The notes: generated by a model not told the origin, from the sequence alone. A DNA stretch of 64,000 nt from Natronococcus sp. A-GB7 (GCF_029688865.1 NZ_JARUKV010000005.1:1-64000); one strand, 5' to 3'; counted from the first letter of the stretch, positions 1 to 64,000 are shown. Program-made: numbers and translations.

Positions 1-282
1 CGCCGACGCATTATTTCACATCTTCGATATGAAGGAGCCACCGATAAAAGTGAACTGATTCACAAACTCGTTACGTGGAAATACGGCTCTCAGCCCGGCG
101 AAGTCTCGGACGAAGTAGTCGAGAGAGTTACACTGAATCTACACCACAAGCATCTCCCACAACTGAAAGATGCAAAACTCATCGAATACGATAGACGGTC
201 CGAGAAGGTCGTAGTTCGTAACCTTCCGGAATTGGCTGAACTCTGTCTCGAGCACTGTGAATCAGCTGATCTGCCCTCGTAG
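1..282 (+). CDS. DUF7344-like winged-helix protein, 3' end only
   Basis: The frame is open from the first base to a TAG at 280-282, so the gene begins outside the window. The 93 visible residues start RRRIISHLRYEG and continue with VTWKYG, a central LHHKHLPQLKDAKLIEYD and a VVVRNLP end. Helix-turn-helix followed by a short beta wing, with the 'L.H.HLP.L...G.I.YD' pattern, is typical of the haloarchaeal DUF7344 wHTH family. It probably binds DNA as a transcription regulator. Family assignment is from memory of the pattern; target genes are unknown. The codon use is less GC-biased than in genes after 2271, so it may be acquired. Confidence 0.75.
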   Translation, partial: RRRIISHLRYEGATDKSELIHKLVTWKYGSQPGEVSDEVVERVTLNLHHKHLPQLKDAKLIEYDRRSEKVVVRNLPELAELCLEHCESADLPS

Positions 283-530
283 TACAAAGAGAGAACGGCG
301 GAACCCCGGGAGCGAAAAAATCCGTTTGAGTGGTCCGTGACTAACGCTCCGCTCCCGAGTATCGACTCAGCACTACAGATCGACTGACAGAAATACCAAA
401 TTCCCACCCACGGCGTACTGCGATAGGTGTTTCCGATGGTCGCATACGCTGCGAGAGCCGGGTTCACGTCGACGACATCAATCTCGTCATCACGGAATGC
501 GTCGCTTTCGGTGACGGATTGACGCTGTGA

Positions 531-722
531 TCATTCGTTCGTGGGGTTCCCTCCGCTGAAATCGCCGTAGAGGAAGAATCCGAGGAAAACGACGATCAGG
601 ATGACTACCGCAGGGATCTCGACTCCCGATGCAAGCACCAAACCGATACCCAACAACAACCCAATCCCGAACGCGAGCGTGTGAGGCAGCGATCTGATCT
701 GTGTCGGCGTGGTGAGGTTCAT
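531..722 (-). CDS. small two-helix membrane protein, unknown function
   Basis: A 63-residue protein starting MNLTTPTQIRSLPHT; an upstream in-frame start at 782 would add 20 less convincing residues with three cysteines or glycines and no helix. Two hydrophobic stretches are visible, about residues 16-31 (GIGLLLGIGLVLASG) and 36-51 (VVILIVVFLGFFLYG), ending in a polar tail GGNPTNE. It is probably an integral membrane hairpin. No family was recognised. The same frame stays open after the TGA stop down to about position 90, see the findings. Confidence 0.6.
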   Translation of the reverse strand: MNLTTPTQIRSLPHTLAFGIGLLLGIGLVLASGVEIPAVVILIVVFLGFFLYGDFSGGNPTNE

Positions 723-907
723 GCCCTCGAAAATACATCCGGAATACTTGTATCCACACGTCTTCCCGTATCCCTGGTTCAAGAACAGCGGTGTACGTGA
801 CCGATCGTGGACGTCTGTATCAGTCAGTGAGTTCCCGTGGTCCCTTCGTTTGCAGTAGATTGAATACCTCTGCAGGACAACGCCGGTTCAATTAGGTTGA
901 ATTTCTA

Positions 908-1804
908 GTGAACGAACGCGAGGAAGAGACGTTACTGATGGAGTTTGAGCTATCGCGGTCGCTGGTTTTTCAGTGGACGGCGGTGAGCACGCTCGGCTTC
1001 GTGATTGCGTTGATCGGTTTTCTGGCCCTCTATTACGCGATCACAGGCGACGAGACCGCTGCCAATTTGCCATTTGGACTGGCAATCGATGGGGTGTGGT
1101 GGTGGAGTCTGGCGCTGTCGTTTCTGACGTTCATCGTCTTGATCGCGTTGGTTATCGTGCCACACGAGCTGTGTCACGGCCTCGCCATCCGGGCGTTCGG
1201 CGGCGAACCACGGTACGGCTTCGGAGTCGCCTACGTTCTGTTTCCCTACGCATTCGCAACGAGCGAAACTCGGCTTACCCGCGATAAATTCATCGTCGTC
1301 GCGTTAGCACCGTTGGTCGTCCTGACGGGAATCGGCGTCCCTCTGATGCTCGTCTTCGAGATTCCCTGGCTAGCGATTGCCCTTGCGCTGAACGCCGCTG
1401 GTGCTGTCGGTGACGTGTGGATGTCGCTGATCCTCCTCAGTTACCCTGCGAGTGTGAGGGTCATCGACAAGGAAACAGGTCTTGAAGTGTACGGTCCACC
1501 TGGCACAACACGGCGTGAAACCGCACCGGCGACGGTGGCCTGGGATGTTCTGCTCGGGTTCACCGGGGGCGTGATTATCACAGCTATCGGTATCGGCGTG
1601 CTGGTGCCAGTCGTGCTGTCGGCCACTGGGGTCGAAGCGGTGGTAGCCGGGATCCCCGACACACCCCTGGTCCTCTTTGAATTCGCCCGGACGAACGGCG
1701 GGGCAAACTTCACTGTGGGATGGGGACTGATCGTCGTCGGAGCGGTGATCGGGCTGGTGTACGCTTTCACAAGTGCACAACGGCGTAGCGGCAGGGATGA
1801 GTGA
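908..1804 (+). CDS. DUF3267-type membrane zinc-metalloprotease-like protein
   Basis: A 298-residue multi-pass membrane protein. An HELCH motif at residues 86-90, just after a hydrophobic helix (LALSFLTFIVLIALVIVP), matches the HExxH zinc site of DUF3267/site-2-protease-like putative metalloproteases. Further hydrophobic segments lie at about 22-45, 118-160, 205-230 and 260-285. The start used is GTG at 908; an ATG at 938 (MEFELSRS) would remove ten charged residues and is equally possible. Substrate is unknown. It stands alone, with about 125 bases before it and 470 after it without clear genes, inside the less GC-rich left end of the window. Confidence 0.75.
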   Translation: MNEREEETLLMEFELSRSLVFQWTAVSTLGFVIALIGFLALYYAITGDETAANLPFGLAIDGVWWWSLALSFLTFIVLIALVIVPHELCHGLAIRAFGGEPRYGFGVAYVLFPYAFATSETRLTRDKFIVVALAPLVVLTGIGVPLMLVFEIPWLAIALALNAAGAVGDVWMSLILLSYPASVRVIDKETGLEVYGPPGTTRRETAPATVAWDVLLGFTGGVIITAIGIGVLVPVVLSATGVEAVVAGIPDTPLVLFEFARTNGGANFTVGWGLIVVGAVIGLVYAFTSAQRRSGRDE

Positions 1805-2270
1805 AATTGGGTACGGAACACACAGCGAGCGGACAAACTGCCAGCGAACCCTGAGCGGCTACCCGGCTGCCGACCGGACGCCACGCTGAATCTTTCTTGT
1901 TGTTAACTGAGACGACATATAATGACGCGGCCGAACCGACCCGAGATAGGCGGCACAGTCATCCCCCGTCTGTCGTGGCGAGTCATCGGGAAGCCCCTGT
2001 TAGTCTTGTCACTCCGTTCACCACGCTGTTCTTGATAGGATTTGTAGATACCGTAGCTTATCGCGTGAATCGTTCGCCCACACCGACCGATCCGGTGTTA
2101 TCCGAGTGCAGCATATCTCTGTGCCACATTCGCGCCCCGTACTCAGGACGAGTCCTTTAACGCCTCTATTAGTTGATGGAAGAAACGGCGTTAGGTGCCC
2201 CCACGTAACGACTCGACCGATTCGGACTCAGCTTCGGAGTTGAATAACGAAAACCGTAGTTCCAGCTACG
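1805..2270. other. 466-base stretch with no convincing gene
   Basis: Between the DUF3267 gene and the end of carB I see no supported gene. An open frame at 1897-2160 on the plus strand (87 codons) lacks haloarchaeal codon bias, acidity, a start signal and any recognisable motif. Base composition is lower in GC than in the carB side, which suggests decayed or acquired DNA. Confidence 0.5.
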
Positions 2271-5200
2271 TTACCGTCCCCACTCGGCGGTCCGCTTCGG
2301 GCGCTCGGTGATCGGCTGGACGTCGATCGGTTCGTCTTTCGCCTCGAGCGCCTCGAGAGCTGCCTTCGCGCTCGCGGGCGTCGAGAAGTACGTCACTTCC
2401 TCCTCGACGGCGACCTCGAGCAGGTCGCGGTCCCGCGAGATGATCAGGTCGACCTCCCCCTTCTTGACGGCGTCGACGAGGTCGACGGCCTCGCAGAGAT
2501 CGAAGTGGTCGGTGTACCCTTCGACCAGCGCGTCGCCGGCCTCGGTGTCCGGGTCGGGGAACTTGTCGGCCGAGAGGTCGACGATCGCCGTCCCGGACTC
2601 GGGGATCGGCTTACCCGTCGCGTCCTGGGCCTTGTCGTAGGCGCGGCCGAACGAGTCGGCGCTGCCCATCACTTCGCCCGTGGACTTCATCTCCGGACCG
2701 AGGCGCGGATCCGAGCCCGGCAGGCGGTCGAACGGGAGGACGACCTCCTTGATCGAGGTCTGTTCGGGGATCTGCTCGTCGATCTCGAGCTCCGCGAGGG
2801 ACTCGCCGGACATCACTCTGGCCGCGAGCTTGGCGATCGGGACGCCAGTCGCCTTCGAGATGAAGGGGACGGTACGCGAGGAGCGGGGGTTGGCCTCGAG
2901 GACGTACACTTCGCCGTCGCGAACCGCGAGCTGGACGTTCAGCAGCCCGACCGTCTCGAGGGCCTCGGCGATATCCTCGGTGACCTCGCGGACGCGGGCC
3001 AGCGTCTCGTCGTCGAGCGAGCGCGGCGGGATCATACACGCCGAGTCCCCGGAGTGGACCCCGGCGGTCTCGACGTGTTCCATCACGCCGCCGATGAGGA
3101 CGTCCTCGCCGTCGGCAACGGCGTCGACGTCGAGCTCGATCGCGTCGGCGAGGAAGTCGTCGACGAGGATCGGTTTGTCCGGGCTCACCCGGACCGCTTC
3201 CTCGATATAGCGCTCGAGTTCTTCGTCGTCGTAGACGACCTCCATCGCGCGCCCGCCGAGCACGTAGGAGGGGCGGACGAGGACGGGGTAGCCGATCTCG
3301 TGGGCCAGCTCCATCGCCTCCGGTTTGCTGTGGGCGGCGCCGCCCTCGGGCTGGGCGATGCCTAACTCGTCCATCAGGGCGTTGAACCGGTCGCGGTCCT
3401 CGGCGAGGTCCATCGCCTCGACGCTGGTGCCCATAACCTCACAGTCGAGCCCGCGGCGGTCGATCTCGTCCTGCAGCGGGTCGCCGATGTTGACCGAGGT
3501 CTGGCCGCCGAACTGGACCATCACGCCGTCGGCGTCGGCCGCTTCGGCGACGTCGGCGACCTCCTCAGCGGTAATGGGCTCGAAGAACAGCCCGTCGGAG
3601 GTGTCGTAGTCCGTCGACACCGTCTCGGGGTTGTTGTTGACGACGTGGGCGTCGATCCCCTGCTCGCGCAGCGCCTGGACGGCGTGGACCGAACAGTAGT
3701 CGAACTCGACGCCCTGGCCGATCCGGATCGGGCCGCCGCCGACGACGATCACGCTCTCGACGTCGCGGTCGACCTCGAGCTCGCCTGCAGCGGCCGCGCC
3801 CTCGAGCGGGCCGGAGTCGAACTCGGATTTACGTGCGGAGTAGTAGTACGGCGTCTGGGCCTCAAACTCGCCGGCGCAGGTGTCGACCTGCTTGTAGGTG
3901 CGTCCCGGGACCGCCTGCTCGACGGTGTCGACGTCGACGTCGCCGCCCGCCGTCGCGGCGATCGTCGCGTTGGTGTGGCCGGCGATGGCGGCCTCGGTGA
4001 AGTCGCCCTCCTGGGCGGCGCGGGTCGAATCCGCGATGCGCTTGAACCGTTCGGTGTACCACTGGAAGATGCCCGTCAGTTCGACGACCTCGTCGACGGT
4101 GTAGCCGCGCTCGAAGGCCTCGAACATCGCGTACGGGCGGTCGGGAGAGGGGCGCTCGAGATAGTGGGACTCGAGTTCCTCGTCGGAGACGTCGGCCCAG
4201 TCGACGTCGGGCTCGTACTCGCTCGAGCGAAGCGCCTTCAGCAGCGACTCCTCGAAGGTGCGGCCGATGGCCATCGCCTCGCCCGTCGACTTCATCGCCG
4301 TCGTCAGCTCGAAGTCGACGTCGTCGAACTTGTCCTTGGGCCACCGGGGCACCTTGGTGACGACGTAGTCGATCGCGGGCTCGAACGCCGCGGTCGTCTC
4401 GCCGGTGATCTCGTTGGTGATCTCGTGGAGCCGTTTGCCCAGCGCGACCTTCGCGGTGACGCGGGCGATCGGGTACCCCGTCGCCTTCGATGCGAGCGCC
4501 GAGGAGCGAGAGACGCGGGGGTTGACCTCGACGACCCTATACTCTCCTCCTGGAGTGCCGTCGTCGCGCCAGGCGAACTGGATGTTACAGCCGCCCTGGA
4601 TGCCGAGTTCGCGGATGACGTCCAGCGCCGCGGTGCGCATCTCCTGGTGGCCCTCGTCGGGGACGATCTGGGAGGGCGTGACGACCGTCGACTCCCCGGT
4701 GTGGATCCCCATCGGGTCGATGTTCTCCATGTTGCAGATGATGATACAGGAGTCGTCGGCGTCCCGCATCACCTCGTACTCGTACTCGACCCAGCCCGCG
4801 ATCGACTCCGTGATGAGGACTTCGCTGTTGCGCGAGAGGCGCAGCCCCTTGCGAACGCGGCGAAGCAGTTCGTCGAACTCATGGACGACGCCCGACCCCG
4901 AGCCACCCAGCGTGTAGGTGGTGCGGGCGATCACCGGTAGGCCCCCGACCTCGTCGACGGCGTCCTGAACCCGTTCCTCGAGGTCGTCTTCGGTCAGCTC
5001 CGAGACCTTCTCGCCCTCGTCGAGCGCGATCGTCGTCGAGGCGGGCACGGGCTGGCCGATCTTCTCCATGCGCTGGCGGAAGAGATCGCGGTCCTCCGTC
5101 GCGTAGATGGTGTCGAGGGGGGTGCCCATGATCTCGACGTCGTGTTCCTCGAGCACGCCCTCCTCGGCCAGTTCGGCGGTGACGTTCAGCCCGGTCTGTC

Positions 5201-5501
5201 CGCCGAGGCCCGCGATAACGCCGTCGGGCTGTTCCTTGCGGATGATCTCGGCGATGGCCTCCGTCGTGATAGGTTCGATGTAGACCCGGTCGGCCATCTC
5301 CGGATCCGTCATGATCGTCGCGGGGTTGGAGTTGACGAGGACGACTCGAGCGCCCTCCTCCTGAAGCGCTCGGCAGGCCTGCGCGCCAGAATAGTCGAAC
5401 TCGGCGGCCTGTCCGATCTGGATCGGCCCGCTGCCGATCAGCAGGATCGTGCGTCCGTCCCCTGTGGCGGCGTCCCCGCCGCTCTGGTGGTCCGTACTCA
5501 T
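2271..5501 (-). CDS. carB: carbamoyl-phosphate synthase large subunit CarB
   Basis: A 1076-residue protein, the usual length for CarB. With the small glutaminase subunit it makes carbamoyl phosphate from ammonia or glutamine, bicarbonate and two ATP for pyrimidine and arginine synthesis in the cytoplasm. Both homologous halves are visible: LLIGSGPIQIGQAAEFDYSG near the N-terminus and VVGGGPIRIGQGVEFDY near residue 570, each followed by an ATP-grasp region (GGQTGLNVT and GGQTSVNIG markers; VEVNPR and LEANPR metal sites). The last ~110 residues (LIISRDRDLLEV onward) form the MGS-like allosteric domain. The ATG at 5501 (MSTDHQSGG) is chosen because the open frame upstream reads antisense to the GrpB-family gene. 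carA is not next to it in this window. Confidence 0.97.
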   Translation of the reverse strand: MSTDHQSGGDAATGDGRTILLIGSGPIQIGQAAEFDYSGAQACRALQEEGARVVLVNSNPATIMTDPEMADRVYIEPITTEAIAEIIRKEQPDGVIAGLGGQTGLNVTAELAEEGVLEEHDVEIMGTPLDTIYATEDRDLFRQRMEKIGQPVPASTTIALDEGEKVSELTEDDLEERVQDAVDEVGGLPVIARTTYTLGGSGSGVVHEFDELLRRVRKGLRLSRNSEVLITESIAGWVEYEYEVMRDADDSCIIICNMENIDPMGIHTGESTVVTPSQIVPDEGHQEMRTAALDVIRELGIQGGCNIQFAWRDDGTPGGEYRVVEVNPRVSRSSALASKATGYPIARVTAKVALGKRLHEITNEITGETTAAFEPAIDYVVTKVPRWPKDKFDDVDFELTTAMKSTGEAMAIGRTFEESLLKALRSSEYEPDVDWADVSDEELESHYLERPSPDRPYAMFEAFERGYTVDEVVELTGIFQWYTERFKRIADSTRAAQEGDFTEAAIAGHTNATIAATAGGDVDVDTVEQAVPGRTYKQVDTCAGEFEAQTPYYYSARKSEFDSGPLEGAAAAGELEVDRDVESVIVVGGGPIRIGQGVEFDYCSVHAVQALREQGIDAHVVNNNPETVSTDYDTSDGLFFEPITAEEVADVAEAADADGVMVQFGGQTSVNIGDPLQDEIDRRGLDCEVMGTSVEAMDLAEDRDRFNALMDELGIAQPEGGAAHSKPEAMELAHEIGYPVLVRPSYVLGGRAMEVVYDDEELERYIEEAVRVSPDKPILVDDFLADAIELDVDAVADGEDVLIGGVMEHVETAGVHSGDSACMIPPRSLDDETLARVREVTEDIAEALETVGLLNVQLAVRDGEVYVLEANPRSSRTVPFISKATGVPIAKLAARVMSGESLAELEIDEQIPEQTSIKEVVLPFDRLPGSDPRLGPEMKSTGEVMGSADSFGRAYDKAQDATGKPIPESGTAIVDLSADKFPDPDTEAGDALVEGYTDHFDLCEAVDLVDAVKKGEVDLIISRDRDLLEVAVEEEVTYFSTPASAKAALEALEAKDEPIDVQPITERPKRTAEWGR

Positions 5502-5531
5502 TGGTCCTATCCGTCCGGAGTTCGTACATCG

Positions 5532-5538
5532 TAATAAG
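5532..5538 (-). promoter_or_regulatory. TATA-like box for carB
   Basis: On the minus strand this reads CTTATTA within GGCTTATTACG, 31-37 bases before the carB ATG and in an otherwise GC-rich spacer. Position and sequence fit an archaeal TATA box giving a short or absent leader. No factor site is evident. Confidence 0.35.
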
Positions 5539-5626
5539 CCCCACGAAACGATACGATTCTCGTAACTCGATTTCGAAATTCGAATATTGCCGGGGAACCG
5601 CACCGCACTCGAGCGCGACTGGCGGG

Positions 5627-6115
5627 TCAATCCCTCGCCGGGACGGGACAGTTCACGCCGACGTCGTCCGTGCGGGCGACCTCGAGCAGCCGCTCGTACT
5701 CCTCGCGGCGGTCGGGTCGCGCGGCGAGGACGTCGCGCGTAACCACGCTGATCTTCCAGCCGTCGCTCGAGGCCGCGAACACGTGATCGTTGAACCGCTG
5801 GCCGTCGTGCTCGCGGAAGATGGGGTGCCACTCCCCGGAGTTCTCGATGCGGGTCCCGCCGAGTTCGTCGGCGAGCAGTTTCGACACCTCGCTTACGGCG
5901 TCGTCCGCGACGACGATATCGAGGTCGACGATGTCCTTCGCGGCGAGGTTCGGAACGGCCGTCGAGCCGACGTGTTCGATTCGCTCGCAGTCGTCCTCGA
6001 GTCCAGCCCTCGAGAGCGCGTCGCGAACGCGGTCGCGCTCGGCGACGAACCGCTCGCGCCACGTTTCGTAGTCGGCAGGAACGAGTTCGATCGGGTCCTG
6101 GTCGGCGTTGACCAT
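5627..6115 (-). CDS. GrpB family (UPF0157) protein
   Basis: A 162-residue protein, typical length for the GrpB family. The family core IEHVGSTAVPNLAAKDIVDL is present at residues about 45-64, with the conserved Asp pair (DIVDLDI) of the nucleotidyltransferase-like fold, and WHPIFREHDG.RFNDHVF downstream. The reaction is unknown for most members; they resemble minimal nucleotidyltransferases. It lies upstream of carB on the same strand, separated by 125 bases with a likely separate carB promoter, so a shared operon is doubtful. Confidence 0.88.
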   Translation of the reverse strand: MVNADQDPIELVPADYETWRERFVAERDRVRDALSRAGLEDDCERIEHVGSTAVPNLAAKDIVDLDIVVADDAVSEVSKLLADELGGTRIENSGEWHPIFREHDGQRFNDHVFAASSDGWKISVVTRDVLAARPDRREEYERLLEVARTDDVGVNCPVPARD

Positions 6116-6499
6116 TGTTTTGCCAACTCGGAACGTCTATTTAGAACTTCTTCAGGTGTGTCGGGAGTAACCAAGGTCACGAGACAAGTCGGTACACCCG
6201 TTGACGGTACGATACGTTCAGGTATGATTATTGGAAGTATTTTTCCAGCGGACGCTCTTCGCTGAAGCTCGACGTTCGACAGCCTCCGTTCGATGCCGCG
6301 ACGAGTTTCCCCGATATCAGAACTCGTCTGCGAACTACGGCGCTCTTCGGTCGCTCGAGGATTAGGTCCGAGAGCTTCGGTGGACTCCACTGGGAGGAGG
6401 CGAGTGAGCCGTCGAATACGCGCTCTTCTCGAGGAGCGCGAGGATCTCCGCTTGTATACGGTGGACGACGTGGTGACTGCGATCAGCTAGCGCTTCGCG
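6116..6499. other. 384-base spacer, possible small ORF inside
   Basis: Between the GrpB-family gene and the DUF5815 gene. The only candidate is a plus-strand frame from 6293 to 6490 (65 residues) with an N-terminal arginine-rich part and a credible end LLEEREDLRLYTVDDVVTAIS. That end has normal haloarchaeal coding character, so the region could be a decayed gene. AT-rich patches around 6190-6250 (TATTGGAAGTATTTTTCC) may be promoter-like. Confidence 0.3.
6293..6490 (+). CDS. doubtful small protein or gene remnant
   Basis: 65 codons from ATG to TAG. The first 40 residues are arginine- and serine-rich (MPRRVSPISELVCELRR) and unlike local acidic proteins, while the last 25 (RIRALLEEREDLRLYTVDDV) look like a genuine helical segment. 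It may be the 3' remnant of a longer gene. No family recognised. Confidence 0.25.
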   Translation: MPRRVSPISELVCELRRSSVARGLGPRASVDSTGRRRVSRRIRALLEEREDLRLYTVDDVVTAIS

Positions 6500-7036
6500 T
6501 CAGAGCGCCCGGTCGTGCTCGCTCTCGAACTCCCGCTGACGGCGGTACTGCTCGACGAACTCGCTCACGTCGAACTCGAGCATCTGTTCTTCGAACTCCG
6601 TGATCGCGGTGTCGTCCTCGGCGTGACTGATCGCGTGCTCCATCAGCTCGACGACGAGTTCGACGACGATCTCGTGCAGTCTCCGGGAGTCGAAGTCGGT
6701 GACCCACAGCATCGAGTAGCCGACCGCGCCGTCGTCGCTCGCGTCGTGGGTGACGACTGCTTCGGGGAACTCCTCCATGACGACGCCCAGTAGGTGGGGC
6801 GTGCCGAACTCGTCGAACTCGTCGTCGGTCTCGACGAGTTCCTGAAGCACGACCACGAACGACTCGGGGAAAAAACGCGAGGGCGGGTGAACGTCGGTGA
6901 CGACGGCGTGGGTCTCGCCGCAGGTACAGGCGTACTCGCGCATGCCGAGGTCGATCTCGTGGGGATCGAGGGACTCCCCACAGGGAAGCTCGAGCTGATC
7001 GTCGGGCTCGGGGCCGGGGACGCGGGGCTCTGCCAT
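6500..7036 (-). CDS. DUF5815 family protein
   Basis: A 178-residue acidic protein beginning MAEPRVPGPEPDDQLELPCG. A small metal-binding-like pattern LPCGES...YACTCGETH (Cys near 19, 37 and 39, with a His at 42) precedes VVTDVHPPSRFFPESFV, which I associate with the haloarchaea-specific DUF5815 family. The C-terminal half is an alpha-helical acidic segment (ELVVELMEHAISHAEDD). Function unknown. The gene is probably monocistronic: a TTTTAC-like box lies about 30 bases before the ATG at 7036, and the ABC operon at 7165 is on the same strand but upstream by 128 bases. Confidence 0.85.
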   Translation of the reverse strand: MAEPRVPGPEPDDQLELPCGESLDPHEIDLGMREYACTCGETHAVVTDVHPPSRFFPESFVVVLQELVETDDEFDEFGTPHLLGVVMEEFPEAVVTHDASDDGAVGYSMLWVTDFDSRRLHEIVVELVVELMEHAISHAEDDTAITEFEEQMLEFDVSEFVEQYRRQREFESEHDRAL

Positions 7037-7164
7037 TGTGCGTAGTTAGAGCGTCGACAGTAAAAGGTCGACGACTCCGCTCTCGGACGGACTGCTGTAA
7101 GTCGTTGACGACGCAACCGCGAGTCACCCTGGGTTGCGCCGGGAAACCGCTACAGCAGACCGTA

Positions 7165-8037
7165 TCAGAGGTCCGACGAGTCGAACCGGTAGTAGCCGAT
7201 CGCGAGGGGGACGACCAGCCACAGCAGGAGGACGACGAGTCCGATCTCGGGGCTGGCGTAGAACGGCTCCGCGTCGGCGGCGGTCACCTCGACGCCGGCG
7301 CCCGCCTGGGCCGGATCGGCGCCGACGGTCTCCGCGAGGTCGGGCAACAGTGCGACGATCGTCGAGAAGTACGCCGAGGAGGGCGAGAGCTGCGTGACCG
7401 TAAACACCCAGTCGGGGATCGTCGCTGGGAACGAGAAGCCCTCGACGACGTACAGCACCCCCATCGGAACGACGTCCCACAGCAGTTCGAAGACGACGAA
7501 GAAGCCGAGCGCCAGCGTCGTCGCGCGCGAGGTCGACCCCGTCGTCGCCGAGATGCTCACGACGATCGTCGCGTAGACGGCCGCGAACGAAAGCGTAGCG
7601 AGGACGAACACCAGCACGGCGACGCCCTCGAACTCGCCGAGCAGCGCGGCGCCGAAGCCGAGCCCGACGACCAGCCCGACGCCGAGTCCGAACGCGAGGA
7701 CGGCGGCCCGACCGAGAACCTTCCCGGCGAAGACCTGCCCGCGGGTCGTCGGCAGGGAGAGCAGGAGCTTGATGCTCCCGAGTTCGCGCTCGCCCGCGAG
7801 GGACTTGTAGCAGACGACGATCGCCGCGATCGGAACGAACAGCCCGACGAGTCCGATCGTAAAGAAGAGCAGCCCACCGAACGTCGCTCCTGCGGGCGAG
7901 CCGAACATCTCGGGCACCTCGACGTAGGCGTACGTCGAGACGAGCGAGAGCACGACGAAGACGGCGACGAGCGCCCACAGCGCCCGCGACTGGACGGCGT
8001 CGCGGAAGTCCTTCTTCGCGACGGTGAGCCAGGTCAC
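7165..8037 (-). CDS. ABC-2 type transporter permease
   Basis: A 290-residue membrane protein starting MTWLTVAKKDFRDAVQSRALW, the amphipathic start common to NosY/ABC-2 permeases. Six hydrophobic segments are visible at about residues 20-38, 53-78, 104-130, 137-160, 170-195 and 266-283; a cytoplasmic loop carries KSLAGERELGSIKLLLSLP, the conserved ABC-2 coupling element. The GTG start overlaps the stop of the ATPase gene by four bases (GTGA), so the pair is translated together. Substrate unknown; drug, lipid or copper-related export are possible. Confidence 0.9.
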   Translation of the reverse strand: MTWLTVAKKDFRDAVQSRALWALVAVFVVLSLVSTYAYVEVPEMFGSPAGATFGGLLFFTIGLVGLFVPIAAIVVCYKSLAGERELGSIKLLLSLPTTRGQVFAGKVLGRAAVLAFGLGVGLVVGLGFGAALLGEFEGVAVLVFVLATLSFAAVYATIVVSISATTGSTSRATTLALGFFVVFELLWDVVPMGVLYVVEGFSFPATIPDWVFTVTQLSPSSAYFSTIVALLPDLAETVGADPAQAGAGVEVTAADAEPFYASPEIGLVVLLLWLVVPLAIGYYRFDSSDL

Positions 8038-8951
8038 GCCTCGACCTCCTGGGTATCGTTGGTGTAGCGGACGAACAGATCCTCGAGCGAGGACTCGACG
8101 ACCGAGAAGTCCTGGACCGACGCGACGCGGTCGATCGCGTGCAAGGCGGCGAACTTCGAGACGCCGTCGATCGACACCCGGAGGCGGCCGTCGTCGATCG
8201 CCGCGCTACCGATACCGTCGAGGTTCCGAACCTGCTCGAGCACGCGCTCGTCGAGATCGGTGACGTAGACGTACAGCGTTTCGCCGGTCTCGGTCGCGTC
8301 CCGGAGGCCGTCGATGGTGTCGACGGCGACCAGCTGCCCGCGGTTGATGATCGCCACGCGGTCACAGACCGCCTCGACCTGCTCCATGATGTGACTCGAG
8401 AAGAAGACGGTCGTCCCGCGATCGTTCTCCTCGCGGATGATCTCGCGCATCTCGCGGGCGCCGTTCGGATCGAGACCCGTCGAGGGCTCGTCGAGGACGA
8501 GCAGGTCGGGGTCCCCGACCAGCGCCATCGCGAGCACGAGCCGCTGGCGCATCCCCTTCGAGTAGCCGCCGGCCCTTCGGTCGGCGGCGTCGGCGATGCG
8601 AACGCGCTCGAGCAGCGCGTCCGGGTCCTCGCTCGCCCCTTTCATTTCGATCGCGAACTCGACGTGCTGGCGACCCGTCAACCGATCGTAGACGTGGTAG
8701 CCGTCCGGGAGGACGCCGGTTCGACTGCGGACGAGCTGGCCCGCCTCCTGGGCGTCGTGGCCCAGGACGGTCGCCGTCCCCGCCGTCGGGCGGATGAAAT
8801 CCAGCAGAACGTCGATCGTCGTCGACTTCCCTGCCCCGTTGGGCCCCAGGAAGCCGAAGATCTCTCCCTCCCTGATCGTGAGATCGAGCCCGTCGACGGC
8901 GACGACGTCGCCGAACCGCTTGGTCAGTCCCTCGAGTTCAATCGCCGCCAT
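8034..8951 (-). CDS. ABC transporter ATP-binding protein (ABC-2 exporter)
   Basis: About 305 residues. Walker A GPNGAGKS at residues 36-43, Q-loop region, signature YSKGMRQRL, Walker B LLVLDEPSTGLDP and a switch His (SSHIMEQ) are all present; the last ~90 residues form the variable C-terminal part of this exporter class. ATG at 8951 is used; a GTG at 8957 within the preceding purine-rich GAGGTGAGC is also possible. It powers the permease encoded directly after it. A TATA-like ATTTATT at 9051-9057 could drive the operon. Confidence 0.93.
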   Translation of the reverse strand: MAAIELEGLTKRFGDVVAVDGLDLTIREGEIFGFLGPNGAGKSTTIDVLLDFIRPTAGTATVLGHDAQEAGQLVRSRTGVLPDGYHVYDRLTGRQHVEFAIEMKGASEDPDALLERVRIADAADRRAGGYSKGMRQRLVLAMALVGDPDLLVLDEPSTGLDPNGAREMREIIREENDRGTTVFFSSHIMEQVEAVCDRVAIINRGQLVAVDTIDGLRDATETGETLYVYVTDLDERVLEQVRNLDGIGSAAIDDGRLRVSIDGVSKFAALHAIDRVASVQDFSVVESSLEDLFVRYTNDTQEVEA

Positions 8952-9050
8952 GCTCACCTCTCCTCGAGACGAACCGCGAACGTGAGAGGTTCGAGACGCG
9001 TTCCAACTTCGCCACAGCAGTGTTCATACCTCCTGATCGCCGCCGACCGA

Positions 9051-9057
9051 AATAAAT
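9051..9057 (-). promoter_or_regulatory. TATA-like box before the first ABC operon
   Basis: On the minus strand AATATTTATTTCGG, in a clearly AT-rich patch (9044-9080) between the HTH regulator gene and the ABC ATPase. An inverted repeat CAACT..AGTTG near 9089-9106 lies just upstream and could be an operator. The implied leader is about 70 bases. Confidence 0.4.
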
Positions 9058-9145
9058 ATTGTAGTTTTCGTTACATATTGACAGCGCAACAACTCAAAAT
9101 CAGTTGAGCAAGCCGATTCATACGTCAGGCGTCGCCTGCGCCCGG

Positions 9146-10036
9146 CTACGAAACGGGCGTCACGGTCAGTTCGTCGTCGATCTCGAATCGCCGCGTCTCG
9201 CCGTCGAGGGTGATCTCGACTGCCGCCGAGAACGGATCGACGGTGGCGACGTCGATCGTTACGGTTTCCGCGGCGATACACTCGAAAAACTCCCAGAGCG
9301 GGCGCTCGAACACGAAAACGTCGTGTTCGCGAAAGAACGCGGTGCCCGCGGGATGGTGGGCGACGATCGCCTCGAGCGGGACGTGGATCGCGAGCCAACA
9401 CTCTCGACAGGTGCTCTCGAGGGAGTACAGCGTCCGATCGTCGCGAGGGTGTGACTCGACGGTCGTCTCGACGACGCCGTAACACTCCGGACAGACGCCG
9501 TCCCGGATCAGCGTCACGGACCCCCAGATCCGCGCGCCGACGCTGTCGACGACCTCCTCCGCTGATCGGTGTCGCGTCTGGCTGCGCGGAAGGAGATCGG
9601 TGAGCAGCCTCGACTCGCAGGCGTCACAGCGGACGACGAACCGTTCTCGGTCGACAGTTGCGACGAGCGACTCGCTCCCACAGAAGACGCAGACCCCGTC
9701 GACGTCGGTATCGTCGAAGCGTCGCGTATTCTCGTAGAATCCGGCGAGGAGCGTTCGGACGATCTTGTCGCCACCGTACGTGAGCCGGTAGCCGCCGTCG
9801 GTCTCGGCGAGAAACGGACCGACGAGTCGGTCGAGGTGGTAGGAAAACTGCGACGTGCTCGAGACGTCGACGGCGTCGTAGAGCTCGGTAAACGACATTC
9901 GAAGCCACTGCTCCTGTCGGTCTCGTTCGGCTTCGGCCAGCGCGAGAAGGATCTCGAGGCGGGTACGGTTGCCGAGCGCGCCGATCGCGTCGATGACGTC
10001 CTCGTCGATTCGCGCCCCGTCGTCTCTCGGAGTCAT
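9146..10036 (-). CDS. ArsR-like winged-helix regulator with zinc-ribbon-like C-terminal part
   Basis: A 296-residue protein. Residues about 10-95 form an ArsR-type wHTH (AIGALGNRTRLEILLALAE, then VDVSSTSQFSYHLDRLVGPFL). The middle and C-terminal parts have paired Cys motifs: CVFCGSE, CDACES, CPECYG and CRECW, arranged like two zinc ribbons. This architecture matches the haloarchaeal DUF7347/DUF7351-type regulators as I remember them. It probably binds DNA and may sense metal or redox state. It lies 195 bases upstream of the ABC-2 exporter on the same strand, so it may control that operon; this is inference. Confidence 0.85.
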   Translation of the reverse strand: MTPRDDGARIDEDVIDAIGALGNRTRLEILLALAEAERDRQEQWLRMSFTELYDAVDVSSTSQFSYHLDRLVGPFLAETDGGYRLTYGGDKIVRTLLAGFYENTRRFDDTDVDGVCVFCGSESLVATVDRERFVVRCDACESRLLTDLLPRSQTRHRSAEEVVDSVGARIWGSVTLIRDGVCPECYGVVETTVESHPRDDRTLYSLESTCRECWLAIHVPLEAIVAHHPAGTAFFREHDVFVFERPLWEFFECIAAETVTIDVATVDPFSAAVEITLDGETRRFEIDDELTVTPVS

Positions 10037-10227
10037 CGGTTGGTGTGTTGAGTGGCGGTTTCACCGAGGCAAGGCCACCGTCTCGAGCCCGGGAGGAAGC
10101 CGTTCGTCCCGCGCTCGGTCGCCGAGTTCTCGGTCTTGCGTTCGGTTCGTACGGTTTGCCGTACCGACGTCCCGTCGAAACCGCAGAACGGTCGCGGTTG
10201 CACCGGGACTGGCGTGCAGGAGTCGTA

Positions 10228-10638
10228 TCAGGGCCAGTCGTCCCGGACCGGCTCGGCGTCCTCCTCGTCGTCCTCGACGTCGGTCGCGACGACCCAGTCG
10301 GCGGCCTCGGCCGCGTCCTCGACGGGGAGGTACTCCCAGCCGACCTCCTCGGCCAGCTCCTCGTCGGCCTCGTCGTCGGCGATGAAGACGTACCGGTCGG
10401 TGTCGAACTGGTCCTTGACGGCCTCGAGGCTCTCCGCTTTGCCCCGGGGACCCGAGAAGAAGTCCTGTCGGATGCGGTTCTTGCGCGTGTAGTTCGTTAC
10501 GACGTAGGTCGGTTTCTCCGAGACGACGCCGATGTACTCGCTCCAGCCTCTGGCGTCCTCGAAGACGCTTTCGGGCGACGCGAGCGCTTGCAGCGCCTCG
10601 AGCTCGAACGCCAGGGTCATGTCGCTACCGCCGTTCAT
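10228..10638 (-). CDS. conserved haloarchaeal protein (DUF7124-like)
   Basis: A 136-residue acidic protein with MTLAFELEALQALASPESVFEDARGW, GVVSEKPTYVVTNYTRKNRIRQDFF and a C-terminal acidic tail ending VRDDWP. The central strand-rich segment (RYVFIADDEADEE) suggests a small alpha/beta fold. I link it to the haloarchaeal DUF7124 group with moderate certainty; role unknown. An alternative start at 10620 (MTLAFEL) would shorten it by six residues. Confidence 0.75.
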   Translation of the reverse strand: MNGGSDMTLAFELEALQALASPESVFEDARGWSEYIGVVSEKPTYVVTNYTRKNRIRQDFFSGPRGKAESLEAVKDQFDTDRYVFIADDEADEELAEEVGWEYLPVEDAAEAADWVVATDVEDDEEDAEPVRDDWP

Positions 10639-10699
10639 ACGCTATCGAAGCGGCGCACGGGGGAAAACGGCTTCGATACTTCCAACGAACTCGGAACGA

Positions 10700-10921
10700 C
10701 TACGCCGCCTCGACCCGGTAGTAGCCCGTCGCGACGACGACGGTGCCGGGCTCGAGATCGGTACCAGTAGCGGTCAGCCGACGGCCTCCCTCGAGCGCCG
10801 CGTAGAACAGCTCGAGGCTTCGGTCGTCGAGCTGATCGATGTGTCGAACCGTCGCGTCCGGCGCGACGGAGTCGACGCGCCTGAGCGTGAGTGACCGTCC
10901 CGTACTGGTAGTAGTTGCCAT
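10700..10921 (-). CDS. small conserved haloarchaeal protein (DUF7979-like)
   Basis: 73 residues from the ATG at 10921 (MATTTSTGRSLTL); an upstream start at 10936 adds MVTTR. The body IDQLDDRSLELFYAALEGG followed by LEPGTVVVATGYYRVEAA resembles the small haloarchaeal DUF7979 proteins, but this is recalled from pattern only. It is not clearly in an operon with either neighbour. Function unknown. Confidence 0.65.
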   Translation of the reverse strand: MATTTSTGRSLTLRRVDSVAPDATVRHIDQLDDRSLELFYAALEGGRRLTATGTDLEPGTVVVATGYYRVEAA

Positions 10922-11064
10922 GCGTGTGGTTACCAAACCAGTGCTATAACTTAACTGTTGTCACTGCACGAATTGGATCAATCGAGTACGCGGGGGTCGA
11001 GAGGTCACGTACGTCCGATACAGTGGCGGTTCGGCCCGTTATCGCGGGGAGGTCGCCGAACGGG

Positions 11065-12303
11065 CTACTGTTCCTGTGGCGGCGCGAGGTCGTCGAGGTC
11101 GACGGTCTCCTCGAGCAGGACCTCCTTCTGATCGGCGACGACGCGCTGTTCGCGCATCAGCTGTTTGAGCTTGCTCTGCGGGGCGAGATCGCCGATGAGG
11201 ACGCCGCCGACGACCTTGCCGTCCTTGAACGCGATCCGGCGCCACTCGGTGTCGCTGTACTTGCGCTCGGCGTGGTCGTCGCCAAGCGTCGGGTGGCCAA
11301 AGGAGAGGAAGGGGAAGTCGAAGTGCGTGATCGAGTACGAGGAGACCCACTCGAACTCCTCGGCCTCGTCGTCGGCGGCCATATTGACGCCGGCGATCCG
11401 ACCCTGCTCCTTCGCGGAGCCCCAGGAGCCGTTCTGGGCCTGCTCGCCGAGCAGGACGTCGTAGAAGCGGGTGATGTCCCCGGCCGCGTACACGTCCTCG
11501 AGGTTCGTCTGCATGTACTGGTCGACGACGATCCCGTTGTCCTGCTCGAGGTCGATGTCGCCGAGATACTCGGTGTTGAACGTCAGGCCGATGGCGACAC
11601 CGGCGAAGTCACACTCGTAGCGGTCGCCGTTGGGGTCGACCGCCGCGACCACCTGCCCGTCGTCGTCGGTCTCGAAGTGGTCGACGCCGCTGTCGAACAC
11701 CGGCTCGACGCCGACGTCGCGCATCCCCTCGTGCATGATCTCTGCACCCTCGCCCGAGAGCGCGTAGCGCCACCAGCGGTCGCCCCGCATCAGGTACTTG
11801 CCTTCGACACCCTGAGCGCCACAGACGGCGGCGAAGTCGATGCCGAGCAGACCGGCACCGACGATGACGCCCTTCTCGGCTTCCTCCGCGCTCTCGCGGA
11901 TCTTGCGGGCGTCCTGGAACGTCCAGAAGTGGTGGATCCCCTCGGCGTCGCTGCCGTCGACCGGGAGCTGCGTGGGGGTTCCGCCGGTCGCGATCAGCAG
12001 CTTGTCGTAGCCGATCTCGTCGCCCTCGTGGGTGTGAACCACCTTCTCGTCGGTGTCGACGCCGGTGACGTGGGTGTTCAGCGAGAGCTCGATGTCGCGC
12101 TCCTCGTACCAGTCCTCCTCGTGGATCGAGATCGGCGCCTCGGGAAGTTTGCCCTTCGCGTGTTCCTTGATCAGGATCCGGTTGTACAGTGCCTCCCCCT
12201 CATCGGTGATGACGGTGATCGAAGACTCCGGGTCCTCTTCCCGAAGCGTCTCGGCAGCCGAACTGCCCGAGATCCCGTCACCGATGATGACGTACTCGGT
12301 CAT
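11065..12303 (-). CDS. FAD/NAD(P)-dependent oxidoreductase, NirB/rubredoxin-reductase-like
   Basis: A 412-residue flavoprotein of the pyridine nucleotide-disulphide oxidoreductase class II type. The N-terminal FAD-binding GDGISGSSAAETL (residues 8-20) replaces the usual GxGxxG with a closely related form. A second dinucleotide fold VIVGAGLLGIDFAA lies near 165, and the C-terminal FAD motif VYAAGDITRF near 280. There is no CxxC active site, so it should pass electrons to a small partner such as a rubredoxin, ferredoxin or nitrite reductase. No partner gene is adjacent. Electron acceptor unknown. Confidence 0.9.
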   Translation of the reverse strand: MTEYVIIGDGISGSSAAETLREEDPESSITVITDEGEALYNRILIKEHAKGKLPEAPISIHEEDWYEERDIELSLNTHVTGVDTDEKVVHTHEGDEIGYDKLLIATGGTPTQLPVDGSDAEGIHHFWTFQDARKIRESAEEAEKGVIVGAGLLGIDFAAVCGAQGVEGKYLMRGDRWWRYALSGEGAEIMHEGMRDVGVEPVFDSGVDHFETDDDGQVVAAVDPNGDRYECDFAGVAIGLTFNTEYLGDIDLEQDNGIVVDQYMQTNLEDVYAAGDITRFYDVLLGEQAQNGSWGSAKEQGRIAGVNMAADDEAEEFEWVSSYSITHFDFPFLSFGHPTLGDDHAERKYSDTEWRRIAFKDGKVVGGVLIGDLAPQSKLKQLMREQRVVADQKEVLLEETVDLDDLAPPQEQ

Positions 12304-12531
12304 ATCCAGACCGTTCGTAATGCGGGTTAAAGTGGATTGCTATCTCGTCTATTTCCGTCGTGTCCCCAGACTGTCTCCACGCTCGTACACCGAGACCCCC
12401 GCTCTCGGTCCAGAACGGAAAGGCGAGGATCCCTCCCGGCTCGCCTCGGCTCGCCCCCTCGGACGGAGCCGGTTCCAGTCACCTTCGCCCCCTCCGAACC
12501 GTTCTTGAGGGATCACTCCCTAGCGGCCCAT

Positions 12532-13128
12532 ATGAAAATCAGCCAGAACGTGCGCCACTTCGCCTCTCGAAAGGCCCTCGAGACCCCGGTCGTTCGCTCG
12601 GTCGCCAAATCCGGCCTCGTCCGGATGCACACGAAGATCTTCACGAAGAAGGCCGATCCCGCCCACGCAGAGGAGCGAACGGATCACCTCGACGACTTCT
12701 TCGACGCGACGATGGACACCTACCTGCGAGCGCTCCAGGAGGGGTACTCGGAGGCCGAAGCCCGCGAGATCACCCACATCCAGGCGAACTTCGACTTCTA
12801 CAACCACGGCTGGACGGAGATGATGGAGTTCCCCGCCGACGAACTCGGCGATCACTACGATCGCTACCGGGAGTTCTTCGAGCGCTGGGACGTGACGATC
12901 GACGACCCGCTCGGCCAGTTCGCGCCCGTCGGCGGCGTCGCCGAGGCGCCCTCGACCCCCGAGAAGCTCGACGAACCCGAACACCCCTACGCCGAGGGTG
13001 GGTTCGCCGACGACGTCTACGTCGAAACCGACGACGGCGAACTGATCGTCGGCGGGCAAGAAGAGCCCGAGGACGTCGACGTCTCGCAGGCGGTCGGCGT
13101 CGACGAGGAAGTCGACGAGACGAACTGA
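12532..13128 (+). CDS. DUF6149 family protein
   Basis: 198 residues from the ATG at 12532; longer frames upstream are not supported. It starts MKISQNVRHFASRKALETP and continues SVAKSGLVRMHTKIFTKKA, which I recognise as the haloarchaeal DUF6149 family. A helical domain follows (TMDTYLRALQEGYSEAEAR), then an acidic, disordered C-terminus (QEEPEDVDVSQAVG). Cytoplasmic protein of unknown role; divergently transcribed from the flavoprotein gene with 228 bases between. Confidence 0.88.
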   Translation: MKISQNVRHFASRKALETPVVRSVAKSGLVRMHTKIFTKKADPAHAEERTDHLDDFFDATMDTYLRALQEGYSEAEAREITHIQANFDFYNHGWTEMMEFPADELGDHYDRYREFFERWDVTIDDPLGQFAPVGGVAEAPSTPEKLDEPEHPYAEGGFADDVYVETDDGELIVGGQEEPEDVDVSQAVGVDEEVDETN

Positions 13129-13258
13129 CGACGCAGGCGCCGGTCCAGCCGGTCGAGCGATCCGTCCCGACTTGCCGGCTGACCGCTCCGAAATCTCGCT
13201 ACCGTAAGACGGACGATTCCCGGGCGGGAACCGACCTGGTCGTCGTTTTGTACGACGG

Positions 13259-13266
13259 CTTTATAA
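13259..13266 (+). promoter_or_regulatory. TATA-like box upstream of the HalOD1 gene
   Basis: CTTTATAAGA at this position is the clearest TATA-like sequence in the spacer; a second AT-rich patch GGTATTTATTAG follows at 13281-13291. Either could drive the HalOD1 gene at 13338, giving a leader of roughly 20-50 bases. Confidence 0.35.
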
Positions 13267-13337
13267 GAGGTGTCTGACAGGTATTTATTAGTAACGCTCA
13301 CATACAGGCTTTCCGTCACGCGCGAGAGACGAGAGCT

Positions 13338-13643
13338 ATGACGTCACGAAACTTCACCCCAGGGGATGCGGGTTCCGCGCCGACGAACACGGTCGTCTTC
13401 CGCCACGACTGGACGACCCGGGAGAACCTCGTCGAAAAGGTCGTTGCGGCGGTGGCCGACGTTACCGGCAGCGACGAGACGGAGGTCGAACGGCTTCACG
13501 ACCGCCTCGATCCCGGGTCGCTCAACCGCCTGTTCGATCGACGTCGAACCGACCGCGACCCGGGGAGTGCGCGGCTGATTTTCCCGCTCGAGAGCTGCAC
13601 GATCACGGTGTACGGCTCCGGGCTCGTCGTCGTCCAGGAGTAG
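13338..13643 (+). CDS. HalOD1 output domain protein
   Basis: 101 residues, nearly all one HalOD1 domain (LVEKVVAAVADVTGSDETEVERLHDRLDP is the usual core, here at about residues 30-60; residues 80-100 hold the closing strands ITVYGSGLVVVQ). HalOD1 is a haloarchaeal-specific presumed signal output domain, often in sets of stand-alone proteins. Role unknown; probably monocistronic. Confidence 0.88.
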   Translation: MTSRNFTPGDAGSAPTNTVVFRHDWTTRENLVEKVVAAVADVTGSDETEVERLHDRLDPGSLNRLFDRRRTDRDPGSARLIFPLESCTITVYGSGLVVVQE

Positions 13644-13721
13644 CGCCGGCGGACCGATCTCGAGCGGGATCGATTCCAAGCCGCTAAGTACACGGCCCGT
13701 CGCCGTTCGAGTACTGACTCG

Positions 13722-14990
13722 ATGGCACTGAACGCAAACGATCGGTCGATCGCCGGCTTCACGATGGCCGGTCACGCGCTGGTTCACTGGTTCGAGACGG
13801 CGATTCCGATCTTCCTGGTCGTCTGGCTTGCAGAGTTCGACGTGAGCATCGCCCTGCTCGGACTGGTCGTCGCGCTCGGCTACGCCCCGTTCGGCATCGG
13901 CGCCCTGCCCGGCGGGATCCTGGCCGACCGGTACGGAACGAAGCGACTCATCGTGCTCTGTCTCGCGGGGATGAGCCTCGCCTTCCTCGTCCTCGCGATG
14001 AGTACGTCGATCTACGCGATCGCCGTCGGCCTCCTGCTCTGGGGAATCGCCGCCAGCATCTACCATCCCGCCGGGCTCTCGCTGATCAGCACCGGCGTCG
14101 AGGAGCGCGGGACGGTGTTCGCCTGGCACGGGATCGCCGGCAACGCCGGCATCGCGCTCGGTCCGTTCGTCGCCGCGACGCTGCTGATCTTTCTCGACTG
14201 GCAGTACGTCGCCGCGATCCTCGCCGCCCCCGGTCTCCTGGCGGTGCTGTACGGGTTGACCGCGGAGTTCGAACCGACCGCCGCGGTCGAGGGCGACGTC
14301 GACGCGGGGGCCGACGAGGCCCTGTCGCTGTCCGATCTCGTCTCGAACTCGAAGGCACTGTTCGCGAGCGCGTTCGCCATCGTCTTCGTCATCGTCACTT
14401 TCGAGGGGCTGTACTACCGCGGGATGCTCACCTACCTCCCGGAGATCCTCCACGGGCTGCCCGCGATGGACGCTCTCGCCCTGCCCGACGGGCTCGAGGG
14501 GATCGAACCCGCCGACTACATCTACGTCGGGCTGCTCGTCGTCGGGATGGCCGGCCAGTACGTCGGTGGTAAACTGACCGACCGCGTTCCGCCCGCCCGC
14601 GGCCTGGCGGTCCTCTTCGCGATCTTCACCGTCCTCGCACTGGCGTTCATCCCTGTTACAACGATGGGGCTGTGGGCGGTCGTCGCCCTCTGTGGCGTCT
14701 TCGGCTTCTTCCTGTTCGCGATCCAGCCGTTCTACCAGAACGCGGTCGCGGTCTACACGCCAGCCGATAGTCGCGGCCTCTCGTACGGCTACACCTACCT
14801 CGGCGAGTTCGGTCTCGGGGCCGCAAGCATCGCCCTGGGCGGGTTCGTCCTCGACGTCTCGCTGGGCTGGTTCTTCGTAATGATCGCCGCGTTCGCGCTG
14901 ATGGGGATGCTCCTCTCGGCGGCGCTGGTCGCGGGGCTGGACTGGTTCGCCGACGCGGAGCCGACGCCCGAGACCGCGACCGACGACTGA
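13722..14990 (+). CDS. major facilitator superfamily transporter
   Basis: 422 residues with about 12 hydrophobic helices. The A-motif-like loop GGILADRYGTKR lies at about residues 62-73 between helices 2 and 3, and a related GGKLTDRVPPARG lies between helices 8 and 9, the usual MFS pseudo-repeat. Residues MAGHALVHWFETAIPIFL at the start are typical of the FSR-like/putative sugar-drug branch. An acidic loop after helix 6 (VEGDVDAGADEALS) is a haloarchaeal adaptation. Substrate cannot be assigned. Confidence 0.92.
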   Translation: MALNANDRSIAGFTMAGHALVHWFETAIPIFLVVWLAEFDVSIALLGLVVALGYAPFGIGALPGGILADRYGTKRLIVLCLAGMSLAFLVLAMSTSIYAIAVGLLLWGIAASIYHPAGLSLISTGVEERGTVFAWHGIAGNAGIALGPFVAATLLIFLDWQYVAAILAAPGLLAVLYGLTAEFEPTAAVEGDVDAGADEALSLSDLVSNSKALFASAFAIVFVIVTFEGLYYRGMLTYLPEILHGLPAMDALALPDGLEGIEPADYIYVGLLVVGMAGQYVGGKLTDRVPPARGLAVLFAIFTVLALAFIPVTTMGLWAVVALCGVFGFFLFAIQPFYQNAVAVYTPADSRGLSYGYTYLGEFGLGAASIALGGFVLDVSLGWFFVMIAAFALMGMLLSAALVAGLDWFADAEPTPETATDD

Positions 14991-15051
14991 CCTCCCGTCG
15001 ATTCTCTCGTCGTTCGCTACCTTTTTGGCCGCTCTCTGGAAAGCACTCGGC

Positions 15052-15936
15052 ATGCTCACCGTGCGGGCTCCGGCGACCAGTGCGAACCTCGGGAGCGGCT
15101 TCGACGTCTTCGGCGTCGCGCTCGGAGCGCCCGCCGACGTGCTCCGGGTCGAGCGCGCCCCGGAGACGTCGATCACGATCACCGGCGCCGGAAGCGACTA
15201 CATCCCGACCGATCCGGAGAAGAACACCGTCGGCGCCGTCGCCGAGGCCCTCGACGCCCCGGCGACGATCCGGATCGACAAGGGGGTTCGTCCCTCCTCC
15301 GGCCTCGGCTCCTCGGCGGCCAGCGCGGCGGGGGCCGCGGTCGCGCTCAACGCCCTCTACGACCGGGGACTCTCGAGGGAGGAACTCGTCCCCGTCGCCG
15401 CCGAGGGCGAGGCCCTGGTTTCGGGCGAGGCCCACCCCGACAACGTCGCCCCCTCGCTGCTGGGCGGCTTTACGATCGCCACCGACGACGGCGTCACCCA
15501 GGTCGACGCGTCGCTCCCGGTCGTCGCCTGTCTTCCCGAGACGAGCGTCTCCACGCGCGACGCCCGCGACGTCGTCCCGAAGACGGCCGCCCTCGAGGAC
15601 GTCGTCGACACCGTCGGCCACGCAGCCACCCTCACCGTCGGGATGACCCGGGACGACCCCGAACTCGTCGGCAAAGGGCTGAACGACGCCATCGTCACGC
15701 CGGAGCGCAGCGCCCTCATCGACGGCTACGACGCGGTTCGCGAGGCCGCCCTCGAGGCGGGCGCGACCGGTGTCACCGTCAGCGGTGCCGGCCCGGGCGT
15801 GCTCGCGGTCTGTTACGCCGCCGATCGGCGAGCCATCGCCGGGGCGATGATGGACGCCTTCGACGCCGAGGGGATCGAGAGCCGGGCCTACCAGACGACG
15901 ATCGGCGAGGGAGCGCGGCTCTACCCTGACGGCTGA
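15052..15936 (+). CDS. thrB: homoserine kinase ThrB
   Basis: 294 residues from the ATG at 15052 (MLTVRAPATSANLGSGFDVFG); the in-frame upstream start at 15025 would add nine hydrophobic residues and is unlikely. This is a GHMP kinase that phosphorylates homoserine with ATP in threonine synthesis. The N-terminal APATSANLGSGFD signature, the phosphate loop PSSGLGSSAASAAG near residue 80-92, and the C-terminal VTVSGAGPGVLAV motif are intact. A T-rich CCTTTTTGG at 15020-15028 is a possible TATA element. Other threonine genes are not adjacent. Confidence 0.95.
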   Translation: MLTVRAPATSANLGSGFDVFGVALGAPADVLRVERAPETSITITGAGSDYIPTDPEKNTVGAVAEALDAPATIRIDKGVRPSSGLGSSAASAAGAAVALNALYDRGLSREELVPVAAEGEALVSGEAHPDNVAPSLLGGFTIATDDGVTQVDASLPVVACLPETSVSTRDARDVVPKTAALEDVVDTVGHAATLTVGMTRDDPELVGKGLNDAIVTPERSALIDGYDAVREAALEAGATGVTVSGAGPGVLAVCYAADRRAIAGAMMDAFDAEGIESRAYQTTIGEGARLYPDG

Positions 15937-15945
15937 CGCGGATCG

Positions 15946-16296
15946 ATGGGTGCGCGAACCGACGCGGTACTCTCGCTCGTCGCGCTCGCCGTCTTCCTCG
16001 CGTTCGCGGCTCTCGTCGACGCGTCGCTCTCCCCGCTCTTTCTGGCAGTCGGCAGTCTCGGAACGATCCTGTTCGAACTGCTCGCGGCCCGCGAGTACGG
16101 CCTCGTCCGTCGGTACTGGGAGCGACGGGACGTCCAGGCCGTTTCGCTCGCCGTCGCGATCGGGCTCGCCGCCGTCGGCGCTCGAGTCGCGCCCGCGCCG
16201 GTACTGTCGCTGTGTTGTGGCGCGGTAGCGACCTATCTCGTGTTTCTCGGACTCGTCCGAGTCGGGGCCGTCCCGCCCCCTCGGACGTGGTGGTAG
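15946..16296 (+). CDS. small membrane protein, unknown function
   Basis: 116 residues starting ten bases after thrB, so probably cotranscribed. Four hydrophobic segments are seen at about 10-25, 29-45, 66-83 and 87-107, separated by a charged loop (REYGLVRRYWERRDVQ). No conserved motif recognised. The spacing suggests translation coupled to thrB, but a link to threonine synthesis is not implied. Confidence 0.75.
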   Translation: MGARTDAVLSLVALAVFLAFAALVDASLSPLFLAVGSLGTILFELLAAREYGLVRRYWERRDVQAVSLAVAIGLAAVGARVAPAPVLSLCCGAVATYLVFLGLVRVGAVPPPRTWW

Positions 16297-16323
16297 GGCC
16301 GACCTGGCGCTTTGCCCATGCCC

Positions 16324-17091
16324 TTAGTCGCGTCGAGCGCGCCGCCAGCGACGGCCATACACGCGGGGGAACGCCTCGACCTTCGCGTGGCGAACGTCGG
16401 TCGGCACGGTCGAGACCCGGGTGGAGACGCTCGCCGGGAGCGGGCCTACGGGCATCGAGGAGACGGCGGTCGGGTTGTTCGACGTCGGACGTCGCCCCTC
16501 GTAGCCGGAGCCGCGCTGGTGTGACTCGTACAGCTCCTCGACCGTCGAGTGGGCGTCGATCACCGCCTCCCTGGCGGGCTCGAGTCGCTCCCTGACTTCC
16601 TGCTGGAACGCCGCGTTCGTCGCCTCTCCCTTCACCTCTTCGGCGAACGCCTCAACCTCCTCGGCCGCCTCGGAGTCGTCGGTCGAGTCGAAGGCGTCGG
16701 GGCCGAGGACGTCCTCGAGTTCGGCCCGGAGCTCGTCGGACTCCCGTCCGAAGTCGGCGAGGTCGACGGCGTTCCAGAGCTCCCGCAGTTCGATCGCGCG
16801 TCGGAGGGCGTCGAGGTCGAGCGCCAGCTTCGGATCCCGCTCCCGGATCGCCTCGGACAGCCCCTCGAGGTCGAGGACGTCGACAGCCGCCTCGCCGTCA
16901 ATGGCGTCGGGCAGCCGCTCGAGGTCGACGGTGTCGACGACGTCCTCGAACTCCGCGACGACGTCCCACAGCTCGGCCGCCGTCGCCGCCAGCGTCTCGT
17001 TCGACGTCTCCTCGGCGACGGCCCGAAGCAGTTCCTCGAGGGCGTTCGCGAGGCGATCGAACAGCTGCTCCAGAGGTGTCGACTGACTCAT
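16324..17091 (-). CDS. conserved haloarchaeal coiled-coil protein, unknown function
   Basis: 255 residues. The first ~190 are almost entirely acidic amphipathic helix (LFDRLANALEELLRAVAEE, ELWDVVAEFEDVVDTVDL) with 'D-L-E-x-L' repeats such as LERLPDAID, LEGLSEAIR and LDALRRAIE, like a helical bundle or coiled coil. The last ~60 residues switch to a basic, disordered tail (RVYGRRWRRARRD), which could contact nucleic acid or membrane. No family name recalled. It is convergent with the small membrane protein gene, 27 bases apart. Confidence 0.75.
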   Translation of the reverse strand: MSQSTPLEQLFDRLANALEELLRAVAEETSNETLAATAAELWDVVAEFEDVVDTVDLERLPDAIDGEAAVDVLDLEGLSEAIRERDPKLALDLDALRRAIELRELWNAVDLADFGRESDELRAELEDVLGPDAFDSTDDSEAAEEVEAFAEEVKGEATNAAFQQEVRERLEPAREAVIDAHSTVEELYESHQRGSGYEGRRPTSNNPTAVSSMPVGPLPASVSTRVSTVPTDVRHAKVEAFPRVYGRRWRRARRD

Positions 17092-17188
17092 AGGACCGGT
17101 ACGCTCGGCACCGAGAAAACGGGGCTGCTTACCGATTCGTTCGCGCGAAAACCGGCAGCAGACGAGAACAGTCTCGATCGCTACCCGA

Positions 17189-18097
17189 TCAGACGCCGCG
17201 ACCCTGGAGCTTCTCTTCTTCCTCGAGGTCGGCGTTGGCGTCGCCTTTCATCCCCTTGCCGAGGTTCGAGGCGATCTCGGCGAGGCGCTCGGGCTCGTCC
17301 CAGTTGTTGACCGCTTCGACGATCGCTTCGCCCATCTCGGTCGGGTTCTCGGCGCCGAAGATTCCGCTGCCGACGAAGATGCCGTCGCACTCGTGGTGCA
17401 TCATCAGGGCGGCGTCGGCGGGCGTCGCGATCCCGCCAGCGGCGAAGTTGACGACCGGAAGGCGCCCCATCTCGGCCGTCTCGTGGACCAGTTCCGCGGG
17501 CGCTTCGATCTCGCGAGCGTAGGCCTCTCGCTCCTCGTGTTTCATTCCCTCGAGCTCGCGGATCGCACCCTTGATCGTCCGCTGGTGGTGAACGGCCTGG
17601 TTGACGTCGCCGGTGCCGGCCTCGCCCTTCGTGCGGATCATCGCCGCGCCCTCCCCGATCCGGCGCAGGGCCTCGCCGAGGTTGCGCGCGCCGCAGACGA
17701 ACGGCGCGGTAAAGTCGCGCTTGTCGATGTGGTAGGCGTCGTCGGCCGGAGTCAGCACTTCGGACTCGTCGATCATGTCGACGCCGACGGCCTCGAGGAT
17801 CTGGGCCTCCTTCGTGTGTCCGATCCGGGACTTGCCCATAACCGGGATCGAGACTTCGTCGACGATCTCGGCGACGTCCGCGGGGTCAGCCATCCGCGCG
17901 ACGCCGCCCCGCTTGCGGATGTCTGCCGGGACGGCCTCGAGAGCCATCACAGCCACGGCGCCGGCGTCCTCGGCGATCCGGGCCTGTTCCTTGTCGACGA
18001 CGTCCATGATGACGCCGCCCTTCTGCATCTGTGCGAAGCCGCGTTTCACGAGGTCCGTGCCCCGGCGAAGCTCCTCGAGATCGGTGGTTTCGGCCAT
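17189..18097 (-). CDS. pdxS: pyridoxal 5'-phosphate synthase lyase subunit PdxS
   Basis: 302 residues, the normal PdxS length. PdxS condenses ribose 5-phosphate, glyceraldehyde 3-phosphate and ammonia from the PdxT glutaminase to pyridoxal 5'-phosphate. The family signatures are present: [15 protein letters not shown] at the start, the catalytic Lys in VMGKSRIGH, and [12 protein letters not shown] with the second lysine and phosphate loop; the end holds FVGSGIFG. pdxT is not in this window, so it is encoded elsewhere. Confidence 0.97.
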
Positions 18098-18175
18098 GTC
18101 GCGGCGTTAGGACGCACTGTACTTACGCGTGTCCTTTATCGAGTTAGGGTCCGACGCGTTCCTCGAGCTATCAGA

Positions 18176-18937
18176 TCACGAAGGAGATACCGGTTCGCCC
18201 TGACCGAGTCGCGCCCGGACTCGAGAGCCGTACAGCCGAGCCAGCGGCCGTCGCCGGAGTCCGAGCTCCGACGCCAGCTCCGGCGCGACCTCGAGACTGG
18301 TTCCGACCGGCGGCCCGACCGAAACCTCGCCGTGAAGTCGCATCCGCGCTCGGACCAGTTCGCCGTCACGAACGGTGAAACTCGAGAGCTCCGTGCCGCG
18401 AAGCGACAGCCCCGTCCGGGGACGGGAGACCTCGAATTGGATCGCCTCCCCGCTTTCGTCGGGGTTGCCGACGACGGCGCGAAGCCCTCGCGGTCCGTCG
18501 GTCACCGTGATCTGGGCCCGTTCCTTGGGGTACCCCCAGAGTTCGCGGCCGAGCGCGACCGACGCGTCGGTCGTCACAGGCAGCCAGTGGACGTATCCGC
18601 CGAGCTCGCCGTCGAGCAACCGTGAGTGTAGTCGGCTCGTTTCGCTCCCGCGAATCGCAGGAACGATCACCGCGAACTCGTCGTAGGGATCGAGTTCAGC
18701 GTCGTGGCCGACTCGGTGGTACTGAATTCCGACGAGCGTGACGCAGCCGACGCGGGGAGCGATCGGCAGTGGCGAGAGCCCGTTAGGAAGGATCCCCTCG
18801 AGGCTCGCCCGACGGGCTGGCACGACGACTCCGCCGAGCGTACACGAGAGTTCGAGGGGTAGCGAAACCTCGTCTCCGGTCGAGAGCTGCCGTCGCTCTC
18901 GGCTGCGTCCGTCCGAATCGCCGGAGCGTGAGTCCAT
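18176..18937 (-). CDS. acetoacetate decarboxylase family protein
   Basis: 253 residues with the beta-cone pattern of the ADC superfamily. The hallmark RELWGYPKERAQ at about residues 131-142 contains the lysine equivalent to the Schiff-base lysine of acetoacetate decarboxylase; GGYVHWLPV and YDEFAVIVPA are further conserved strands. Haloarchaeal homologues are rarely true acetoacetate decarboxylases, so the substrate is open. It is transcribed divergently from the DUF1405 gene across a 91-base spacer. Confidence 0.85.
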   Translation of the reverse strand: MDSRSGDSDGRSRERRQLSTGDEVSLPLELSCTLGGVVVPARRASLEGILPNGLSPLPIAPRVGCVTLVGIQYHRVGHDAELDPYDEFAVIVPAIRGSETSRLHSRLLDGELGGYVHWLPVTTDASVALGRELWGYPKERAQITVTDGPRGLRAVVGNPDESGEAIQFEVSRPRTGLSLRGTELSSFTVRDGELVRARMRLHGEVSVGPPVGTSLEVAPELASELGLRRRPLARLYGSRVRARLGQGEPVSPS

Positions 18938-19028
18938 AGCCGTATCGACGACGGCGAGCGAAATAGTTCCGCGGCCGGTTCGGACGCAACCGCTACCGTT
19001 TTGCGGGTTCCGTTCGTCGCGCCGAACG

Positions 19029-19739
19029 ATGACCGCGCCGACCGGCCTGCCTGACCGCGATACGCTGCCGAGCTACCTCGCTCCCGTCCCGAAGACGCTC
19101 GAGGATCTCGGGCTGCGGTTCGCGTGGCTCGTCGTCGCGATCAACCTCGCGGGCACCGCGTTCGGCTTCTGGTACTACTCGGCTCAGCTCGCCGCGACGC
19201 CGACGGTGATGTGGCCCTGGGTGCCCGACAGCCCGCTTGCAACGCTGTTTATCGCGCTCGCCATCGCCGCCTGGAAGCTGGGCCACGAACTGCCCTGGCT
19301 GACCGCGCTCGCGTTTTTCGGAAACATCGTGCTCGGGCTGTGGACGCCGTACACCTTACTGGTGTTCTACGAGACCTACGCCGCCCAGACCCACCCGCTG
19401 ATGTACCAGTTCCTGTTCTGGAGCCACCTCGCGATGGTCGTCCAGGCGTTCGTCCTCCACCGGATCACCGACTTTCCCGTCTGGGGGATCACCGTCGCAC
19501 TCGCCTGGTACACCAGCAATCTGATCGTCGACTACTTCATCCCGGTGTTCGAGGGCCCTCACGGCGTTCACCACACGACGATCCCCGTGGCGCAGGACGA
19601 ACCGATGTTCCTCGGTGCCGATGCGCTGGGCGTCGTCGCGGCCGGCGAGACGACGTTCGTGCTGCTAGCGCTGTTTCTCGCGCTTGCGACCCGGGTCAAG
19701 AAGTGCGAACTCGTGTCGTCGGACCGACCACGGAACTGA
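19029..19739 (+). CDS. DUF1405 family membrane protein
   Basis: 236 residues from the ATG at 19029; longer upstream frames run through the divergent gene. About seven hydrophobic helices are visible. The pattern NLAGTAFGFWYYSAQLAA and VMWPWVPDSPLATLFIA, with NIVLGLWTPYTLL further on, fits the DUF1405 family (YpjA-like). The end carries a histidine-rich HGVHHTTIPVAQ loop. Function unknown. Confidence 0.87.
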   Translation: MTAPTGLPDRDTLPSYLAPVPKTLEDLGLRFAWLVVAINLAGTAFGFWYYSAQLAATPTVMWPWVPDSPLATLFIALAIAAWKLGHELPWLTALAFFGNIVLGLWTPYTLLVFYETYAAQTHPLMYQFLFWSHLAMVVQAFVLHRITDFPVWGITVALAWYTSNLIVDYFIPVFEGPHGVHHTTIPVAQDEPMFLGADALGVVAAGETTFVLLALFLALATRVKKCELVSSDRPRN

Positions 19740-20272
19740 GCGTTTCTCCTTGGGCTCGCGTGTCTCGAACCGATATTCGGTGTCGGCGTACTCGAGGACG
19801 TTTCTGTCGCAGCTCGTCCGTCGGTTTCGTTGCAGCGGTCGCGTCGACCCGATCGTCGTCGTCCGGACAGCCGATTCGTGCGACAGCCGGGCGATCCGAA
19901 TCGGCATTCGTCGCTACTGCGAGTCCGTGCCTGCGATACCCGTTCCACCGAATGCGAGGAGGACGCTGTGCGAAACGGGGCGGCGAACCTCATACGTATC
20001 ACAACTGCTACCATACGGGTTCGGGGAACTGAAACGCCGGTTCCGGGAGCCCGACCGATGTCCACCGGTGGCCTCGTGAGTATCGTCGTTCCGCTGTCAA
20101 CGGTCACGTCGCACTACGACGAATTTCGCCGATGTCGTTCGGCGAGGTCGGCTCCATCACCGCAAGCAGAGAGTATCCGCTATCGTGAAAGCGTTTTATA
20201 AACGGATTCGGTGTCGAGCGTGTATAGCGATCATCGCGGTCGACCGCGAGTTCTCGACACGGGTGGGAAAGT
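19740..20272. other. 533-base spacer with no convincing gene
   Basis: Several overlapping open frames exist in both directions, but all are arginine/serine-rich and lack the acidic haloarchaeal profile, so none is called. The last ~80 bases hold a good promoter candidate for the ABC operon. The stretch is long for this compact genome and could contain a lost gene. Confidence 0.5.
20195..20202 (+). promoter_or_regulatory. TATA box for the second ABC-2 operon
   Basis: TTTATAAA preceded by GTGAAAGCG, a purine-rich BRE-like element, 71-78 bases before the ATG of the ATPase gene. This is the strongest canonical archaeal TATA match noted in the window and predicts a leader of about 45 bases. Confidence 0.55.
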
Positions 20273-21214
20273 ATGTGTGCCCAGACCGAAACGCTCGACA
20301 CCGAACCGGACCACGACGCGACGACGATCAGTCTGGACGGCCTCACCAAACGCTATGGCGACGTCACCGCTAACGACGCCGTCAGCTTCGACGTCGGGGC
20401 CGGCGAGATCTTCGGCTACCTCGGCCCGAACGGGGCAGGAAAGACGACGACGATTCGGCTGCTGCTTGGCCTTATCAAACCGACCTCGGGTTCCGCAGCG
20501 GTGCTGGGTGCAGATATTCGGGATCGACGGGCGCTCACCGCAGTGAAAGCCAACATCGGCTATCTTCCCGACTCGCTCGGCTTCGAGGAACGGCAGACCG
20601 GGCGCCAGGTGCTCGATTACTTCGCCCGGATGCGCGGCGACGAGCGCCGCGAGGAGTTACTCGAGCTGTTTCACCCGCCGCTCGACAAGCGCGTCGAAAC
20701 GTACTCCCACGGGAACAAACGGATGCTCGGGATCGTCCAGGCGTTCATGCACGATCCGGATCTCGCGATCCTCGACGAACCGACGTCCGGACTCGACCCG
20801 CTCAAGCAGGATCGGATGCACGCGTTCCTCGAGGAGGAACGCGACGCCGGCAAGACGATTTTTTTCTCCTCGCACGTCCTCAGCGAAGTCCAACGCGTCT
20901 GCGATCGAGTCGGGATCATTCGGAACGGAGGACTGGTCGCGCTCGAGGACGTCGACGACCTGCTCAAACGCAGCGGCAAACGCGTTCGGGTGCAACTGGC
21001 AGAGCCGGTGGACGAATCGGCGTTCGTTACGTCGGAAATGATCGACGTCGAGATCATCGATGCCACGGTTCGGTTCACCTACACCGGCAAGCCCGCCGAA
21101 TTGCTGGAGTATCTCGTCCAGTTTGCGGTCGAGGACGTCGACATCAGCGATCCACAGCTCGACGACATCTTCAAACACTACTACGGGGACGACTCCCCGT
21201 CGGGTGCGGGATGA
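20273..21214 (+). CDS. ABC transporter ATP-binding protein
   Basis: 313 residues. After a 20-residue acidic N-terminal extension there are Walker A GPNGAGKT (51-58), signature YSHGNKRMLG in place of the usual LSGGQ, Walker B LAILDEPTSGLDP, and switch His in SSHVLSE. The SHGN form is common in ABC-2 exporters related to bacteriocin or antibiotic resistance. The stop overlaps the first permease start by four bases (ATGA), so all three genes form one operon with the following two permeases. Confidence 0.94.
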   Translation: MCAQTETLDTEPDHDATTISLDGLTKRYGDVTANDAVSFDVGAGEIFGYLGPNGAGKTTTIRLLLGLIKPTSGSAAVLGADIRDRRALTAVKANIGYLPDSLGFEERQTGRQVLDYFARMRGDERREELLELFHPPLDKRVETYSHGNKRMLGIVQAFMHDPDLAILDEPTSGLDPLKQDRMHAFLEEERDAGKTIFFSSHVLSEVQRVCDRVGIIRNGGLVALEDVDDLLKRSGKRVRVQLAEPVDESAFVTSEMIDVEIIDATVRFTYTGKPAELLEYLVQFAVEDVDISDPQLDDIFKHYYGDDSPSGAG

Positions 21215-21993
21215 CGGCGATCCTGCGTGTCGAGTCGGCGAAACTGGTTCGCAGCTCGCTCGTCCTTACCGGGCTGTTCGCTCTCCTCTCGGCGTTTTTC
21301 TTCGTGGTGTTTCCGGCCTTCGCCGAGGAGGCGGCGCTCATCGAGGAGGCGTTTCCGGCGTTTCTCGCCGGCCTGCTCGGGATCGAGGAGTTGCATACCA
21401 TCGAGGGGTTCGTCGGCGGCTATGTCTTCTCGGTCATCTGGGTCCTCTTTGCGGGAATCTACTTCGCCTACGCCGCTGGTGGACTGATCGCCGGAGACGT
21501 TCGTGCGCGCCGGATGGATCTGTTGCTCTCGAATCCGGTTTCACGCGAGTCGGTAGTGCTCCAGAAAGTCGCCGCGCTCTGGGTGCCGCTGGTCGCACTG
21601 AATATCGGCCTGTTCGTCGTCGTGTACGCCGCGGCAGCGGCGATCGGTGAGACGCTCGACCTCGTCTCGCTCGGGGTAGCACACCTCCTCACGGTTCCGT
21701 ACCTGCTGGTCTGTGCCGGGATCGGCATCCTCTTTTCCGTCACTCTCGACCGCGTCGAGAGCGCGCAAGCCGGCGCGCTGGGACTCGTGTTCGTCCTCTG
21801 GTTGATCGAGGGGCTCTCGGAGACGGCGCCGGAGTACGACTGGATCGGGATCGCATCACCGAGTCGATACTACGATCCGTCTGCGATTCTCGTCCACGAA
21901 GAGTATGCGCTCGCGGACGCCGCAGTCCTCCTGGCGGCGTTTCTCGCACTGCTCGGGATCGCACTCTTCGTCTTCGTGCGGAGGGATATCTGA
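21211..21993 (+). CDS. ABC-2 permease subunit 1 (tandem paralogue)
   Basis: 260 residues with six hydrophobic segments, about 15-36, 66-92, 118-140, 149-170, 182-198 and 230-252. It is clearly homologous to the next gene: both share LHTIEGF, IYFAYA/IYFAYV, then NPVSRESVVLQK, and end in a xRRDI terminus. It overlaps the ATPase stop by four bases and the next start by one base. The two permeases probably form a heterodimeric export channel with two copies of the ATPase. Substrate unknown. Confidence 0.9.
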   Translation: MTAILRVESAKLVRSSLVLTGLFALLSAFFFVVFPAFAEEAALIEEAFPAFLAGLLGIEELHTIEGFVGGYVFSVIWVLFAGIYFAYAAGGLIAGDVRARRMDLLLSNPVSRESVVLQKVAALWVPLVALNIGLFVVVYAAAAAIGETLDLVSLGVAHLLTVPYLLVCAGIGILFSVTLDRVESAQAGALGLVFVLWLIEGLSETAPEYDWIGIASPSRYYDPSAILVHEEYALADAAVLLAAFLALLGIALFVFVRRDI

Positions 21994-22856
21994 TGGGATC
22001 GAAACCGGAATCCGACAGCTCGGACGCACGCCAGGCGGCGAAATCCGACACACGATCCGCGATCGACGGCGCCGCGATGGCCATCCTGCGCATCGAATCC
22101 GGCAAGCGCGTCCGCAGTTCCGTCGTGCTCGTGGTCGTCTTCGCCCTGCTTGCCGCGATGTACTTCGCGATGTTCCCGAGCATCCAGGAGGAGGCGGAAC
22201 TGCTCGAGGACGCGTTCCCCGCGGTCTTCTTCGATATGTTCGGGATCGAAGCGCTGCACACCATCGAGGGATTCATCGCCGCGGAGATCTACTCGTTTTT
22301 CTGGATCGTCCTCGTCGGCATCTACTTCGCCTACGTCGGCGCCGGCATGATCGCGAAAGACGTCGACGAGCGGAAAATGGACCTCACGCTCTCCAATCCG
22401 GTCTCGCGTGAATCGGTGGTACTTCAGAAGATTGCCGCCCTCTGGCTCCCGCTGGTCGTGCTGAACGTGGGCGTCGGCGGGATCGTCCTCCTCGGCGGGA
22501 TCATCATCGGAGAACCGCTCGATCCGGTTGCCGTCACGATGGTGCATCTGCTCTCGATCCCGTACCTGCTGGTCTGTGGCGCGATCGGGTTGCTCATCTC
22601 CGTCGTGATCGACCACGTCCGGACTGCCCGGGCAACCGCGCTGACCGTCGTCTTCGTCCTGTGGCTGGTCGAAGGTGTCTCCCGGTTGGACGAGGACTAC
22701 GAGTGGATCGGTGCCGTCGGTCCGAGCCGGTACTACGACGAGACGGCGATCCTCGTTCGCGAGGAGTACGCGTTCGCCGACGCCGGGATCCTGCTGGCGG
22801 TGTTTCTCGTCCTGCTTGTCCTCGCCGTGTTGCTCTTTACGCGCCGCGACATCTGA
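21993..22856 (+). CDS. ABC-2 permease subunit 2 (tandem paralogue)
   Basis: 287 residues; the ATG sits in the TGATG that ends permease 1. Relative to permease 1 it has a ~25-residue polar N-terminal extension (MGSKPESDSSDARQAAKSD). The shared core includes the HTIEGF loop, LSNPVSRESVVLQKIAALW and SRYYDETAILVREEYAFADA. These motifs are near-identical between the pair, so they arose by tandem duplication. Together they should make a heterodimeric ABC-2 exporter. Confidence 0.9.
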   Translation: MGSKPESDSSDARQAAKSDTRSAIDGAAMAILRIESGKRVRSSVVLVVVFALLAAMYFAMFPSIQEEAELLEDAFPAVFFDMFGIEALHTIEGFIAAEIYSFFWIVLVGIYFAYVGAGMIAKDVDERKMDLTLSNPVSRESVVLQKIAALWLPLVVLNVGVGGIVLLGGIIIGEPLDPVAVTMVHLLSIPYLLVCGAIGLLISVVIDHVRTARATALTVVFVLWLVEGVSRLDEDYEWIGAVGPSRYYDETAILVREEYAFADAGILLAVFLVLLVLAVLLFTRRDI

Positions 22857-22904
22857 GCGGTCGTCTCGATCGAACTGTCTCTCCGTCGGGAACGAGGACC
22901 CGAC

Positions 22905-22911
22905 CTATATC
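22905..22911 (+). promoter_or_regulatory. TATA-like box for the Tat-exported protein
   Basis: CTATATC, 26-32 bases before the ATG at 22937. The position supports a leaderless transcript and also supports this ATG as the true start rather than the far upstream frame. Confidence 0.45.
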
Positions 22912-22936
22912 GAACTCGCCGGCGTGGAGCACCCGC

Positions 22937-23923
22937 ATGACGCCCAATCGACGGGACGTGCTGAAACTCGCAGGAACGACGGCAGCGATCGCGACGGTCG
23001 GACCGACGGGCGCCGCCACGGCCGCCGTACAGGACGACGAGCTGCCGGCGTACAGCCAGTGGCTCGCACCCGAGAACGCCACCCTCGAGTTCGCTTTCCT
23101 CGACTGGGCCGCCCTCGAGGAGTTCGTCGCGGACGAACTCGAGGCGGCCGAGCCCGGCGAGGAGGTTCCGGCGGAGTACGAGGCTGATCCGATGATCGCG
23201 CCCGTCTCGGAGGGGGCGCTCTCCACGTACTTCTTCGTCGGACTCGACCTCGCCCAGTACCGGCTCGGCAGGCTCCTCGACGACGACGAGGCGTTCGACT
23301 CGAGCGTCGAAGAACTGCTCCAGACCCCGGACGCGTTCGTCGCGATCGGAACGATCGATCCCGTGGAAATCGACACCCGAGTCACCGCCGACCCGGAGGC
23401 CGAGTTCATCAGACAGCTCGAACGAACCGACGAGATCGGCGGGTACGACGTCTACACGCCAGTCGGGGCGGACGACGCCGCGATCGCCGTCGGCGAGGAC
23501 GCCCTCGCAGTCGCCTCCGAGGTCGAGGACCCGATCGCGACCCTCGAGACGGTCGTCGGCGCCGCCGAAGGCGACGTCGAGCGGGCGACCGACGAGAGCG
23601 AGGCGTTCGCGTGGACCCTCTCGAACGCGGGCGACGGCGACGCCGTCGTCGGCCAGTACGGGCCGGAAACGGGGAGCGACGGCCTCGTCGACTTCGGATA
23701 CGAGGAACTCGAGGACGCCGAAAGCGTCGTCTCCGCACTCACCGTCGAGGACCTCGAAACGTCGACCGGCGAGTTCGCGGCGGTTATCGACGATCCCGAC
23801 GAGGCCGCGCTCGAGGACCTTTTGGGTGCTTCCGGCGAGGATCAGTCGGTCGACGTCGACGGCGATCGAGTGACCGCGACGGCGACGTGGCGAGAAGAGG
23901 CCGTGACGGGTACCCGGGAGTAG
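22937..23923 (+). CDS. Tat-exported protein, unknown function
   Basis: 328 residues starting MTPNRRDVLKLAGTTAAIA, a twin-arginine signal (RRDVLKL) with hydrophobic core and a likely cleavage after about residue 30 (TGAATAA). The mature part is very acidic, without cysteine lipobox, and has a repeated alpha/beta layout with ELEAAEPGEEV, LEDLLGASGED and similar segments. Haloarchaea usually export such proteins folded. No enzyme motif recognised. It lies 80 bases after the ABC-2 operon with its own promoter, so a functional link is only possible. Confidence 0.8.
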   Translation: MTPNRRDVLKLAGTTAAIATVGPTGAATAAVQDDELPAYSQWLAPENATLEFAFLDWAALEEFVADELEAAEPGEEVPAEYEADPMIAPVSEGALSTYFFVGLDLAQYRLGRLLDDDEAFDSSVEELLQTPDAFVAIGTIDPVEIDTRVTADPEAEFIRQLERTDEIGGYDVYTPVGADDAAIAVGEDALAVASEVEDPIATLETVVGAAEGDVERATDESEAFAWTLSNAGDGDAVVGQYGPETGSDGLVDFGYEELEDAESVVSALTVEDLETSTGEFAAVIDDPDEAALEDLLGASGEDQSVDVDGDRVTATATWREEAVTGTRE

Positions 23924-24043
23924 TGAAGGGCCGGCGAGAACCGATCGATGTCACGGTGGCGCGCGCTGTCGGCCGTCCGAGCATCAGCGAGGGCGGCCGA
24001 CGACGTTGTGCGAGGTCTTCGTGAACAGCGTGAACGAAGGCTT

Positions 24044-24061
24044 GTCAGAGCGCGCTCTGAC
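24044..24061. repeat. perfect 18-base palindrome
   Basis: GTCAGAGCGCGCTCTGAC is identical to its reverse complement. It lies next to the GAGCGAACGAAG string found in haloarchaeal interspersed elements. It could be a protein-binding site or part of a mobile palindromic element. Confidence 0.7.
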
Positions 24062-24190
24062 AGTGGATGAGCGAACGAAGTGAGTGAATCGGTTGGGGAG
24101 GGTGTGGCGATTCACTGTTGCCAGTTTGAGGGGTCTGTCTATGGAAGACACTGAGTTACGTACAGGTGAACCAGGTATCACCGCCAGCAT

Positions 24191-24310
24191 CCGCGAGTGA
24201 AGCGAGCGGTTCCCCGCCGAAGCGGGCGAAGCCCGCGGAGGCGGCTTTTTAGCGTAGATTTTTGCGCGAGTGGTTCCGCACGAAGCGCGGAATCCCGACG
24301 CGGAAAAAGG
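24191..24310. repeat. haloarchaeal GAAGCGAGCGG-type palindromic element
   Basis: About 120 bases beginning CGCGAGTGAAGCGAGCGG, followed by the perfect GCGGGC-GAA-GCCCGC hairpin, then T-rich GGCTTTTTAGCG and ATTTTTGCG, and a TTCCGC/GCGGAA inverted repeat. The T-run after a hairpin could act as a transcription terminator for the plus-strand Tat-protein gene. The pattern resembles a REP/MITE-like element. A related GAAGCGAAC string and hairpins occur inside valS about 700 bases away. Confidence 0.5.
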
Positions 24311-24417
24311 TACGTGGGCACTCTATACGTAACACATCGTTCGACCCGCGTTCGTCGTTCCGTGTCAAAAACAGACGCCGATCCGACGGATTGCGACCGA
24401 AATTCGAGTTCCGGCGC

Positions 24418-27141
24418 TTACTCGAGGATCACGATCGCCGAGTCGGTCTCGAGCATCTCGCCGTCACCGGAATACGTCCGCTCGAGGTCGATCTCGAACA
24501 GCTCGTCCTCGAGTTCCTCACCAGCAACGCGCAGGACGCCCTCGTCGTCGTCGATCTCGTACTCGCCGCTCTCGATGCCGGCGTCGATATCGCCGACTTT
24601 CGAGCCGTAGCGGGGCCCGAGCGTCGAGTAGTCAAGGTCGATCGAGGCGACCTCGGTGGTGATCTCCGGAGGCTCCTCGAGCACCTCGAGGTCCTGAACG
24701 TGCATCACGTTCTGAATCGCGTCCTCGAACCCTTCGACGGGGCCGTACACCGAGACGGCCTCGAGGTCGGCGTTCAGCGAGAGCTGGTTCTGGCTCTTGT
24801 AGCGGCGCAGCGCCGAGATAACCTCCATCGCGGTCTCACCGGCCTCGAGGTCGGCCTCGTACCCCTGCGGGGTGGGCCAGTCGCGGACGTGAATGCTCGT
24901 CTCCGCGAGGTCGGCGTCGCTGTCTCGCGGTTCGCTTCGCTCTCCGCTCGACGTATCCGAGGCGCGTAGCGCCTCGCTTCCCGCGTAGCGGGCCTGCCAG
25001 ATCTCCTCCGTGACGTGGGGCAGGAACGGCGCCCACAGCTCGAGGAAGGTTCGGTGGGCGGTCCGCAGCGCGTACTGCGTCGAGGGGTTGTCCTCGCGTT
25101 CCTTGGCGATCTCGAGGTAGTCGTCGCAGAACGTGTTCCAGAAGAACGTCCGCAGGCGGTCGCGGGCCTTCGCGAACTCGTAGGCCTCGAGGTGGGCCGT
25201 CAGTTCCTCGACAGCGTCGTCGAGTTCGGCGAGCAGCCAGCGGTCGATCGCCTCGAGGTCGGCGGGCTCCTCGGGGTCAGCGGGCGCCAGATTGTCGACG
25301 AGCTTCGAGGCGTTCCAGAGCTTCCGTAGGAGCTTCTCGCCCGCGGTGAGGTCCTTCTCCTGGTAGGGGAAGTCGTCGCCGACCGCGGCGCTGGCCGCCC
25401 AGAACCGGACCGCGTCGACGGGGTACTCCGCGAGCACCTCGTCGGGGGCGACGACGTTGCCCCGCGATTTGGACATCTTTTCGCGGTTCTCGTCTAAGAC
25501 GTGGCCATTGATCAGCGTCGCGTCGAAGGGAACCTCGCCGGTGTGTTCGTAGCACTTGACGATGGTGTGGAACAGCCAGAACGAGATGATGTCGTGGCCC
25601 TGCGGGCGCAGGTCGAACGGGTAGAGCTCCGGGTTGTCCATGGTGAACTCCTGGGCCCGTTCGTCCCAGTCCCAGCCCGCGTTGATCAGCGGCGTCAGCG
25701 AGGAGGTCGCCCAGGTGTCGAAGACGTCCTCCTCGGGATCGAACGTGTCGTTCCCGCACTCCGGACAGGTGTCGATCGGCGGCTCGTCCGAGAGCGGGTC
25801 GACGGGCAGGTCCTCCCGGCGGGCCATGACCTCGTGGTCGCACTCGCTGCAGTACCAGACCGGGAACGGGATCCCCGAGTCGCGCTGGCGCGAGATCAGC
25901 CAGTCCCACTCGAGGCCCTCGATCCAGTGCCGGTAGCGCGAGAACATCTTCTCGGGGTACCAGTCCATCTCCCGGCCGGCCTCGAGGTACTCCTCCTTGT
26001 GATCGAGGATCTCGACGTACCACTGCTTGGAGACGCGGTACTCGACGGGGGTGTCACAGCGCTCGTGGACCTGGACGGCGTGGCTGATCTCCCAGCGGTC
26101 CCGGAGGGCGCCGTCGTCCTCGAGGTCCTCGACGATGGCCTCACGGGCCTCTTCGGTAGAGAGCCCCTCGTAGTCGCCGGCCAGCTCGGTCATCGTCGCG
26201 GACTCGTCGATCGCCACTCTCAGGGGTAAGTCGTGGGCCTGGTACCACTCGATGTCGTTCTGATCGCCGAACGTACAGCACATCACGACGCCGCTTCCCT
26301 TCTCCATGTCGACGCGGTCGTCTGCGATGATCGGCACCTCGTGGCCGAAGATCGGAACGCGGGCGGTCTCGCCGACGAGATCCTGGTTCTCCTCGTCGTC
26401 GGGGTGGACGAAGACGGAGACGCAGGCCGGGATCAGTTCGGGTCGCGTCGTCGAAATGACGAACTCGTCGCGTGGCGGGTTCTCTCCCGCGAGTTCGAAG
26501 GCGATGTCGTTGAAGTGCGAGCCCCGCTCCTCGTCCTCCATCTCGACCTGCGAGATCGCCGTCTCGCACTCGGGACACCAGATCGCAGGGGCCTTCTTGC
26601 GGTACTCGCGGTCCTTCTCGTAGAGATCGAGGAAGGAGAGCTGCGAGACGCGCCGAACGCGGGGCTCGATCGTCTTGTAGGTGTGGCCCCAGTCGATCGA
26701 ACAGCCCAGTCCCTGCATCTTGTCGGTGAACTCCGCCTCGTACTCCTCGCAGACCTCGCGACAGAGCTTCTGGAACTCGCGGCGCTCGTAGTCCTGGTGG
26801 CGGATGTCCAGTTCCTTTTCGGTCAGGCGCTCGCTGGCGATCCCGTTGTCGTCGTAGCCGAAGGGGAAGAGGACGTCGCCGTCGTACATCCGCTGGAACC
26901 GGGCCGCGAAGTCCTGGACCGTGTGGCCGTAGAGGTGGCCCATGTGGAGACTACCCGAGACCGTCGGCGGCGGCGTGTCGATCGCGTAGGTGGTGTTGGG
27001 ATCCTGGCCGGGGTCGCCGTCGTAGGCGTACACCTCGCTGTCGACCCAGCGATCTTGCCAGCGGCGTTCGACGGCTTCGGGGTCGTAGCCGCCCTCGAGA
27101 GTCGGCTCCTCTCGCTCGCGGGTTTCGGGGTCCGTACTCAT
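24418..27141 (-). CDS. valS: valyl-tRNA synthetase ValS
   Basis: 907 residues from the ATG at 27141 (MSTDPETRERE); an upstream start at 27243 gives an unlikely 34-residue arginine/proline-rich extension. The class I synthetase HIGH motif is HMGH (SLHMGHLYGH) near residue 65-75, the KMSKS loop is EKMSKSRGN near 565, and the editing CP1 region carries Cys-rich zinc-like pairs (CPECE, CSEC, CPECG). Anticodon-binding and C-terminal parts follow. About residues 716-740 hold a foreign-looking segment (ALRASDTSSGERSEPR) with two DNA hairpins, probably an in-frame repeat insertion. Expected function: charging tRNA-Val. Confidence 0.96.
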   Translation of the reverse strand: MSTDPETREREEPTLEGGYDPEAVERRWQDRWVDSEVYAYDGDPGQDPNTTYAIDTPPPTVSGSLHMGHLYGHTVQDFAARFQRMYDGDVLFPFGYDDNGIASERLTEKELDIRHQDYERREFQKLCREVCEEYEAEFTDKMQGLGCSIDWGHTYKTIEPRVRRVSQLSFLDLYEKDREYRKKAPAIWCPECETAISQVEMEDEERGSHFNDIAFELAGENPPRDEFVISTTRPELIPACVSVFVHPDDEENQDLVGETARVPIFGHEVPIIADDRVDMEKGSGVVMCCTFGDQNDIEWYQAHDLPLRVAIDESATMTELAGDYEGLSTEEAREAIVEDLEDDGALRDRWEISHAVQVHERCDTPVEYRVSKQWYVEILDHKEEYLEAGREMDWYPEKMFSRYRHWIEGLEWDWLISRQRDSGIPFPVWYCSECDHEVMARREDLPVDPLSDEPPIDTCPECGNDTFDPEEDVFDTWATSSLTPLINAGWDWDERAQEFTMDNPELYPFDLRPQGHDIISFWLFHTIVKCYEHTGEVPFDATLINGHVLDENREKMSKSRGNVVAPDEVLAEYPVDAVRFWAASAAVGDDFPYQEKDLTAGEKLLRKLWNASKLVDNLAPADPEEPADLEAIDRWLLAELDDAVEELTAHLEAYEFAKARDRLRTFFWNTFCDDYLEIAKEREDNPSTQYALRTAHRTFLELWAPFLPHVTEEIWQARYAGSEALRASDTSSGERSEPRDSDADLAETSIHVRDWPTPQGYEADLEAGETAMEVISALRRYKSQNQLSLNADLEAVSVYGPVEGFEDAIQNVMHVQDLEVLEEPPEITTEVASIDLDYSTLGPRYGSKVGDIDAGIESGEYEIDDDEGVLRVAGEELEDELFEIDLERTYSGDGEMLETDSAIVILE
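24926..24992. repeat. palindromic insertion inside valS
   Basis: Contains two perfect hairpins, GAGGCGC-GTA-GCGCCTC (24959-24975) and CCCGC-GTA-GCGGG (24980-24992), both with a GTA loop, next to a GGTTCGCTTCGCTCTCC tract. Length is compatible with keeping the frame and adding roughly 22-25 serine/arginine-rich residues to ValS. The string AGCGAAGCGAAC recalls the element at 24191-24310. Confidence 0.6.
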
Positions 27142-27382
27142 GCTCTCACCGCCCGAGGGGGGCGTCGTCGGTGCGTCGTCGTGGGGAGGATTCGATCGTA
27201 CATACCGGTCGTTGTCGGTGAATGCTGGTCGGCTACAATACATCCGTCGATACGGGGTTGGCGTGTGGGGCTACGGGGCCCCTACAAAAACGACGTCGCG
27301 GAACGCGCCGGTTCCGACAGCGCGGATCATAATACTACTTCTCCGCGGGCGCTGTTAGGTGTTTCGCGTCGTTCGGGGCGGA

Positions 27383-28021
27383 TCAGTCGGACAGCCGAAT
27401 CACGGCTCGAGACGGCGTCGGTCGACGAAGCTCCCCCTCGAGATACGTCGCCAGTCGCTCGAGGAACTGGTCGTCGGCGTCCGCGTCGCCGCCGACGGCG
27501 AGCGCGATCCGGTCGTGCGTTCCGGGATCGTGTTCGCCCTGCATGACAAGCGAGAACAGCTCCCGAGGGGTGACGGGGTCGCCCGCCTCGAGGCGGGCGA
27601 CGACTCCCTCGAGGGTCGATTCGACGCTGGTCTCGACCTCGAAGGTGACGTCGACGGAGACGTTCGCGCCGCGTCTCGAGGCAGCACAGGCCTCCTCGGA
27701 GTGACGGACGGCCGGTACCAGGACGTCCTCGAAATCGAGACCCTGCTCGTCGATGCCGATGTAGGCGAACGCGAGCATGGCCTTGAGTCCGTCCAGGGAG
27801 TCGGGATCGCTCGTCAGCTCCGCGAACACCTGTCGGCGATCCTTCGCGGAGAGCGTGTGGAGAAGCAGGTCGAAGTCCCGAACGGAGTCGATCACGCGCC
27901 GTCGAACGCGCGCCTCGGCGTTTCGCCGGGACTGCTCGTGACCGAGCTCACGTTCGCCAAGCAGGAACTCGCGGTCGGCCGGCGTGAGGATTCCGCGGTC
28001 GCGGTCGATATCGGTATTCAT
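27383..28021 (-). CDS. conserved haloarchaeal protein, unknown function
   Basis: 212 residues from the ATG at 28021 (MNTDIDRDRGILTPADREFLLG). The opening 'GILTPADREFL.GE' followed by an Arg-rich helix (QSRRNAEARVRRRVIDSVRDFDLLL) is a pattern seen at the start of many haloarchaeal proteins of unknown function. The centre has a strand-rich segment (VSVDVTFEVETSVES), the end an acidic helix. Divergently placed from the MMPL exporter gene with 203 bases between. Role unknown. Confidence 0.75.
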   Translation of the reverse strand: MNTDIDRDRGILTPADREFLLGERELGHEQSRRNAEARVRRRVIDSVRDFDLLLHTLSAKDRRQVFAELTSDPDSLDGLKAMLAFAYIGIDEQGLDFEDVLVPAVRHSEEACAASRRGANVSVDVTFEVETSVESTLEGVVARLEAGDPVTPRELFSLVMQGEHDPGTHDRIALAVGGDADADDQFLERLATYLEGELRRPTPSRAVIRLSD

Positions 28022-28198
28022 AATCGGATTTCGATTATACGACACCGGCTACCATCCGAACCGATATTAGCGCTTGGGTTCGAGAGGTGAGCATGCCTAT
28101 CAGTGAACGGCGGAGCGTCGACGTTTCGGGCTCGCCCTCCCGATATTCGACGCCCTCCGAACGCGGACGAACCGCTCGAGAATCGCCCCACAGTACGT

Positions 28199-28206
28199 CG
28201 ATAAAC
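28199..28206 (+). promoter_or_regulatory. TATA-like box for the MMPL exporter
   Basis: CGATAAAC, 19-26 bases before the ATG at 28225, in an otherwise GC-rich spacer. Consistent with a leaderless transcript. Confidence 0.35.
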
Positions 28207-28224
28207 CGCTGGAGACGATAACGA

Positions 28225-30852
28225 ATGGGCGGGTCGCTCGCCGATCGCTACGCCGACGCGATCGTCTCTCACAGTAAGCTGATCGTCCTGCTCGTGCTCG
28301 TTCTCACCGCCGTCGTCGCCGCTGGCGCCGCGATCGGCGAGAGCGAGGAGGGCGAGATCGGCCAGTTCGAGACCGACTCCGAGGAGACCGAGGCGCTCGA
28401 GGAGATCGACGAAACCTACGCGACCGACGATCGGGTCGTCGCACAGTTGGTCGTCCGGGATGAAGGCGGCGACGTACTTACGCGAGACTCGTTGCTCGAG
28501 GGGCTGTACCTCCAGCAGGACGTCCGCGAAAACGAGACGTTGAACGCGACGCTCGACGAGCAGGGCTTCGTCGCCCTCGAGAACGTCGTCGCGACGGGGG
28601 CGGTGTTCGAAGACCGTGCGGCCGAGACCGAGGGGCCGCCCGACACCAGCGAGCCCACCCTCGAGGAACAGATCGAGGCCCTCGAGGATCGCTCCGACGA
28701 AGAGGTCGAAGAGCTGCTCGCCGACGTGCTCGACCCCGACGCGGACAACCAGGGCGAGGACCCCTACGAGTTCCTCCCGAACGACTACGAGCCGGGTTCG
28801 ACGACCGCCGAATCTCGGATCGCGTTCCTCTTCCAGGTCGACGAAAGCGGCGAGGACGAGGACCCCGAGGCCGCCTACGCGGCCCAGGTCGAGATCGACG
28901 GGCTCGTCGAGGATCGCTTCGACGACGCCTTCGTCTTCGGCCAGGGTGTCACCGACGAGGCCTCGAGCAACGCGGTCGGCGACAGCTTCGCGATCATCAC
29001 ACCCGTCGCGCTCGTACTCGTGTTGTTCGCGCTCGGAGTCGCCTACCGCGACGTCGCCGACGTGCTGGTCAGCCTGTTCGGCATCGGCGTCGTGATGGCC
29101 TGGCTCGCGGGTATCCTGGGGTGGCTCGAGATCCCGACGAGCCAGCTGCTGATCGCCGTCCCCTTCCTGCTGATCGGCCTGAGTATCGACTACTCGTTGC
29201 ACGTCATCATGCGTTCACGGGAAGCGAGGGCGGGCGTTCTCGAGCGCGACGACCGCCGGCGGGCCGATTCGGTGCCGGTCGACGAGCCGGCCGCCGACGG
29301 GGGAAGCGACGGGCGAACGCCGCGAAACGGGATGCGCCTCGGGCTGGCCGGGGTCGTTCTCGCGCTCGCGGCCGCGACGTTCTCGACCGGGGTGGGCTTC
29401 CTCTCGAACGTCGTCAGCCCGCTGCCCGCGATTCAGGACTTCGCGATCCTCTCGGCGGGCGGGATCCTGGCGACGTTCGTCGCCTTCGCCGTCCTCGTCC
29501 CCGCGCTCAAGGTCGAGGTCGACGAGCTGCTCGAGGGACGGTTCGGGATCGATCGGCGGAAAGCGCCCTTCGGGCGGAGCGCGGGGCCCGTCAACCGCGC
29601 ACTCTCTGGTGTCGTCTCGCTGGTCCAGCGCGCACCGCTTGCGGTCGTCGCCGTTGCACTCCTGCTCGCGATCGGCGGGGCCTACGGCGCCACGGGGATC
29701 GACACCGAGTTCAACGAGGCCGACTTCCTGCCCGAGGACGCTCCCGACTGGGCGAAGTCGCTGCCGGGGCCGCTGGCGCCCGACACGTACACGATCAGCG
29801 ACGACGCCGCGTACCTGGGTGACAACTTCCAGGGACAGGGCGAGGGGAGCCAGTCTCAGATACTGATACGCGGGGACGTCACCGATCCCGCTACGCTCGC
29901 GGCGATCGAGAACGGAACCGCGGGAATCGGCGACGCCGAGCGCGGGACGATCACGGTCGGCCCCGGCGGCGAGCCCGCCGTCGAGAGCCCGGTCTCGGTC
30001 CTGCAGGATCTCGCCGCCGAGAACGAGGACGTCGCCGCGGCCCTCGAGGAACGCGACACGGACGGCGACGGGCTGCCCGACGAGGACCTCGCGGGACTGT
30101 ACGACGTCCTCTACGAGGCCGACAAGGACGCGGCCGCCACCGTACTGCACCGCACCGACGAGGGTGAGTACGAAACCGCACGGATGCTCGTCGACGTCCG
30201 CGGCGACGCCTCTGCTCAGGCCGTCGCCGACGATACGCGCGCCCTCGCGAGCGTCATCGAGGCCGACGCACCCGTCTCGGCGATCGCCACCGGCGGTCCC
30301 GTGACGAACGCCGTCGTTCAGGACGCACTCCTCGAGACGCTCGTCCAGGCGTTTGCCGTCACGCTGGTCGTCATCCTCGTCTTCCTCACCGTCCTCTACT
30401 GGGTGCGCCACCGCGCGCTCACGCTCGGGGCGATCACGCTCGCGCCGGTGGTCGCCGCGCTAGCGTGGCTGCTCGGGGCGATGGCCCTGCTCGACGTCTC
30501 GTTTAACAGCGAGACGGCCGTCATCACGAGCCTCGCGATCGGGCTCGGGGTCGACTACAGCATCCACGTCGGCGAGCGGTTCCAGGACGAGTCGGCGCGC
30601 CAGGAGTCGCTCCGGGACGCCCTCGGCGCGACGATCACCGGCACCGGGGGCGCGCTGCTCGGCAGCGCGCTGACGACGGCGGCCGGCTTCGGCGTGCTCG
30701 CGCTCGCGCTGGCGCCACCGCTCCAGCGGTTCGGGCTCGTGACGGGGATGAGCATCGTCTTCGCCTTCATCGCCTGTCTCACCGTCCTCCCGTGTCTGCT
30801 CGTCGTTCGGGAACGCGTCCTCGAGCGCGTCGGATCGACGGAGTCGGCGTAA
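28225..30852 (+). CDS. MMPL/RND family exporter
   Basis: 875 residues with the RND duplicated layout: helix 1 at about 17-36, an exported acidic loop (to ~245), a helical block of about five segments (~250-460), helix 7 (~475-492), a second exported loop (~495-700) and a second helical block. The two sterol-sensing-like elements LSIDYSLHVIM and LGVDYSIHVGE with their Asp residues mark the proton or sodium relay. Homologues (HpnN/MmpL type) move lipids, hydrophobic compounds or drugs. No membrane-fusion protein is adjacent, as expected for archaea. Substrate unknown. Confidence 0.93.
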   Translation: MGGSLADRYADAIVSHSKLIVLLVLVLTAVVAAGAAIGESEEGEIGQFETDSEETEALEEIDETYATDDRVVAQLVVRDEGGDVLTRDSLLEGLYLQQDVRENETLNATLDEQGFVALENVVATGAVFEDRAAETEGPPDTSEPTLEEQIEALEDRSDEEVEELLADVLDPDADNQGEDPYEFLPNDYEPGSTTAESRIAFLFQVDESGEDEDPEAAYAAQVEIDGLVEDRFDDAFVFGQGVTDEASSNAVGDSFAIITPVALVLVLFALGVAYRDVADVLVSLFGIGVVMAWLAGILGWLEIPTSQLLIAVPFLLIGLSIDYSLHVIMRSREARAGVLERDDRRRADSVPVDEPAADGGSDGRTPRNGMRLGLAGVVLALAAATFSTGVGFLSNVVSPLPAIQDFAILSAGGILATFVAFAVLVPALKVEVDELLEGRFGIDRRKAPFGRSAGPVNRALSGVVSLVQRAPLAVVAVALLLAIGGAYGATGIDTEFNEADFLPEDAPDWAKSLPGPLAPDTYTISDDAAYLGDNFQGQGEGSQSQILIRGDVTDPATLAAIENGTAGIGDAERGTITVGPGGEPAVESPVSVLQDLAAENEDVAAALEERDTDGDGLPDEDLAGLYDVLYEADKDAAATVLHRTDEGEYETARMLVDVRGDASAQAVADDTRALASVIEADAPVSAIATGGPVTNAVVQDALLETLVQAFAVTLVVILVFLTVLYWVRHRALTLGAITLAPVVAALAWLLGAMALLDVSFNSETAVITSLAIGLGVDYSIHVGERFQDESARQESLRDALGATITGTGGALLGSALTTAAGFGVLALALAPPLQRFGLVTGMSIVFAFIACLTVLPCLLVVRERVLERVGSTESA

Positions 30853-30894
30853 GTCGTCGGGCCGCTACCCGAGACGGCCCGTGCCGTCCGATGA

Positions 30895-30901
30895 GTTATG
30901 G
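30895..30901 (+). promoter_or_regulatory. TATA-like box deciding the acyl-CoA synthetase start
   Basis: GTTATGG lies 24-30 bases before the ATG at 30925, so that ATG is preferred over the in-frame ATG at 30898, which overlaps the box itself. Confidence 0.4.
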
Positions 30902-30924
30902 ACGTTCCCGTGGGTGGTCCGTGT

Positions 30925-32289
30925 ATGGACACGGCACCGAACCTCGCCGACTACGAGGGGCTCTCGGAGGTCTTCGAGTGGGACAGCATCTACGCCGACG
31001 CCGACTGGGACGCGCCCGACGAGATCAACGTCGCCCACGAGGTCTGTGACCGCTACGGGACCGATCGGGGCACCGTCGCGCTGTACTTCGTCGGGAGCGA
31101 CGGCGAGCGCGAGCGGATCGCGTTCTGGGAGCTCGCGCAGTGGTCGAACGGGTTCGCGAACCTGCTCGAGGACCTCGGCGTCGAGCGCGGCGACCGCGTC
31201 TTCGGCTACATGCCCCGGCTGCCCGAGCAGTACGTCGCGATGCTCGGCTCCCTGAAGGCGGGCTGTGTCTACGGCGGGATCGACCCGCAGTTCGGTCCCG
31301 AGGGGGTCGCCTACCGGCTCGCCGACGCCGAGGCGAGCGTCGTCGTCACGACGCCCGAGAACCGAGACACCCTCGAGACCGCCCTCGAGGACGTCCCCTC
31401 CGTCGAACACGTGATCGTCGTCAGCGACGACGGCGTCGGCGTCCGCCGGGGCGACGTCAGCTACTACGAGGCGATGGACCGCGCGAGCAACGAGTACGAG
31501 ACCGTCCGAACCGAGGGCTCCGATCCCGCCCTGCTGTACTACACCAGCGGCGCCACGGGGCCCGCGAAGGGGATCGTCCACGGTCACCGCTGGGTCGTCG
31601 GTATCGCCGCGGCTCAGCTGTACGCCGCCGACCTCCAGCAACACGAGACCGACCTCTACTGGGGTACGGGCGACCGGGGGTGGCTCACGGCCCCGGTCAA
31701 CGCGCTCGGCGTCTGGTTCTGGGGTCACAGCATCCTCGCCTACGAGGGCGCGTTCGATCCCGACACCTGGACCACGTTGCTCGAGGAGTTCCCCGTCACC
31801 GTGCTCTCCGGGGTTCCCGCTCACTACCGTCGGCTGCGCGAGGAGGCCGACGCCCTCGAACCCGACGAGCTGGATCTTCACCGGGCGATGAGCACGGGCG
31901 AGCCGCTCGATTCAGAGCTGATCGAGTGGGGCGAGGAGACGCTCGGAACACCGATCGCCGACAGCTACGGCCAGGCCGAGACGGGGAACATGCTGATCAA
32001 CACCTACCCGTCGATCGAGACCAGACCGGGTAGTATGGGGAAACCGCTGCCCGGCGTCGAGGCCGCCGTGGTCGATCCCGACACCGGCGACGAGCTCGAG
32101 GCCGGCGAGACCGGCGAGATCGCCGTCGACGGCGAGTTCCCCTCCTTCTTCCTGGGGTACTGGGAGGACCCCGACCGCACCGAGGACGCGTTCGTCGAGG
32201 ACTGGTATCTGACGGGCGATCTCGGGCAGGTCGACGAGGACGGCTACTTCTGGTACCAGGGCCGGGCCGACGACGCCAGCGAGCGGTAG
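30925..32289 (+). CDS. AMP-forming acyl-CoA synthetase lacking the C-terminal domain
   Basis: 454 residues from the ATG at 30925. It is an acetyl/acyl-CoA synthetase of the ANL family. The nucleotide-binding A3 motif LYYTSGATGPAKG, the A5-like DSYGQAETG and the A7 hinge region WYLTGDLGQVDEDGYFWYQGRADD are intact. It stops right after that hinge (ASER, TAG), whereas normal enzymes (530-660 residues) continue ~110 residues with the C-terminal domain and its catalytic lysine. I could not find that domain in any frame of the following 378 bases. It is either truncated, or acts with a partner or only as an adenylate-forming enzyme. Confidence 0.85.
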   Translation: MDTAPNLADYEGLSEVFEWDSIYADADWDAPDEINVAHEVCDRYGTDRGTVALYFVGSDGERERIAFWELAQWSNGFANLLEDLGVERGDRVFGYMPRLPEQYVAMLGSLKAGCVYGGIDPQFGPEGVAYRLADAEASVVVTTPENRDTLETALEDVPSVEHVIVVSDDGVGVRRGDVSYYEAMDRASNEYETVRTEGSDPALLYYTSGATGPAKGIVHGHRWVVGIAAAQLYAADLQQHETDLYWGTGDRGWLTAPVNALGVWFWGHSILAYEGAFDPDTWTTLLEEFPVTVLSGVPAHYRRLREEADALEPDELDLHRAMSTGEPLDSELIEWGEETLGTPIADSYGQAETGNMLINTYPSIETRPGSMGKPLPGVEAAVVDPDTGDELEAGETGEIAVDGEFPSFFLGYWEDPDRTEDAFVEDWYLTGDLGQVDEDGYFWYQGRADDASER

Positions 32290-32667
32290 CGCGTTCCGGT
32301 CGGCCCGGAAGCGCTCCGTTCTCGTGAACGTGGTCGTCAGCGTCGACTCGCAGATCGGGTGGTTCCCCGTCGAACGTGCCGCTCCGGACTACGATGCCGT
32401 CACGGAGCTCGCTGCGGTCCCGATGTCTGATTCCGCCCTCGAGCGGACGATCAATCCGTTCTTCGTTCTCTGTGGTGGTCGTGAGCTAAGCGACGCGCTC
32501 GGTACAGCCGACATCTGTCGGCGCTGGTGCGACCGTCGTACTCAAGGCTGATTCCATCGACGTCGACGAGTGAGCGACCGTCGTCGCCTGCGCTCGAGAA
32601 CAGTCGAAAGCGGCTACGGGCGCGGCACCGGCGACAACAGTGGTCGATCGTCGATCAGGGGCCAGCG
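32290..32667. other. 378-base spacer, no C-terminal synthetase fragment seen
   Basis: Between the truncated synthetase and the biotin carrier gene. A plus-strand frame from a GTG at 32324 to 32551 (75 residues) has weak coding character and no recognised motif. None of the three plus frames shows the expected C-terminal ANL domain sequence, so an ordinary frameshift does not explain the short synthetase. Confidence 0.45.
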
Positions 32668-32913
32668 TCAGTTGGTTTCGAGAACCAGCAGGTCGTCACC
32701 GGCGTCGATCTCCTGTTCGTTTTCCGTGACGAACTCCGTGATCGTTCCGTCTGCCGGAGCCGTGATATCGTGGAAGTTCTTCATGACGCCGACCAGTCCG
32801 ACGACGTCTCCCTCGGCGACCTCGTCGCCCTCGTCGACGAAGGTCTCCTCGTCCGGGTCGGGTCGCGTATAAAAGACGCCGGGTATCGGTGACTGGATGT
32901 GTTCTGTCGTCAT
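32668..32913 (-). CDS. accB: biotin carboxyl carrier protein, small
   Basis: 81 residues, a single biotinyl/lipoyl hammerhead domain. It opens with SPIPGVFYTRPDPDEE, typical of carriers, and the attachment site is GVMKNF with lysine 45, in place of the common EAMKM. The carrier delivers carboxybiotin made by biotin carboxylase to a carboxyltransferase. It is transcribed away from the pxpB-pxpC-accC operon across a 186-base divergent promoter region, which suggests joint control. Much shorter than bacterial AccB because no N-terminal extension is present. Confidence 0.88.
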   Translation of the reverse strand: MTTEHIQSPIPGVFYTRPDPDEETFVDEGDEVAEGDVVGLVGVMKNFHDITAPADGTITEFVTENEQEIDAGDDLLVLETN

Positions 32914-32947
32914 CTACGAAATCTTACGACGCAGTACAGGCCCCGCG

Positions 32948-32955
32948 CATATAGA
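32948..32955 (-). promoter_or_regulatory. TATA-like box for the biotin carrier gene
   Basis: On the minus strand TCTATATG preceded by TTTGTCAAAG. It lies 35-42 bases before the ATG and 110 bases from the divergent pxpB box, in the AT-rich part of the shared spacer. A TTCGT/ACGAA inverted repeat at 33007-33018 between the two promoters could be an operator. Confidence 0.45.
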
Positions 32956-33006
32956 CTTTGACAAAGCTACCCCTGCGACAGTCGCCTGTAAACCCGATTG
33001 TAGCGG

Positions 33007-33018
33007 TTCGTTTACGAA
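33007..33018. promoter_or_regulatory. possible operator between the divergent promoters
   Basis: TTCGT-TT-ACGAA, a 12-base inverted repeat with a 2-base centre, lies between the accB and pxpB TATA-like boxes. A dimeric HTH regulator binding here could act on both genes. No candidate regulator is encoded next to it. Confidence 0.25.
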
Positions 33019-33062
33019 AACTGGTACTGATAGCGACAGTTCCACAGCCGTGCTCTAGTCGG

Positions 33063-33070
33063 TATCTATA
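33063..33070 (+). promoter_or_regulatory. TATA-like box for pxpB
   Basis: TATCTATA, 30-37 bases before the ATG at 33100. This fits a near-leaderless transcript and favours the ATG over an upstream GTG at 33073. Confidence 0.4.
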
Positions 33071-33099
33071 CAGTGACAACCGTTCTCTCACCCGGTAGG

Positions 33100-34002
33100 A
33101 TGAGTGACCGAACGATAGCGAGACAGGAGCTGCCGTCTCCGCGATACGAGTACGGCGGGGACGATTGGGTGTTCGTGGAACTCGACGAGGCGATGAGTTT
33201 CGACGCGAACTTCAAGGCGCAGGCGATCACACAGGAGATCCGACGGAACAGTCTCGAGGGGCTTATCGAGGTCGCACCGTCGAACGCCTCCTACCTGATC
33301 CAGTTCGATCCGAGCGTGCTTCACCCGGACGAGTTGATCGACGAGCTGAAATCGCTCGAGGACGAGACCGACGTCTCTGAGTACCAGTGGGAGGCTCGCG
33401 TGTTCGACGTTCCGGTCTTCTACGACGATCCGTGGACCCACGAGACAGTGATGGACTTTCGAGAGCGCCACCAGGATCCGGACTCGACGGACCTCGAGTA
33501 CTCCGCCGAGATTAACGGCTTCGACTCCGTCGAGGCGTTCATCGACCACCACTCCGGCGCGCCGCACATGGTGACGATGATCGGCTTCGTCCCCGGGCTC
33601 CCGTTCTGTTTTCAGATGGTTCCTCGCGACGAACAGATCGAGGTTCCGAAGTACGAACAGCCGCGGACGGCGACGCCGAGCCGAGCGATCGGATTCGGCG
33701 GCGCGTTCACCGCGATCTACCCCGTTCCCGGAGCCGGCGGCTATCAGCTCTACGGTCGAACGCCCGTCGAGGTGTTGGACGTCGATCAGGAGCTGTCGGG
33801 CTTCGAGGAGTCGATGGTGCTCCCGAACCCGGGAGACATCCTCAACTTCCGGCGGATCGACCGCGAGGAGTACGACGCGATCCGCGAGGCGGTCGAGGAC
33901 GGAACCTACCAGTACAACTACGATCGGGTCGAGTTCGAACCGCAGGCGTTCTTCGAGGATCCGCGCGGCTACAACGAGCAGTTGCTGGAGGTGCTCGACT
34001 GA
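33100..34002 (+). CDS. pxpB: 5-oxoprolinase subunit PxpB-like (carboxyltransferase domain subunit 1)
   Basis: 300 residues. PxpB/KipI proteins share the cyclophilin-like fold of the carboxyltransferase domain of urea amidolyase. Conserved markers are GAPHMVTMIGFVPGLPFCF (family: GFxPGFPY), TPSRAIGFGGAFTAIYP and GGYQLYGRTP (family: PGGWxLIGRTP), each slightly divergent. With PxpC and PxpA it is expected to form ATP-dependent 5-oxoprolinase, but the linked biotin carrier and carboxylase genes make a carboxyltransferase role also plausible. Its last base is the first base of pxpC (TGATG overlap). Confidence 0.88.
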   Translation: MSDRTIARQELPSPRYEYGGDDWVFVELDEAMSFDANFKAQAITQEIRRNSLEGLIEVAPSNASYLIQFDPSVLHPDELIDELKSLEDETDVSEYQWEARVFDVPVFYDDPWTHETVMDFRERHQDPDSTDLEYSAEINGFDSVEAFIDHHSGAPHMVTMIGFVPGLPFCFQMVPRDEQIEVPKYEQPRTATPSRAIGFGGAFTAIYPVPGAGGYQLYGRTPVEVLDVDQELSGFEESMVLPNPGDILNFRRIDREEYDAIREAVEDGTYQYNYDRVEFEPQAFFEDPRGYNEQLLEVLD

Positions 34003-34967
34003 TGCGTGTTCTGGACGGCGGACTCGTCACGACCGTACAGGATACCGGCCGCTACGGTCACTACCACATCGGCATGCCGCCCTCGGGCGCGATGGATCAG
34101 TTCGCCCACACGGTCGGCAACTGGCTCGTCGGAAACGACGACTCCGACGCGACCCTCGAGATGACGTACATGGGCGCGGACGTCGAGTTCGAAGACGACG
34201 CCGTCTTCGCCGTTACCGGTGCGGACATGGACCCCTCGCTCGAGGACGAACCGGTCCCGACCTGGACGGCCGTCCGGGCCGAGGCCGGCGACACGCTCAG
34301 TTTCGAGTTCGCGACGGAAGGTGCGCGTTCGTATCTCGCAGTCGCCGGCGGGATCGACGTCGAACCGGTGATGGAGAGTCGATCGACGTACACCCTGATC
34401 GGAATCGGCGGCCACGAGGGGCGGTCGCTGGAGGAGGGAGACGAACTGCCGATCGGCGAGGCGGCGGCGGACGCCGACGAAATGGTCGGCACCTCGATCG
34501 GCGAGGAGAGCCGACCGGATTACTCGACGACCGAGATCAACGTCGTGATGGGGCTCTGTGACTACCGGCTCACCGACGAGGGACGACGGCGGTTCCTCGA
34601 CGCCGACTGGACGGTTTCCGACGAAGCTGATCGGGTCGGTTACCGGTTCGAGGGGCCCGATATCACCGATATGTTCGAAGAGCGCGAGCAGCCGTTCGGT
34701 GCCGGACCGGACGTCACCAACGTCGTAGATCTCGGCTATCCCGTCGGCTCCATCCAGATGGCCGGACAGCCGATTATTCTGATGCGAGACGCCGTGACGG
34801 GCGGCGGATACGTGACCGTGGGGACCGTCGTGAGTCCCGAGCGCGACGCGCTCGCTCAGTGTCGAACCCACAACACCGTCGATTTCAACGCCGTCGACGT
34901 CGAGGAAGCCCTCGAGATCCGTCGCGAGCGAGACGATCTCCTCGAGGAAATTCGGGGGTCGTTGTAG
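34002..34967 (+). CDS. pxpC: 5-oxoprolinase subunit PxpC-like (carboxyltransferase domain subunit 2)
   Basis: 321 residues. It begins [20 protein letters not shown] and continues [14 protein letters not shown], the textbook start of the KipA/PxpC family (GLxTTVQDxGRxG, PxSGAMD). The C-terminal half holds [20 protein letters not shown] and [11 protein letters not shown], the conserved end of the family. It overlaps pxpB by one base and a GTG option of accC by one base, so translation is coupled. Works as a complex with PxpB; see the cluster finding for the choice between oxoprolinase and carboxyltransferase. Confidence 0.88.
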
Positions 34968-34984
34968 TGGAGACTACCCAACAG

Positions 34985-36337
34985 ATGATCGACAAAGTAC
35001 TCGTTGCGAACCGAGGCGAGATTGCAGTCCGCGTAATGCAAGCGGCGACCGAACTCGGAATCGAGACGGTCGCCGTCTATAGCGACGCCGACGAGACGGC
35101 AAAACACGTCCGCCGCGCCGACGAGGCCGCCCACGTGGGCTCCTCGGTCGCCGGCAAGAGCTACCTCGATCAGGACTCGCTCCTGGAAGCGGCGGCCGAG
35201 ACCGGCGCCGACGCGATCCACCCGGGCTACGGCTTCCTCGCCGAGAGCGAGTCGTTCGCTCGCCGCGTCGAGGACTCCGAGTTCGTCTGGGTCGGACCGC
35301 CGGCGGATGCGATGGCCGACTTCGGCGAGAAGACCAGGGCTCGAGCCATCATGGACGAGGCCGGCGTCCCGATCGTTCCCGGAACCGACGAACCGGTCGA
35401 CGACCCGGAGCGGATCAAAACGTTCGCCGACGACCACGGTTACCCGGTCGCGATCAAGGCCGACGGCGGTGGCGGCGGACGCGGCCTGAAGGTCGTTAAC
35501 GGACCCGAGGAGGTCGACGAACAGTTCCGGAACGCCAAACGCGAGGGGGAGGCGTACTTCGACAACGACGCCGTCTACGTCGAACGCTTCCTCGAGAACC
35601 CGCGTCACATCGAGGTACAGGTCGTCGGCGACACCCACGGGAACGTGCGACACCTCTACGAGCGCGACTGCTCGGTCCAGCGTCGCCAGCAGAAGCTCAT
35701 CGAGGAGACGCCCTCCCCGTCTCTGGACGAGGCGACTCGGGAGGAACTCTGCGAGGCCGCTCGAGCGGGCGTCGCCGAAGCCGGATACAGCAGCGCCGGG
35801 ACCGTGGAGTTCCTCTACGAGGACGGCGAGTTCTATTTCCTCGAGGTGAACGCCCGGATCCAGGTCGAACACACGATCACCGAGGCCGTGACTGGGATCG
35901 ACGTCGTCAAAGAGCAGTTCCGGGTCGCCGCCGGCGAGGAACTGTCGTTCGAGCAGTCCGAGGTCGAACCGCGGGGCGCCGCGATGGAGTTTCGCATCAA
36001 CGCCGAAGATCCCTTCGAGGAGTTCAATCCGACGCCCGGGACCCTCGAGACGTATCGTCCGCCGACGGGAACGGGAATCCGCGTCGACGACGGCGTCAAC
36101 GAGGGCGACAGGATCAGCCCGTTCTACGACTCCCTCGTCGGCAAATTCGTCGTCACCGCCCGGGATCGGACGGAGCTCCTCGAACGCAGCAAGCGCGCGC
36201 TCGAGGAGGCCGAGATCGAGGGGATCTCGACGACGATTCCGTTCCACCTCGCGGTGCTCGAGGACGAGGTATTCGTCGAGAGCGATCACACGACGAAGTA
36301 CCTCGATCAACAGTTCGACGGACTGGACGACGCCTGA
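34985..36337 (+). CDS. accC: biotin carboxylase subunit AccC
   Basis: 450 residues, equal to stand-alone bacterial AccC and shorter than the usual ~600-residue haloarchaeal carboxylase with a fused carrier domain. [29 protein letters not shown], the ATP-grasp glycine-rich loop [14 protein letters not shown], and [14 protein letters not shown] are all present. It carboxylates biotin on a carrier using ATP and bicarbonate. The ATG at 34985 is preferred; a GTG at 34967 overlapping the pxpC stop would add six residues (VETTQQ). It is the third gene of the pxpB-pxpC-accC operon. Confidence 0.95.
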
Positions 36338-36361
36338 TCGACGAGGTGGCGACCGATCCGA

Positions 36362-37123
36362 TCACACGAGTTCGTCGAGGCGAGCCAACTCGATCCCCGC
36401 TGCCTCGAGTCGGTCGTGGATCGTCTCGAGCAACTCGACCGAGTTCGGACCGTCACCGTGGATACAGATCGACGACGCGGGAACGTCGATCGTCGTTCCG
36501 TCGACGGCCTCGACCTCGCCACGCGTTGCGATGGAGACGACCCGGTCCGCGACCAGGTCCGGATCTTTCGGCTCGACTTCCTTCTCGACGATGAGCGTTC
36601 GATCGGGATTGTAGTCGAGGTCGACGTAGCCCTCGAAGACGGCATCTAGTTCGTCGAACTCCTGGGCGACCTCGTAGATGTTCATGTCGGTTGCCAGGTA
36701 GACGAGGCTGGGGTCGACCTCCAGGATACCCTCCATGACGGCACGACAGTGGGCGTCGCTCTCGGAGAGCATCGAGTACATCGCGCCGTGCGGTTTGACG
36801 TGCTGGACGGACGCGTTGTGGCGGCTCGCAAACGCCATCAGTGCGCCCAGCTGGTAGACGACGTAGTCGCGAACCTCGTCGGGAGTCGCGTCGATCGTCC
36901 GGCGTCCGAACCCCATCCTGTCCGGAAGGCCGGGGTGGATTCCGATCCCCACGTCGTGTTCTGCGGCCAGTTTGACGGTTTCGCGAAGGACGTGCGGATC
37001 GCCCGCGTGGTAGCCGGCGGCGATGTTCGCGGAGGTGATGTACGGCATCACCTCCTCGTCGCGGCCCATCGTCCAGTTCCCGAAGCTCTCACCCATGTCA
37101 CAGTTGATATCGATTGCAGTCAT
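36362..37123 (-). CDS. pxpA: 5-oxoprolinase subunit PxpA (LamB/YcsF family)
   Basis: 253 residues from the ATG at 37123 (MTAIDINCDMGESFG). LamB/YcsF family markers are DINCDMGESFG, SANIAAGYHAGDP, GIHPGLPDRMGFGRR and VKPHGAMY. This is the PxpA subunit of ATP-dependent 5-oxoprolinase, which opens pyroglutamate to glutamate together with PxpBC. It is convergent with accC (24 bases apart), so it is in the same locus but on another transcript. An upstream start at 37276 gives an unconvincing basic extension. Confidence 0.93.
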   Translation of the reverse strand: MTAIDINCDMGESFGNWTMGRDEEVMPYITSANIAAGYHAGDPHVLRETVKLAAEHDVGIGIHPGLPDRMGFGRRTIDATPDEVRDYVVYQLGALMAFASRHNASVQHVKPHGAMYSMLSESDAHCRAVMEGILEVDPSLVYLATDMNIYEVAQEFDELDAVFEGYVDLDYNPDRTLIVEKEVEPKDPDLVADRVVSIATRGEVEAVDGTTIDVPASSICIHGDGPNSVELLETIHDRLEAAGIELARLDELV

Positions 37124-37236
37124 CGTCGAGTGTGTCGTACGTTCGTCACCCCCACACTTGAGCGTCGCGAGAGCGATCTCCGAACCGCCTCCGACCGGCG
37201 CTGCCACGACCGTCGAAACACGCCGACCGTGCGGTG

Positions 37237-38139
37237 CTATGGCTCCGAGCCGTCGTTGGAGTGCGCCCGCACCCACAGCTCGCCGATCCGCGAGAGCCGC
37301 GTCCGGTAGGACTTCCCGTGTTCCTCGCGTTCGATATACCCCTTCCCGCCGGGGCCGAGCCGATCGACGTTGTAGATCACCTTCGAGCGGAAGCTGTCGG
37401 TGTACTCCTCGTTGAGCTCGCGGGACAGCGCCTCCGCCAGCTCGGAGACCGAAGCGAACTCGCCGTCCTCGCCGAGCTTGTACAGGATGAGCTCCTCGAA
37501 CGGCTTGACGTTCGAGAAGGAAGCGACCGGGAGTTCGACGACGTGTTGCCCGCCGATCTCCTTCGCGCCGATCGTCGTCCCGCGCTCGTCGAACTCCGCG
37601 AGCAGCGCGCGGGCACTCTCGAGTCTGGTCGTGACCCGATCGTCCTCGAGGTCGCCCTCGCGCTCGAGGTCCTCGAGCAGGTCGATCCCCTCGCGCAGCT
37701 CCTCGGCGAGCTCGGTCTCTAAGTACTTCTCCGGGGCGGTGTAGTAGGTGTGGATCGCCTCGCGCTCGTCCTGGCGTTCGACCATCAGCGAGTTCGCCGC
37801 GGTCGCGAACGCGAAGCTGACGGTGCGGGGCATCGCGGCGACGTTGACCCAGACCTCGTGGCCCCGATCGAGCTCGGCGGTGATGAGGTTGTACGCCTGC
37901 TCGAACGCATCGTCGTAATCGTAGACGTCCTCGAGGACGAACCGTTCGGTCTCGGCGCCCAGCAGGTTCCGGAAGTCGGTCTCGAGTTTCTCCGAGAGGT
38001 GGCGGGAGTACTCGACGTTGGCCTCGCTGCCGACGGCGCCCTCGAGCAGGACGACGCGGTCGACGTCGATCTGATCGCGGACCAGCGGGGCGATCAGCCG
38101 GTCGTAGTCGAAGCCGACCGGGACGATGTGGGTTTGCAT
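37237..38139 (-). CDS. HFX_2341/DUF6293 family regulator, CARF-like domain plus wHTH
   Basis: 300 residues. The N-terminal half begins MQTHIVPVGFDYDRLIAPLV and has a second strand-turn VDRVVLLEG and a downstream VWVNVAAMPRTVSFAFATA, the order expected of a CARF-type Rossmann fold (the VNxxxxTxxxS loop parallels the CARF ligand site). The C-terminal ~100 residues form a winged helix (ELILYKLGEDGEFASVSELAEALSREL). I recognise the haloarchaeal HFX_2341 transcriptional regulator family. No CRISPR array or cas gene lies in the window. Ligand and targets unknown. Confidence 0.85.
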   Translation of the reverse strand: MQTHIVPVGFDYDRLIAPLVRDQIDVDRVVLLEGAVGSEANVEYSRHLSEKLETDFRNLLGAETERFVLEDVYDYDDAFEQAYNLITAELDRGHEVWVNVAAMPRTVSFAFATAANSLMVERQDEREAIHTYYTAPEKYLETELAEELREGIDLLEDLEREGDLEDDRVTTRLESARALLAEFDERGTTIGAKEIGGQHVVELPVASFSNVKPFEELILYKLGEDGEFASVSELAEALSRELNEEYTDSFRSKVIYNVDRLGPGGKGYIEREEHGKSYRTRLSRIGELWVRAHSNDGSEP

Positions 38140-38193
38140 AGCCGATACTTCGTCGGCGTCGTAATGAAACCAGTGAGGTCCGTCGCCGATCGC

Positions 38194-39831
38194 TCAGCTC
38201 GAGCCGTCCGTCGACGGGCGGTCGGATTCGACATTCGTCCGCGTCGTGTCGGGTTCGTCAACCACCGCCGCGACGATCTTCTGCTGGGCCGAACGGAGGT
38301 GTTCGTGGAACGTCGCGGGCGTAATGCCCAGGGTCTCCGAGATCTCCTCGCCGGAGCTGTGTCGAGGCCACTCGAAGAAGCCGGCGTAGAACGCCGTCTC
38401 GAGGACGGTGCGCTGGCGGTCGGTCAGGACGCCGTAGAGGTGGTCCTGGATCTGGGCGATCGACTCGTTCGAGGGCGTCACCTGTCGCCGGGCGATATTC
38501 GTCGCTTTCGGATACACGTCCCGGATCGCCTCGGTCACGGCCCGAACGTCCGCGCTCTCGGGCAGGTGGATCGTCATGCAGTAGTCGCCGCCGTCGATGG
38601 TGGCGGACTCGACGTAGCCGCCGTGGGAGGCGACGACCGAGAACAGCGGCGGCGACGTGATCGTGAGCTCGAACGTGATCTCGCCCGCCGACTCGTCGAG
38701 TACGGTTGCGTCCTCCCAGTGTGGGACCCGCTCGACCAGCGCCTCGACCTCCGGAAACGCCTCGACGCTCGTCACGCCGTACTCGAGGAACCGCTCGTCG
38801 TCGACCCGGACGACCCGCTCGAAGGAAACCTGTCGGTCGGCCATCTCCGGGCCGTCGAACAGCTCGACCGCGTTCTTGATCTCGTACTCGAGTTCGATCA
38901 GCTCGTCGGCCATCAGGGCGCGCTTGCGCTCGATGGCGGCGATCGCGTGTCCGAGGATCTCGCCGAGCTGGCCGATCCCATCGGCGACCTCCTCGGTGAA
39001 GGCGCACCGGTGTGCGCTCGTTACGCCGAGGACGCCGTAGAGGCCGCCGCTATGGACGATCGGGATCGCGGCGGCCGATCGGTAGCCGAGCTCGCGTGCG
39101 TCCTCGCGCCAGGGCTCGAAATCGGGGTCGGCGAGGACGTCGTTCGACACCTGTAGCTCCTGGGTGCGGATCGCCCGGCCGGCCGGACCTCGACCCGCCG
39201 GCTCGTCGGGATCGATCGAGAGCGGAATGCGTTCGACGTAGCCCTCGACGCCGGCCTCGGTCCGCTGGCTCATCTCCCCCGACGCCGAGTCGATGCCGGC
39301 TACGAACGCGAACTCGTAGCTCGGCGCGTCGGCCAGCGTCTCGCAGGTCACCCGCTCGAGCTCCGCCCGGCTCGAGTCGGCGACGATCACGTCGTTGATC
39401 GCTCGCATGACCTCGTAGACGCCGTTCAGCGCCTCCATTCGCTCGCGCTGGCGCTCGAAGCGCTGCTCGCGCTCCTTCCGTCTGCTCACGTCTCGGAGAC
39501 AGCCCGTCAGACCCGAGCCTGCGGGCTCGAGGCGCACCTCGAACCAGGTCTCGGCGGGCGCGTGATAGGTGTCGGCGGTGACCGACTCTCCGTTCTCGAG
39601 CGCCCGTTCGTGTGCGCCGTCGAACAGCGATCGAAGTCGTTCCGGGATCGAGACCCCTGTTCGGTCCGTGTCGAGGAGTTCGCCGACCCGATCGTTGACG
39701 AAGACGCACTCGAGGTCGGCGTCCAGGACGTACACGCCGTCCGGGAGTCGATCGAGAAGCGTCCCCGCGCTCTCGACGTCGCCGCTCTCGAGGAGCGCTG
39801 TGACCTCACGAGAGTCCTCGTCCATAGCCAC
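38194..39831 (-). CDS. PAS/GAF bacterio-opsin-activator type regulator
   Basis: 545 residues. Residues about 15-120 are a PAS-like sensor (LLDRLPDGVYVLDADLECVFVND), then a linker coiled coil (RQRERMEALNGVYEVMRAIND), a GAF domain at about 155-300 (AIPIVHSGGLYGVLGVTS), the Bat-specific domain, and an HTH_10 at the end (LTDRQRTVLETAFYAGFFEWPR, ISETLGITPATFHEHL). This order is that of haloarchaeal Bat-like transcription regulators that sense redox, light or small molecules. Target genes unknown; it does not share an operon with its neighbours. Confidence 0.93.
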   Translation of the reverse strand: MAMDEDSREVTALLESGDVESAGTLLDRLPDGVYVLDADLECVFVNDRVGELLDTDRTGVSIPERLRSLFDGAHERALENGESVTADTYHAPAETWFEVRLEPAGSGLTGCLRDVSRRKEREQRFERQRERMEALNGVYEVMRAINDVIVADSSRAELERVTCETLADAPSYEFAFVAGIDSASGEMSQRTEAGVEGYVERIPLSIDPDEPAGRGPAGRAIRTQELQVSNDVLADPDFEPWREDARELGYRSAAAIPIVHSGGLYGVLGVTSAHRCAFTEEVADGIGQLGEILGHAIAAIERKRALMADELIELEYEIKNAVELFDGPEMADRQVSFERVVRVDDERFLEYGVTSVEAFPEVEALVERVPHWEDATVLDESAGEITFELTITSPPLFSVVASHGGYVESATIDGGDYCMTIHLPESADVRAVTEAIRDVYPKATNIARRQVTPSNESIAQIQDHLYGVLTDRQRTVLETAFYAGFFEWPRHSSGEEISETLGITPATFHEHLRSAQQKIVAAVVDEPDTTRTNVESDRPSTDGSS

Positions 39832-39943
39832 AGAGTGTTGCTCAGCACAATAAGGGTACTACATTATTGAACAGGAAACTGCCGATGAACAGTACAGTAT
39901 CGTTTCAGACTAGTATGTACTCCGGTCGACCGCTCCTCGTCCC

Positions 39944-40558
39944 CTACTCGGATGCGCTGTCGGGATCGACCGACCGAATCAGCGCCGCGATCGTCTCGCG
40001 ATCGCGCTCGGGATCGACCTCGAGCCCGCCGAGGGTCTCCGCGACGCCGTCGGGTAGTTCGAGCGGGAGGGTTCCGCCGGCCATCCCGTAGGCGTCGTCG
40101 GTCGGCCAGATTGCGATGTTCGTCTCGGCAGGGATCGTCGCTCGGTCGGTCTCGAGGTCGGGCGAGAGCGGATAGGAGACGTCGAGGACGTACCAGCGTC
40201 CCGCCGTTCCGTCGGGGCGCTCGAACGAGAGCGTCTCGCGGGTGTCCTCGACGACGACCCCCTCGTCCTCGACGACGTCGACGAACTGGCGCCTTGCCTT
40301 CGGCGCCGCGGTCGACAGGACGCTCTTGGGCGAGACGCCGACGACCGACAGCGACGGTGAAAACTGCATATCGACGGTGAACAGCGACTGGACGGGGATG
40401 TCGCTCGCGCCGAGTGCCGCGAGGGACGTCGCCTCCTCGGCAGGTTCGTAGACGGTCGTTTCGGCGGTGATCGTCGCGATCAGGACGTTCGACTTCCCCG
40501 TTCGGGTTCCGGCGCGGTGCCACGTTCCGGGGACGGCTTCCGGCAGCGCAGACGTCAT
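39944..40558 (-). CDS. conserved haloarchaeal protein, unknown function
   Basis: 204 residues from the ATG at 40558 (MTSALPEAVPGTWHRAGTRTG); the frame extends upstream to 40657 with an unlikely basic leader. The body is strand-rich (SNVLIATITAETTVYEPA, GRWYVLDVSYPLSPDLE) with an acidic tail. No signal peptide or catalytic motif was recognised. The next gene on the same strand, the symporter, ends 142 bases upstream. Confidence 0.75.
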   Translation of the reverse strand: MTSALPEAVPGTWHRAGTRTGKSNVLIATITAETTVYEPAEEATSLAALGASDIPVQSLFTVDMQFSPSLSVVGVSPKSVLSTAAPKARRQFVDVVEDEGVVVEDTRETLSFERPDGTAGRWYVLDVSYPLSPDLETDRATIPAETNIAIWPTDDAYGMAGGTLPLELPDGVAETLGGLEVDPERDRETIAALIRSVDPDSASE

Positions 40559-40699
40559 GACGAGCGGTACGCAGTCACCCCCTTTCGGTGTGTTGCTCTC
40601 GTGTGCCGCCGCGCCGTCGTACGGAACGCTGTGACGATTTGCCGGCGCGACCGCCACGCGTTCTTCGGTTGCACCGGAAACGACGTACAGCGGTCGGTA

Positions 40700-42169
40700 T
40701 CAGTCCGCCTCGAGTCCGTCGAAGTAGATTGCCCGGCGCTCGTCGGGCGCGGGCGTCGTCAGCAGCGAGACGCCGACGGTGACGACGAGGCCGAGCCCCA
40801 TCCCGACGAGCCCGGCCGTCCAGCCTGCGTACGCGCTCGGAACGACGGTGGTGAAGAGACTCGAGAGGTAGAACGTCTGACTGACGAGGATCCCGGCCGT
40901 GATCCCGGCCCGGGTCGTCTTCCGCCAGTAGAGCGCCACCATCACGGGAAGGGCGAGCTGGGCGAACCCGCTGAACGCCGCGTCGCCGAGCTCGAACAGC
41001 GTCGCGGGCTGGAGGAGGCTGCCGAGGAACGCGGCCGTCGCGAAGCCGACGACGCCGACGCGGGCGAGCAGGTCCTCGCGGCGCTCGGAGAGGTCGGCCT
41101 CGACGGACGGCCGGTAGAGGTCCCGCGTGAAGTACGACGAGCCCGAGAGCAGCATCGAGTCCGAGGAGGACATCATTGCGGCCATCGCGCCGGCGATGAC
41201 CAGCGCGGCGAACCAGACGGGCGTGAACTCGGCGAGGATCACGGGAAGGACGTTCTCGCCCTCCGGAATCGCGACGTCGAGCCCGCGGGCCCACGCCCCG
41301 AGCAGGAACGAGGGAACGAACAGCAGGACACAGAGGATCGGCCAGAGGGCAAACGACCGTTTCAGGACCGTCTTCGAGCCCGCGGCGAAGAAGCGCTGGT
41401 TCACCTGCGGGAACATCGCGACGCCGAACCCGATCGTGATCGCCGTCGAGAGCATCCACTGGACGGTGTAGAAGTCGCTGCCCAGCGCGAGGTGGTGGGC
41501 CGCCTCGGCCTCGAGCGCGCTCGAGGCCGCGCCGGGACCCCCGACGGCGGCCAGCACCCAGACGAGGGCGATCCAGGTGGTGACGAGCATGAACGCCCCC
41601 TGGAGGGTGTCTGTCCAGGCGATTCCCCGAAAGCCGGCGACGACGACGTAGAGGATCATGAACGCCGTGATGAGCCCGGCGCCGACGGCGTACGGGACCG
41701 CGCCCTCGGTCAGCGCCTGTAACGCGGTGCCGGCGCCGACCTGCTGGAGCATCACGTACGGAAACAGCCAGAGCAGGCTGATGCCCGCGACGAGCCCCCT
41801 GAGTCGGCGCGAGGCGAACCGGTCGCCGAGCATCTCGCCGAGGGTGACGTACTCGTACTGTCGGCCGAGGAGCCACTGCTTGTAGCCGATCACGTACCAG
41901 AGGATCGCGAAGATGATCCCGTCCATCAGCCCCATGACGAGCACCCACTCGGGACCTTGCTGGTAGGCGACGTTCGGTCCCGCGAAGAACGTAAACGCCG
42001 ACAGCAGCGTCGCGAACGTCGTAAACAGCAGGACGATCGTCCCCACCGTCCGGCTCGCGAGGTAGAAGTCCTCGGCGGTCCGATCGGTCAGGCGGTAGGC
42101 GACCAGCCCGATCGCCAGCGCCAGCAGGAGGTAGCCGACGATGATTCCAAGCTGGATCGCGACCGTCAC
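40700..42169 (-). CDS. sodium:solute symporter family protein
   Basis: 489 residues with 13 or so hydrophobic segments. The N-terminal LIIVGYLL-type start, the family region DFYLASRTVGTIVLL, QLGIIVGY and SSSDSMLLSGSS late in the sequence fit the SSS family (SLC5-like; solutes include proline, pantothenate, acetate and sugars). The GTG start at 42169 overlaps the DUF3311 stop by four bases. In haloarchaea a DUF3311 protein next to an SSS transporter is a usual pair, so they likely act together. Solute not assignable. Confidence 0.92.
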   Translation of the reverse strand: MTVAIQLGIIVGYLLLALAIGLVAYRLTDRTAEDFYLASRTVGTIVLLFTTFATLLSAFTFFAGPNVAYQQGPEWVLVMGLMDGIIFAILWYVIGYKQWLLGRQYEYVTLGEMLGDRFASRRLRGLVAGISLLWLFPYVMLQQVGAGTALQALTEGAVPYAVGAGLITAFMILYVVVAGFRGIAWTDTLQGAFMLVTTWIALVWVLAAVGGPGAASSALEAEAAHHLALGSDFYTVQWMLSTAITIGFGVAMFPQVNQRFFAAGSKTVLKRSFALWPILCVLLFVPSFLLGAWARGLDVAIPEGENVLPVILAEFTPVWFAALVIAGAMAAMMSSSDSMLLSGSSYFTRDLYRPSVEADLSERREDLLARVGVVGFATAAFLGSLLQPATLFELGDAAFSGFAQLALPVMVALYWRKTTRAGITAGILVSQTFYLSSLFTTVVPSAYAGWTAGLVGMGLGLVVTVGVSLLTTPAPDERRAIYFDGLEAD

Positions 42170-42435
42170 CGCCGCTCACCCCCGGTGTCGGCCCTCGAGG
42201 CCGAACCCGGAGAATCGTCCCTCGAGTTGCCGTTCGATTCGATCCCGATCCCCCAGAACCGGCGGGCGAACAGCCAGAACACGAGCGAGGCCAGCCCCAT
42301 CCAGCCGACGTGCCACCAGAGCCAGAGCGGGATCCCCGCGACGAGCGTCGCGTCGCCCCAGAGGAACCACGGGATCGTGAGCGCGCTCAGTCCGACCGCG
42401 ACGACGATCCATCCCCACAGCGCCGGGCGTGACAT
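42166..42435 (-). CDS. DUF3311 small membrane protein, symporter partner
   Basis: 89 residues with two hydrophobic helices (about 7-25 and 38-59; WGWIVVAVGLSALTIPWF and WWHVGWMGLASLVFWLF), aromatic-rich, and a polar tail. This matches DUF3311, which typically precedes SSS-family transporters. The GTGA overlap with the next gene gives coupled translation. It may be a transporter accessory subunit. Confidence 0.88.
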   Translation of the reverse strand: MSRPALWGWIVVAVGLSALTIPWFLWGDATLVAGIPLWLWWHVGWMGLASLVFWLFARRFWGIGIESNGNSRDDSPGSASRADTGGERR

Positions 42436-42575
42436 ACGTCGTCGTTCGTTCCCACGTGGGTAACTGTTACTGTTCGATACCGGCTATTGAATAGATTTTT
42501 CCATCGGTGCGTCGGCTCCCGTCACGTCCGGCGAATTTCGTTAGGTGAAACCGTCGTTTCAGGGAGGAAAAGGGG

Positions 42576-42581
42576 TATATG
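42576..42581 (+). promoter_or_regulatory. TATA-like box for the membrane-anchored HTH gene
   Basis: GGTATATGTG, with TATATG 27-32 bases before the ATG at 42608 and a purine-rich GAGGAAAA (42564-42571) as a BRE-like element. Supports a leaderless transcript. Confidence 0.5.
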
Positions 42582-42607
42582 TGTCGGGAATCGAATGGGT
42601 ATAACGC

Positions 42608-43411
42608 ATGGCTCGGCTGTTCCCCTTCCGGTCGGAGCCGGAGTCCGAGGAGGGCCAGCCCCGGATCGTCGACCTCGAGGGGGAGGACGCCGACGCGGTG
42701 TTCGGCGCCCTCTCCTCGACGACCGCCCGCCGGATCTACGCACGGGTCGACGACGAACCGAGTACGCCAAGCGACATCGCGGAGGCGATCGACTCCTCGA
42801 TCCAGAACGTCCGCTACCACCTCGAGAAGCTGGAAGACGCCGGGCTAGTCGAGGTGGTCGACACCTGGTACTCCTCGCGGGGCAACGAGATGAGCGTCTA
42901 CGCGACGACCGACGGCCCGCTGATCGTCACCAGCGACGAGTCGACAGCCTCGCAGCTGCGGGCGGCCCTCTCGCGGTTCGTCGGCGGCCTCGCCGGGCTG
43001 GCGGGTGCGAGCCTGCTCGTCCAGTACGGCGTCACCCGCTGGGTCGGACGGGACGGGGCGGGAACGGCCCCGGGGGCGGCCGACAGCGGGGACGCCGCCG
43101 ACACCGCGGGTGACGAGGCCGTAAGCGAGGACGCCGCGAGCGACGATGGGGAGACCGAGGACGAAGGAGTAGGTATCGCCAGCGAGGACGCCGAGGAGCC
43201 GGATCGGACGGACGACGCCGCGACGGACGAGCCCGGCGCGAGCGACCCGAACGGGGACGGCGCCGAGGGGATCGACGTGATCCTCGACGGCGGCGAGACC
43301 GCGGAGGCGGTGTTCGCGACCGTCCCGCCCGGACTGTTGTTCTTTCTGGGCGGGCTGGCGGTGTTGCTCGCGGTCACGTGTTACTGGTACTGGACCCGGC
43401 CAGCCTACTAA
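42608..43411 (+). CDS. winged-helix protein with C-terminal membrane segments
   Basis: 267 residues. An ArsR-type wHTH occupies about residues 30-105 (ALSSTTARRIYARV, PSDIAEAIDSSIQNVRYHLEKL). A first membrane helix lies near 125-142 (FVGGLAGLAGASLLVQYGV), then an acidic low-complexity linker (~150-225) and a second helix near 240-262 (FFLGGLAVLLAVTCYWYW). It is likely a membrane-tethered DNA-binding regulator, a type common in haloarchaea. Target genes unknown. Confidence 0.9.
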   Translation: MARLFPFRSEPESEEGQPRIVDLEGEDADAVFGALSSTTARRIYARVDDEPSTPSDIAEAIDSSIQNVRYHLEKLEDAGLVEVVDTWYSSRGNEMSVYATTDGPLIVTSDESTASQLRAALSRFVGGLAGLAGASLLVQYGVTRWVGRDGAGTAPGAADSGDAADTAGDEAVSEDAASDDGETEDEGVGIASEDAEEPDRTDDAATDEPGASDPNGDGAEGIDVILDGGETAEAVFATVPPGLLFFLGGLAVLLAVTCYWYWTRPAY

Positions 43412-43539
43412 CCCGACTGTCGCACCGCCCGGGCACCTCCAGGTCAACAGCTATTTGCGTCTCACTGCCCTCACTCTAGGTAACTTCCCGGACGTGCGAT
43501 CTCGTCTCGGTGTCCCCGTCCCGCCGGGGACAGATCTCC

Positions 43540-44922
43540 ATGGAAGACACCTCGAAATACCATATCCACGCGAACGTGACGGCTGACGGGGTGGTCGAGC
43601 GAAGCGACGTCGTCGGTGCGATCTTCGGCCAGACGGAGGGCCTACTGGGCGACGAACTCGACCTCCGCGACCTCCGTCAGTCACAGAAAGTCGGCCGTAT
43701 CGACGTCGAAATAACTAGCACCAAGGGCCAGTCACACGGAACGCTCACCATCGCGACCAGCCTCGACAAGGTCGAGACCGCGACGCTCGCGGCCTCGCTC
43801 GAGACGATCACCCGTGTCGGTCCCTGCCGTGCCTCCCTCGAGGTGCGCGAAATCGAGGACGTCCGCACGGCCAAACGAAAGGAGGTCGTCGATCGGGCGA
43901 AGGAGCTGCTCCGAACCGGGTTCGACGACTCGATGATGACCTCCGAGGAGATCCTCGCGGAGGTCCGCCAGCACGTCCGCGTCGAGGACATCACCGAGTA
44001 CGAGGGGTTACCCGCCGGCCCGCGGGTCACCGACAGCGACGCGATCATCGTCGTCGAGGGTCGCTCGGACGTGCTGACGCTGCTGAAGTACGGCGTCAAG
44101 AACGCCATCGCCGTCGAGGGGACGAACGTCCCCGACGCAGTGGCCGAGCTGACCCGCCACCGAACGGTCACCGTCTTCCTCGACGGTGATCGGGGTGGTG
44201 ACCTGATCTTCGAGGAGCTCTCCCAGGTCGGCGATATCGACTACGTCGCCTTCGCCCCCGCAGGCGAGTCCGTCGAGGAGCTCGACCACCACCAGCTGTT
44301 CGCCGCGCTGCGAAACAAGGTCCCCTACGACAGCGTCTCCGGACTCAGCGAACCCCGGGAGGCCGTCGCCGCGACCGACGGGAGCGCAACGCCGGCGCCG
44401 CCGACGTCCTCGCCCCACACGATCGACGAGGAGTCCCCGGACGGTCCCTCGACCGGGGCGAACCGCCAGCCGAACGGAACCCAGTCGTCGGGTACGGGCT
44501 CAAGCGCGTCGGCGTCGTCGACCGAGTCCGAAACCAGAGCGGAAACGCAGACGGAGTCGAGTTCTCCGGACGCCGACCCGACGGCCGATGAGCCGTCAGT
44601 CGACGAGGGGCCACAGACCGTCTACGGTCACGCGACCGTCGTGATCGCCGGCGACACCGATCAGGTCCGGTTCCTCGACGCCGACGGCGACGTCCTCGAG
44701 GAGGCGCCCGCGGGCGACGTCTACGACGCGCTCGAGGCGGCCGAGACGGAGCCGACGACGATCGTCCTCGACGAAATCCTCGACCAGCGGCTGCTGGATC
44801 TCGCTGCCGACCGCGGCGTCGACAGGATCGTCGCCCGCTCGCTCGGACAGTTCACCAAGCGACCGACGGCGGTTCAGGTCCACGCGCTCGACGAGATCGC
44901 CGACGCGCCGCCGACGGAGTGA
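43540..44922 (+). CDS. dnaG: archaeal DnaG-like protein
   Basis: 460 residues from the ATG at 43540 (MEDTSKYHIHANVTADGVV). N-terminal archaeal DnaG region, then the Toprim domain with DAIIVVEGRSDVLTLLKYG and VTVFLDGDRGGD (acidic metal-binding residues intact), a ~90-residue Ser/Thr/Glu-rich linker (about 277-370) and a C-terminal alpha/beta domain (VVIAGDTDQVRFLDAD). Archaeal DnaG is linked to RNA primase activity and to the exosome. The linker is typical of haloarchaea. A transposon sits 60 bases after its stop. Confidence 0.95.
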   Translation: MEDTSKYHIHANVTADGVVERSDVVGAIFGQTEGLLGDELDLRDLRQSQKVGRIDVEITSTKGQSHGTLTIATSLDKVETATLAASLETITRVGPCRASLEVREIEDVRTAKRKEVVDRAKELLRTGFDDSMMTSEEILAEVRQHVRVEDITEYEGLPAGPRVTDSDAIIVVEGRSDVLTLLKYGVKNAIAVEGTNVPDAVAELTRHRTVTVFLDGDRGGDLIFEELSQVGDIDYVAFAPAGESVEELDHHQLFAALRNKVPYDSVSGLSEPREAVAATDGSATPAPPTSSPHTIDEESPDGPSTGANRQPNGTQSSGTGSSASASSTESETRAETQTESSSPDADPTADEPSVDEGPQTVYGHATVVIAGDTDQVRFLDADGDVLEEAPAGDVYDALEAAETEPTTIVLDEILDQRLLDLAADRGVDRIVARSLGQFTKRPTAVQVHALDEIADAPPTE

Positions 44923-44979
44923 GCTCTCTCCGGTTTGCAAGCCGCTCGCAGCACCCTCGCCGTCCGAGGAGTTGTTGAG

Positions 44980-46233
<1,254 letters not shown>

Positions 46234-46306
46234 ATCTTATATGTAGAACTGGTATTTCTTAATAATTGGGGAGTCGGACTACCACCGTAGCGTGGTTTGA
46301 TCCAGG

Positions 46307-46350
<44 letters not shown>

Positions 46351-46385
46351 TATTTCGTATAACCGAGCACATCGTCCGGACGTCC

Positions 46386-46544
46386 ATGTCCCCATCCGCT
46401 TTTGCCGCGGTCGCCCTGCTCGGTCTCTGGGTCCTGATGATGTTCGCCGTCACCGCCGCCACCGGCGAGGATCAGCTCCGCACAACCGCGTGGCTCGACG
46501 ACTCGACGGCTGACGGTTGCAAGCGCTCGAGATCGAACGATTAG
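46386..46544 (+). CDS. small membrane protein, unknown function
   Basis: 52 residues: one hydrophobic segment at about residues 4-26 (SAFAAVALLGLWVLMMF) followed by a polar acidic-then-basic tail (TADGCKRSRSND). The 3' end overlaps the last codon of the DUF92 gene on the opposite strand by four bases. Reading quality and start (ATG) are fair, yet such a small gene could be a fragment. The TnpB element ends about 40 bases before its start and may have separated it from its promoter. Confidence 0.5.
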   Translation: MSPSAFAAVALLGLWVLMMFAVTAATGEDQLRTTAWLDDSTADGCKRSRSND

Positions 46545-47866
46545 CCGAGCAACGCGAACGACAGTCCGAGCAGCGCACAGACGATCGCGCCTGACAGCGT
46601 CGCCAGGAAGTTGACGCCCTGGTTACCCAGCAGCGGCCCCTCGAGGGTCGCCCCGAGGAGGCTGTCGACGGTCATCCCGACGAAGCCGGCCGTAACGATG
46701 ATCGCCGCGCCGACGACGCCGACCTCGGCGAACAGCGCGTAGGAGATGACCGCGACGATCGCCGCGCCGACGATCCCGGCGATCTCCCCCTGCCAGGTGA
46801 CGCCGCCGTCGGTACCGGGCTCGACGGGCTCGAGCGTGGTTATCAGCCGCGGTTTCTCGAAGACGCTGCCGATCTCGCTCGAGAGGGTGTCGCTCATCGC
46901 GGTCGCGACGGAGCCGGCGAACGCGAACAGAAACAGCTCGGAACCGATCGGGAGGAAGGCGGCCTCGCTGGCGGCGTAGCCGAGGACGGCGACGAGCCCG
47001 ACGGCCGCGTTACCGAGGACGTTTCCGGTGCCGCGGGCGCCGTTGTTGTCCTCGGCGACGCCCAGGTCTTCCTTGCGATCGTAGCGGAACTTCGTCGAGA
47101 GCCCGCCGATCGCAAAGAAGGAGATGAGGACGACGAACCAGCCGTACCCCCCGAGCACGATCGTCAACAGGCCGAGCAGGACGCCAGTGAGCATCCCGGC
47201 GATCGAGGCCGTCTCGAGGGCGTAGGAGGCGTAGCCGAGCGCGGCGGTGATCGCCAGCGCGACCGCGATCTCGGCCGCACCGAGGGTGGGATCGAGCTCC
47301 GCGAGCAGCCAGAGCAACAGCCCGACCGACAGCATGACGACGGGATCGTCGTAGAGCAACAGGACGTCGCGGAGCAGGGCGGCGAGCAGGGCGCCGCTGG
47401 CGGCGAGAAACAGGATCGTCGGTAGGGCCGACGGGATCGAGCCGCCGGTAACGGTGACCGTCGCCGCCTGGCCGAGGACGGCCGCGACGGTCGCGATGAG
47501 ACAGAACCCCGCGGTGTGGACGACGTCGCTGTCGGTTCGCGTTCGGACGAGGCGCTCGCCGAAGTTTCCGTAGCCGATCAGAAACACCGTTCCGACGAAG
47601 ATCGCGCTCGTCATCGAGGACTGAACGGCGAGCAAGCCGAGCGCGACGCCGGCGAGGACGAACGCGATGAGTCCGTAGAGGCGCCCGTCCTCGTAGTCGT
47701 CTGGATAGGCCAGCAGGTCGAAGATCGGCCCGTCAGTAACGGCGACCGCTCCGAGCAGGATGACCGCGGCCAGCGCCGCCGCGATCTCGGGGCCGAGAAG
47801 CGGTACGGCGAGCGAGAGCGTACACAGCAGCGCGAAGACGCCGGCTCGCCGGACGGGTTCTGTCAC
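46541..47866 (-). CDS. DUF92 family membrane protein
   Basis: 441 residues, polytopic with at least ten hydrophobic segments. The C-terminal half has the DUF92 pattern (FRYDRKEDLGVAED, GTGNVLGNAAVGLVAV, SDTLSSEIGSVFEKPRL). DUF92 proteins are related to phytol/farnesol-phosphate kinases such as VTE6, so a lipid-alcohol phosphate role is possible. An extra N-terminal ~190-residue membrane part is present. Substrate unknown. It is divergent from the next gene (122 bases). Confidence 0.88.
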   Translation of the reverse strand: MTEPVRRAGVFALLCTLSLAVPLLGPEIAAALAAVILLGAVAVTDGPIFDLLAYPDDYEDGRLYGLIAFVLAGVALGLLAVQSSMTSAIFVGTVFLIGYGNFGERLVRTRTDSDVVHTAGFCLIATVAAVLGQAATVTVTGGSIPSALPTILFLAASGALLAALLRDVLLLYDDPVVMLSVGLLLWLLAELDPTLGAAEIAVALAITAALGYASYALETASIAGMLTGVLLGLLTIVLGGYGWFVVLISFFAIGGLSTKFRYDRKEDLGVAEDNNGARGTGNVLGNAAVGLVAVLGYAASEAAFLPIGSELFLFAFAGSVATAMSDTLSSEIGSVFEKPRLITTLEPVEPGTDGGVTWQGEIAGIVGAAIVAVISYALFAEVGVVGAAIIVTAGFVGMTVDSLLGATLEGPLLGNQGVNFLATLSGAIVCALLGLSFALLG

Positions 47867-47987
47867 GGTAAGCGGTCCTTTCTGTGGGGATTACTTGAAC
47901 CTTCGTGAACCGGCTCGAGCGCGATTTGTGGCGGGTAGCGGTGCTGAAGCGGGCGTCTGACGGATCCGAATCGAACCCGTAACCGGT

Positions 47988-48620
47988 ATGCCACCGGCCC
48001 GGAAACGGGAGGGCGTGGGTCTGTACGAGCGCTACCTCTCCGTTCGCATCGGTCGGCACGACGCCGACAGCCCCGACCACGTCGCGCTCGTGATCACCGA
48101 GCGGGACCTGCTCGAGCGCGGGGCCTACGAGACGCTCTCGGCGTTTTTCGACTGGGCGTTCGAGTACGCCACCCGGGTGACGGTCTACGTCAGCGTCCTC
48201 GACGCCGCCGCGATCCCGGCCCTGCAACGGGAGCTCGAGGCCGTCGACGCCCCTCGCGAAGTCGCCGTCCGCACGCCCGACGACCCCAGCCAGGCCGACG
48301 CCCCGATCCAGATCGGGATCGGCCTCGGCGGGAAACACGAGTTCACGAGCGCCGTGCGAACGCTGGCCGAGAGCGTCGAGGCGGGCGAGCTCGAGCCCGA
48401 GGAGATCGACGACGAGCGCGTCGAGGACCACCTCGTCTTTCCCTCCGAGCCCGACCTGGTGATCAAGACGGGCGCCGAACGGCTCTCGGATTTCATGATC
48501 TGGCAGTCGGTCTACTCGGAGCTGTACTTCACCGACGTCAACTGGCGGGACTTCCGTAAACGAGACTTCCTGCGGGCGGTCCGGGAGTACTGCAACCGCT
48601 CGAGGCGGTTCGGTCGGTAG
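47988..48620 (+). CDS. cis-prenyltransferase-like protein lacking the DGNR motif
   Basis: 210 residues. The C-terminal half matches cis-prenyltransferases closely: IKTGAERLSDFMIWQ, YSELYFTDVNWRDFRKRDFLRAV, as in bacterial UppS. The N-terminal half replaces the catalytic DGNRRWA with VITERDLLERGAYE, and the usual RTGG arginine is lysine. This is the composition of a non-catalytic partner subunit in two-subunit enzymes (NgBR/Nus1 type in eukaryotes; a heteromeric enzyme is known in Methanosarcina). The canonical subunit may be the uppS gene at 49475-50407. An alternative start a few codons in is possible. Confidence 0.85.
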   Translation: MPPARKREGVGLYERYLSVRIGRHDADSPDHVALVITERDLLERGAYETLSAFFDWAFEYATRVTVYVSVLDAAAIPALQRELEAVDAPREVAVRTPDDPSQADAPIQIGIGLGGKHEFTSAVRTLAESVEAGELEPEEIDDERVEDHLVFPSEPDLVIKTGAERLSDFMIWQSVYSELYFTDVNWRDFRKRDFLRAVREYCNRSRRFGR

Positions 48621-48650
48621 CCCACCGGGAACTGGCTCGGGACAGAAAGT

Positions 48651-48658
48651 ACGTATAG
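48651..48658 (+). promoter_or_regulatory. TATA-like box for the Tat lipoprotein
   Basis: ACGTATAG, 22-29 bases before the ATG at 48680, in a short 59-base spacer. Fits a leaderless transcript. Confidence 0.35.
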
Positions 48659-48679
48659 GCGGCGAGCGCGTGGCACGGT

Positions 48680-49141
48680 ATGGACCGGAGACGGTACCTC
48701 GCCGCCTGCCTCGGCGGAGCCGTCGGACTGAGCGGCTGTCTCGGCTCGCTCGAGGGCGAAACCGACGACAGCCCGGACGTAGACGGCGCCGAACCGGAGT
48801 TTCAGCCGGGGACAGCGGGCGAACTCGAGCTCGAGGCGAACGGCGTCGTCGGACTGAGTGTTAGCGCCCCGGGCGACACCGGGTTCGCGGGCCTCGACGA
48901 TGCACCGGTCGAGCTGGACCTCGGCCGCGGTTCGCCGACGCCCTCACCGGACCGCCAGCTTGACTCCTTTCCACCTGTCTGGCTCTGGGACGATCGAACC
49001 GACGTCGAGATCCGCCTCCCGGTGACCGTCGCGGAGGACGCACCGCCGGGAGAGTACCCCTACGGGATCACGGTCTACGGAGACGACGACCGCGAGGATT
49101 CCAATCGGTTCGAGTTCTCGATCACCGTGCTCGAGAGCTGA
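48680..49141 (+). CDS. Tat-exported lipoprotein, unknown function
   Basis: 153 residues. The start MDRRRYLAACLGGAVGLSGC has the twin-arginine pair and a lipobox LSGC with cysteine 20, so it should be lipid-anchored outside the membrane after Tat export. The mature part is acidic and beta-rich; VTVAEDAPPGEYPYGITVYGD suggests a small immunoglobulin-like domain (DUF-type in haloarchaeal surface proteins). Function unknown. Confidence 0.85.
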   Translation: MDRRRYLAACLGGAVGLSGCLGSLEGETDDSPDVDGAEPEFQPGTAGELELEANGVVGLSVSAPGDTGFAGLDDAPVELDLGRGSPTPSPDRQLDSFPPVWLWDDRTDVEIRLPVTVAEDAPPGEYPYGITVYGDDDREDSNRFEFSITVLES

Positions 49142-49205
49142 CTCGGGGACTCGCGCTGCGGTCGATCGCGGAACTGCGATCCGGTTCGTCACGCTCGCCC
49201 GAGCC

Positions 49206-49424
49206 CTACGCCTCCGGTTCGGGGAACTCGACGTAGGCGAACAGCGTCACGAGGATCCCGACGGTCAGCAGGAAGAAGCCGCCGCCGATCGCGAGAAACT
49301 CCGCGGGCTGGGTGTAGTCGGCGGCCGTCTGGGGGTGGCGAAGCACGCCGGCGCTCCCGAGCACCAGGAACGACGCGAGCCCGGTCCCCGTCGCGGCGAG
49401 TCCGACCGCGAGCTGGCGGTCCAT
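49206..49424 (-). CDS. small membrane protein, unknown function
   Basis: 72 residues from the ATG at 49424 (MDRQLAVGLAATGTGLASFL). Two hydrophobic segments, about 4-21 and 43-63 (FLAIGGGFFLLTVGILVTLFAYV), with a short acidic end. An upstream frame start at 49466 would add polar residues (SRNLQSDGLPTRG). It ends 50 bases before the UppS gene on the same strand and may follow it in an operon. Confidence 0.7.
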   Translation of the reverse strand: MDRQLAVGLAATGTGLASFLVLGSAGVLRHPQTAADYTQPAEFLAIGGGFFLLTVGILVTLFAYVEFPEPEA

Positions 49425-49474
49425 ACCCCGCGTTGGGAGCCCGTCCGATTGTAGGTTTCGAGACACGGCCGGGC

Positions 49475-50407
49475 TCAGTCGGCGGCGGGACCGCTCGAGT
49501 CGACCCCCTCCAGTTCCTCCTCGTCGGGCTGTTCGGCGGTCGGCAGCGAGTCGCGGAACCGGTCGACGATCGATCGCGCCTCCGCGAGTTCGGGATCGCT
49601 CATCGCCCCGAGCAGGGCCAGCGCCCGGCGGGCGCGGGTTCGCCGCCAGGACTCCTGGCGGTGCTCGTACGTTCGGATCCCGCGCAGGAAGTCGGGCTTT
49701 GAGAACTCCGGCCAGTAGGGGGTACAGAAAAAGACGGCGGCCTCGTTGCCGTTGGCGTGCCAGGGTAGGAAGTTCGAGGTCCGCTCGTCGCCCCCGGTTC
49801 GGATGATCAGATCGACGTCCCGAACCGGCTCGTCGTACAGCCGCCGTTCGATCGCCTCGACGTCGATCTCCTCGGGGTCGACCTCGCCGGCCTCGACGTC
49901 GCTCGCGACGCCTCGGGCGGCACAGAGCAGCTCCGAGCGGCCGCCGTAGGCCAGCGCGATGTTGAGCACGAAGCGGTCGTAGTCGGCGGTTCGCTCCTCG
50001 GCGTAGTCGACGGCCTCACGGACCCGATCGGGTAGTCGGTCGATGGCCCCCAGCGCGCGGATCTTGACGCCGTTGTCGTGGACGCGCTCGGCGTCGGCGA
50101 ACTCCCGGAGTTTCTCACAGAGCAGATCGTACAGCGCCTCGCGCTCCTCGGCCGGCCGATCGAAGTTCTCCGTGGAGAACGCGTAGAGGGTGAGTTCCTC
50201 GACGCCGACCTCCTGGCACCACTCGAGGACGCGCTCGGTCGTCTCGGCGCCCGCGCGGTGGCCGTCGGTCGCGTCCGCTCCCTGCCGGCGCGCGTACCGG
50301 CGGTTGCCATCCTGAATCACGGCGACGTGGGTCGGCACACCGTCGATCTCCCTCGAGAGGAGCTGCTCGTACGCCGCGTCCACGCGCTCACGGAGCCACC
50401 GATTCAT
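49475..50407 (-). CDS. uppS: cis-prenyltransferase UppS family, canonical subunit
   Basis: 310 residues from the ATG at 50407 (MNRWLRERVDAAYEQLL). The catalytic motif HVAVIQDGNRRYARR (Asp 33) is at the start and the end carries IIRTGGDERTSNFLPWHANG. It elongates allylic diphosphates with isopentenyl diphosphate to polyprenyl carriers used for N-glycan and cell-surface sugar transfer. The long C-terminal tail (from ~270) is acidic. The second, non-catalytic member lies 1.5 kb away. A weak TATA-like CATACT (50432-50437) is 25-30 bases before the start. Confidence 0.93.
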   Translation of the reverse strand: MNRWLRERVDAAYEQLLSREIDGVPTHVAVIQDGNRRYARRQGADATDGHRAGAETTERVLEWCQEVGVEELTLYAFSTENFDRPAEEREALYDLLCEKLREFADAERVHDNGVKIRALGAIDRLPDRVREAVDYAEERTADYDRFVLNIALAYGGRSELLCAARGVASDVEAGEVDPEEIDVEAIERRLYDEPVRDVDLIIRTGGDERTSNFLPWHANGNEAAVFFCTPYWPEFSKPDFLRGIRTYEHRQESWRRTRARRALALLGAMSDPELAEARSIVDRFRDSLPTAEQPDEEELEGVDSSGPAAD

Positions 50408-50608
50408 CACTCGACGTGATGAGGACCAGAAGTATGTGTCTTGTGTGTTACTCAGCGGTATCGATACACACTGGCATACGGACCGTTGTCGCTCCATACC
50501 GACGGTCGCTCCACCGGAACAGCGATCGCCGATACAACGCTACACCGATCCGTATCACGCCGGGAGCAATCGTGACCGCTATCAGGTCGGAGGTTCTCGT
50601 CTCGGCCG

Positions 50609-51013
50609 ATGAGCGACACACTCGACGACGATCTCTACCAGCGAACGAAGGCGTTGCTCGAGCCCGGCGAGGTCGACCTCAACGGCGCGATCGTCCACAC
50701 CGACTACGACGGCAGCGAGGACGTCCGGATGATGCAGGCGACGATCGACGTCGGCGATATCATCGCCGAGCACTCGGGGTACGACCCGAAAGACTGCTAC
50801 GTCTACTCGGGCAACGACGACCCCGACTTCTCCTCGAACCAGCACCAGGGGCTCACGCTCGAGGACGAGGAGTTCGTCTGGGAGTGCCAGCAGCTGCTCC
50901 GAGAGGGGAGCTTCGACATCGTCATTTACTACGAGGCCAGCGCCGACCACGAGGCGATCCTCGAGGAGATTGAGGAACTGGGCCACGACGTCACCGGCGT
51001 CGAGGGCGAGTAG
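50609..51013 (+). CDS. DUF5778 family protein
   Basis: 134 residues of the haloarchaeal DUF5778 family as I remember it: DDDLYQRTKALLEPGEVDL, GYDPKDCYVYSGNDDPDFSSN and VIYYEASADHEAIL. Strongly acidic alpha/beta protein with an ordered core and short ends. Function unknown. It is divergent from uppS with a 201-base spacer. Confidence 0.87.
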   Translation: MSDTLDDDLYQRTKALLEPGEVDLNGAIVHTDYDGSEDVRMMQATIDVGDIIAEHSGYDPKDCYVYSGNDDPDFSSNQHQGLTLEDEEFVWECQQLLREGSFDIVIYYEASADHEAILEEIEELGHDVTGVEGE

Positions 51014-51129
51014 CGGGCGGACGACGCGGAGGCGGGCGAGAAGTCGGCCTCGCGGGGCTCGCCGCAACCGACAGTCGGGTTCGCCGTCCGTGACCGTTTT
51101 GCTCCCGACGCGCGTAGCGTCGGCGCTCG

Positions 51130-52611
51130 ATGTCTCTACCAATCACCGACGACTGGAGCGAGCTGTACGTCGACGGGGAGTGGACGCCGTCCGAAAGCGG
51201 CGAGGAGCTGACCGTCGAGGATCCCTCGACTCGGGAGTCGATCGCGTCGGTTCCCGCAGCCGTCGAGGACGACGTCGATGTGGCCTACGAGGCCGCCGCG
51301 GCCGCCCAGTCGGCGTGGGGCGATCGCCCGCCAACCGATCGCGAGGAGCTGTTGCAGGGCGTCGTCCAGGAACTCGAGGACCGCCACGACGAGATCGTCG
51401 ACCTGCTCGCGAGCGAGGCCGGCGGCTCGCAGATCATGGGCGAGACGTCGCTCGAGCTGGCGACCGATCAGGCCGCCGAGGCGGCGACGCTGCCTCGCCG
51501 GATGAAAGGCCAGCACGCCGCCTCCAACGTCCCAGGGAAGGAAAACGTCGTCGAGCGCGTCCCGGAGGGCGTGGTCACGGTTATCTCGCCGTGGAACTTC
51601 CCGCTGAACCTCTCGATGCGGGCGGTCGCACCGGCGATCGCCGCCGGGAACGCGGTCGTGCTCAAGCCCGCCTCGAACACGCCGATCACGGGCGGGCTGT
51701 TGCTCGCGAAACTGTTCGAGGCAGCGGGCGTTCCCGACGGCGTCCTCAACGTCGTCACCGGGAAGGGATCGGAGATCGGCGATCGGGTCGCCGGCCACCC
51801 CGAAAGCGACGTCGTCGCCTTCACCGGGTCGACACCGATCGGTCGCCAGGTCGCCGCCACCGCCGGCGAGAACCTCGCTGAGGCCGCGATGGAGCTCGGC
51901 GGGAACAACGCCCACATCGTCACCGAAGACGCCGACCTCGAGACCGCCGTCGACGCCGGCGTCTTCGGCACGTTCGTCCACCAGGGACAGGTCTGTATCT
52001 CGATCAACCGCCACCTGGTCCACGAGGACGTCTACGACGAGTACGTCGAGCGCCTGACCGAGCGCGCCGAGTCGCTGCCGGCTGGCAGCGCCCACGATCC
52101 CGACACGGTCGTCGGTCCCATCATCGACGAGTCCCAGCGCGAGGAGATGCTCGGCTACGTCGAGGAGACCGTCGAGGCGGGCGCGACCCTCGAGACGGGC
52201 GGCGAGACGGTCGAAATCGACGTCGACGACTCGCTGGTCGTCGCGCCGACGGTCCTCTCCGGCGTGACAAACGAGATGGCCGCAGCCTGCAACGAACACT
52301 TCGGCCCGATCGCGCCCGTGATCCCGTTCTCGGATATCGACGAGGCCGTCGACCTCCACAACGCCGTCGAGTACGGCCTCTCGGGGTCGGTCCACGCGGG
52401 CGACGTCGGCGCGGGACGGCGGATCGCGGACCGCCTCGAGACGGGGATGGTCCACGTAAACGATCAGCCGATCAACGACGAGGCCCACGTCCCCTTCAGC
52501 GGCACCGGGGCCTCCGGGATCGGCGGCTACAACGCGGAGGCGTTTCTGGAGGAGGTCACCGAACGGAAGTGGCTCTCCCTGCAACACGACGACCGGGAGT
52601 ACCCGTTTTAG
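51130..52611 (+). CDS. aldehyde dehydrogenase family protein
   Basis: 493 residues. NAD(P)-binding and catalytic parts are intact: PWNFPLNLS, FTGSTPIGRQVA, the general-base Glu in AAMELGGNNAHIV and the nucleophile Cys in HQGQVCISINRHLV; PFSGTGASGIGGYN is the terminal signature. It oxidises an aldehyde to an acid. The relatively rare Asn in ELGGNN replaces the common Lys. No pathway genes are adjacent, so the physiological aldehyde is unknown. A T-rich GACCGTTTTGC ~40 bases before ATG may be a promoter. Confidence 0.93.
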   Translation: MSLPITDDWSELYVDGEWTPSESGEELTVEDPSTRESIASVPAAVEDDVDVAYEAAAAAQSAWGDRPPTDREELLQGVVQELEDRHDEIVDLLASEAGGSQIMGETSLELATDQAAEAATLPRRMKGQHAASNVPGKENVVERVPEGVVTVISPWNFPLNLSMRAVAPAIAAGNAVVLKPASNTPITGGLLLAKLFEAAGVPDGVLNVVTGKGSEIGDRVAGHPESDVVAFTGSTPIGRQVAATAGENLAEAAMELGGNNAHIVTEDADLETAVDAGVFGTFVHQGQVCISINRHLVHEDVYDEYVERLTERAESLPAGSAHDPDTVVGPIIDESQREEMLGYVEETVEAGATLETGGETVEIDVDDSLVVAPTVLSGVTNEMAAACNEHFGPIAPVIPFSDIDEAVDLHNAVEYGLSGSVHAGDVGAGRRIADRLETGMVHVNDQPINDEAHVPFSGTGASGIGGYNAEAFLEEVTERKWLSLQHDDREYPF

Positions 52612-52740
52612 CCCCGCCGAGTCGCTTATGAGGGACGCGTCCCGACGATCCCGTATGCGTCAGCCGTCGTCCGCCGCGGTCGTCGCGGGAACGACGGCGA
52701 GATCGTCGTCGGTTCGACGATCCGATCGTTCGATACCACC

Positions 52741-53397
52741 ATGATTCCGCTACTCCACGACTTCACGGGGACGACGGTGCTCGTCTTCGGCGGCGGCCCG
52801 GTCGGTGCTCGAAAGGCCCGGCGGTTCGCCCGCGAGGCCGAGGTGATCGTCGTCAGTCCCGCCTTCGCCGACGAACGGTTCGGCGACGCCGACCTCGTAC
52901 GGGCCGCACCCGAGCCCGGCGACGTCGACGGCTGGCTCGAGCGCTGCGAGCCCGCGCTGGTCGTTGCCGCGACCGACGACGAGGCGATCAACGAGGCGGC
53001 CGCGCGGGCCGCCCGGGAGCGGGGCGTGCTCGTCAACCGCGCCGATCGCTCGGGCGAGCGAGATCCCGGCAGCGTCGTCGTTCCCGCGACCGTCCGTGAG
53101 GATCCCGTCGTCGTCTCGATCGCGACGGGCGGAACCGCCCCCGCGCTGAGCAAACACCTCCGTCGGGAGTTCGAGGACCAGCTGGCGGGTGCCGGCGAGA
53201 TGGCCCGGGTCTGTGCGGCGCTGCGGACGGAACTCAGATCGCAGAACGTCGATCCGGTCCGTCGGCGCGAGCTTGTCGGCGATGTCGTCAAATCACCGGA
53301 CGTTTGGACAGATTTACGTACGGGAGCGTCCAACCCATCCCAAGTGATCGAGGACGTGCTGAGTGAGGAACGGGCGACGGAGCGTGATCTGCCATGA
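52741..53397 (+). CDS. precorrin-2 dehydrogenase / siroheme synthase-like protein
   Basis: 218 residues. The NAD-binding start VFGGGPVGARKARRF and the second half motif RADRSGERDPGSVVVPATV and GGTAPALSKHLRREFE match the SirC/Met8/CysG N-terminal family. It converts precorrin-2 to sirohydrochlorin and may add iron to make siroheme. Its stop overlaps the hemA start by four bases (ATGA), so it is the first gene of a tetrapyrrole pair. Confidence 0.92.
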   Translation: MIPLLHDFTGTTVLVFGGGPVGARKARRFAREAEVIVVSPAFADERFGDADLVRAAPEPGDVDGWLERCEPALVVAATDDEAINEAAARAARERGVLVNRADRSGERDPGSVVVPATVREDPVVVSIATGGTAPALSKHLRREFEDQLAGAGEMARVCAALRTELRSQNVDPVRRRELVGDVVKSPDVWTDLRTGASNPSQVIEDVLSEERATERDLP

Positions 53398-54707
53398 GTG
53401 GGGTTATCACGGCTGCACGCGTGACACACGACAGCGGGAGCGTCGACGATCTCGCGGCCGCGAGCCCCGACAGCCAGCGAGCAGCCGTCAGGGCCCTCCG
53501 TAGCGTTCCCGAGATCGAGGAGGCGTACGTCCTCTCGACGTGCAACCGAGTCGAGGCCTACGTCGTCTCGAGCGACGCGACGCTCGGCCGGGCCACGCTC
53601 GAGGAGTTCTTCGCAACGACCGACGACGACGCGCTGGTCGTCACCGGCCACGACGAGAGCCTGCGCCACCTGCTTCGGGTCGCCACGGGACTCGAGTCCG
53701 TCGTGCTCGGCGAGGATCAGATCATCGGCCAGGTCCGGACCGCCTACGAGGACGCCCGCGGCGGCGGCGGCATCGGGCCGATGCTCGAGGCCGCCGTCAC
53801 CAAGTCGATTCACGTCGGCGAGCGCGCCCGCACGGAGACCGCGATCAACGAGGGCGTCGTCTCGCTGGGGTCGGCCGCGACCCGGCTCGTCGCCGACGAC
53901 GTCAGCCTCGAGGGTGCGACGGGGTTGATCGTTGGAGCCGGCGAGATGGGCCGGTTGGCGGCCCGTAGCCTCGCCGACGCCGACGTCTCGAAGCTGCTCG
54001 TCGCGAACCGCACCGTCGACCGCGCCGCCCACCTCGCTGACGAGCTCGCGGTCGACGTCGACGCCGTCCCGCTCGGGGCGATTGCCACCGTCGCCGACGA
54101 CGCCGACGTCGTGATCGCGGCGACGGGTAGCGACGAGCCGGTGGTCGAACCCCACCACCTCGCAGACGGGTCCGATCAGGTCGTCGTGGATCTGGGTCAG
54201 CCCCGCGACGTCGCGCCCGCGGTCGGCGGCCTCCCGTCGGTGACGGTGTACGATCTCGACGACCTCGAGTCGATCACGGCCGAAACACGGGAACAGCGCG
54301 CCGACGCCGCGACCGAGGTCGAGGCGATGATCGATCGGGAGTTCGAGCTGCTGTGCGATCAGTACAAGCGGGCCCGCGCCGACGAGGTCATCGCCGCGAT
54401 GTACGAGTCGGCCGACCGGATCAAGGAACGCGAACTCGAGCGGGCGATCGCCGAACTCGAGAAGGGCAACGGCTCCCAGCGCGAGGTGCTCGAGGCGATG
54501 GCCGACTCGATGGTCAACCAGCTGCTGGCCCCGCCGACCAAGAGTCTTCGGGAGGCCGCCGCGGAGGACGACTGGAGCACGATCAACACCGCCCTGCAGC
54601 TGTTCGATCCCGACTTCGGCGGCGAGCCGCCCCGGTCGCCCTCGATCGCCGCGATGGCCGAACTCGACTCCGCCGACGTTCAGGTCGGTGTCACCGACGA
54701 CGACTGA
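53394..54707 (+). CDS. hemA: glutamyl-tRNA reductase HemA
   Basis: 437 residues. The nucleophile Cys50 is in YVLSTCNRVEAYV, followed by GHDESLRHLLRV, LGEDQIIGQVRTAYE and a Rossmann domain GLIVGAGEMGRLAARSLAD at about 180; the dimerisation helices end the protein. It reduces glutamyl-tRNA(Glu) with NADPH to glutamate-1-semialdehyde, the first step of haem synthesis. Coupled to the siroheme gene by a four-base overlap. In haloarchaea this pairing is usual. Confidence 0.96.
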   Translation: MSGVITAARVTHDSGSVDDLAAASPDSQRAAVRALRSVPEIEEAYVLSTCNRVEAYVVSSDATLGRATLEEFFATTDDDALVVTGHDESLRHLLRVATGLESVVLGEDQIIGQVRTAYEDARGGGGIGPMLEAAVTKSIHVGERARTETAINEGVVSLGSAATRLVADDVSLEGATGLIVGAGEMGRLAARSLADADVSKLLVANRTVDRAAHLADELAVDVDAVPLGAIATVADDADVVIAATGSDEPVVEPHHLADGSDQVVVDLGQPRDVAPAVGGLPSVTVYDLDDLESITAETREQRADAATEVEAMIDREFELLCDQYKRARADEVIAAMYESADRIKERELERAIAELEKGNGSQREVLEAMADSMVNQLLAPPTKSLREAAAEDDWSTINTALQLFDPDFGGEPPRSPSIAAMAELDSADVQVGVTDDD

Positions 54708-54730
54708 CCACGATCCAGACGGCACAACCG

Positions 54731-54737
54731 TTATTTT
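54731..54737 (+). promoter_or_regulatory. TATA-like box for the pterin dehydratase gene
   Basis: TTATTTT within ACCGTTATTTTCG, 22-28 bases before the ATG at 54759, within the 51-base spacer after hemA. Suggests the dehydratase has its own leaderless transcript. Confidence 0.4.
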
Positions 54738-54758
54738 CGTCCCTTCCGTTCGTCCGCT

Positions 54759-55040
54759 ATGGCAGACCTGCTTTCGGACGACGAGATCGACGCACAGCTG
54801 CCCGACGGCTGGGAGCGCGAGGACGACGAGATCGTCCGCACCTACGAGTTCGACGACTATCTCGAGGGCGTGAGCTTCGCCGGAGACGTCGGCGAGGTCG
54901 CCGAGGAGCAGTTCCACCACCCCGAGATCCGCATCCGTTACGAGGAGGTCGAGGTTCGGCTGACCTCCCACGAGGAGGGTGGGATCACCGACGCCGACAT
55001 CGAGATGGCGGAGCTCGCCGACGAGGAATACGGCGGCTGA
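54759..55040 (+). CDS. 4a-hydroxytetrahydrobiopterin dehydratase
   Basis: 93 residues, usual length for this family. The active-site pattern EEQFHHPEIRIRYEE has the paired histidines H53-H54 with Pro55, and a Trp/His-type segment RLTSHEEGGITDAD further on; the N-terminal LLSDDEIDAQLPDGWER is the normal start. It regenerates the pterin cofactor or acts in molybdopterin-type metabolism. The next gene begins in its stop codon. Confidence 0.92.
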   Translation: MADLLSDDEIDAQLPDGWEREDDEIVRTYEFDDYLEGVSFAGDVGEVAEEQFHHPEIRIRYEEVEVRLTSHEEGGITDADIEMAELADEEYGG

Positions 55041-55432
55041 TGGACGCCGCCTACGTCTTTCGCGTTCGGCTCCGGCTCGAGCCGGCTACGGGAGGCGTTC
55101 GGGTCGACGGCGACTCCGGCGAGACGACGGTGACGGTCTCGCGGGACGCCCCGGAGCCGGGCACGGAGGGATGGCTGTTCTTCCGGAACACGCTCTGGCG
55201 GGGCGAGGTCGGCGACGCGGAACACGCCCGTCGGTTGGCCGCCGACTGGCTCGGCGAACCCCTCGGCGCGATCGAGGCCGTCTCCTTCCGGGAGCTGCGG
55301 ACCGACGAGGCCTACCTCGAGGCGCTGAAGGCCGAAATCGCCGACGACCTCGAGGCGTTCAACGCCGACGACGTCTCCGAGGTGCTCTCGAAGTATCTCG
55401 GCTCGAGCGTTCACGTCGTCGACGAGCCGTGA
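55040..55432 (+). CDS. LWR-salt protein
   Basis: 130 residues from the ATG at 55040, overlapping the dehydratase stop by one base. It has the hallmark NTLWRGEVGD motif of the haloarchaeal LWR-salt family (residues about 50-60), preceded by GWLFFRN, with acidic C-terminal helices (LRTDEAYLEALKAEIADDLE). Role unknown; the coupled start places it in one operon with the pterin dehydratase. Confidence 0.87.
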   Translation: MDAAYVFRVRLRLEPATGGVRVDGDSGETTVTVSRDAPEPGTEGWLFFRNTLWRGEVGDAEHARRLAADWLGEPLGAIEAVSFRELRTDEAYLEALKAEIADDLEAFNADDVSEVLSKYLGSSVHVVDEP

Positions 55433-55446
55433 GCCGAGCGACACGC

Positions 55447-55453
55447 ATTTATC
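55447..55453 (+). promoter_or_regulatory. TATA-like box for the HAD phosphatase gene
   Basis: ATTTATC, 27-33 bases before the ATG at 55480, in GCATTTATCGCTCAG. This location supports leaderless transcription and the shorter of the two possible starts (the frame also has a start at 55468). Confidence 0.45.
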
Positions 55454-55479
55454 GCTCAGCCCCGTAGTTGCTGGTCCCA

Positions 55480-56130
55480 ATGGTCTCCGAGTACGATTAC
55501 TGGCTGCTCGACCTCGACGGCACCCTTATCGACGTCGAGTGGTCCTACACCCGGGAGGTGTTCGACCGGGTCGGCGACCGCCTCGGTCGCGAGTTCACCG
55601 ACCAGGAGGCCGACATCATCTGGAGCGGGCTCACCGGCTCGCGGGACCGCCAGCTCGAGGCGTGGGGGATCGACCCGCACGCGTTTTGGGAGGCGTTCCA
55701 CGCCGAGGAGGACCCGATGGTGCGGGCCGAACAGACCTACCTCCACGAGGATGCCGCCTTCGTCGCCGACCTCGACGTCCCCGTCGGGCTCGTCACTCAC
55801 TGCCAGGAGTTCCTCTGTGAGCCCGTCCTCGACAACGTCGGGATCCGCGACTGGTTCGACGTTCGTCTCTGCTGTACCGAGGAGACGGGCTGGAAACCCG
55901 ACCCCGCACCCGTCGAGTCCGTCCTGCGAGAGCTCGGCGTCGCGCACAACGGCCACCAGGGCGTGCTGGCTGGCGACGGCGCGAACGACGTCGGCGCCGC
56001 CTGGAACGCCGGGCTCGACGCAATCCACGTCGAGCGCGTTGGCCACGAGCGCCGCGGGCAGTGTGTCCTCGGCGATTATCGGGTAGAGTCGTTCGACGAA
56101 CTCCCTGGCGTGGGTTATAGTAGCCGTTGA
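55480..56130 (+). CDS. HAD family hydrolase
   Basis: 216 residues. The HAD nucleophile motif is LLDLDGTLID (Asp 11 and 13), motif II-like LVTHCQEF, motif III lysine in ETGWKPDP and motif IV VLAGDGANDVGAA with paired Asp. The cap sits between motifs I and II (about residues 18-85). Phosphoglycolate-phosphatase-like members of this shape are common, yet the substrate cannot be decided. Confidence 0.92.
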   Translation: MVSEYDYWLLDLDGTLIDVEWSYTREVFDRVGDRLGREFTDQEADIIWSGLTGSRDRQLEAWGIDPHAFWEAFHAEEDPMVRAEQTYLHEDAAFVADLDVPVGLVTHCQEFLCEPVLDNVGIRDWFDVRLCCTEETGWKPDPAPVESVLRELGVAHNGHQGVLAGDGANDVGAAWNAGLDAIHVERVGHERRGQCVLGDYRVESFDELPGVGYSSR

Positions 56131-56182
56131 AACGACCGACTCACCGATCGCACTCGAGCGGAAGTACACCGGCTTTCGACGG

Positions 56183-56836
56183 CTACGACGGAGGCTCGGA
56201 CTCGCCGATCGGCTGGATCTCCTCGTCGACGAGCGTCTCGTAGGCCCGTCGCAGCCGTTCTGACAGCGCCTGGTGGGAGATCCCCAGCTCGTCGGCCAGC
56301 TCCTCCATCGAGATCTCCCGCGGGATCTCGAAGTATCCCCGCTCGAGGGCGGCCTCGAGCGCCTCCCGCTGCTCGGCGGTGAGGTTCGTCCTCGAGGGCG
56401 ACGACGGCGAGACGTCGGTGACTCGCCGGAGGTCGACGCCGATTCCGCGGTCGACGAGCCGGTCGTGGGCCCGACAGAGCGTCTCCCGGTCCGGATACCG
56501 GACGCGGGCTTGCCACCAGCCGTCGGTTCCCCACCCCTCGAGCAGCGAGCCGCCGTCGACGAGCAGCCGATCCCACAACGTATCGGCGCCCGGAGCGAAC
56601 GTCACGTCGTACAGCAGACGGTCTCCCGTCTCGACGAGCAGGTCGGACGTCTCGACGGACGGGTCGTCGGCGAGCGCGGCGTCGACCGCCGTCCGTTCGG
56701 CGTCGGTAATCCAGAGGCAGGGTCGGGAGCGCGAGACGGCCGCCTCGAGTTCGACTCGCAGTTCGGGAAGCCGATCGAACGTGGCCTCGAGCGTCGTATC
56801 CGCGGCCGGGATCCGGAACTCGGCGATGGTCGACAT
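56183..56836 (-). CDS. bacterio-opsin-activator (HTH_10) type regulator
   Basis: 217 residues. The C-terminal HTH_10 is clear (LTAEQREALEAALERGYFEIPR, ELADELGISHQALSERLRR, about 150-205). The N-terminal ~140 residues form a Bat-associated alpha/beta input domain (FRIPAADTTLEATFDRLPELRVELEAAV). A T-rich patch ~30 bases upstream (GATTTTTAACG on its strand) gives a leaderless promoter. It lies between the HAD gene, which is convergent with it, and moeA. Confidence 0.9.
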   Translation of the reverse strand: MSTIAEFRIPAADTTLEATFDRLPELRVELEAAVSRSRPCLWITDAERTAVDAALADDPSVETSDLLVETGDRLLYDVTFAPGADTLWDRLLVDGGSLLEGWGTDGWWQARVRYPDRETLCRAHDRLVDRGIGVDLRRVTDVSPSSPSRTNLTAEQREALEAALERGYFEIPREISMEELADELGISHQALSERLRRAYETLVDEEIQPIGESEPPS

Positions 56837-56899
56837 CGGGCTTCGTACACCGCGGGGCGTTAAAAATCGCTGTTCAGCGGGTGCTGACTCTCCTCGTCG

Positions 56900-58756
56900 C
56901 TAACTCTCGTTCGCCACGTCGTCGAGTGCGTTCTCGAGTTCGCCGACGCCCGGCTTCTCGAGGCGGTCGGGGTTCGCGAGCACTCGAACGGGCTGGGTGC
57001 CCAGCGAGACGAACCCCAGGTCGAGTCGGTCGGCGGTCTCCCGGAGCCCGAGGCCGGCGTCGGCTTCGTCGGCGATCACCTTCCGTGCGGGGCTCTCGTG
57101 GGCGCGAAGCCCGAGGTCGAACCCGACGATCGAGTCGACGACGGCGTGGCGATCAACGTCCCGCTCCTCGGCGAGGGTCGCCACCGCGGCGCCGAGACTC
57201 GAGCGCAGCCCGGAGTCGGTCGTCCGGTTGACGAAGCTGTGGTCCTCGTCGACCAGATCGGCCAGTCCCTCTATTCGGTCGGGGTTGCCGGGTTTGACGA
57301 GCAGTCCCCACTCGCGCTCCCAGCTACCCAGTTCCTCGGCGTCGACGTCTCTCTCGGTCGGTCCAGCGACGACGGCGACGTCCGGAACGCCCTCCCGGAG
57401 TCGTCGCAGGCCGGGTCGGGAACCCACCGAGAGATAGCGCGGGTTGTCCAGCCCGTCGAGCAGCCGCGACAGCGTCGGATCGTCCTCGCCGACCCCCAGC
57501 AGCGTCGGGGGCCTGACGTCGGGCGAGAACAGCGAGACCGTGACGGGTTCGCCCGTCTCGAGGTAGTCCGTTCCGGGAGCGACCTCGACGACGCCGTCGG
57601 CCTCGGCGAGGCTCGTCGTCGCGCCGCTGCCCTTGTCGACGGGGTAGACCAGCGTCTCGCCGTCTCCGTCACGAACCACGCCGACCGGCATCAGCCGCAG
57701 CCGCCCCTCGTCGTAGCGCTCCTGTCTGGCCATCCGCCCCTCGAGGGTCGCCGTCTCCGTTTCGGGAAGGCCGGCCGCCTCGCGGATCGCGGGCGCGACG
57801 AACGTTCGAAAGACCATCATCGCGGAGACGGGGTAGCCCGGCAGCCCGACGTACGCCGAGTCTTCCAGTCGACCGACGAGCATCGGCTTCCCGGGCTTGA
57901 CGCCGACGCCGTGGAGCAGCAGTTCGCCCTGCTCCTCGATGACCCGATAGATGACGTCGACCGCGCTCGCGCTGGTCGACCCCGACGAGAGCACGAGGTC
58001 ACACTCGGCTGCGGCCTCGCGGAGGATCCGTTCCATCTCCTCTTGCTCGTCGCCCGCGTGGGGGTAGAGCACCGCCTCGCCGCCCGCGTCCTCGACGCCT
58101 GCGGCGATCGTGTAGCTGTTGACGTCGTAGATCTCGCCGCGATCGCTGTCGACGGTCTCGCCAGGACGGACGAGTTCGTCGCCCGTCGAGACGATCCCCA
58201 CCTTCGGCTTCGACCGAACCGGAACGTCGTCGACTCCCAGCGCCGACAGCAGCCCGATGTCCCGCGGCGTGATCCGGGTTCCGGGGCCGAGCGCGCGCTC
58301 GCCCGCGGCGACATCGGCGCCCGCGAACATGACGTTGTCCCCGGGGGCAACCGACGTGCGGATCTGGACCGAGTCTCCTGCCGGAGTGGTTCTCTCCACG
58401 GGCACCATCGCGTCCGCGCCCGAGGGCATCACGGCCCCCGTCGAGATCTCGACGGCTTCGCCCTCGCCGACGGCGATGTCGGGCTCCTCGCCGGCGTGGA
58501 CCTCGCCCGCGATCGTCAGCTCCGCGGGGTCGGCTTCGTCGGCACCGAACGTGTCCCGCGCGCGAAGCGCGTAGCCGTCGAGGCTCGCCCGGTCGAAACC
58601 GGGCACGTCGAGTTCGGCGTCCAGTCGCGCCACGAGCACCCGTCCGCGAGCGTCGGCCAGCGAGACGTGGTCGATACCGCCCTCGAGCGAGAGCGATCGG
58701 ATCGCCTCGCGGGCCTCCTCGGGGGAGGCGAGATCGCGAAATTCCTTGCGGTCCAT
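56900..58756 (-). CDS. moeA: molybdopterin molybdotransferase MoeA with C-terminal substrate-binding-like domain
   Basis: 618 residues: a MoeA part (1-~400) and an extra C-terminal part (~400-618). MoeA signatures: PGFDRASLDGYALRA, MPSGADAMVPVE, VGIVSTGDELV and GLPGYPVSAMMV; the phosphate-site loop is LSSGSTSASAVDVIY. The extra domain (GVGEDDPTLSRLLDGLDN, YLSVGSRPGLRRL, GLGLRETADRLDLGFVSLG) resembles a LysR-substrate/PBP-like molybdate- or molybdopterin-linked domain, as seen in many archaeal MoeA proteins. It inserts molybdenum (or tungsten) into adenylated molybdopterin. Confidence 0.93.
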   Translation of the reverse strand: MDRKEFRDLASPEEAREAIRSLSLEGGIDHVSLADARGRVLVARLDAELDVPGFDRASLDGYALRARDTFGADEADPAELTIAGEVHAGEEPDIAVGEGEAVEISTGAVMPSGADAMVPVERTTPAGDSVQIRTSVAPGDNVMFAGADVAAGERALGPGTRITPRDIGLLSALGVDDVPVRSKPKVGIVSTGDELVRPGETVDSDRGEIYDVNSYTIAAGVEDAGGEAVLYPHAGDEQEEMERILREAAAECDLVLSSGSTSASAVDVIYRVIEEQGELLLHGVGVKPGKPMLVGRLEDSAYVGLPGYPVSAMMVFRTFVAPAIREAAGLPETETATLEGRMARQERYDEGRLRLMPVGVVRDGDGETLVYPVDKGSGATTSLAEADGVVEVAPGTDYLETGEPVTVSLFSPDVRPPTLLGVGEDDPTLSRLLDGLDNPRYLSVGSRPGLRRLREGVPDVAVVAGPTERDVDAEELGSWEREWGLLVKPGNPDRIEGLADLVDEDHSFVNRTTDSGLRSSLGAAVATLAEERDVDRHAVVDSIVGFDLGLRAHESPARKVIADEADAGLGLRETADRLDLGFVSLGTQPVRVLANPDRLEKPGVGELENALDDVANES

Positions 58757-58842
58757 ACGGTGGGATTGGCGCGCCGGGGCTAAAAACGTCGGTCGATCGC
58801 CGCGGGGGAACGGTTACAAGTCCGACGGCAGTTAGACGGAGT

Positions 58843-59985
58843 ATGTCACGGCTCGAGCTCGCCGACAGCGAGCGCGATCGGATCGCGGCGCTTTTCGACC
58901 GCCACCTCGAGGTCGGCCTCCACCACGGCGCCCAGCTGGCCGTCTACGCCGACGGTGAGCGGGTCCTCGACCTCGCGGGCGGGACGACCGGTCCCGACGG
59001 CGAACGGACGACCTCGGAGACGCGCCACGTCCTATTCTCCTGTACGAAACCGTACGCCGCGGCGGCGCTGCACGCGCTCGTCGACGACGGGTTCCTCGAG
59101 TACGACGACCGGGTCGTCGACCACTGGCCCGAGTTCGCCGACAGCGGGAGCGAGAAGACCGAAATCTCCGTCCGGCAGGTGCTCAGCCACACGGCCGGAC
59201 TCCAGCGGAGCGAACTCGACGACCGCCCCGACCTGTGGCCCGACTGGGCGCGCGTCGTGGAGAGCCTCGAGGACGCCGACCTCGTCTCGACGCCCGGCGA
59301 GGAGCCGGCCTACCACGCGCTCACGTTCGGCTGGCTCGTCGGGGAACTCGTCCGCCGCGTCTCGGGTGCGCGAGTCGAGACGGTCGCCGCCGAGCGCGTG
59401 TTCGAGCCACTCGAGATGGCACGGACGGGGATCGGCCTGCGCGACCACGAACCCGACGACGTCGCCACGCTCGTCGCCTTCGACGCCTTCGATCGCTGTC
59501 GCGATCCCGAGGAGGGGCTGGGCGACAACGCGTCGGTCGCCGCGCCGTTCAATACCGAGGCGATCCACCGGGCCGTGATCCCCGCGGCGAACGGGATCGG
59601 CACCGCCCACGATATGGCCCGCTTCTACGCCTGCCTCGCGAACGGCGGCGAACTCGAGGGAACCCGCATCCTCTCGGAGCAGACGGTCGACGCGATGACC
59701 CGGCTCGAGGCCGAGACCGACGACGACGGCACCCTCTCGAGGCCGCGGCGGTACGGACTCGGGATATACAAGGGCGGCACGGCCGCGAGCCCGTTCGGCT
59801 CGCTCGCGCCCGAGCGCGCCTTCGGCCACGCGGGCCTGGGCAGCAGCGTCGGCTGGGCCGACCCCGAGACGGGGATCGCCTTCTCGTACGTCACCAACGG
59901 GGTCCGGGACGGCTCCTACGAGCACGTGGCTCGGGTAAACGGTCTCGCGGACGCGGTTCGGCTCGCGCTCTCCGGGGGGACGTAG
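58843..59985 (+). CDS. serine hydrolase, beta-lactamase/esterase family
   Basis: 380 residues. The Ser-x-x-Lys motif is SCTK (66-69), with the tyrosine motif in PAYHALTFGW and the third box near the C-terminus (GHAGLGSSVGWADPE). This places it among class C beta-lactamase-like esterases and peptidases (EstB/PBP4 type). No signal peptide, so it is probably cytoplasmic, unlike most true beta-lactamases. Substrate unknown. Confidence 0.92.
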   Translation: MSRLELADSERDRIAALFDRHLEVGLHHGAQLAVYADGERVLDLAGGTTGPDGERTTSETRHVLFSCTKPYAAAALHALVDDGFLEYDDRVVDHWPEFADSGSEKTEISVRQVLSHTAGLQRSELDDRPDLWPDWARVVESLEDADLVSTPGEEPAYHALTFGWLVGELVRRVSGARVETVAAERVFEPLEMARTGIGLRDHEPDDVATLVAFDAFDRCRDPEEGLGDNASVAAPFNTEAIHRAVIPAANGIGTAHDMARFYACLANGGELEGTRILSEQTVDAMTRLEAETDDDGTLSRPRRYGLGIYKGGTAASPFGSLAPERAFGHAGLGSSVGWADPETGIAFSYVTNGVRDGSYEHVARVNGLADAVRLALSGGT

Positions 59986-60019
59986 AACCTGTCTTGTTCC
60001 TCGAGACCGAACGACCGGC

Positions 60020-60262
60020 ATGGTACGATTCGGACGCCTGGCCGTCGTCGCGGCGCTGGCCTGGACCGCGACGGCGCTGGCCTGGACCGCGACGGCGCTG
60101 GCCCAGTTCGTCGCCTGGACGGCGACCGAGGAGAACGAACGGATCGAGTGGACCGAACGCCGGAACCTGTTCCTGCTGTGCTCGAGCCTCTCGACGAACG
60201 CGCTCGCACTGACGACGGTGTACCGGTACGCGACGCGTCGGTGGCGCGGTCGCGGCGAGTGA
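60020..60262 (+). CDS. small membrane protein with internal 7-residue repeat
   Basis: 80 residues. Residues about 10-30 repeat LAWTATA, coming from a 21-base direct repeat. Two hydrophobic stretches are visible (8-33 and ~48-65), with a charged middle (ENERIEWTERRN) and a basic tail (TRRWRGRGE). No known family. Starts 34 bases after the serine hydrolase gene. Confidence 0.6.
   Translation: MVRFGRLAVVAALAWTATALAWTATALAQFVAWTATEENERIEWTERRNLFLLCSSLSTNALALTTVYRYATRRWRGRGE
60051..60104 (+). repeat. 21-base direct repeat, 2.6 copies
   Basis: The unit begins CGGCGCTGGCCTGGACC and recurs at 60051, 60072 and (partly) 60093, with no mismatches in the first two copies. It lies inside a coding region and lengthens the first membrane segment, so slippage would keep the frame in 7-residue steps. 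Confidence 0.8.
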
Positions 60263-60319
60263 GACTTTTCCGAGGCTAACTAACCACCGATCGGCGGTCG
60301 ACGCTCGGTGGGCCGCGGT

Positions 60320-63300
60320 TCAGACGATACGCATCGCTGGTTCGGCATCGTCGACGACGACGTCGCCGCCGATCGACGGGTTGCCGCGCTCGTCGAGGTC
60401 GCCCTCGAGCGTCCCGACGACGAGGTCCCCGCCGATGGTCGGATTACCCCAAAGCGAGACGCCGGCTGCGGCGCCGTCGATCACGACGTCGCCGTCGACC
60501 GCCGCGTTGCCCGTGAGCTGAACGGTTCCATCGACATCGCCCGCGACGTGTAGCTCGCCGATCCGGCTCCGCCCGTCGAGCACGATGTCGCCGCCGACGT
60601 CGCCGTCGATCGTGATCGGGCCGTCGATCTCGCTCGAGCCCGTGACGACGACGTCGCCGAGGACGTCGCCGACCTCGATCCCTTCGTGGTCCTCGCTTTG
60701 CACCACCAGCTCCTCGACCGGTGGCTCGGGCATCTCGCCGACGGGCTCGAACAGCGGGAACGTCTCGTCGAACTCGCCCGTGACCGGCAGTTCGGGGTCG
60801 TCCGCGAGATTGGATTCAGCGTCGACGATCCGGTCGTCGTTGAGCCGGAGGTCCGAGCCCAGCCCCGCGGCGACGTCGTCGAGGTTCGCCCGGTTCTCCG
60901 CGCTCGCCTCCGTGCTGCCGAGCAGGACGACCGCGCCGCCGGCGTCGCGGTAGTCGGCCAGCGCGGCGAGTTCCTCGTCCGTGTAGGCCCGACCCGGGGC
61001 GGTGAGGAACACGGCCGTCGGCTCGTCCTCCTCGGGCAAGGTGTTCACGACGTCGTTGATCTGGCGCAGCCGACTTCCGATCCCCTCGACGAACCGCAGG
61101 TAAAACTGGGCGCGCTCGAGCGAGATCGAGCCGTCGACGTCGAACTGCGCGTGGCCGCCCTCGAGCAGGAAGTCGCCGTCGTTGTCCGAGAGGTACGTCG
61201 CGAGGTTGGTGAGAAGCGGGAAGTTGCCGAAGCCGCTCGTGTCGACGTCGACGGCCTCATCCTCCTCGTAGGCCTCGTCGATGAGGACGCCACCGACCAT
61301 TCCGACGCTGCGATCCTCGTCGACGCCGACGAGCGGGGCGGCCGAATAGGGCTGGACGTTGCCGTTCCCGAGCGGGTCCTGTTCGGCGCTGGGACTCGCG
61401 AGGACGGGCGCACGGTCGGCCGACAGCGGTCCCGAACTCGTCGTGATGCTCGAGGCGCGGGGAACGAACACCTCCTCGACGGGATCGTTCCTGACCGCCT
61501 CGAGCGCGTCGAAGTCCGCGGCCGACCAGACGCCCCGGCCCGCCGCGAGCGCGCCTTCCTCGGCGGCGGCGAACTCGTCGTGGCGCGAAAAGCCCGAGGA
61601 GTACACCCTCGCGTAGCCCTCCTCGACGGTCTCGAGGTTGTAGTCTGCCGAGTAGTCGCCGTCGGGGCCGGCGTCGAAGTCGTCGGGGTCGTAGTGCATG
61701 TACATCAGCAGGCGGCCGAAGTTCCCTCGGAGCGGTTCGATCGTGTCGAACTCCATCGCCACCCGTCGGCCCTCGACGTCCGCCTCACCGGCCTCGGCAT
61801 CGGGTGCCATCACGTCGAGCGAGAACTGCGTCGCCTCCCCGCCCCAGGTATCGAGGTGGTCCAGATCCTCGATACCGAACCACTCCTCGGACTCGTTCGT
61901 CGCGGGTGCGGTTTCGGCGGTGTCGATCCCGAGGTGGCGGATCACGTCGCGGAAGTCGTACTCGGAATCGAACTCGACCTCGAACGTGTCGCCGTCGAAC
62001 ACCCTGACGACCCGGCCGTAGTACGTCTCGCCGCGCTCGAAGTCGATCCCGATCGAGTCCTCCCGGCGGTCGAAGTAGTCGAATTCGGTATTGACGTTCG
62101 TCGTCGTGATGTCGAACTCGTCCCCGTCGTTGACCTGATCCGAGTTGAACCGGAACGCCAGCTCGAGATGGTCGGCGATGGCGTTCAGATTCTCCGTCTC
62201 GTCGAACCCGAACTGATCCTCGCCCTGACCGCCGAAGTCGGACTCGTCGAGCAGGAAGAGCGCGCCGCCATTGTCGAGGAACTCGGAGAGTGCCTCGAGC
62301 TCCGAACCGGAGAACGACTCCGTGGGCGAGGCGACGACAAGGCCGTCCGCGTCGTCGAGACCCAGCGCACCCAGCCCGTCGAAGACGTCGAAGCCGTCGT
62401 TGAAGTTGGCCGTCGTCGGAACGAACTCCGGGCCGGCGTTGTTCTCGTTGTCCTCGACCTGGTCGGCGTTGAACCGAAACGACAGCTCGAGGCGGTCGGC
62501 GATCGCGTTCAGGTTGGCGGTCTCCTCGTTCGCGAACTCGGATTCGTCGAGCAGGAACAGCGCCCCGCCGTCGGCGAGGTGTGCCTCGAGGGCGTCGAGT
62601 TCGTCGGCGGCGTAGGCCGACGCGGGCGAGGCGATCGCGACGGCGTCGGCGGCGTCGATCGCGCGCTCGTCGCCGCCGCCGAAGAAGTCGAACGACGCGT
62701 TGAACGCGCTCGTCCGGGGGGCGAACGGGGCGAACCCGCTGTTTGCTTCGTCGACGATCTGATCCGAGTTGAACCGGAACGACAGCTCGAGCGTGTCGGC
62801 GAGTTCGTTCAACTCGGCAGTGCCGTCGCCCTCGAAGTTCGACTCGTCGTGAAGGAACAGTGTGCCGCCGTCGTCGACGAACGCCGCCAGCGTCTCGTGT
62901 TCCGATGTCGAGAACGAGTCCGCGGGCGTCGTGATCATCGCGAGGTCAGCGCCGTCGAGGTCAGCCGCGAGGTCGCCGGTGGCCTCGATCTCGAACCCGC
63001 GCTCTTCGGCGAGGCCTGCGAGTTCGGAGTAGTCCGCCAGCGTGAGCGCCTGGCCGTGGCCCTCGTCGTAGACAACGGTTCCGGTCCCGCCGATCCGGTC
63101 CATCCAGGCGCTGACGAGGAACTCGCGATTGGCGTCGACGTCGCTCTCGTCGGAGGCCAACTCCGCGCCGAGGCCGACGACTCCTTCATCGACGGCGACC
63201 AGCGGGATCGCCGTGTCGTCGGGGTAGTCGACGAACCGGGAGCCGGCAAATTCGCTCACCTCGAGGTCGAGGCTCGCCTCGTCTTCCGCGCCTTCGAACG

Positions 63301-64000
63301 TGATCGTCGCCGCGTACGTCTCGTCGTCCGGATTTCGCACGCCGTGGATCACGACCGAGCCGGGACCGGCGATGTCGGTGATGAAACTCCCACTGAGATC
63401 GAACGTTGCGGCTGCCCCATCGTAGTCGCCGCTTTTGACGCTGATCTCGCTTCTGTCCGGACCGTCCGACAGCTGACGGGTCAGTTCGACGGTCACGTCG
63501 TCGTTCGTCAGCCCGTCGAAGCTCGCGCTCTCGGGGTACTCGACGGTGATCGCGTCGACTTCCCCCTCGAAGTTGACGCCGTCGAACGTCCAGGTGTGGA
63601 CCGAGTCGGTCCCCGGTTCGATCGGGTCGGCGACGAGCGCGGTGCCGTCGCTCTCGGTGTCGTCCTCGCTCGCGTCCTCGTTCTCGGCGGTGTCTTCGGC
63701 CCACACGGCGACCGACGACCCGTCGGTCAGCGGCTCGTAGTCGGCGTCGAGCAAACTCGCTGTCGAGAAGAATTCGAGTTCGTCGACGGCGGTGCGCTCG
63801 GCCAACAAGTCCTCGGCCGCGTCAAACTCGTAGCCCTCGCCTTTGATCGCGTCGGCGAACTCGCCGAACTCCGAGGAGTCGTAGAACGTATCGTGGGCGT
63901 CGTCCCACAGCACGGTCCCGCTCGACCCGATCGTGTCGGCGAGTAAGTTCAGTGCGAATCGCTCGTTCGGTTCGGTCATCTCGCCGTCCTCGAGCAGCTC
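60320..64000 (-). CDS. large modular protein: DUF4350-like repeats, SNase-like domain, bactofilin-like tail (5' end beyond window)
   Basis: At least 1226 residues; the frame is open to base 64000 (ELLEDGE precedes the first ATG at 63979), so the N-terminus is missing. Numbered from that ATG: GATase/DUF4350-like units at about 1-70, 288-434, 443-527 and 530-640, each with a FxxDESxF-like strand pair (LFLLDESEFAN, LFLHDESNFEG). At about 648-823 is a staphylococcal-nuclease-like domain: VVRVFDGDTFEVEF, HLGIDTAETAP and FGRLLMYMHYDP with the expected Arg/Glu sites. A fifth DUF4350-like unit spans ~884-1076. The last ~130 residues repeat GDV/GGD steps like bactofilin (IDGDVGGDIVL, GGDLVVGTLEGD). 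Very acidic; probably exported, but the signal is outside the window. Confidence 0.85.
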   Translation of the reverse strand, partial: ELLEDGEMTEPNERFALNLLADTIGSSGTVLWDDAHDTFYDSSEFGEFADAIKGEGYEFDAAEDLLAERTAVDELEFFSTASLLDADYEPLTDGSSVAVWAEDTAENEDASEDDTESDGTALVADPIEPGTDSVHTWTFDGVNFEGEVDAITVEYPESASFDGLTNDDVTVELTRQLSDGPDRSEISVKSGDYDGAAATFDLSGSFITDIAGPGSVVIHGVRNPDDETYAATITFEGAEDEASLDLEVSEFAGSRFVDYPDDTAIPLVAVDEGVVGLGAELASDESDVDANREFLVSAWMDRIGGTGTVVYDEGHGQALTLADYSELAGLAEERGFEIEATGDLAADLDGADLAMITTPADSFSTSEHETLAAFVDDGGTLFLHDESNFEGDGTAELNELADTLELSFRFNSDQIVDEANSGFAPFAPRTSAFNASFDFFGGGDERAIDAADAVAIASPASAYAADELDALEAHLADGGALFLLDESEFANEETANLNAIADRLELSFRFNADQVEDNENNAGPEFVPTTANFNDGFDVFDGLGALGLDDADGLVVASPTESFSGSELEALSEFLDNGGALFLLDESDFGGQGEDQFGFDETENLNAIADHLELAFRFNSDQVNDGDEFDITTTNVNTEFDYFDRREDSIGIDFERGETYYGRVVRVFDGDTFEVEFDSEYDFRDVIRHLGIDTAETAPATNESEEWFGIEDLDHLDTWGGEATQFSLDVMAPDAEAGEADVEGRRVAMEFDTIEPLRGNFGRLLMYMHYDPDDFDAGPDGDYSADYNLETVEEGYARVYSSGFSRHDEFAAAEEGALAAGRGVWSAADFDALEAVRNDPVEEVFVPRASSITTSSGPLSADRAPVLASPSAEQDPLGNGNVQPYSAAPLVGVDEDRSVGMVGGVLIDEAYEEDEAVDVDTSGFGNFPLLTNLATYLSDNDGDFLLEGGHAQFDVDGSISLERAQFYLRFVEGIGSRLRQINDVVNTLPEEDEPTAVFLTAPGRAYTDEELAALADYRDAGGAVVLLGSTEASAENRANLDDVAAGLGSDLRLNDDRIVDAESNLADDPELPVTGEFDETFPLFEPVGEMPEPPVEELVVQSEDHEGIEVGDVLGDVVVTGSSEIDGPITIDGDVGGDIVLDGRSRIGELHVAGDVDGTVQLTGNAAVDGDVVIDGAAAGVSLWGNPTIGGDLVVGTLEGDLDERGNPSIGGDVVVDDAEPAMRIV
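61510..62036 (-). other. staphylococcal-nuclease-like domain within the large modular protein
   Basis: Encodes ETYYGRVVRVFDGDTFEV to GVWSAADF. The Asp (DGDT), the Glu after the second motif (TAETAP) and the Arg in FGRLLMY match the SNase metal and phosphate residues. The insertion between the two DUF4350-like blocks is unusual. If exported, it could degrade extracellular DNA for nutrition or defence. Confidence 0.7.

Follow-up and report, generated by a model that had tools for sequence, protein, structure and literature searches.

A putative split biotin-dependent N-carboxylase encoded with a LamB/YcsF-family protein in Natronococcus sp. A-GB7

Five genes of the haloarchaeon Natronococcus sp. 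A-GB7, at positions 32668-37123 of the window (the whole stretch of 64,000 nucleotides that was analysed), probably encode a split biotin-dependent N-carboxylase, composed of AccC, AccB and a PxpB-PxpC pair, and a partner hydrolase, PxpA, that would act on its product, a lactam being the most likely substrate. The split-carboxylase architecture, with PxpBC as the putative carboxyltransferase, is strongly supported by sequence. The proposal rests on the conserved linkage of the genes, on the grouping of PxpB and PxpC with urea carboxylase and on a shared set of catalytic residues.

Gene set and its conserved linkage

Gene calls, strands and spacing as given in the earlier note were confirmed, and Pfam backs every domain (Table 1). 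The pxpB and pxpC reading frames overlap by one base (TGATG); accC follows pxpC after a 17-base gap if it starts at ATG 34985 (450 aa) or after a 2-base gap if it starts at GTG 34970 (455 aa); and pxpA is convergent with accC at a distance of 24 bases. An alternative ATG start of pxpB lies at 33100. Both PxpB motifs that had been singled out, GYQLYGRTP and GFVPGLPF, are present in the translation. The accB/pxpB gap is presumed to be the site of both promoters, and the divergence of these two genes is also seen in the closest relatives (loci L027-L029).

Table 1. Features of the five-gene cluster, with positions counted from the first base of the window
Feature	Position	Strand	Description
accB	32668-32913	-	81 aa; PF00364 and NF005457 above cut-off; acceptor Lys in VMKNF
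accB/pxpB intergenic	32914-33072	.	159 bases between divergent genes; sequence only
pxpB-like	33073-34002	+	309 aa; PF02682; carboxyltransferase subdomains C and D
pxpB-like motifs			K193 in PKYEQPRTAT; Y224-Q225 in GGYQLYGRT
pxpC-like	34002-34967	+	321 aa; PF02626; carboxyltransferase subdomains A and B
pxpC-like block			urea-carboxylase-type: R228...A234-G235...N240..D243..Y246
accC	34970 or 34985 to 36337	+	stand-alone biotin carboxylase; PF00289/PF02786/PF02785
pxpA-like	36362-37123	-	253 aa; PF03746, LamB/YcsF hydrolase

Judged from their residues, AccC, AccB and PxpA look functional. The ATP-grasp and catalytic residues of AccC (K121, K163, H213, K242, E280, E292, N294, R296 and R342), matched to E. 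coli AccC numbering, are kept family-wide. The acceptor motif of AccB, VMK[TSN][FY], was found in 91 of 92 relatives, the remaining one having AMKTF, and the VMK[TSN]F form differs from the AMKM of fatty-acid carriers. PxpA scores above the NF003814 subfamily cut-off, and its N7, D9, E12, H39, D42, H63, H108, K110, H112, H222 and D224 are invariant.

The linkage of these genes exceeds chance, as seen in 20 haloarchaeal genomes and 80 bacterial relatives. A sample of 194 haloarchaeal genomes contained 20 with this PxpB, the window included (a 21st match was weak), and in the neighbourhoods fetched around them (10-17 kb, n=20) accB was present in 18/20, accC in 18/20 and pxpA in 17/20; gene order and strand were rearranged several times, yet the set stays together. 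In one haloarchaeon without adjacent accC (G137), a 77% identical accC lies on the contig of the cluster at a distance of about 38 kb; in another, a 69% identical copy lies on a separate contig, the assembly being a draft. Bacterial relatives were collected as 80 loci, mainly from Alphaproteobacteria, with an Azospirillum PxpB as query; accC is adjacent in all 80, and accB and pxpA in 76 each, each of the four loci without accB being truncated where its contig ends. Relatives of the Azospirillum protein are encoded on at least 585 candidate stretches of species genomes. The same gene set is borne by a Rubrobacter plasmid; among the plasmid matches, bacterial subfamily members were 43-54% identical to the window, and urea carboxylases and ordinary PxpB about 25-30%. 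As sole proof of carboxyltransferase function, acc linkage was rejected because lactobacilli have accB-accC adjoining canonical-type (Arg) PxpBC; the PxpB of the lactobacillus example examined is of the Arg/Trp type and its AccB motif is AMKM, unlike the cluster described here.

Catalytic signature and grouping with urea carboxylase

PxpB scored 80.3 bits against the PxpB equivalog profile TIGR00370, failing its cut-off of 145.55, and 109.5 bits against the urea carboxylase profile TIGR02712, above its score with the PxpB profile. PxpC likewise failed the cut-off of 500 bits of the PxpC equivalog NF045499 with 211.8 bits, and scored 211.5 bits against the urea carboxylase profile; the cut-off of TIGR02712 itself (1303.85 bits) is reached by none of the four separate proteins. 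A PDB search returned K. lactis urea carboxylase as the top match of PxpB, and E. coli YbgK followed by urea carboxylase as the top matches of PxpC. The predicted fold of PxpC was superimposed on YbgK with Z 35.0 (291 aligned, rmsd 1.8) and on K. lactis urea amidolyase (KlUA) with Z 34.1 (300 aligned, rmsd 2.2); the AlphaFold model of PxpB had a mean pLDDT of 56.8 and was set aside.

A tree of 97 concatenated PxpBC proteins (SH-aLRT support from a quick search, midpoint root, long branches on some canonical rows) placed linked PxpBC together with urea carboxylase, with a support of 99 for the group, outside of which the canonical PxpBC fell. The haloarchaeal clade joins the main bacterial linked clade with a support of 100, and a second, smaller linked clade joins urea carboxylase with a support of 98. 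From the failed equivalog cut-offs together with this grouping, PxpB and PxpC of the cluster are judged not to be canonical 5-oxoprolinase subunits.

The strongest result of the analysis is the catalytic signature. PxpB Lys193 aligns with Lys1605 of KlUA, which probably acts as the general base when the carboxyltransferase (CT) of urea carboxylase transfers the carboxyl group (PMC5770610). In an alignment of about 100 proteins, whose rows are mutually related so that counts are not independent, K193, Y194, T199, T201, Y224, Q225 and N148 were invariant in 50/50 linked PxpB and in 15/15 urea carboxylase rows. Proteins first scored as unlinked had Arg at 193 in 31/34 and Trp at 224 in 30/34. The three Lys193 exceptions among them were relabelled as linked only after a wider fetch, in which accB and accC were found at a distance of 3-5 kb, a class III aminotransferase lying in between; for the remaining unlinked rows the judgement used flanks of 1.5 kb, two of these rows being reference proteins without flanks. 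PxpC parallels PxpB in that P26, the R228-G235 block, D243 and Y246 follow the urea-carboxylase pattern. Genes, linkage, clade and signature are all read from the sequence itself.

At one position the pattern departs from urea carboxylase: Asp1584 of KlUA, presumably a urea contact, aligns with PxpB Phe172 (with a one-insertion alignment offset here), and Phe was present in 50/50 linked rows. The substrate should therefore differ from urea. Urea as substrate was judged unlikely on this replacement, and also because fused urea-carboxylase-type proteins coexist with the subfamily in some genomes.

Proposed reaction and candidate substrates

AccC would use ATP and bicarbonate to carboxylate the biotin on AccB, and the PxpB-PxpC pair would shift the carboxyl group onto a nitrogen atom in a small amide (probably a lactam), PxpB Lys193 serving as the putative general base. 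N-carboxylation would loosen the amide bond, PxpA would then hydrolyse the N-carboxylated amide as allophanate hydrolase does after urea carboxylase, and the product carbamate would afterwards shed CO2, so that the net reaction would be an ATP-driven opening of a lactam ring to an omega-amino acid. We infer that the proteins form a complex, that N-carboxylation takes place, that PxpA has this role and that the substrate belongs to the lactams. The biotin that the carrier would need could be attached by a ligase of the same genome (PF03099 match at G000:C20).

The model for such a sequence of reactions is urea carboxylase, which N-carboxylates urea to a product that another enzyme then hydrolyses (PMC5770610). 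Urea carboxylase/amidolyase (KlUA, PDB 3va7 and 5i8i; bacterial uca) shares with the cluster the biotin carboxylase, the carrier, CT-AB and CT-CD, including the K-Y...R-T-T...GGYQ of CT-CD and the D243/Y246 block of CT-AB, and the clades are related; it likewise has a second, hydrolytic step. It differs in being one polypeptide where four separate proteins are found here, in having Asp1584 in place of Phe, and in the partner, an amidase-type allophanate hydrolase where the cluster has PxpA of the LamB/YcsF family. Guanidine carboxylase, a biotin-dependent enzyme akin to urea carboxylase, acts with carboxyguanidine deiminase, and a nitrogen compound is likewise carboxylated before hydrolysis; the carboxylase there is of the fused urea-carboxylase type and the hydrolases are different ones. 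We know of no LamB/YcsF protein in a guanidine carboxylase system. The PxpABC proteins of E. coli (YbgJKL), B. subtilis (YcsF-KipI-KipA) and C. glutamicum have the same three folds, and the PxpC model matches YbgK, but their PxpB has Arg at 193 and Trp at 224 and their PxpBC lie outside the linked clade. In PDB 9yx5 the PxpBC homologues MSMEG_0435-0436 are bound to an acyl-CoA carboxylase complex of M. smegmatis, showing that a pair of this kind can attach to a biotin carboxylase complex; because MSMEG_0436 carries Arg at position 193, the precedent extends to binding alone.

PxpABC-type genes have also been found linked to biotin carboxylase genes in S. aureus, where pxpB-pxpC-accB-accC-pxpA was reported as an operon (PMC11315280), in A. 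baumannii mumTLUHC, whose biotin carboxylase MumC is reportedly needed for urea use (PMC5050338), and in the lactobacillus clusters. In fungi, Aspergillus nidulans has a 1,241-aa urea carboxylase without an amidase partner there (PMC3073912). The A. nidulans lamA-lamB locus serves the use of a lactam, 2-pyrrolidinone, and is co-controlled with omega-amino acid catabolism, and its LamB is the namesake of the LamB/YcsF family; the locus is fungal, and PxpA of the cluster, as a LamB/YcsF protein, is related to this lactam-use gene. Our guess is that LamA is the 1,241-aa protein.

The true substrate cannot be read from the sequence, and neighbouring genes provide no more than hints. Class III aminotransferases were found in 14/80 bacterial and 6/19 haloarchaeal loci, with about one and fewer than one expected (about 2 per Mb), an excess of roughly ten times background in counts that are not phylogenetically independent. 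The Ruegeria TM1040 locus contains a true GABA transaminase and a succinate-semialdehyde dehydrogenase, and Mo-hydroxylases lie near loci in Rubrobacter, Proteobacteria and haloarchaea; in the window, neither an aminotransferase nor a Mo-hydroxylase was found beside the cluster. Aminotransferase, dehydrogenase and Mo-hydroxylase neighbours fit a path from lactam to omega-amino acid to semialdehyde, and a lactam is most likely the substrate. The more specific proposal, that a widespread and so far unrecognised class of split biotin enzymes opens lactams by N-carboxylation and subsequent PxpA hydrolysis, with 2-pyrrolidinone (giving GABA) as a leading substrate, is put forward tentatively, as somewhat less likely than not; if it is true, such lactamase chemistry is distinct from the phosphorylation-driven 5-oxoprolinase and parallel to urea amidolyase.

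Alternative explanations and significance

An enzyme of the same architecture might carboxylate something other than a lactam (a linear amide, a ureide or guanidine, or a carbon acid), with PxpA as the matching second step. Urea and guanidine carboxylases, which have the same type of CT, use non-lactam nitrogen substrates, some loci are flanked by amidases and HyuAB hydantoinase/oxoprolinase genes, and the two PxpA subtypes and varied transporters suggest several substrates. We nevertheless consider it unlikely that the substrate lies outside the lactams, as PxpA is almost always retained and its named homologues act on lactams, and as the omega-aminotransferase neighbours fit lactam products. 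That the cluster is a canonical PxpABC 5-oxoprolinase with ATP-dependent phosphorylation, the acc genes being unrelated or merely co-regulated, would agree with the automatic annotation of PxpA as '5-oxoprolinase subunit PxpA', with its score above a PxpA subfamily cut-off and with the finding that C. glutamicum needs PxpABC to use 5-oxoproline and B. subtilis needs it to dispose of this compound (PMC13274462). This explanation is quite improbable given that PxpB and PxpC fall below the equivalog cut-offs, group with urea carboxylase and carry its catalytic residues, that the bacterial loci link accC and accB as counted above, and that canonical PxpB is encoded besides in some genomes with this subfamily. 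The standing of 5-oxoproline as a substrate is lowered. The earlier note had left two interpretations side by side; its fused control of oxoproline use and carboxylation found no positive support, with PxpBC outside the canonical clade and canonical PxpB coexisting in some genomes, whereas its other suggestion, PxpBC as the carboxyltransferase of a biotin-dependent lactam, amide or acid carboxylase, is well supported by tree, signature and near-universal linkage as regards the enzyme type.

AccC and AccB might instead serve an acyl-CoA carboxylase, a separate PxpABC adjoining them by chance. The genome was searched family by family and holds two PF01039 Carboxyl_trans genes, both on other contigs than the cluster; no PF01039 beta subunit was found beside accC. 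The genome's other biotin carboxylase is a fused BC-carrier protein adjoining its own Carboxyl_trans gene, which weakens the idea, raised in the earlier note as a possible objection, that AccC is needed only by an acyl-CoA carboxyltransferase encoded elsewhere, and the linkage survives rearrangement and spans phyla. Near the second Carboxyl_trans gene no biotin carboxylase is encoded, and this orphan keeps the acyl-CoA explanation as a minor and very improbable rival to the split N-carboxylase.

In a literature search of incomplete coverage, no study or biochemical test of the Lys-type subfamily was found. Sets of pxp and acc genes are already annotated in public genomes, where the labels given to the subfamily are 5-oxoprolinase, allophanate hydrolase subunit or acetyl-CoA carboxylase; the novelty here lies in the clade being separate, in its catalytic signature, in its members from haloarchaea and in the mechanism proposed. 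If the split N-carboxylase proposal is true, these labels are wrong for the members, and the mis-annotation bears on lactam biodegradation and on how pxp-acc operons of other bacteria are read. The proposal leads one to expect a single catalytic lysine and a need for biotin. Were it to hold, biotin-driven N-carboxylation would stand next to phosphorylation as a route by which stable amide rings are broken, and the Aspergillus lam genes would gain a possible mechanism.

Genes flanking the cluster

Window genes near the accB, pxpBC-accC and pxpA cluster
Feature	Window position (nt)	Strand
Sodium:solute symporter (PF00474)	40700–42169	−
AMP-binding acyl-CoA synthetase, C-terminal domain missing	30898–32289	+

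The symporter gene is separated from pxpA by about 3.6 kb and could encode the uptake system. The acyl-CoA synthetase has 463 aa and ends in GRADDASER. Its counterpart in the haloarchaeal locus L028 (about 3100–4490), which lies beside the same cluster, is 75% identical and belongs to an open frame of 572 codons that extends past the end of the window protein with GRADDVIISGGTRIGP. The window gene is probably decayed.

PxpBC with biotin genes in bacteria

A Lactiplantibacillus plasmid (L060) carries accB-accC together with PxpBC of the canonical Arg type; it also has genes for an NRAMP transporter and for a putative hydro-lyase. Dependence on biotin may thus extend, in some organisms, to PxpBC that look canonical. 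A second clade of linked PxpBC was seen in Alphaproteobacteria (L230–L232), where pxpC and accB are separated by genes for a kinase of the APH family and for a class III aminotransferase, similar to halves of the fused PRK06148 family. The substrate of this clade may be different.

PxpA subtypes and transporters

In the 80 bacterial loci retrieved with Azospirillum PxpB (L063–L142), two PxpA subtypes (about 60–80% versus about 40% identity to Azospirillum PxpA) accompany differing transporter arrangements (TorT-type ABC upstream, TorT-type ABC downstream, or polyamine-like ABC). This pattern points to two or more substrates within the family.
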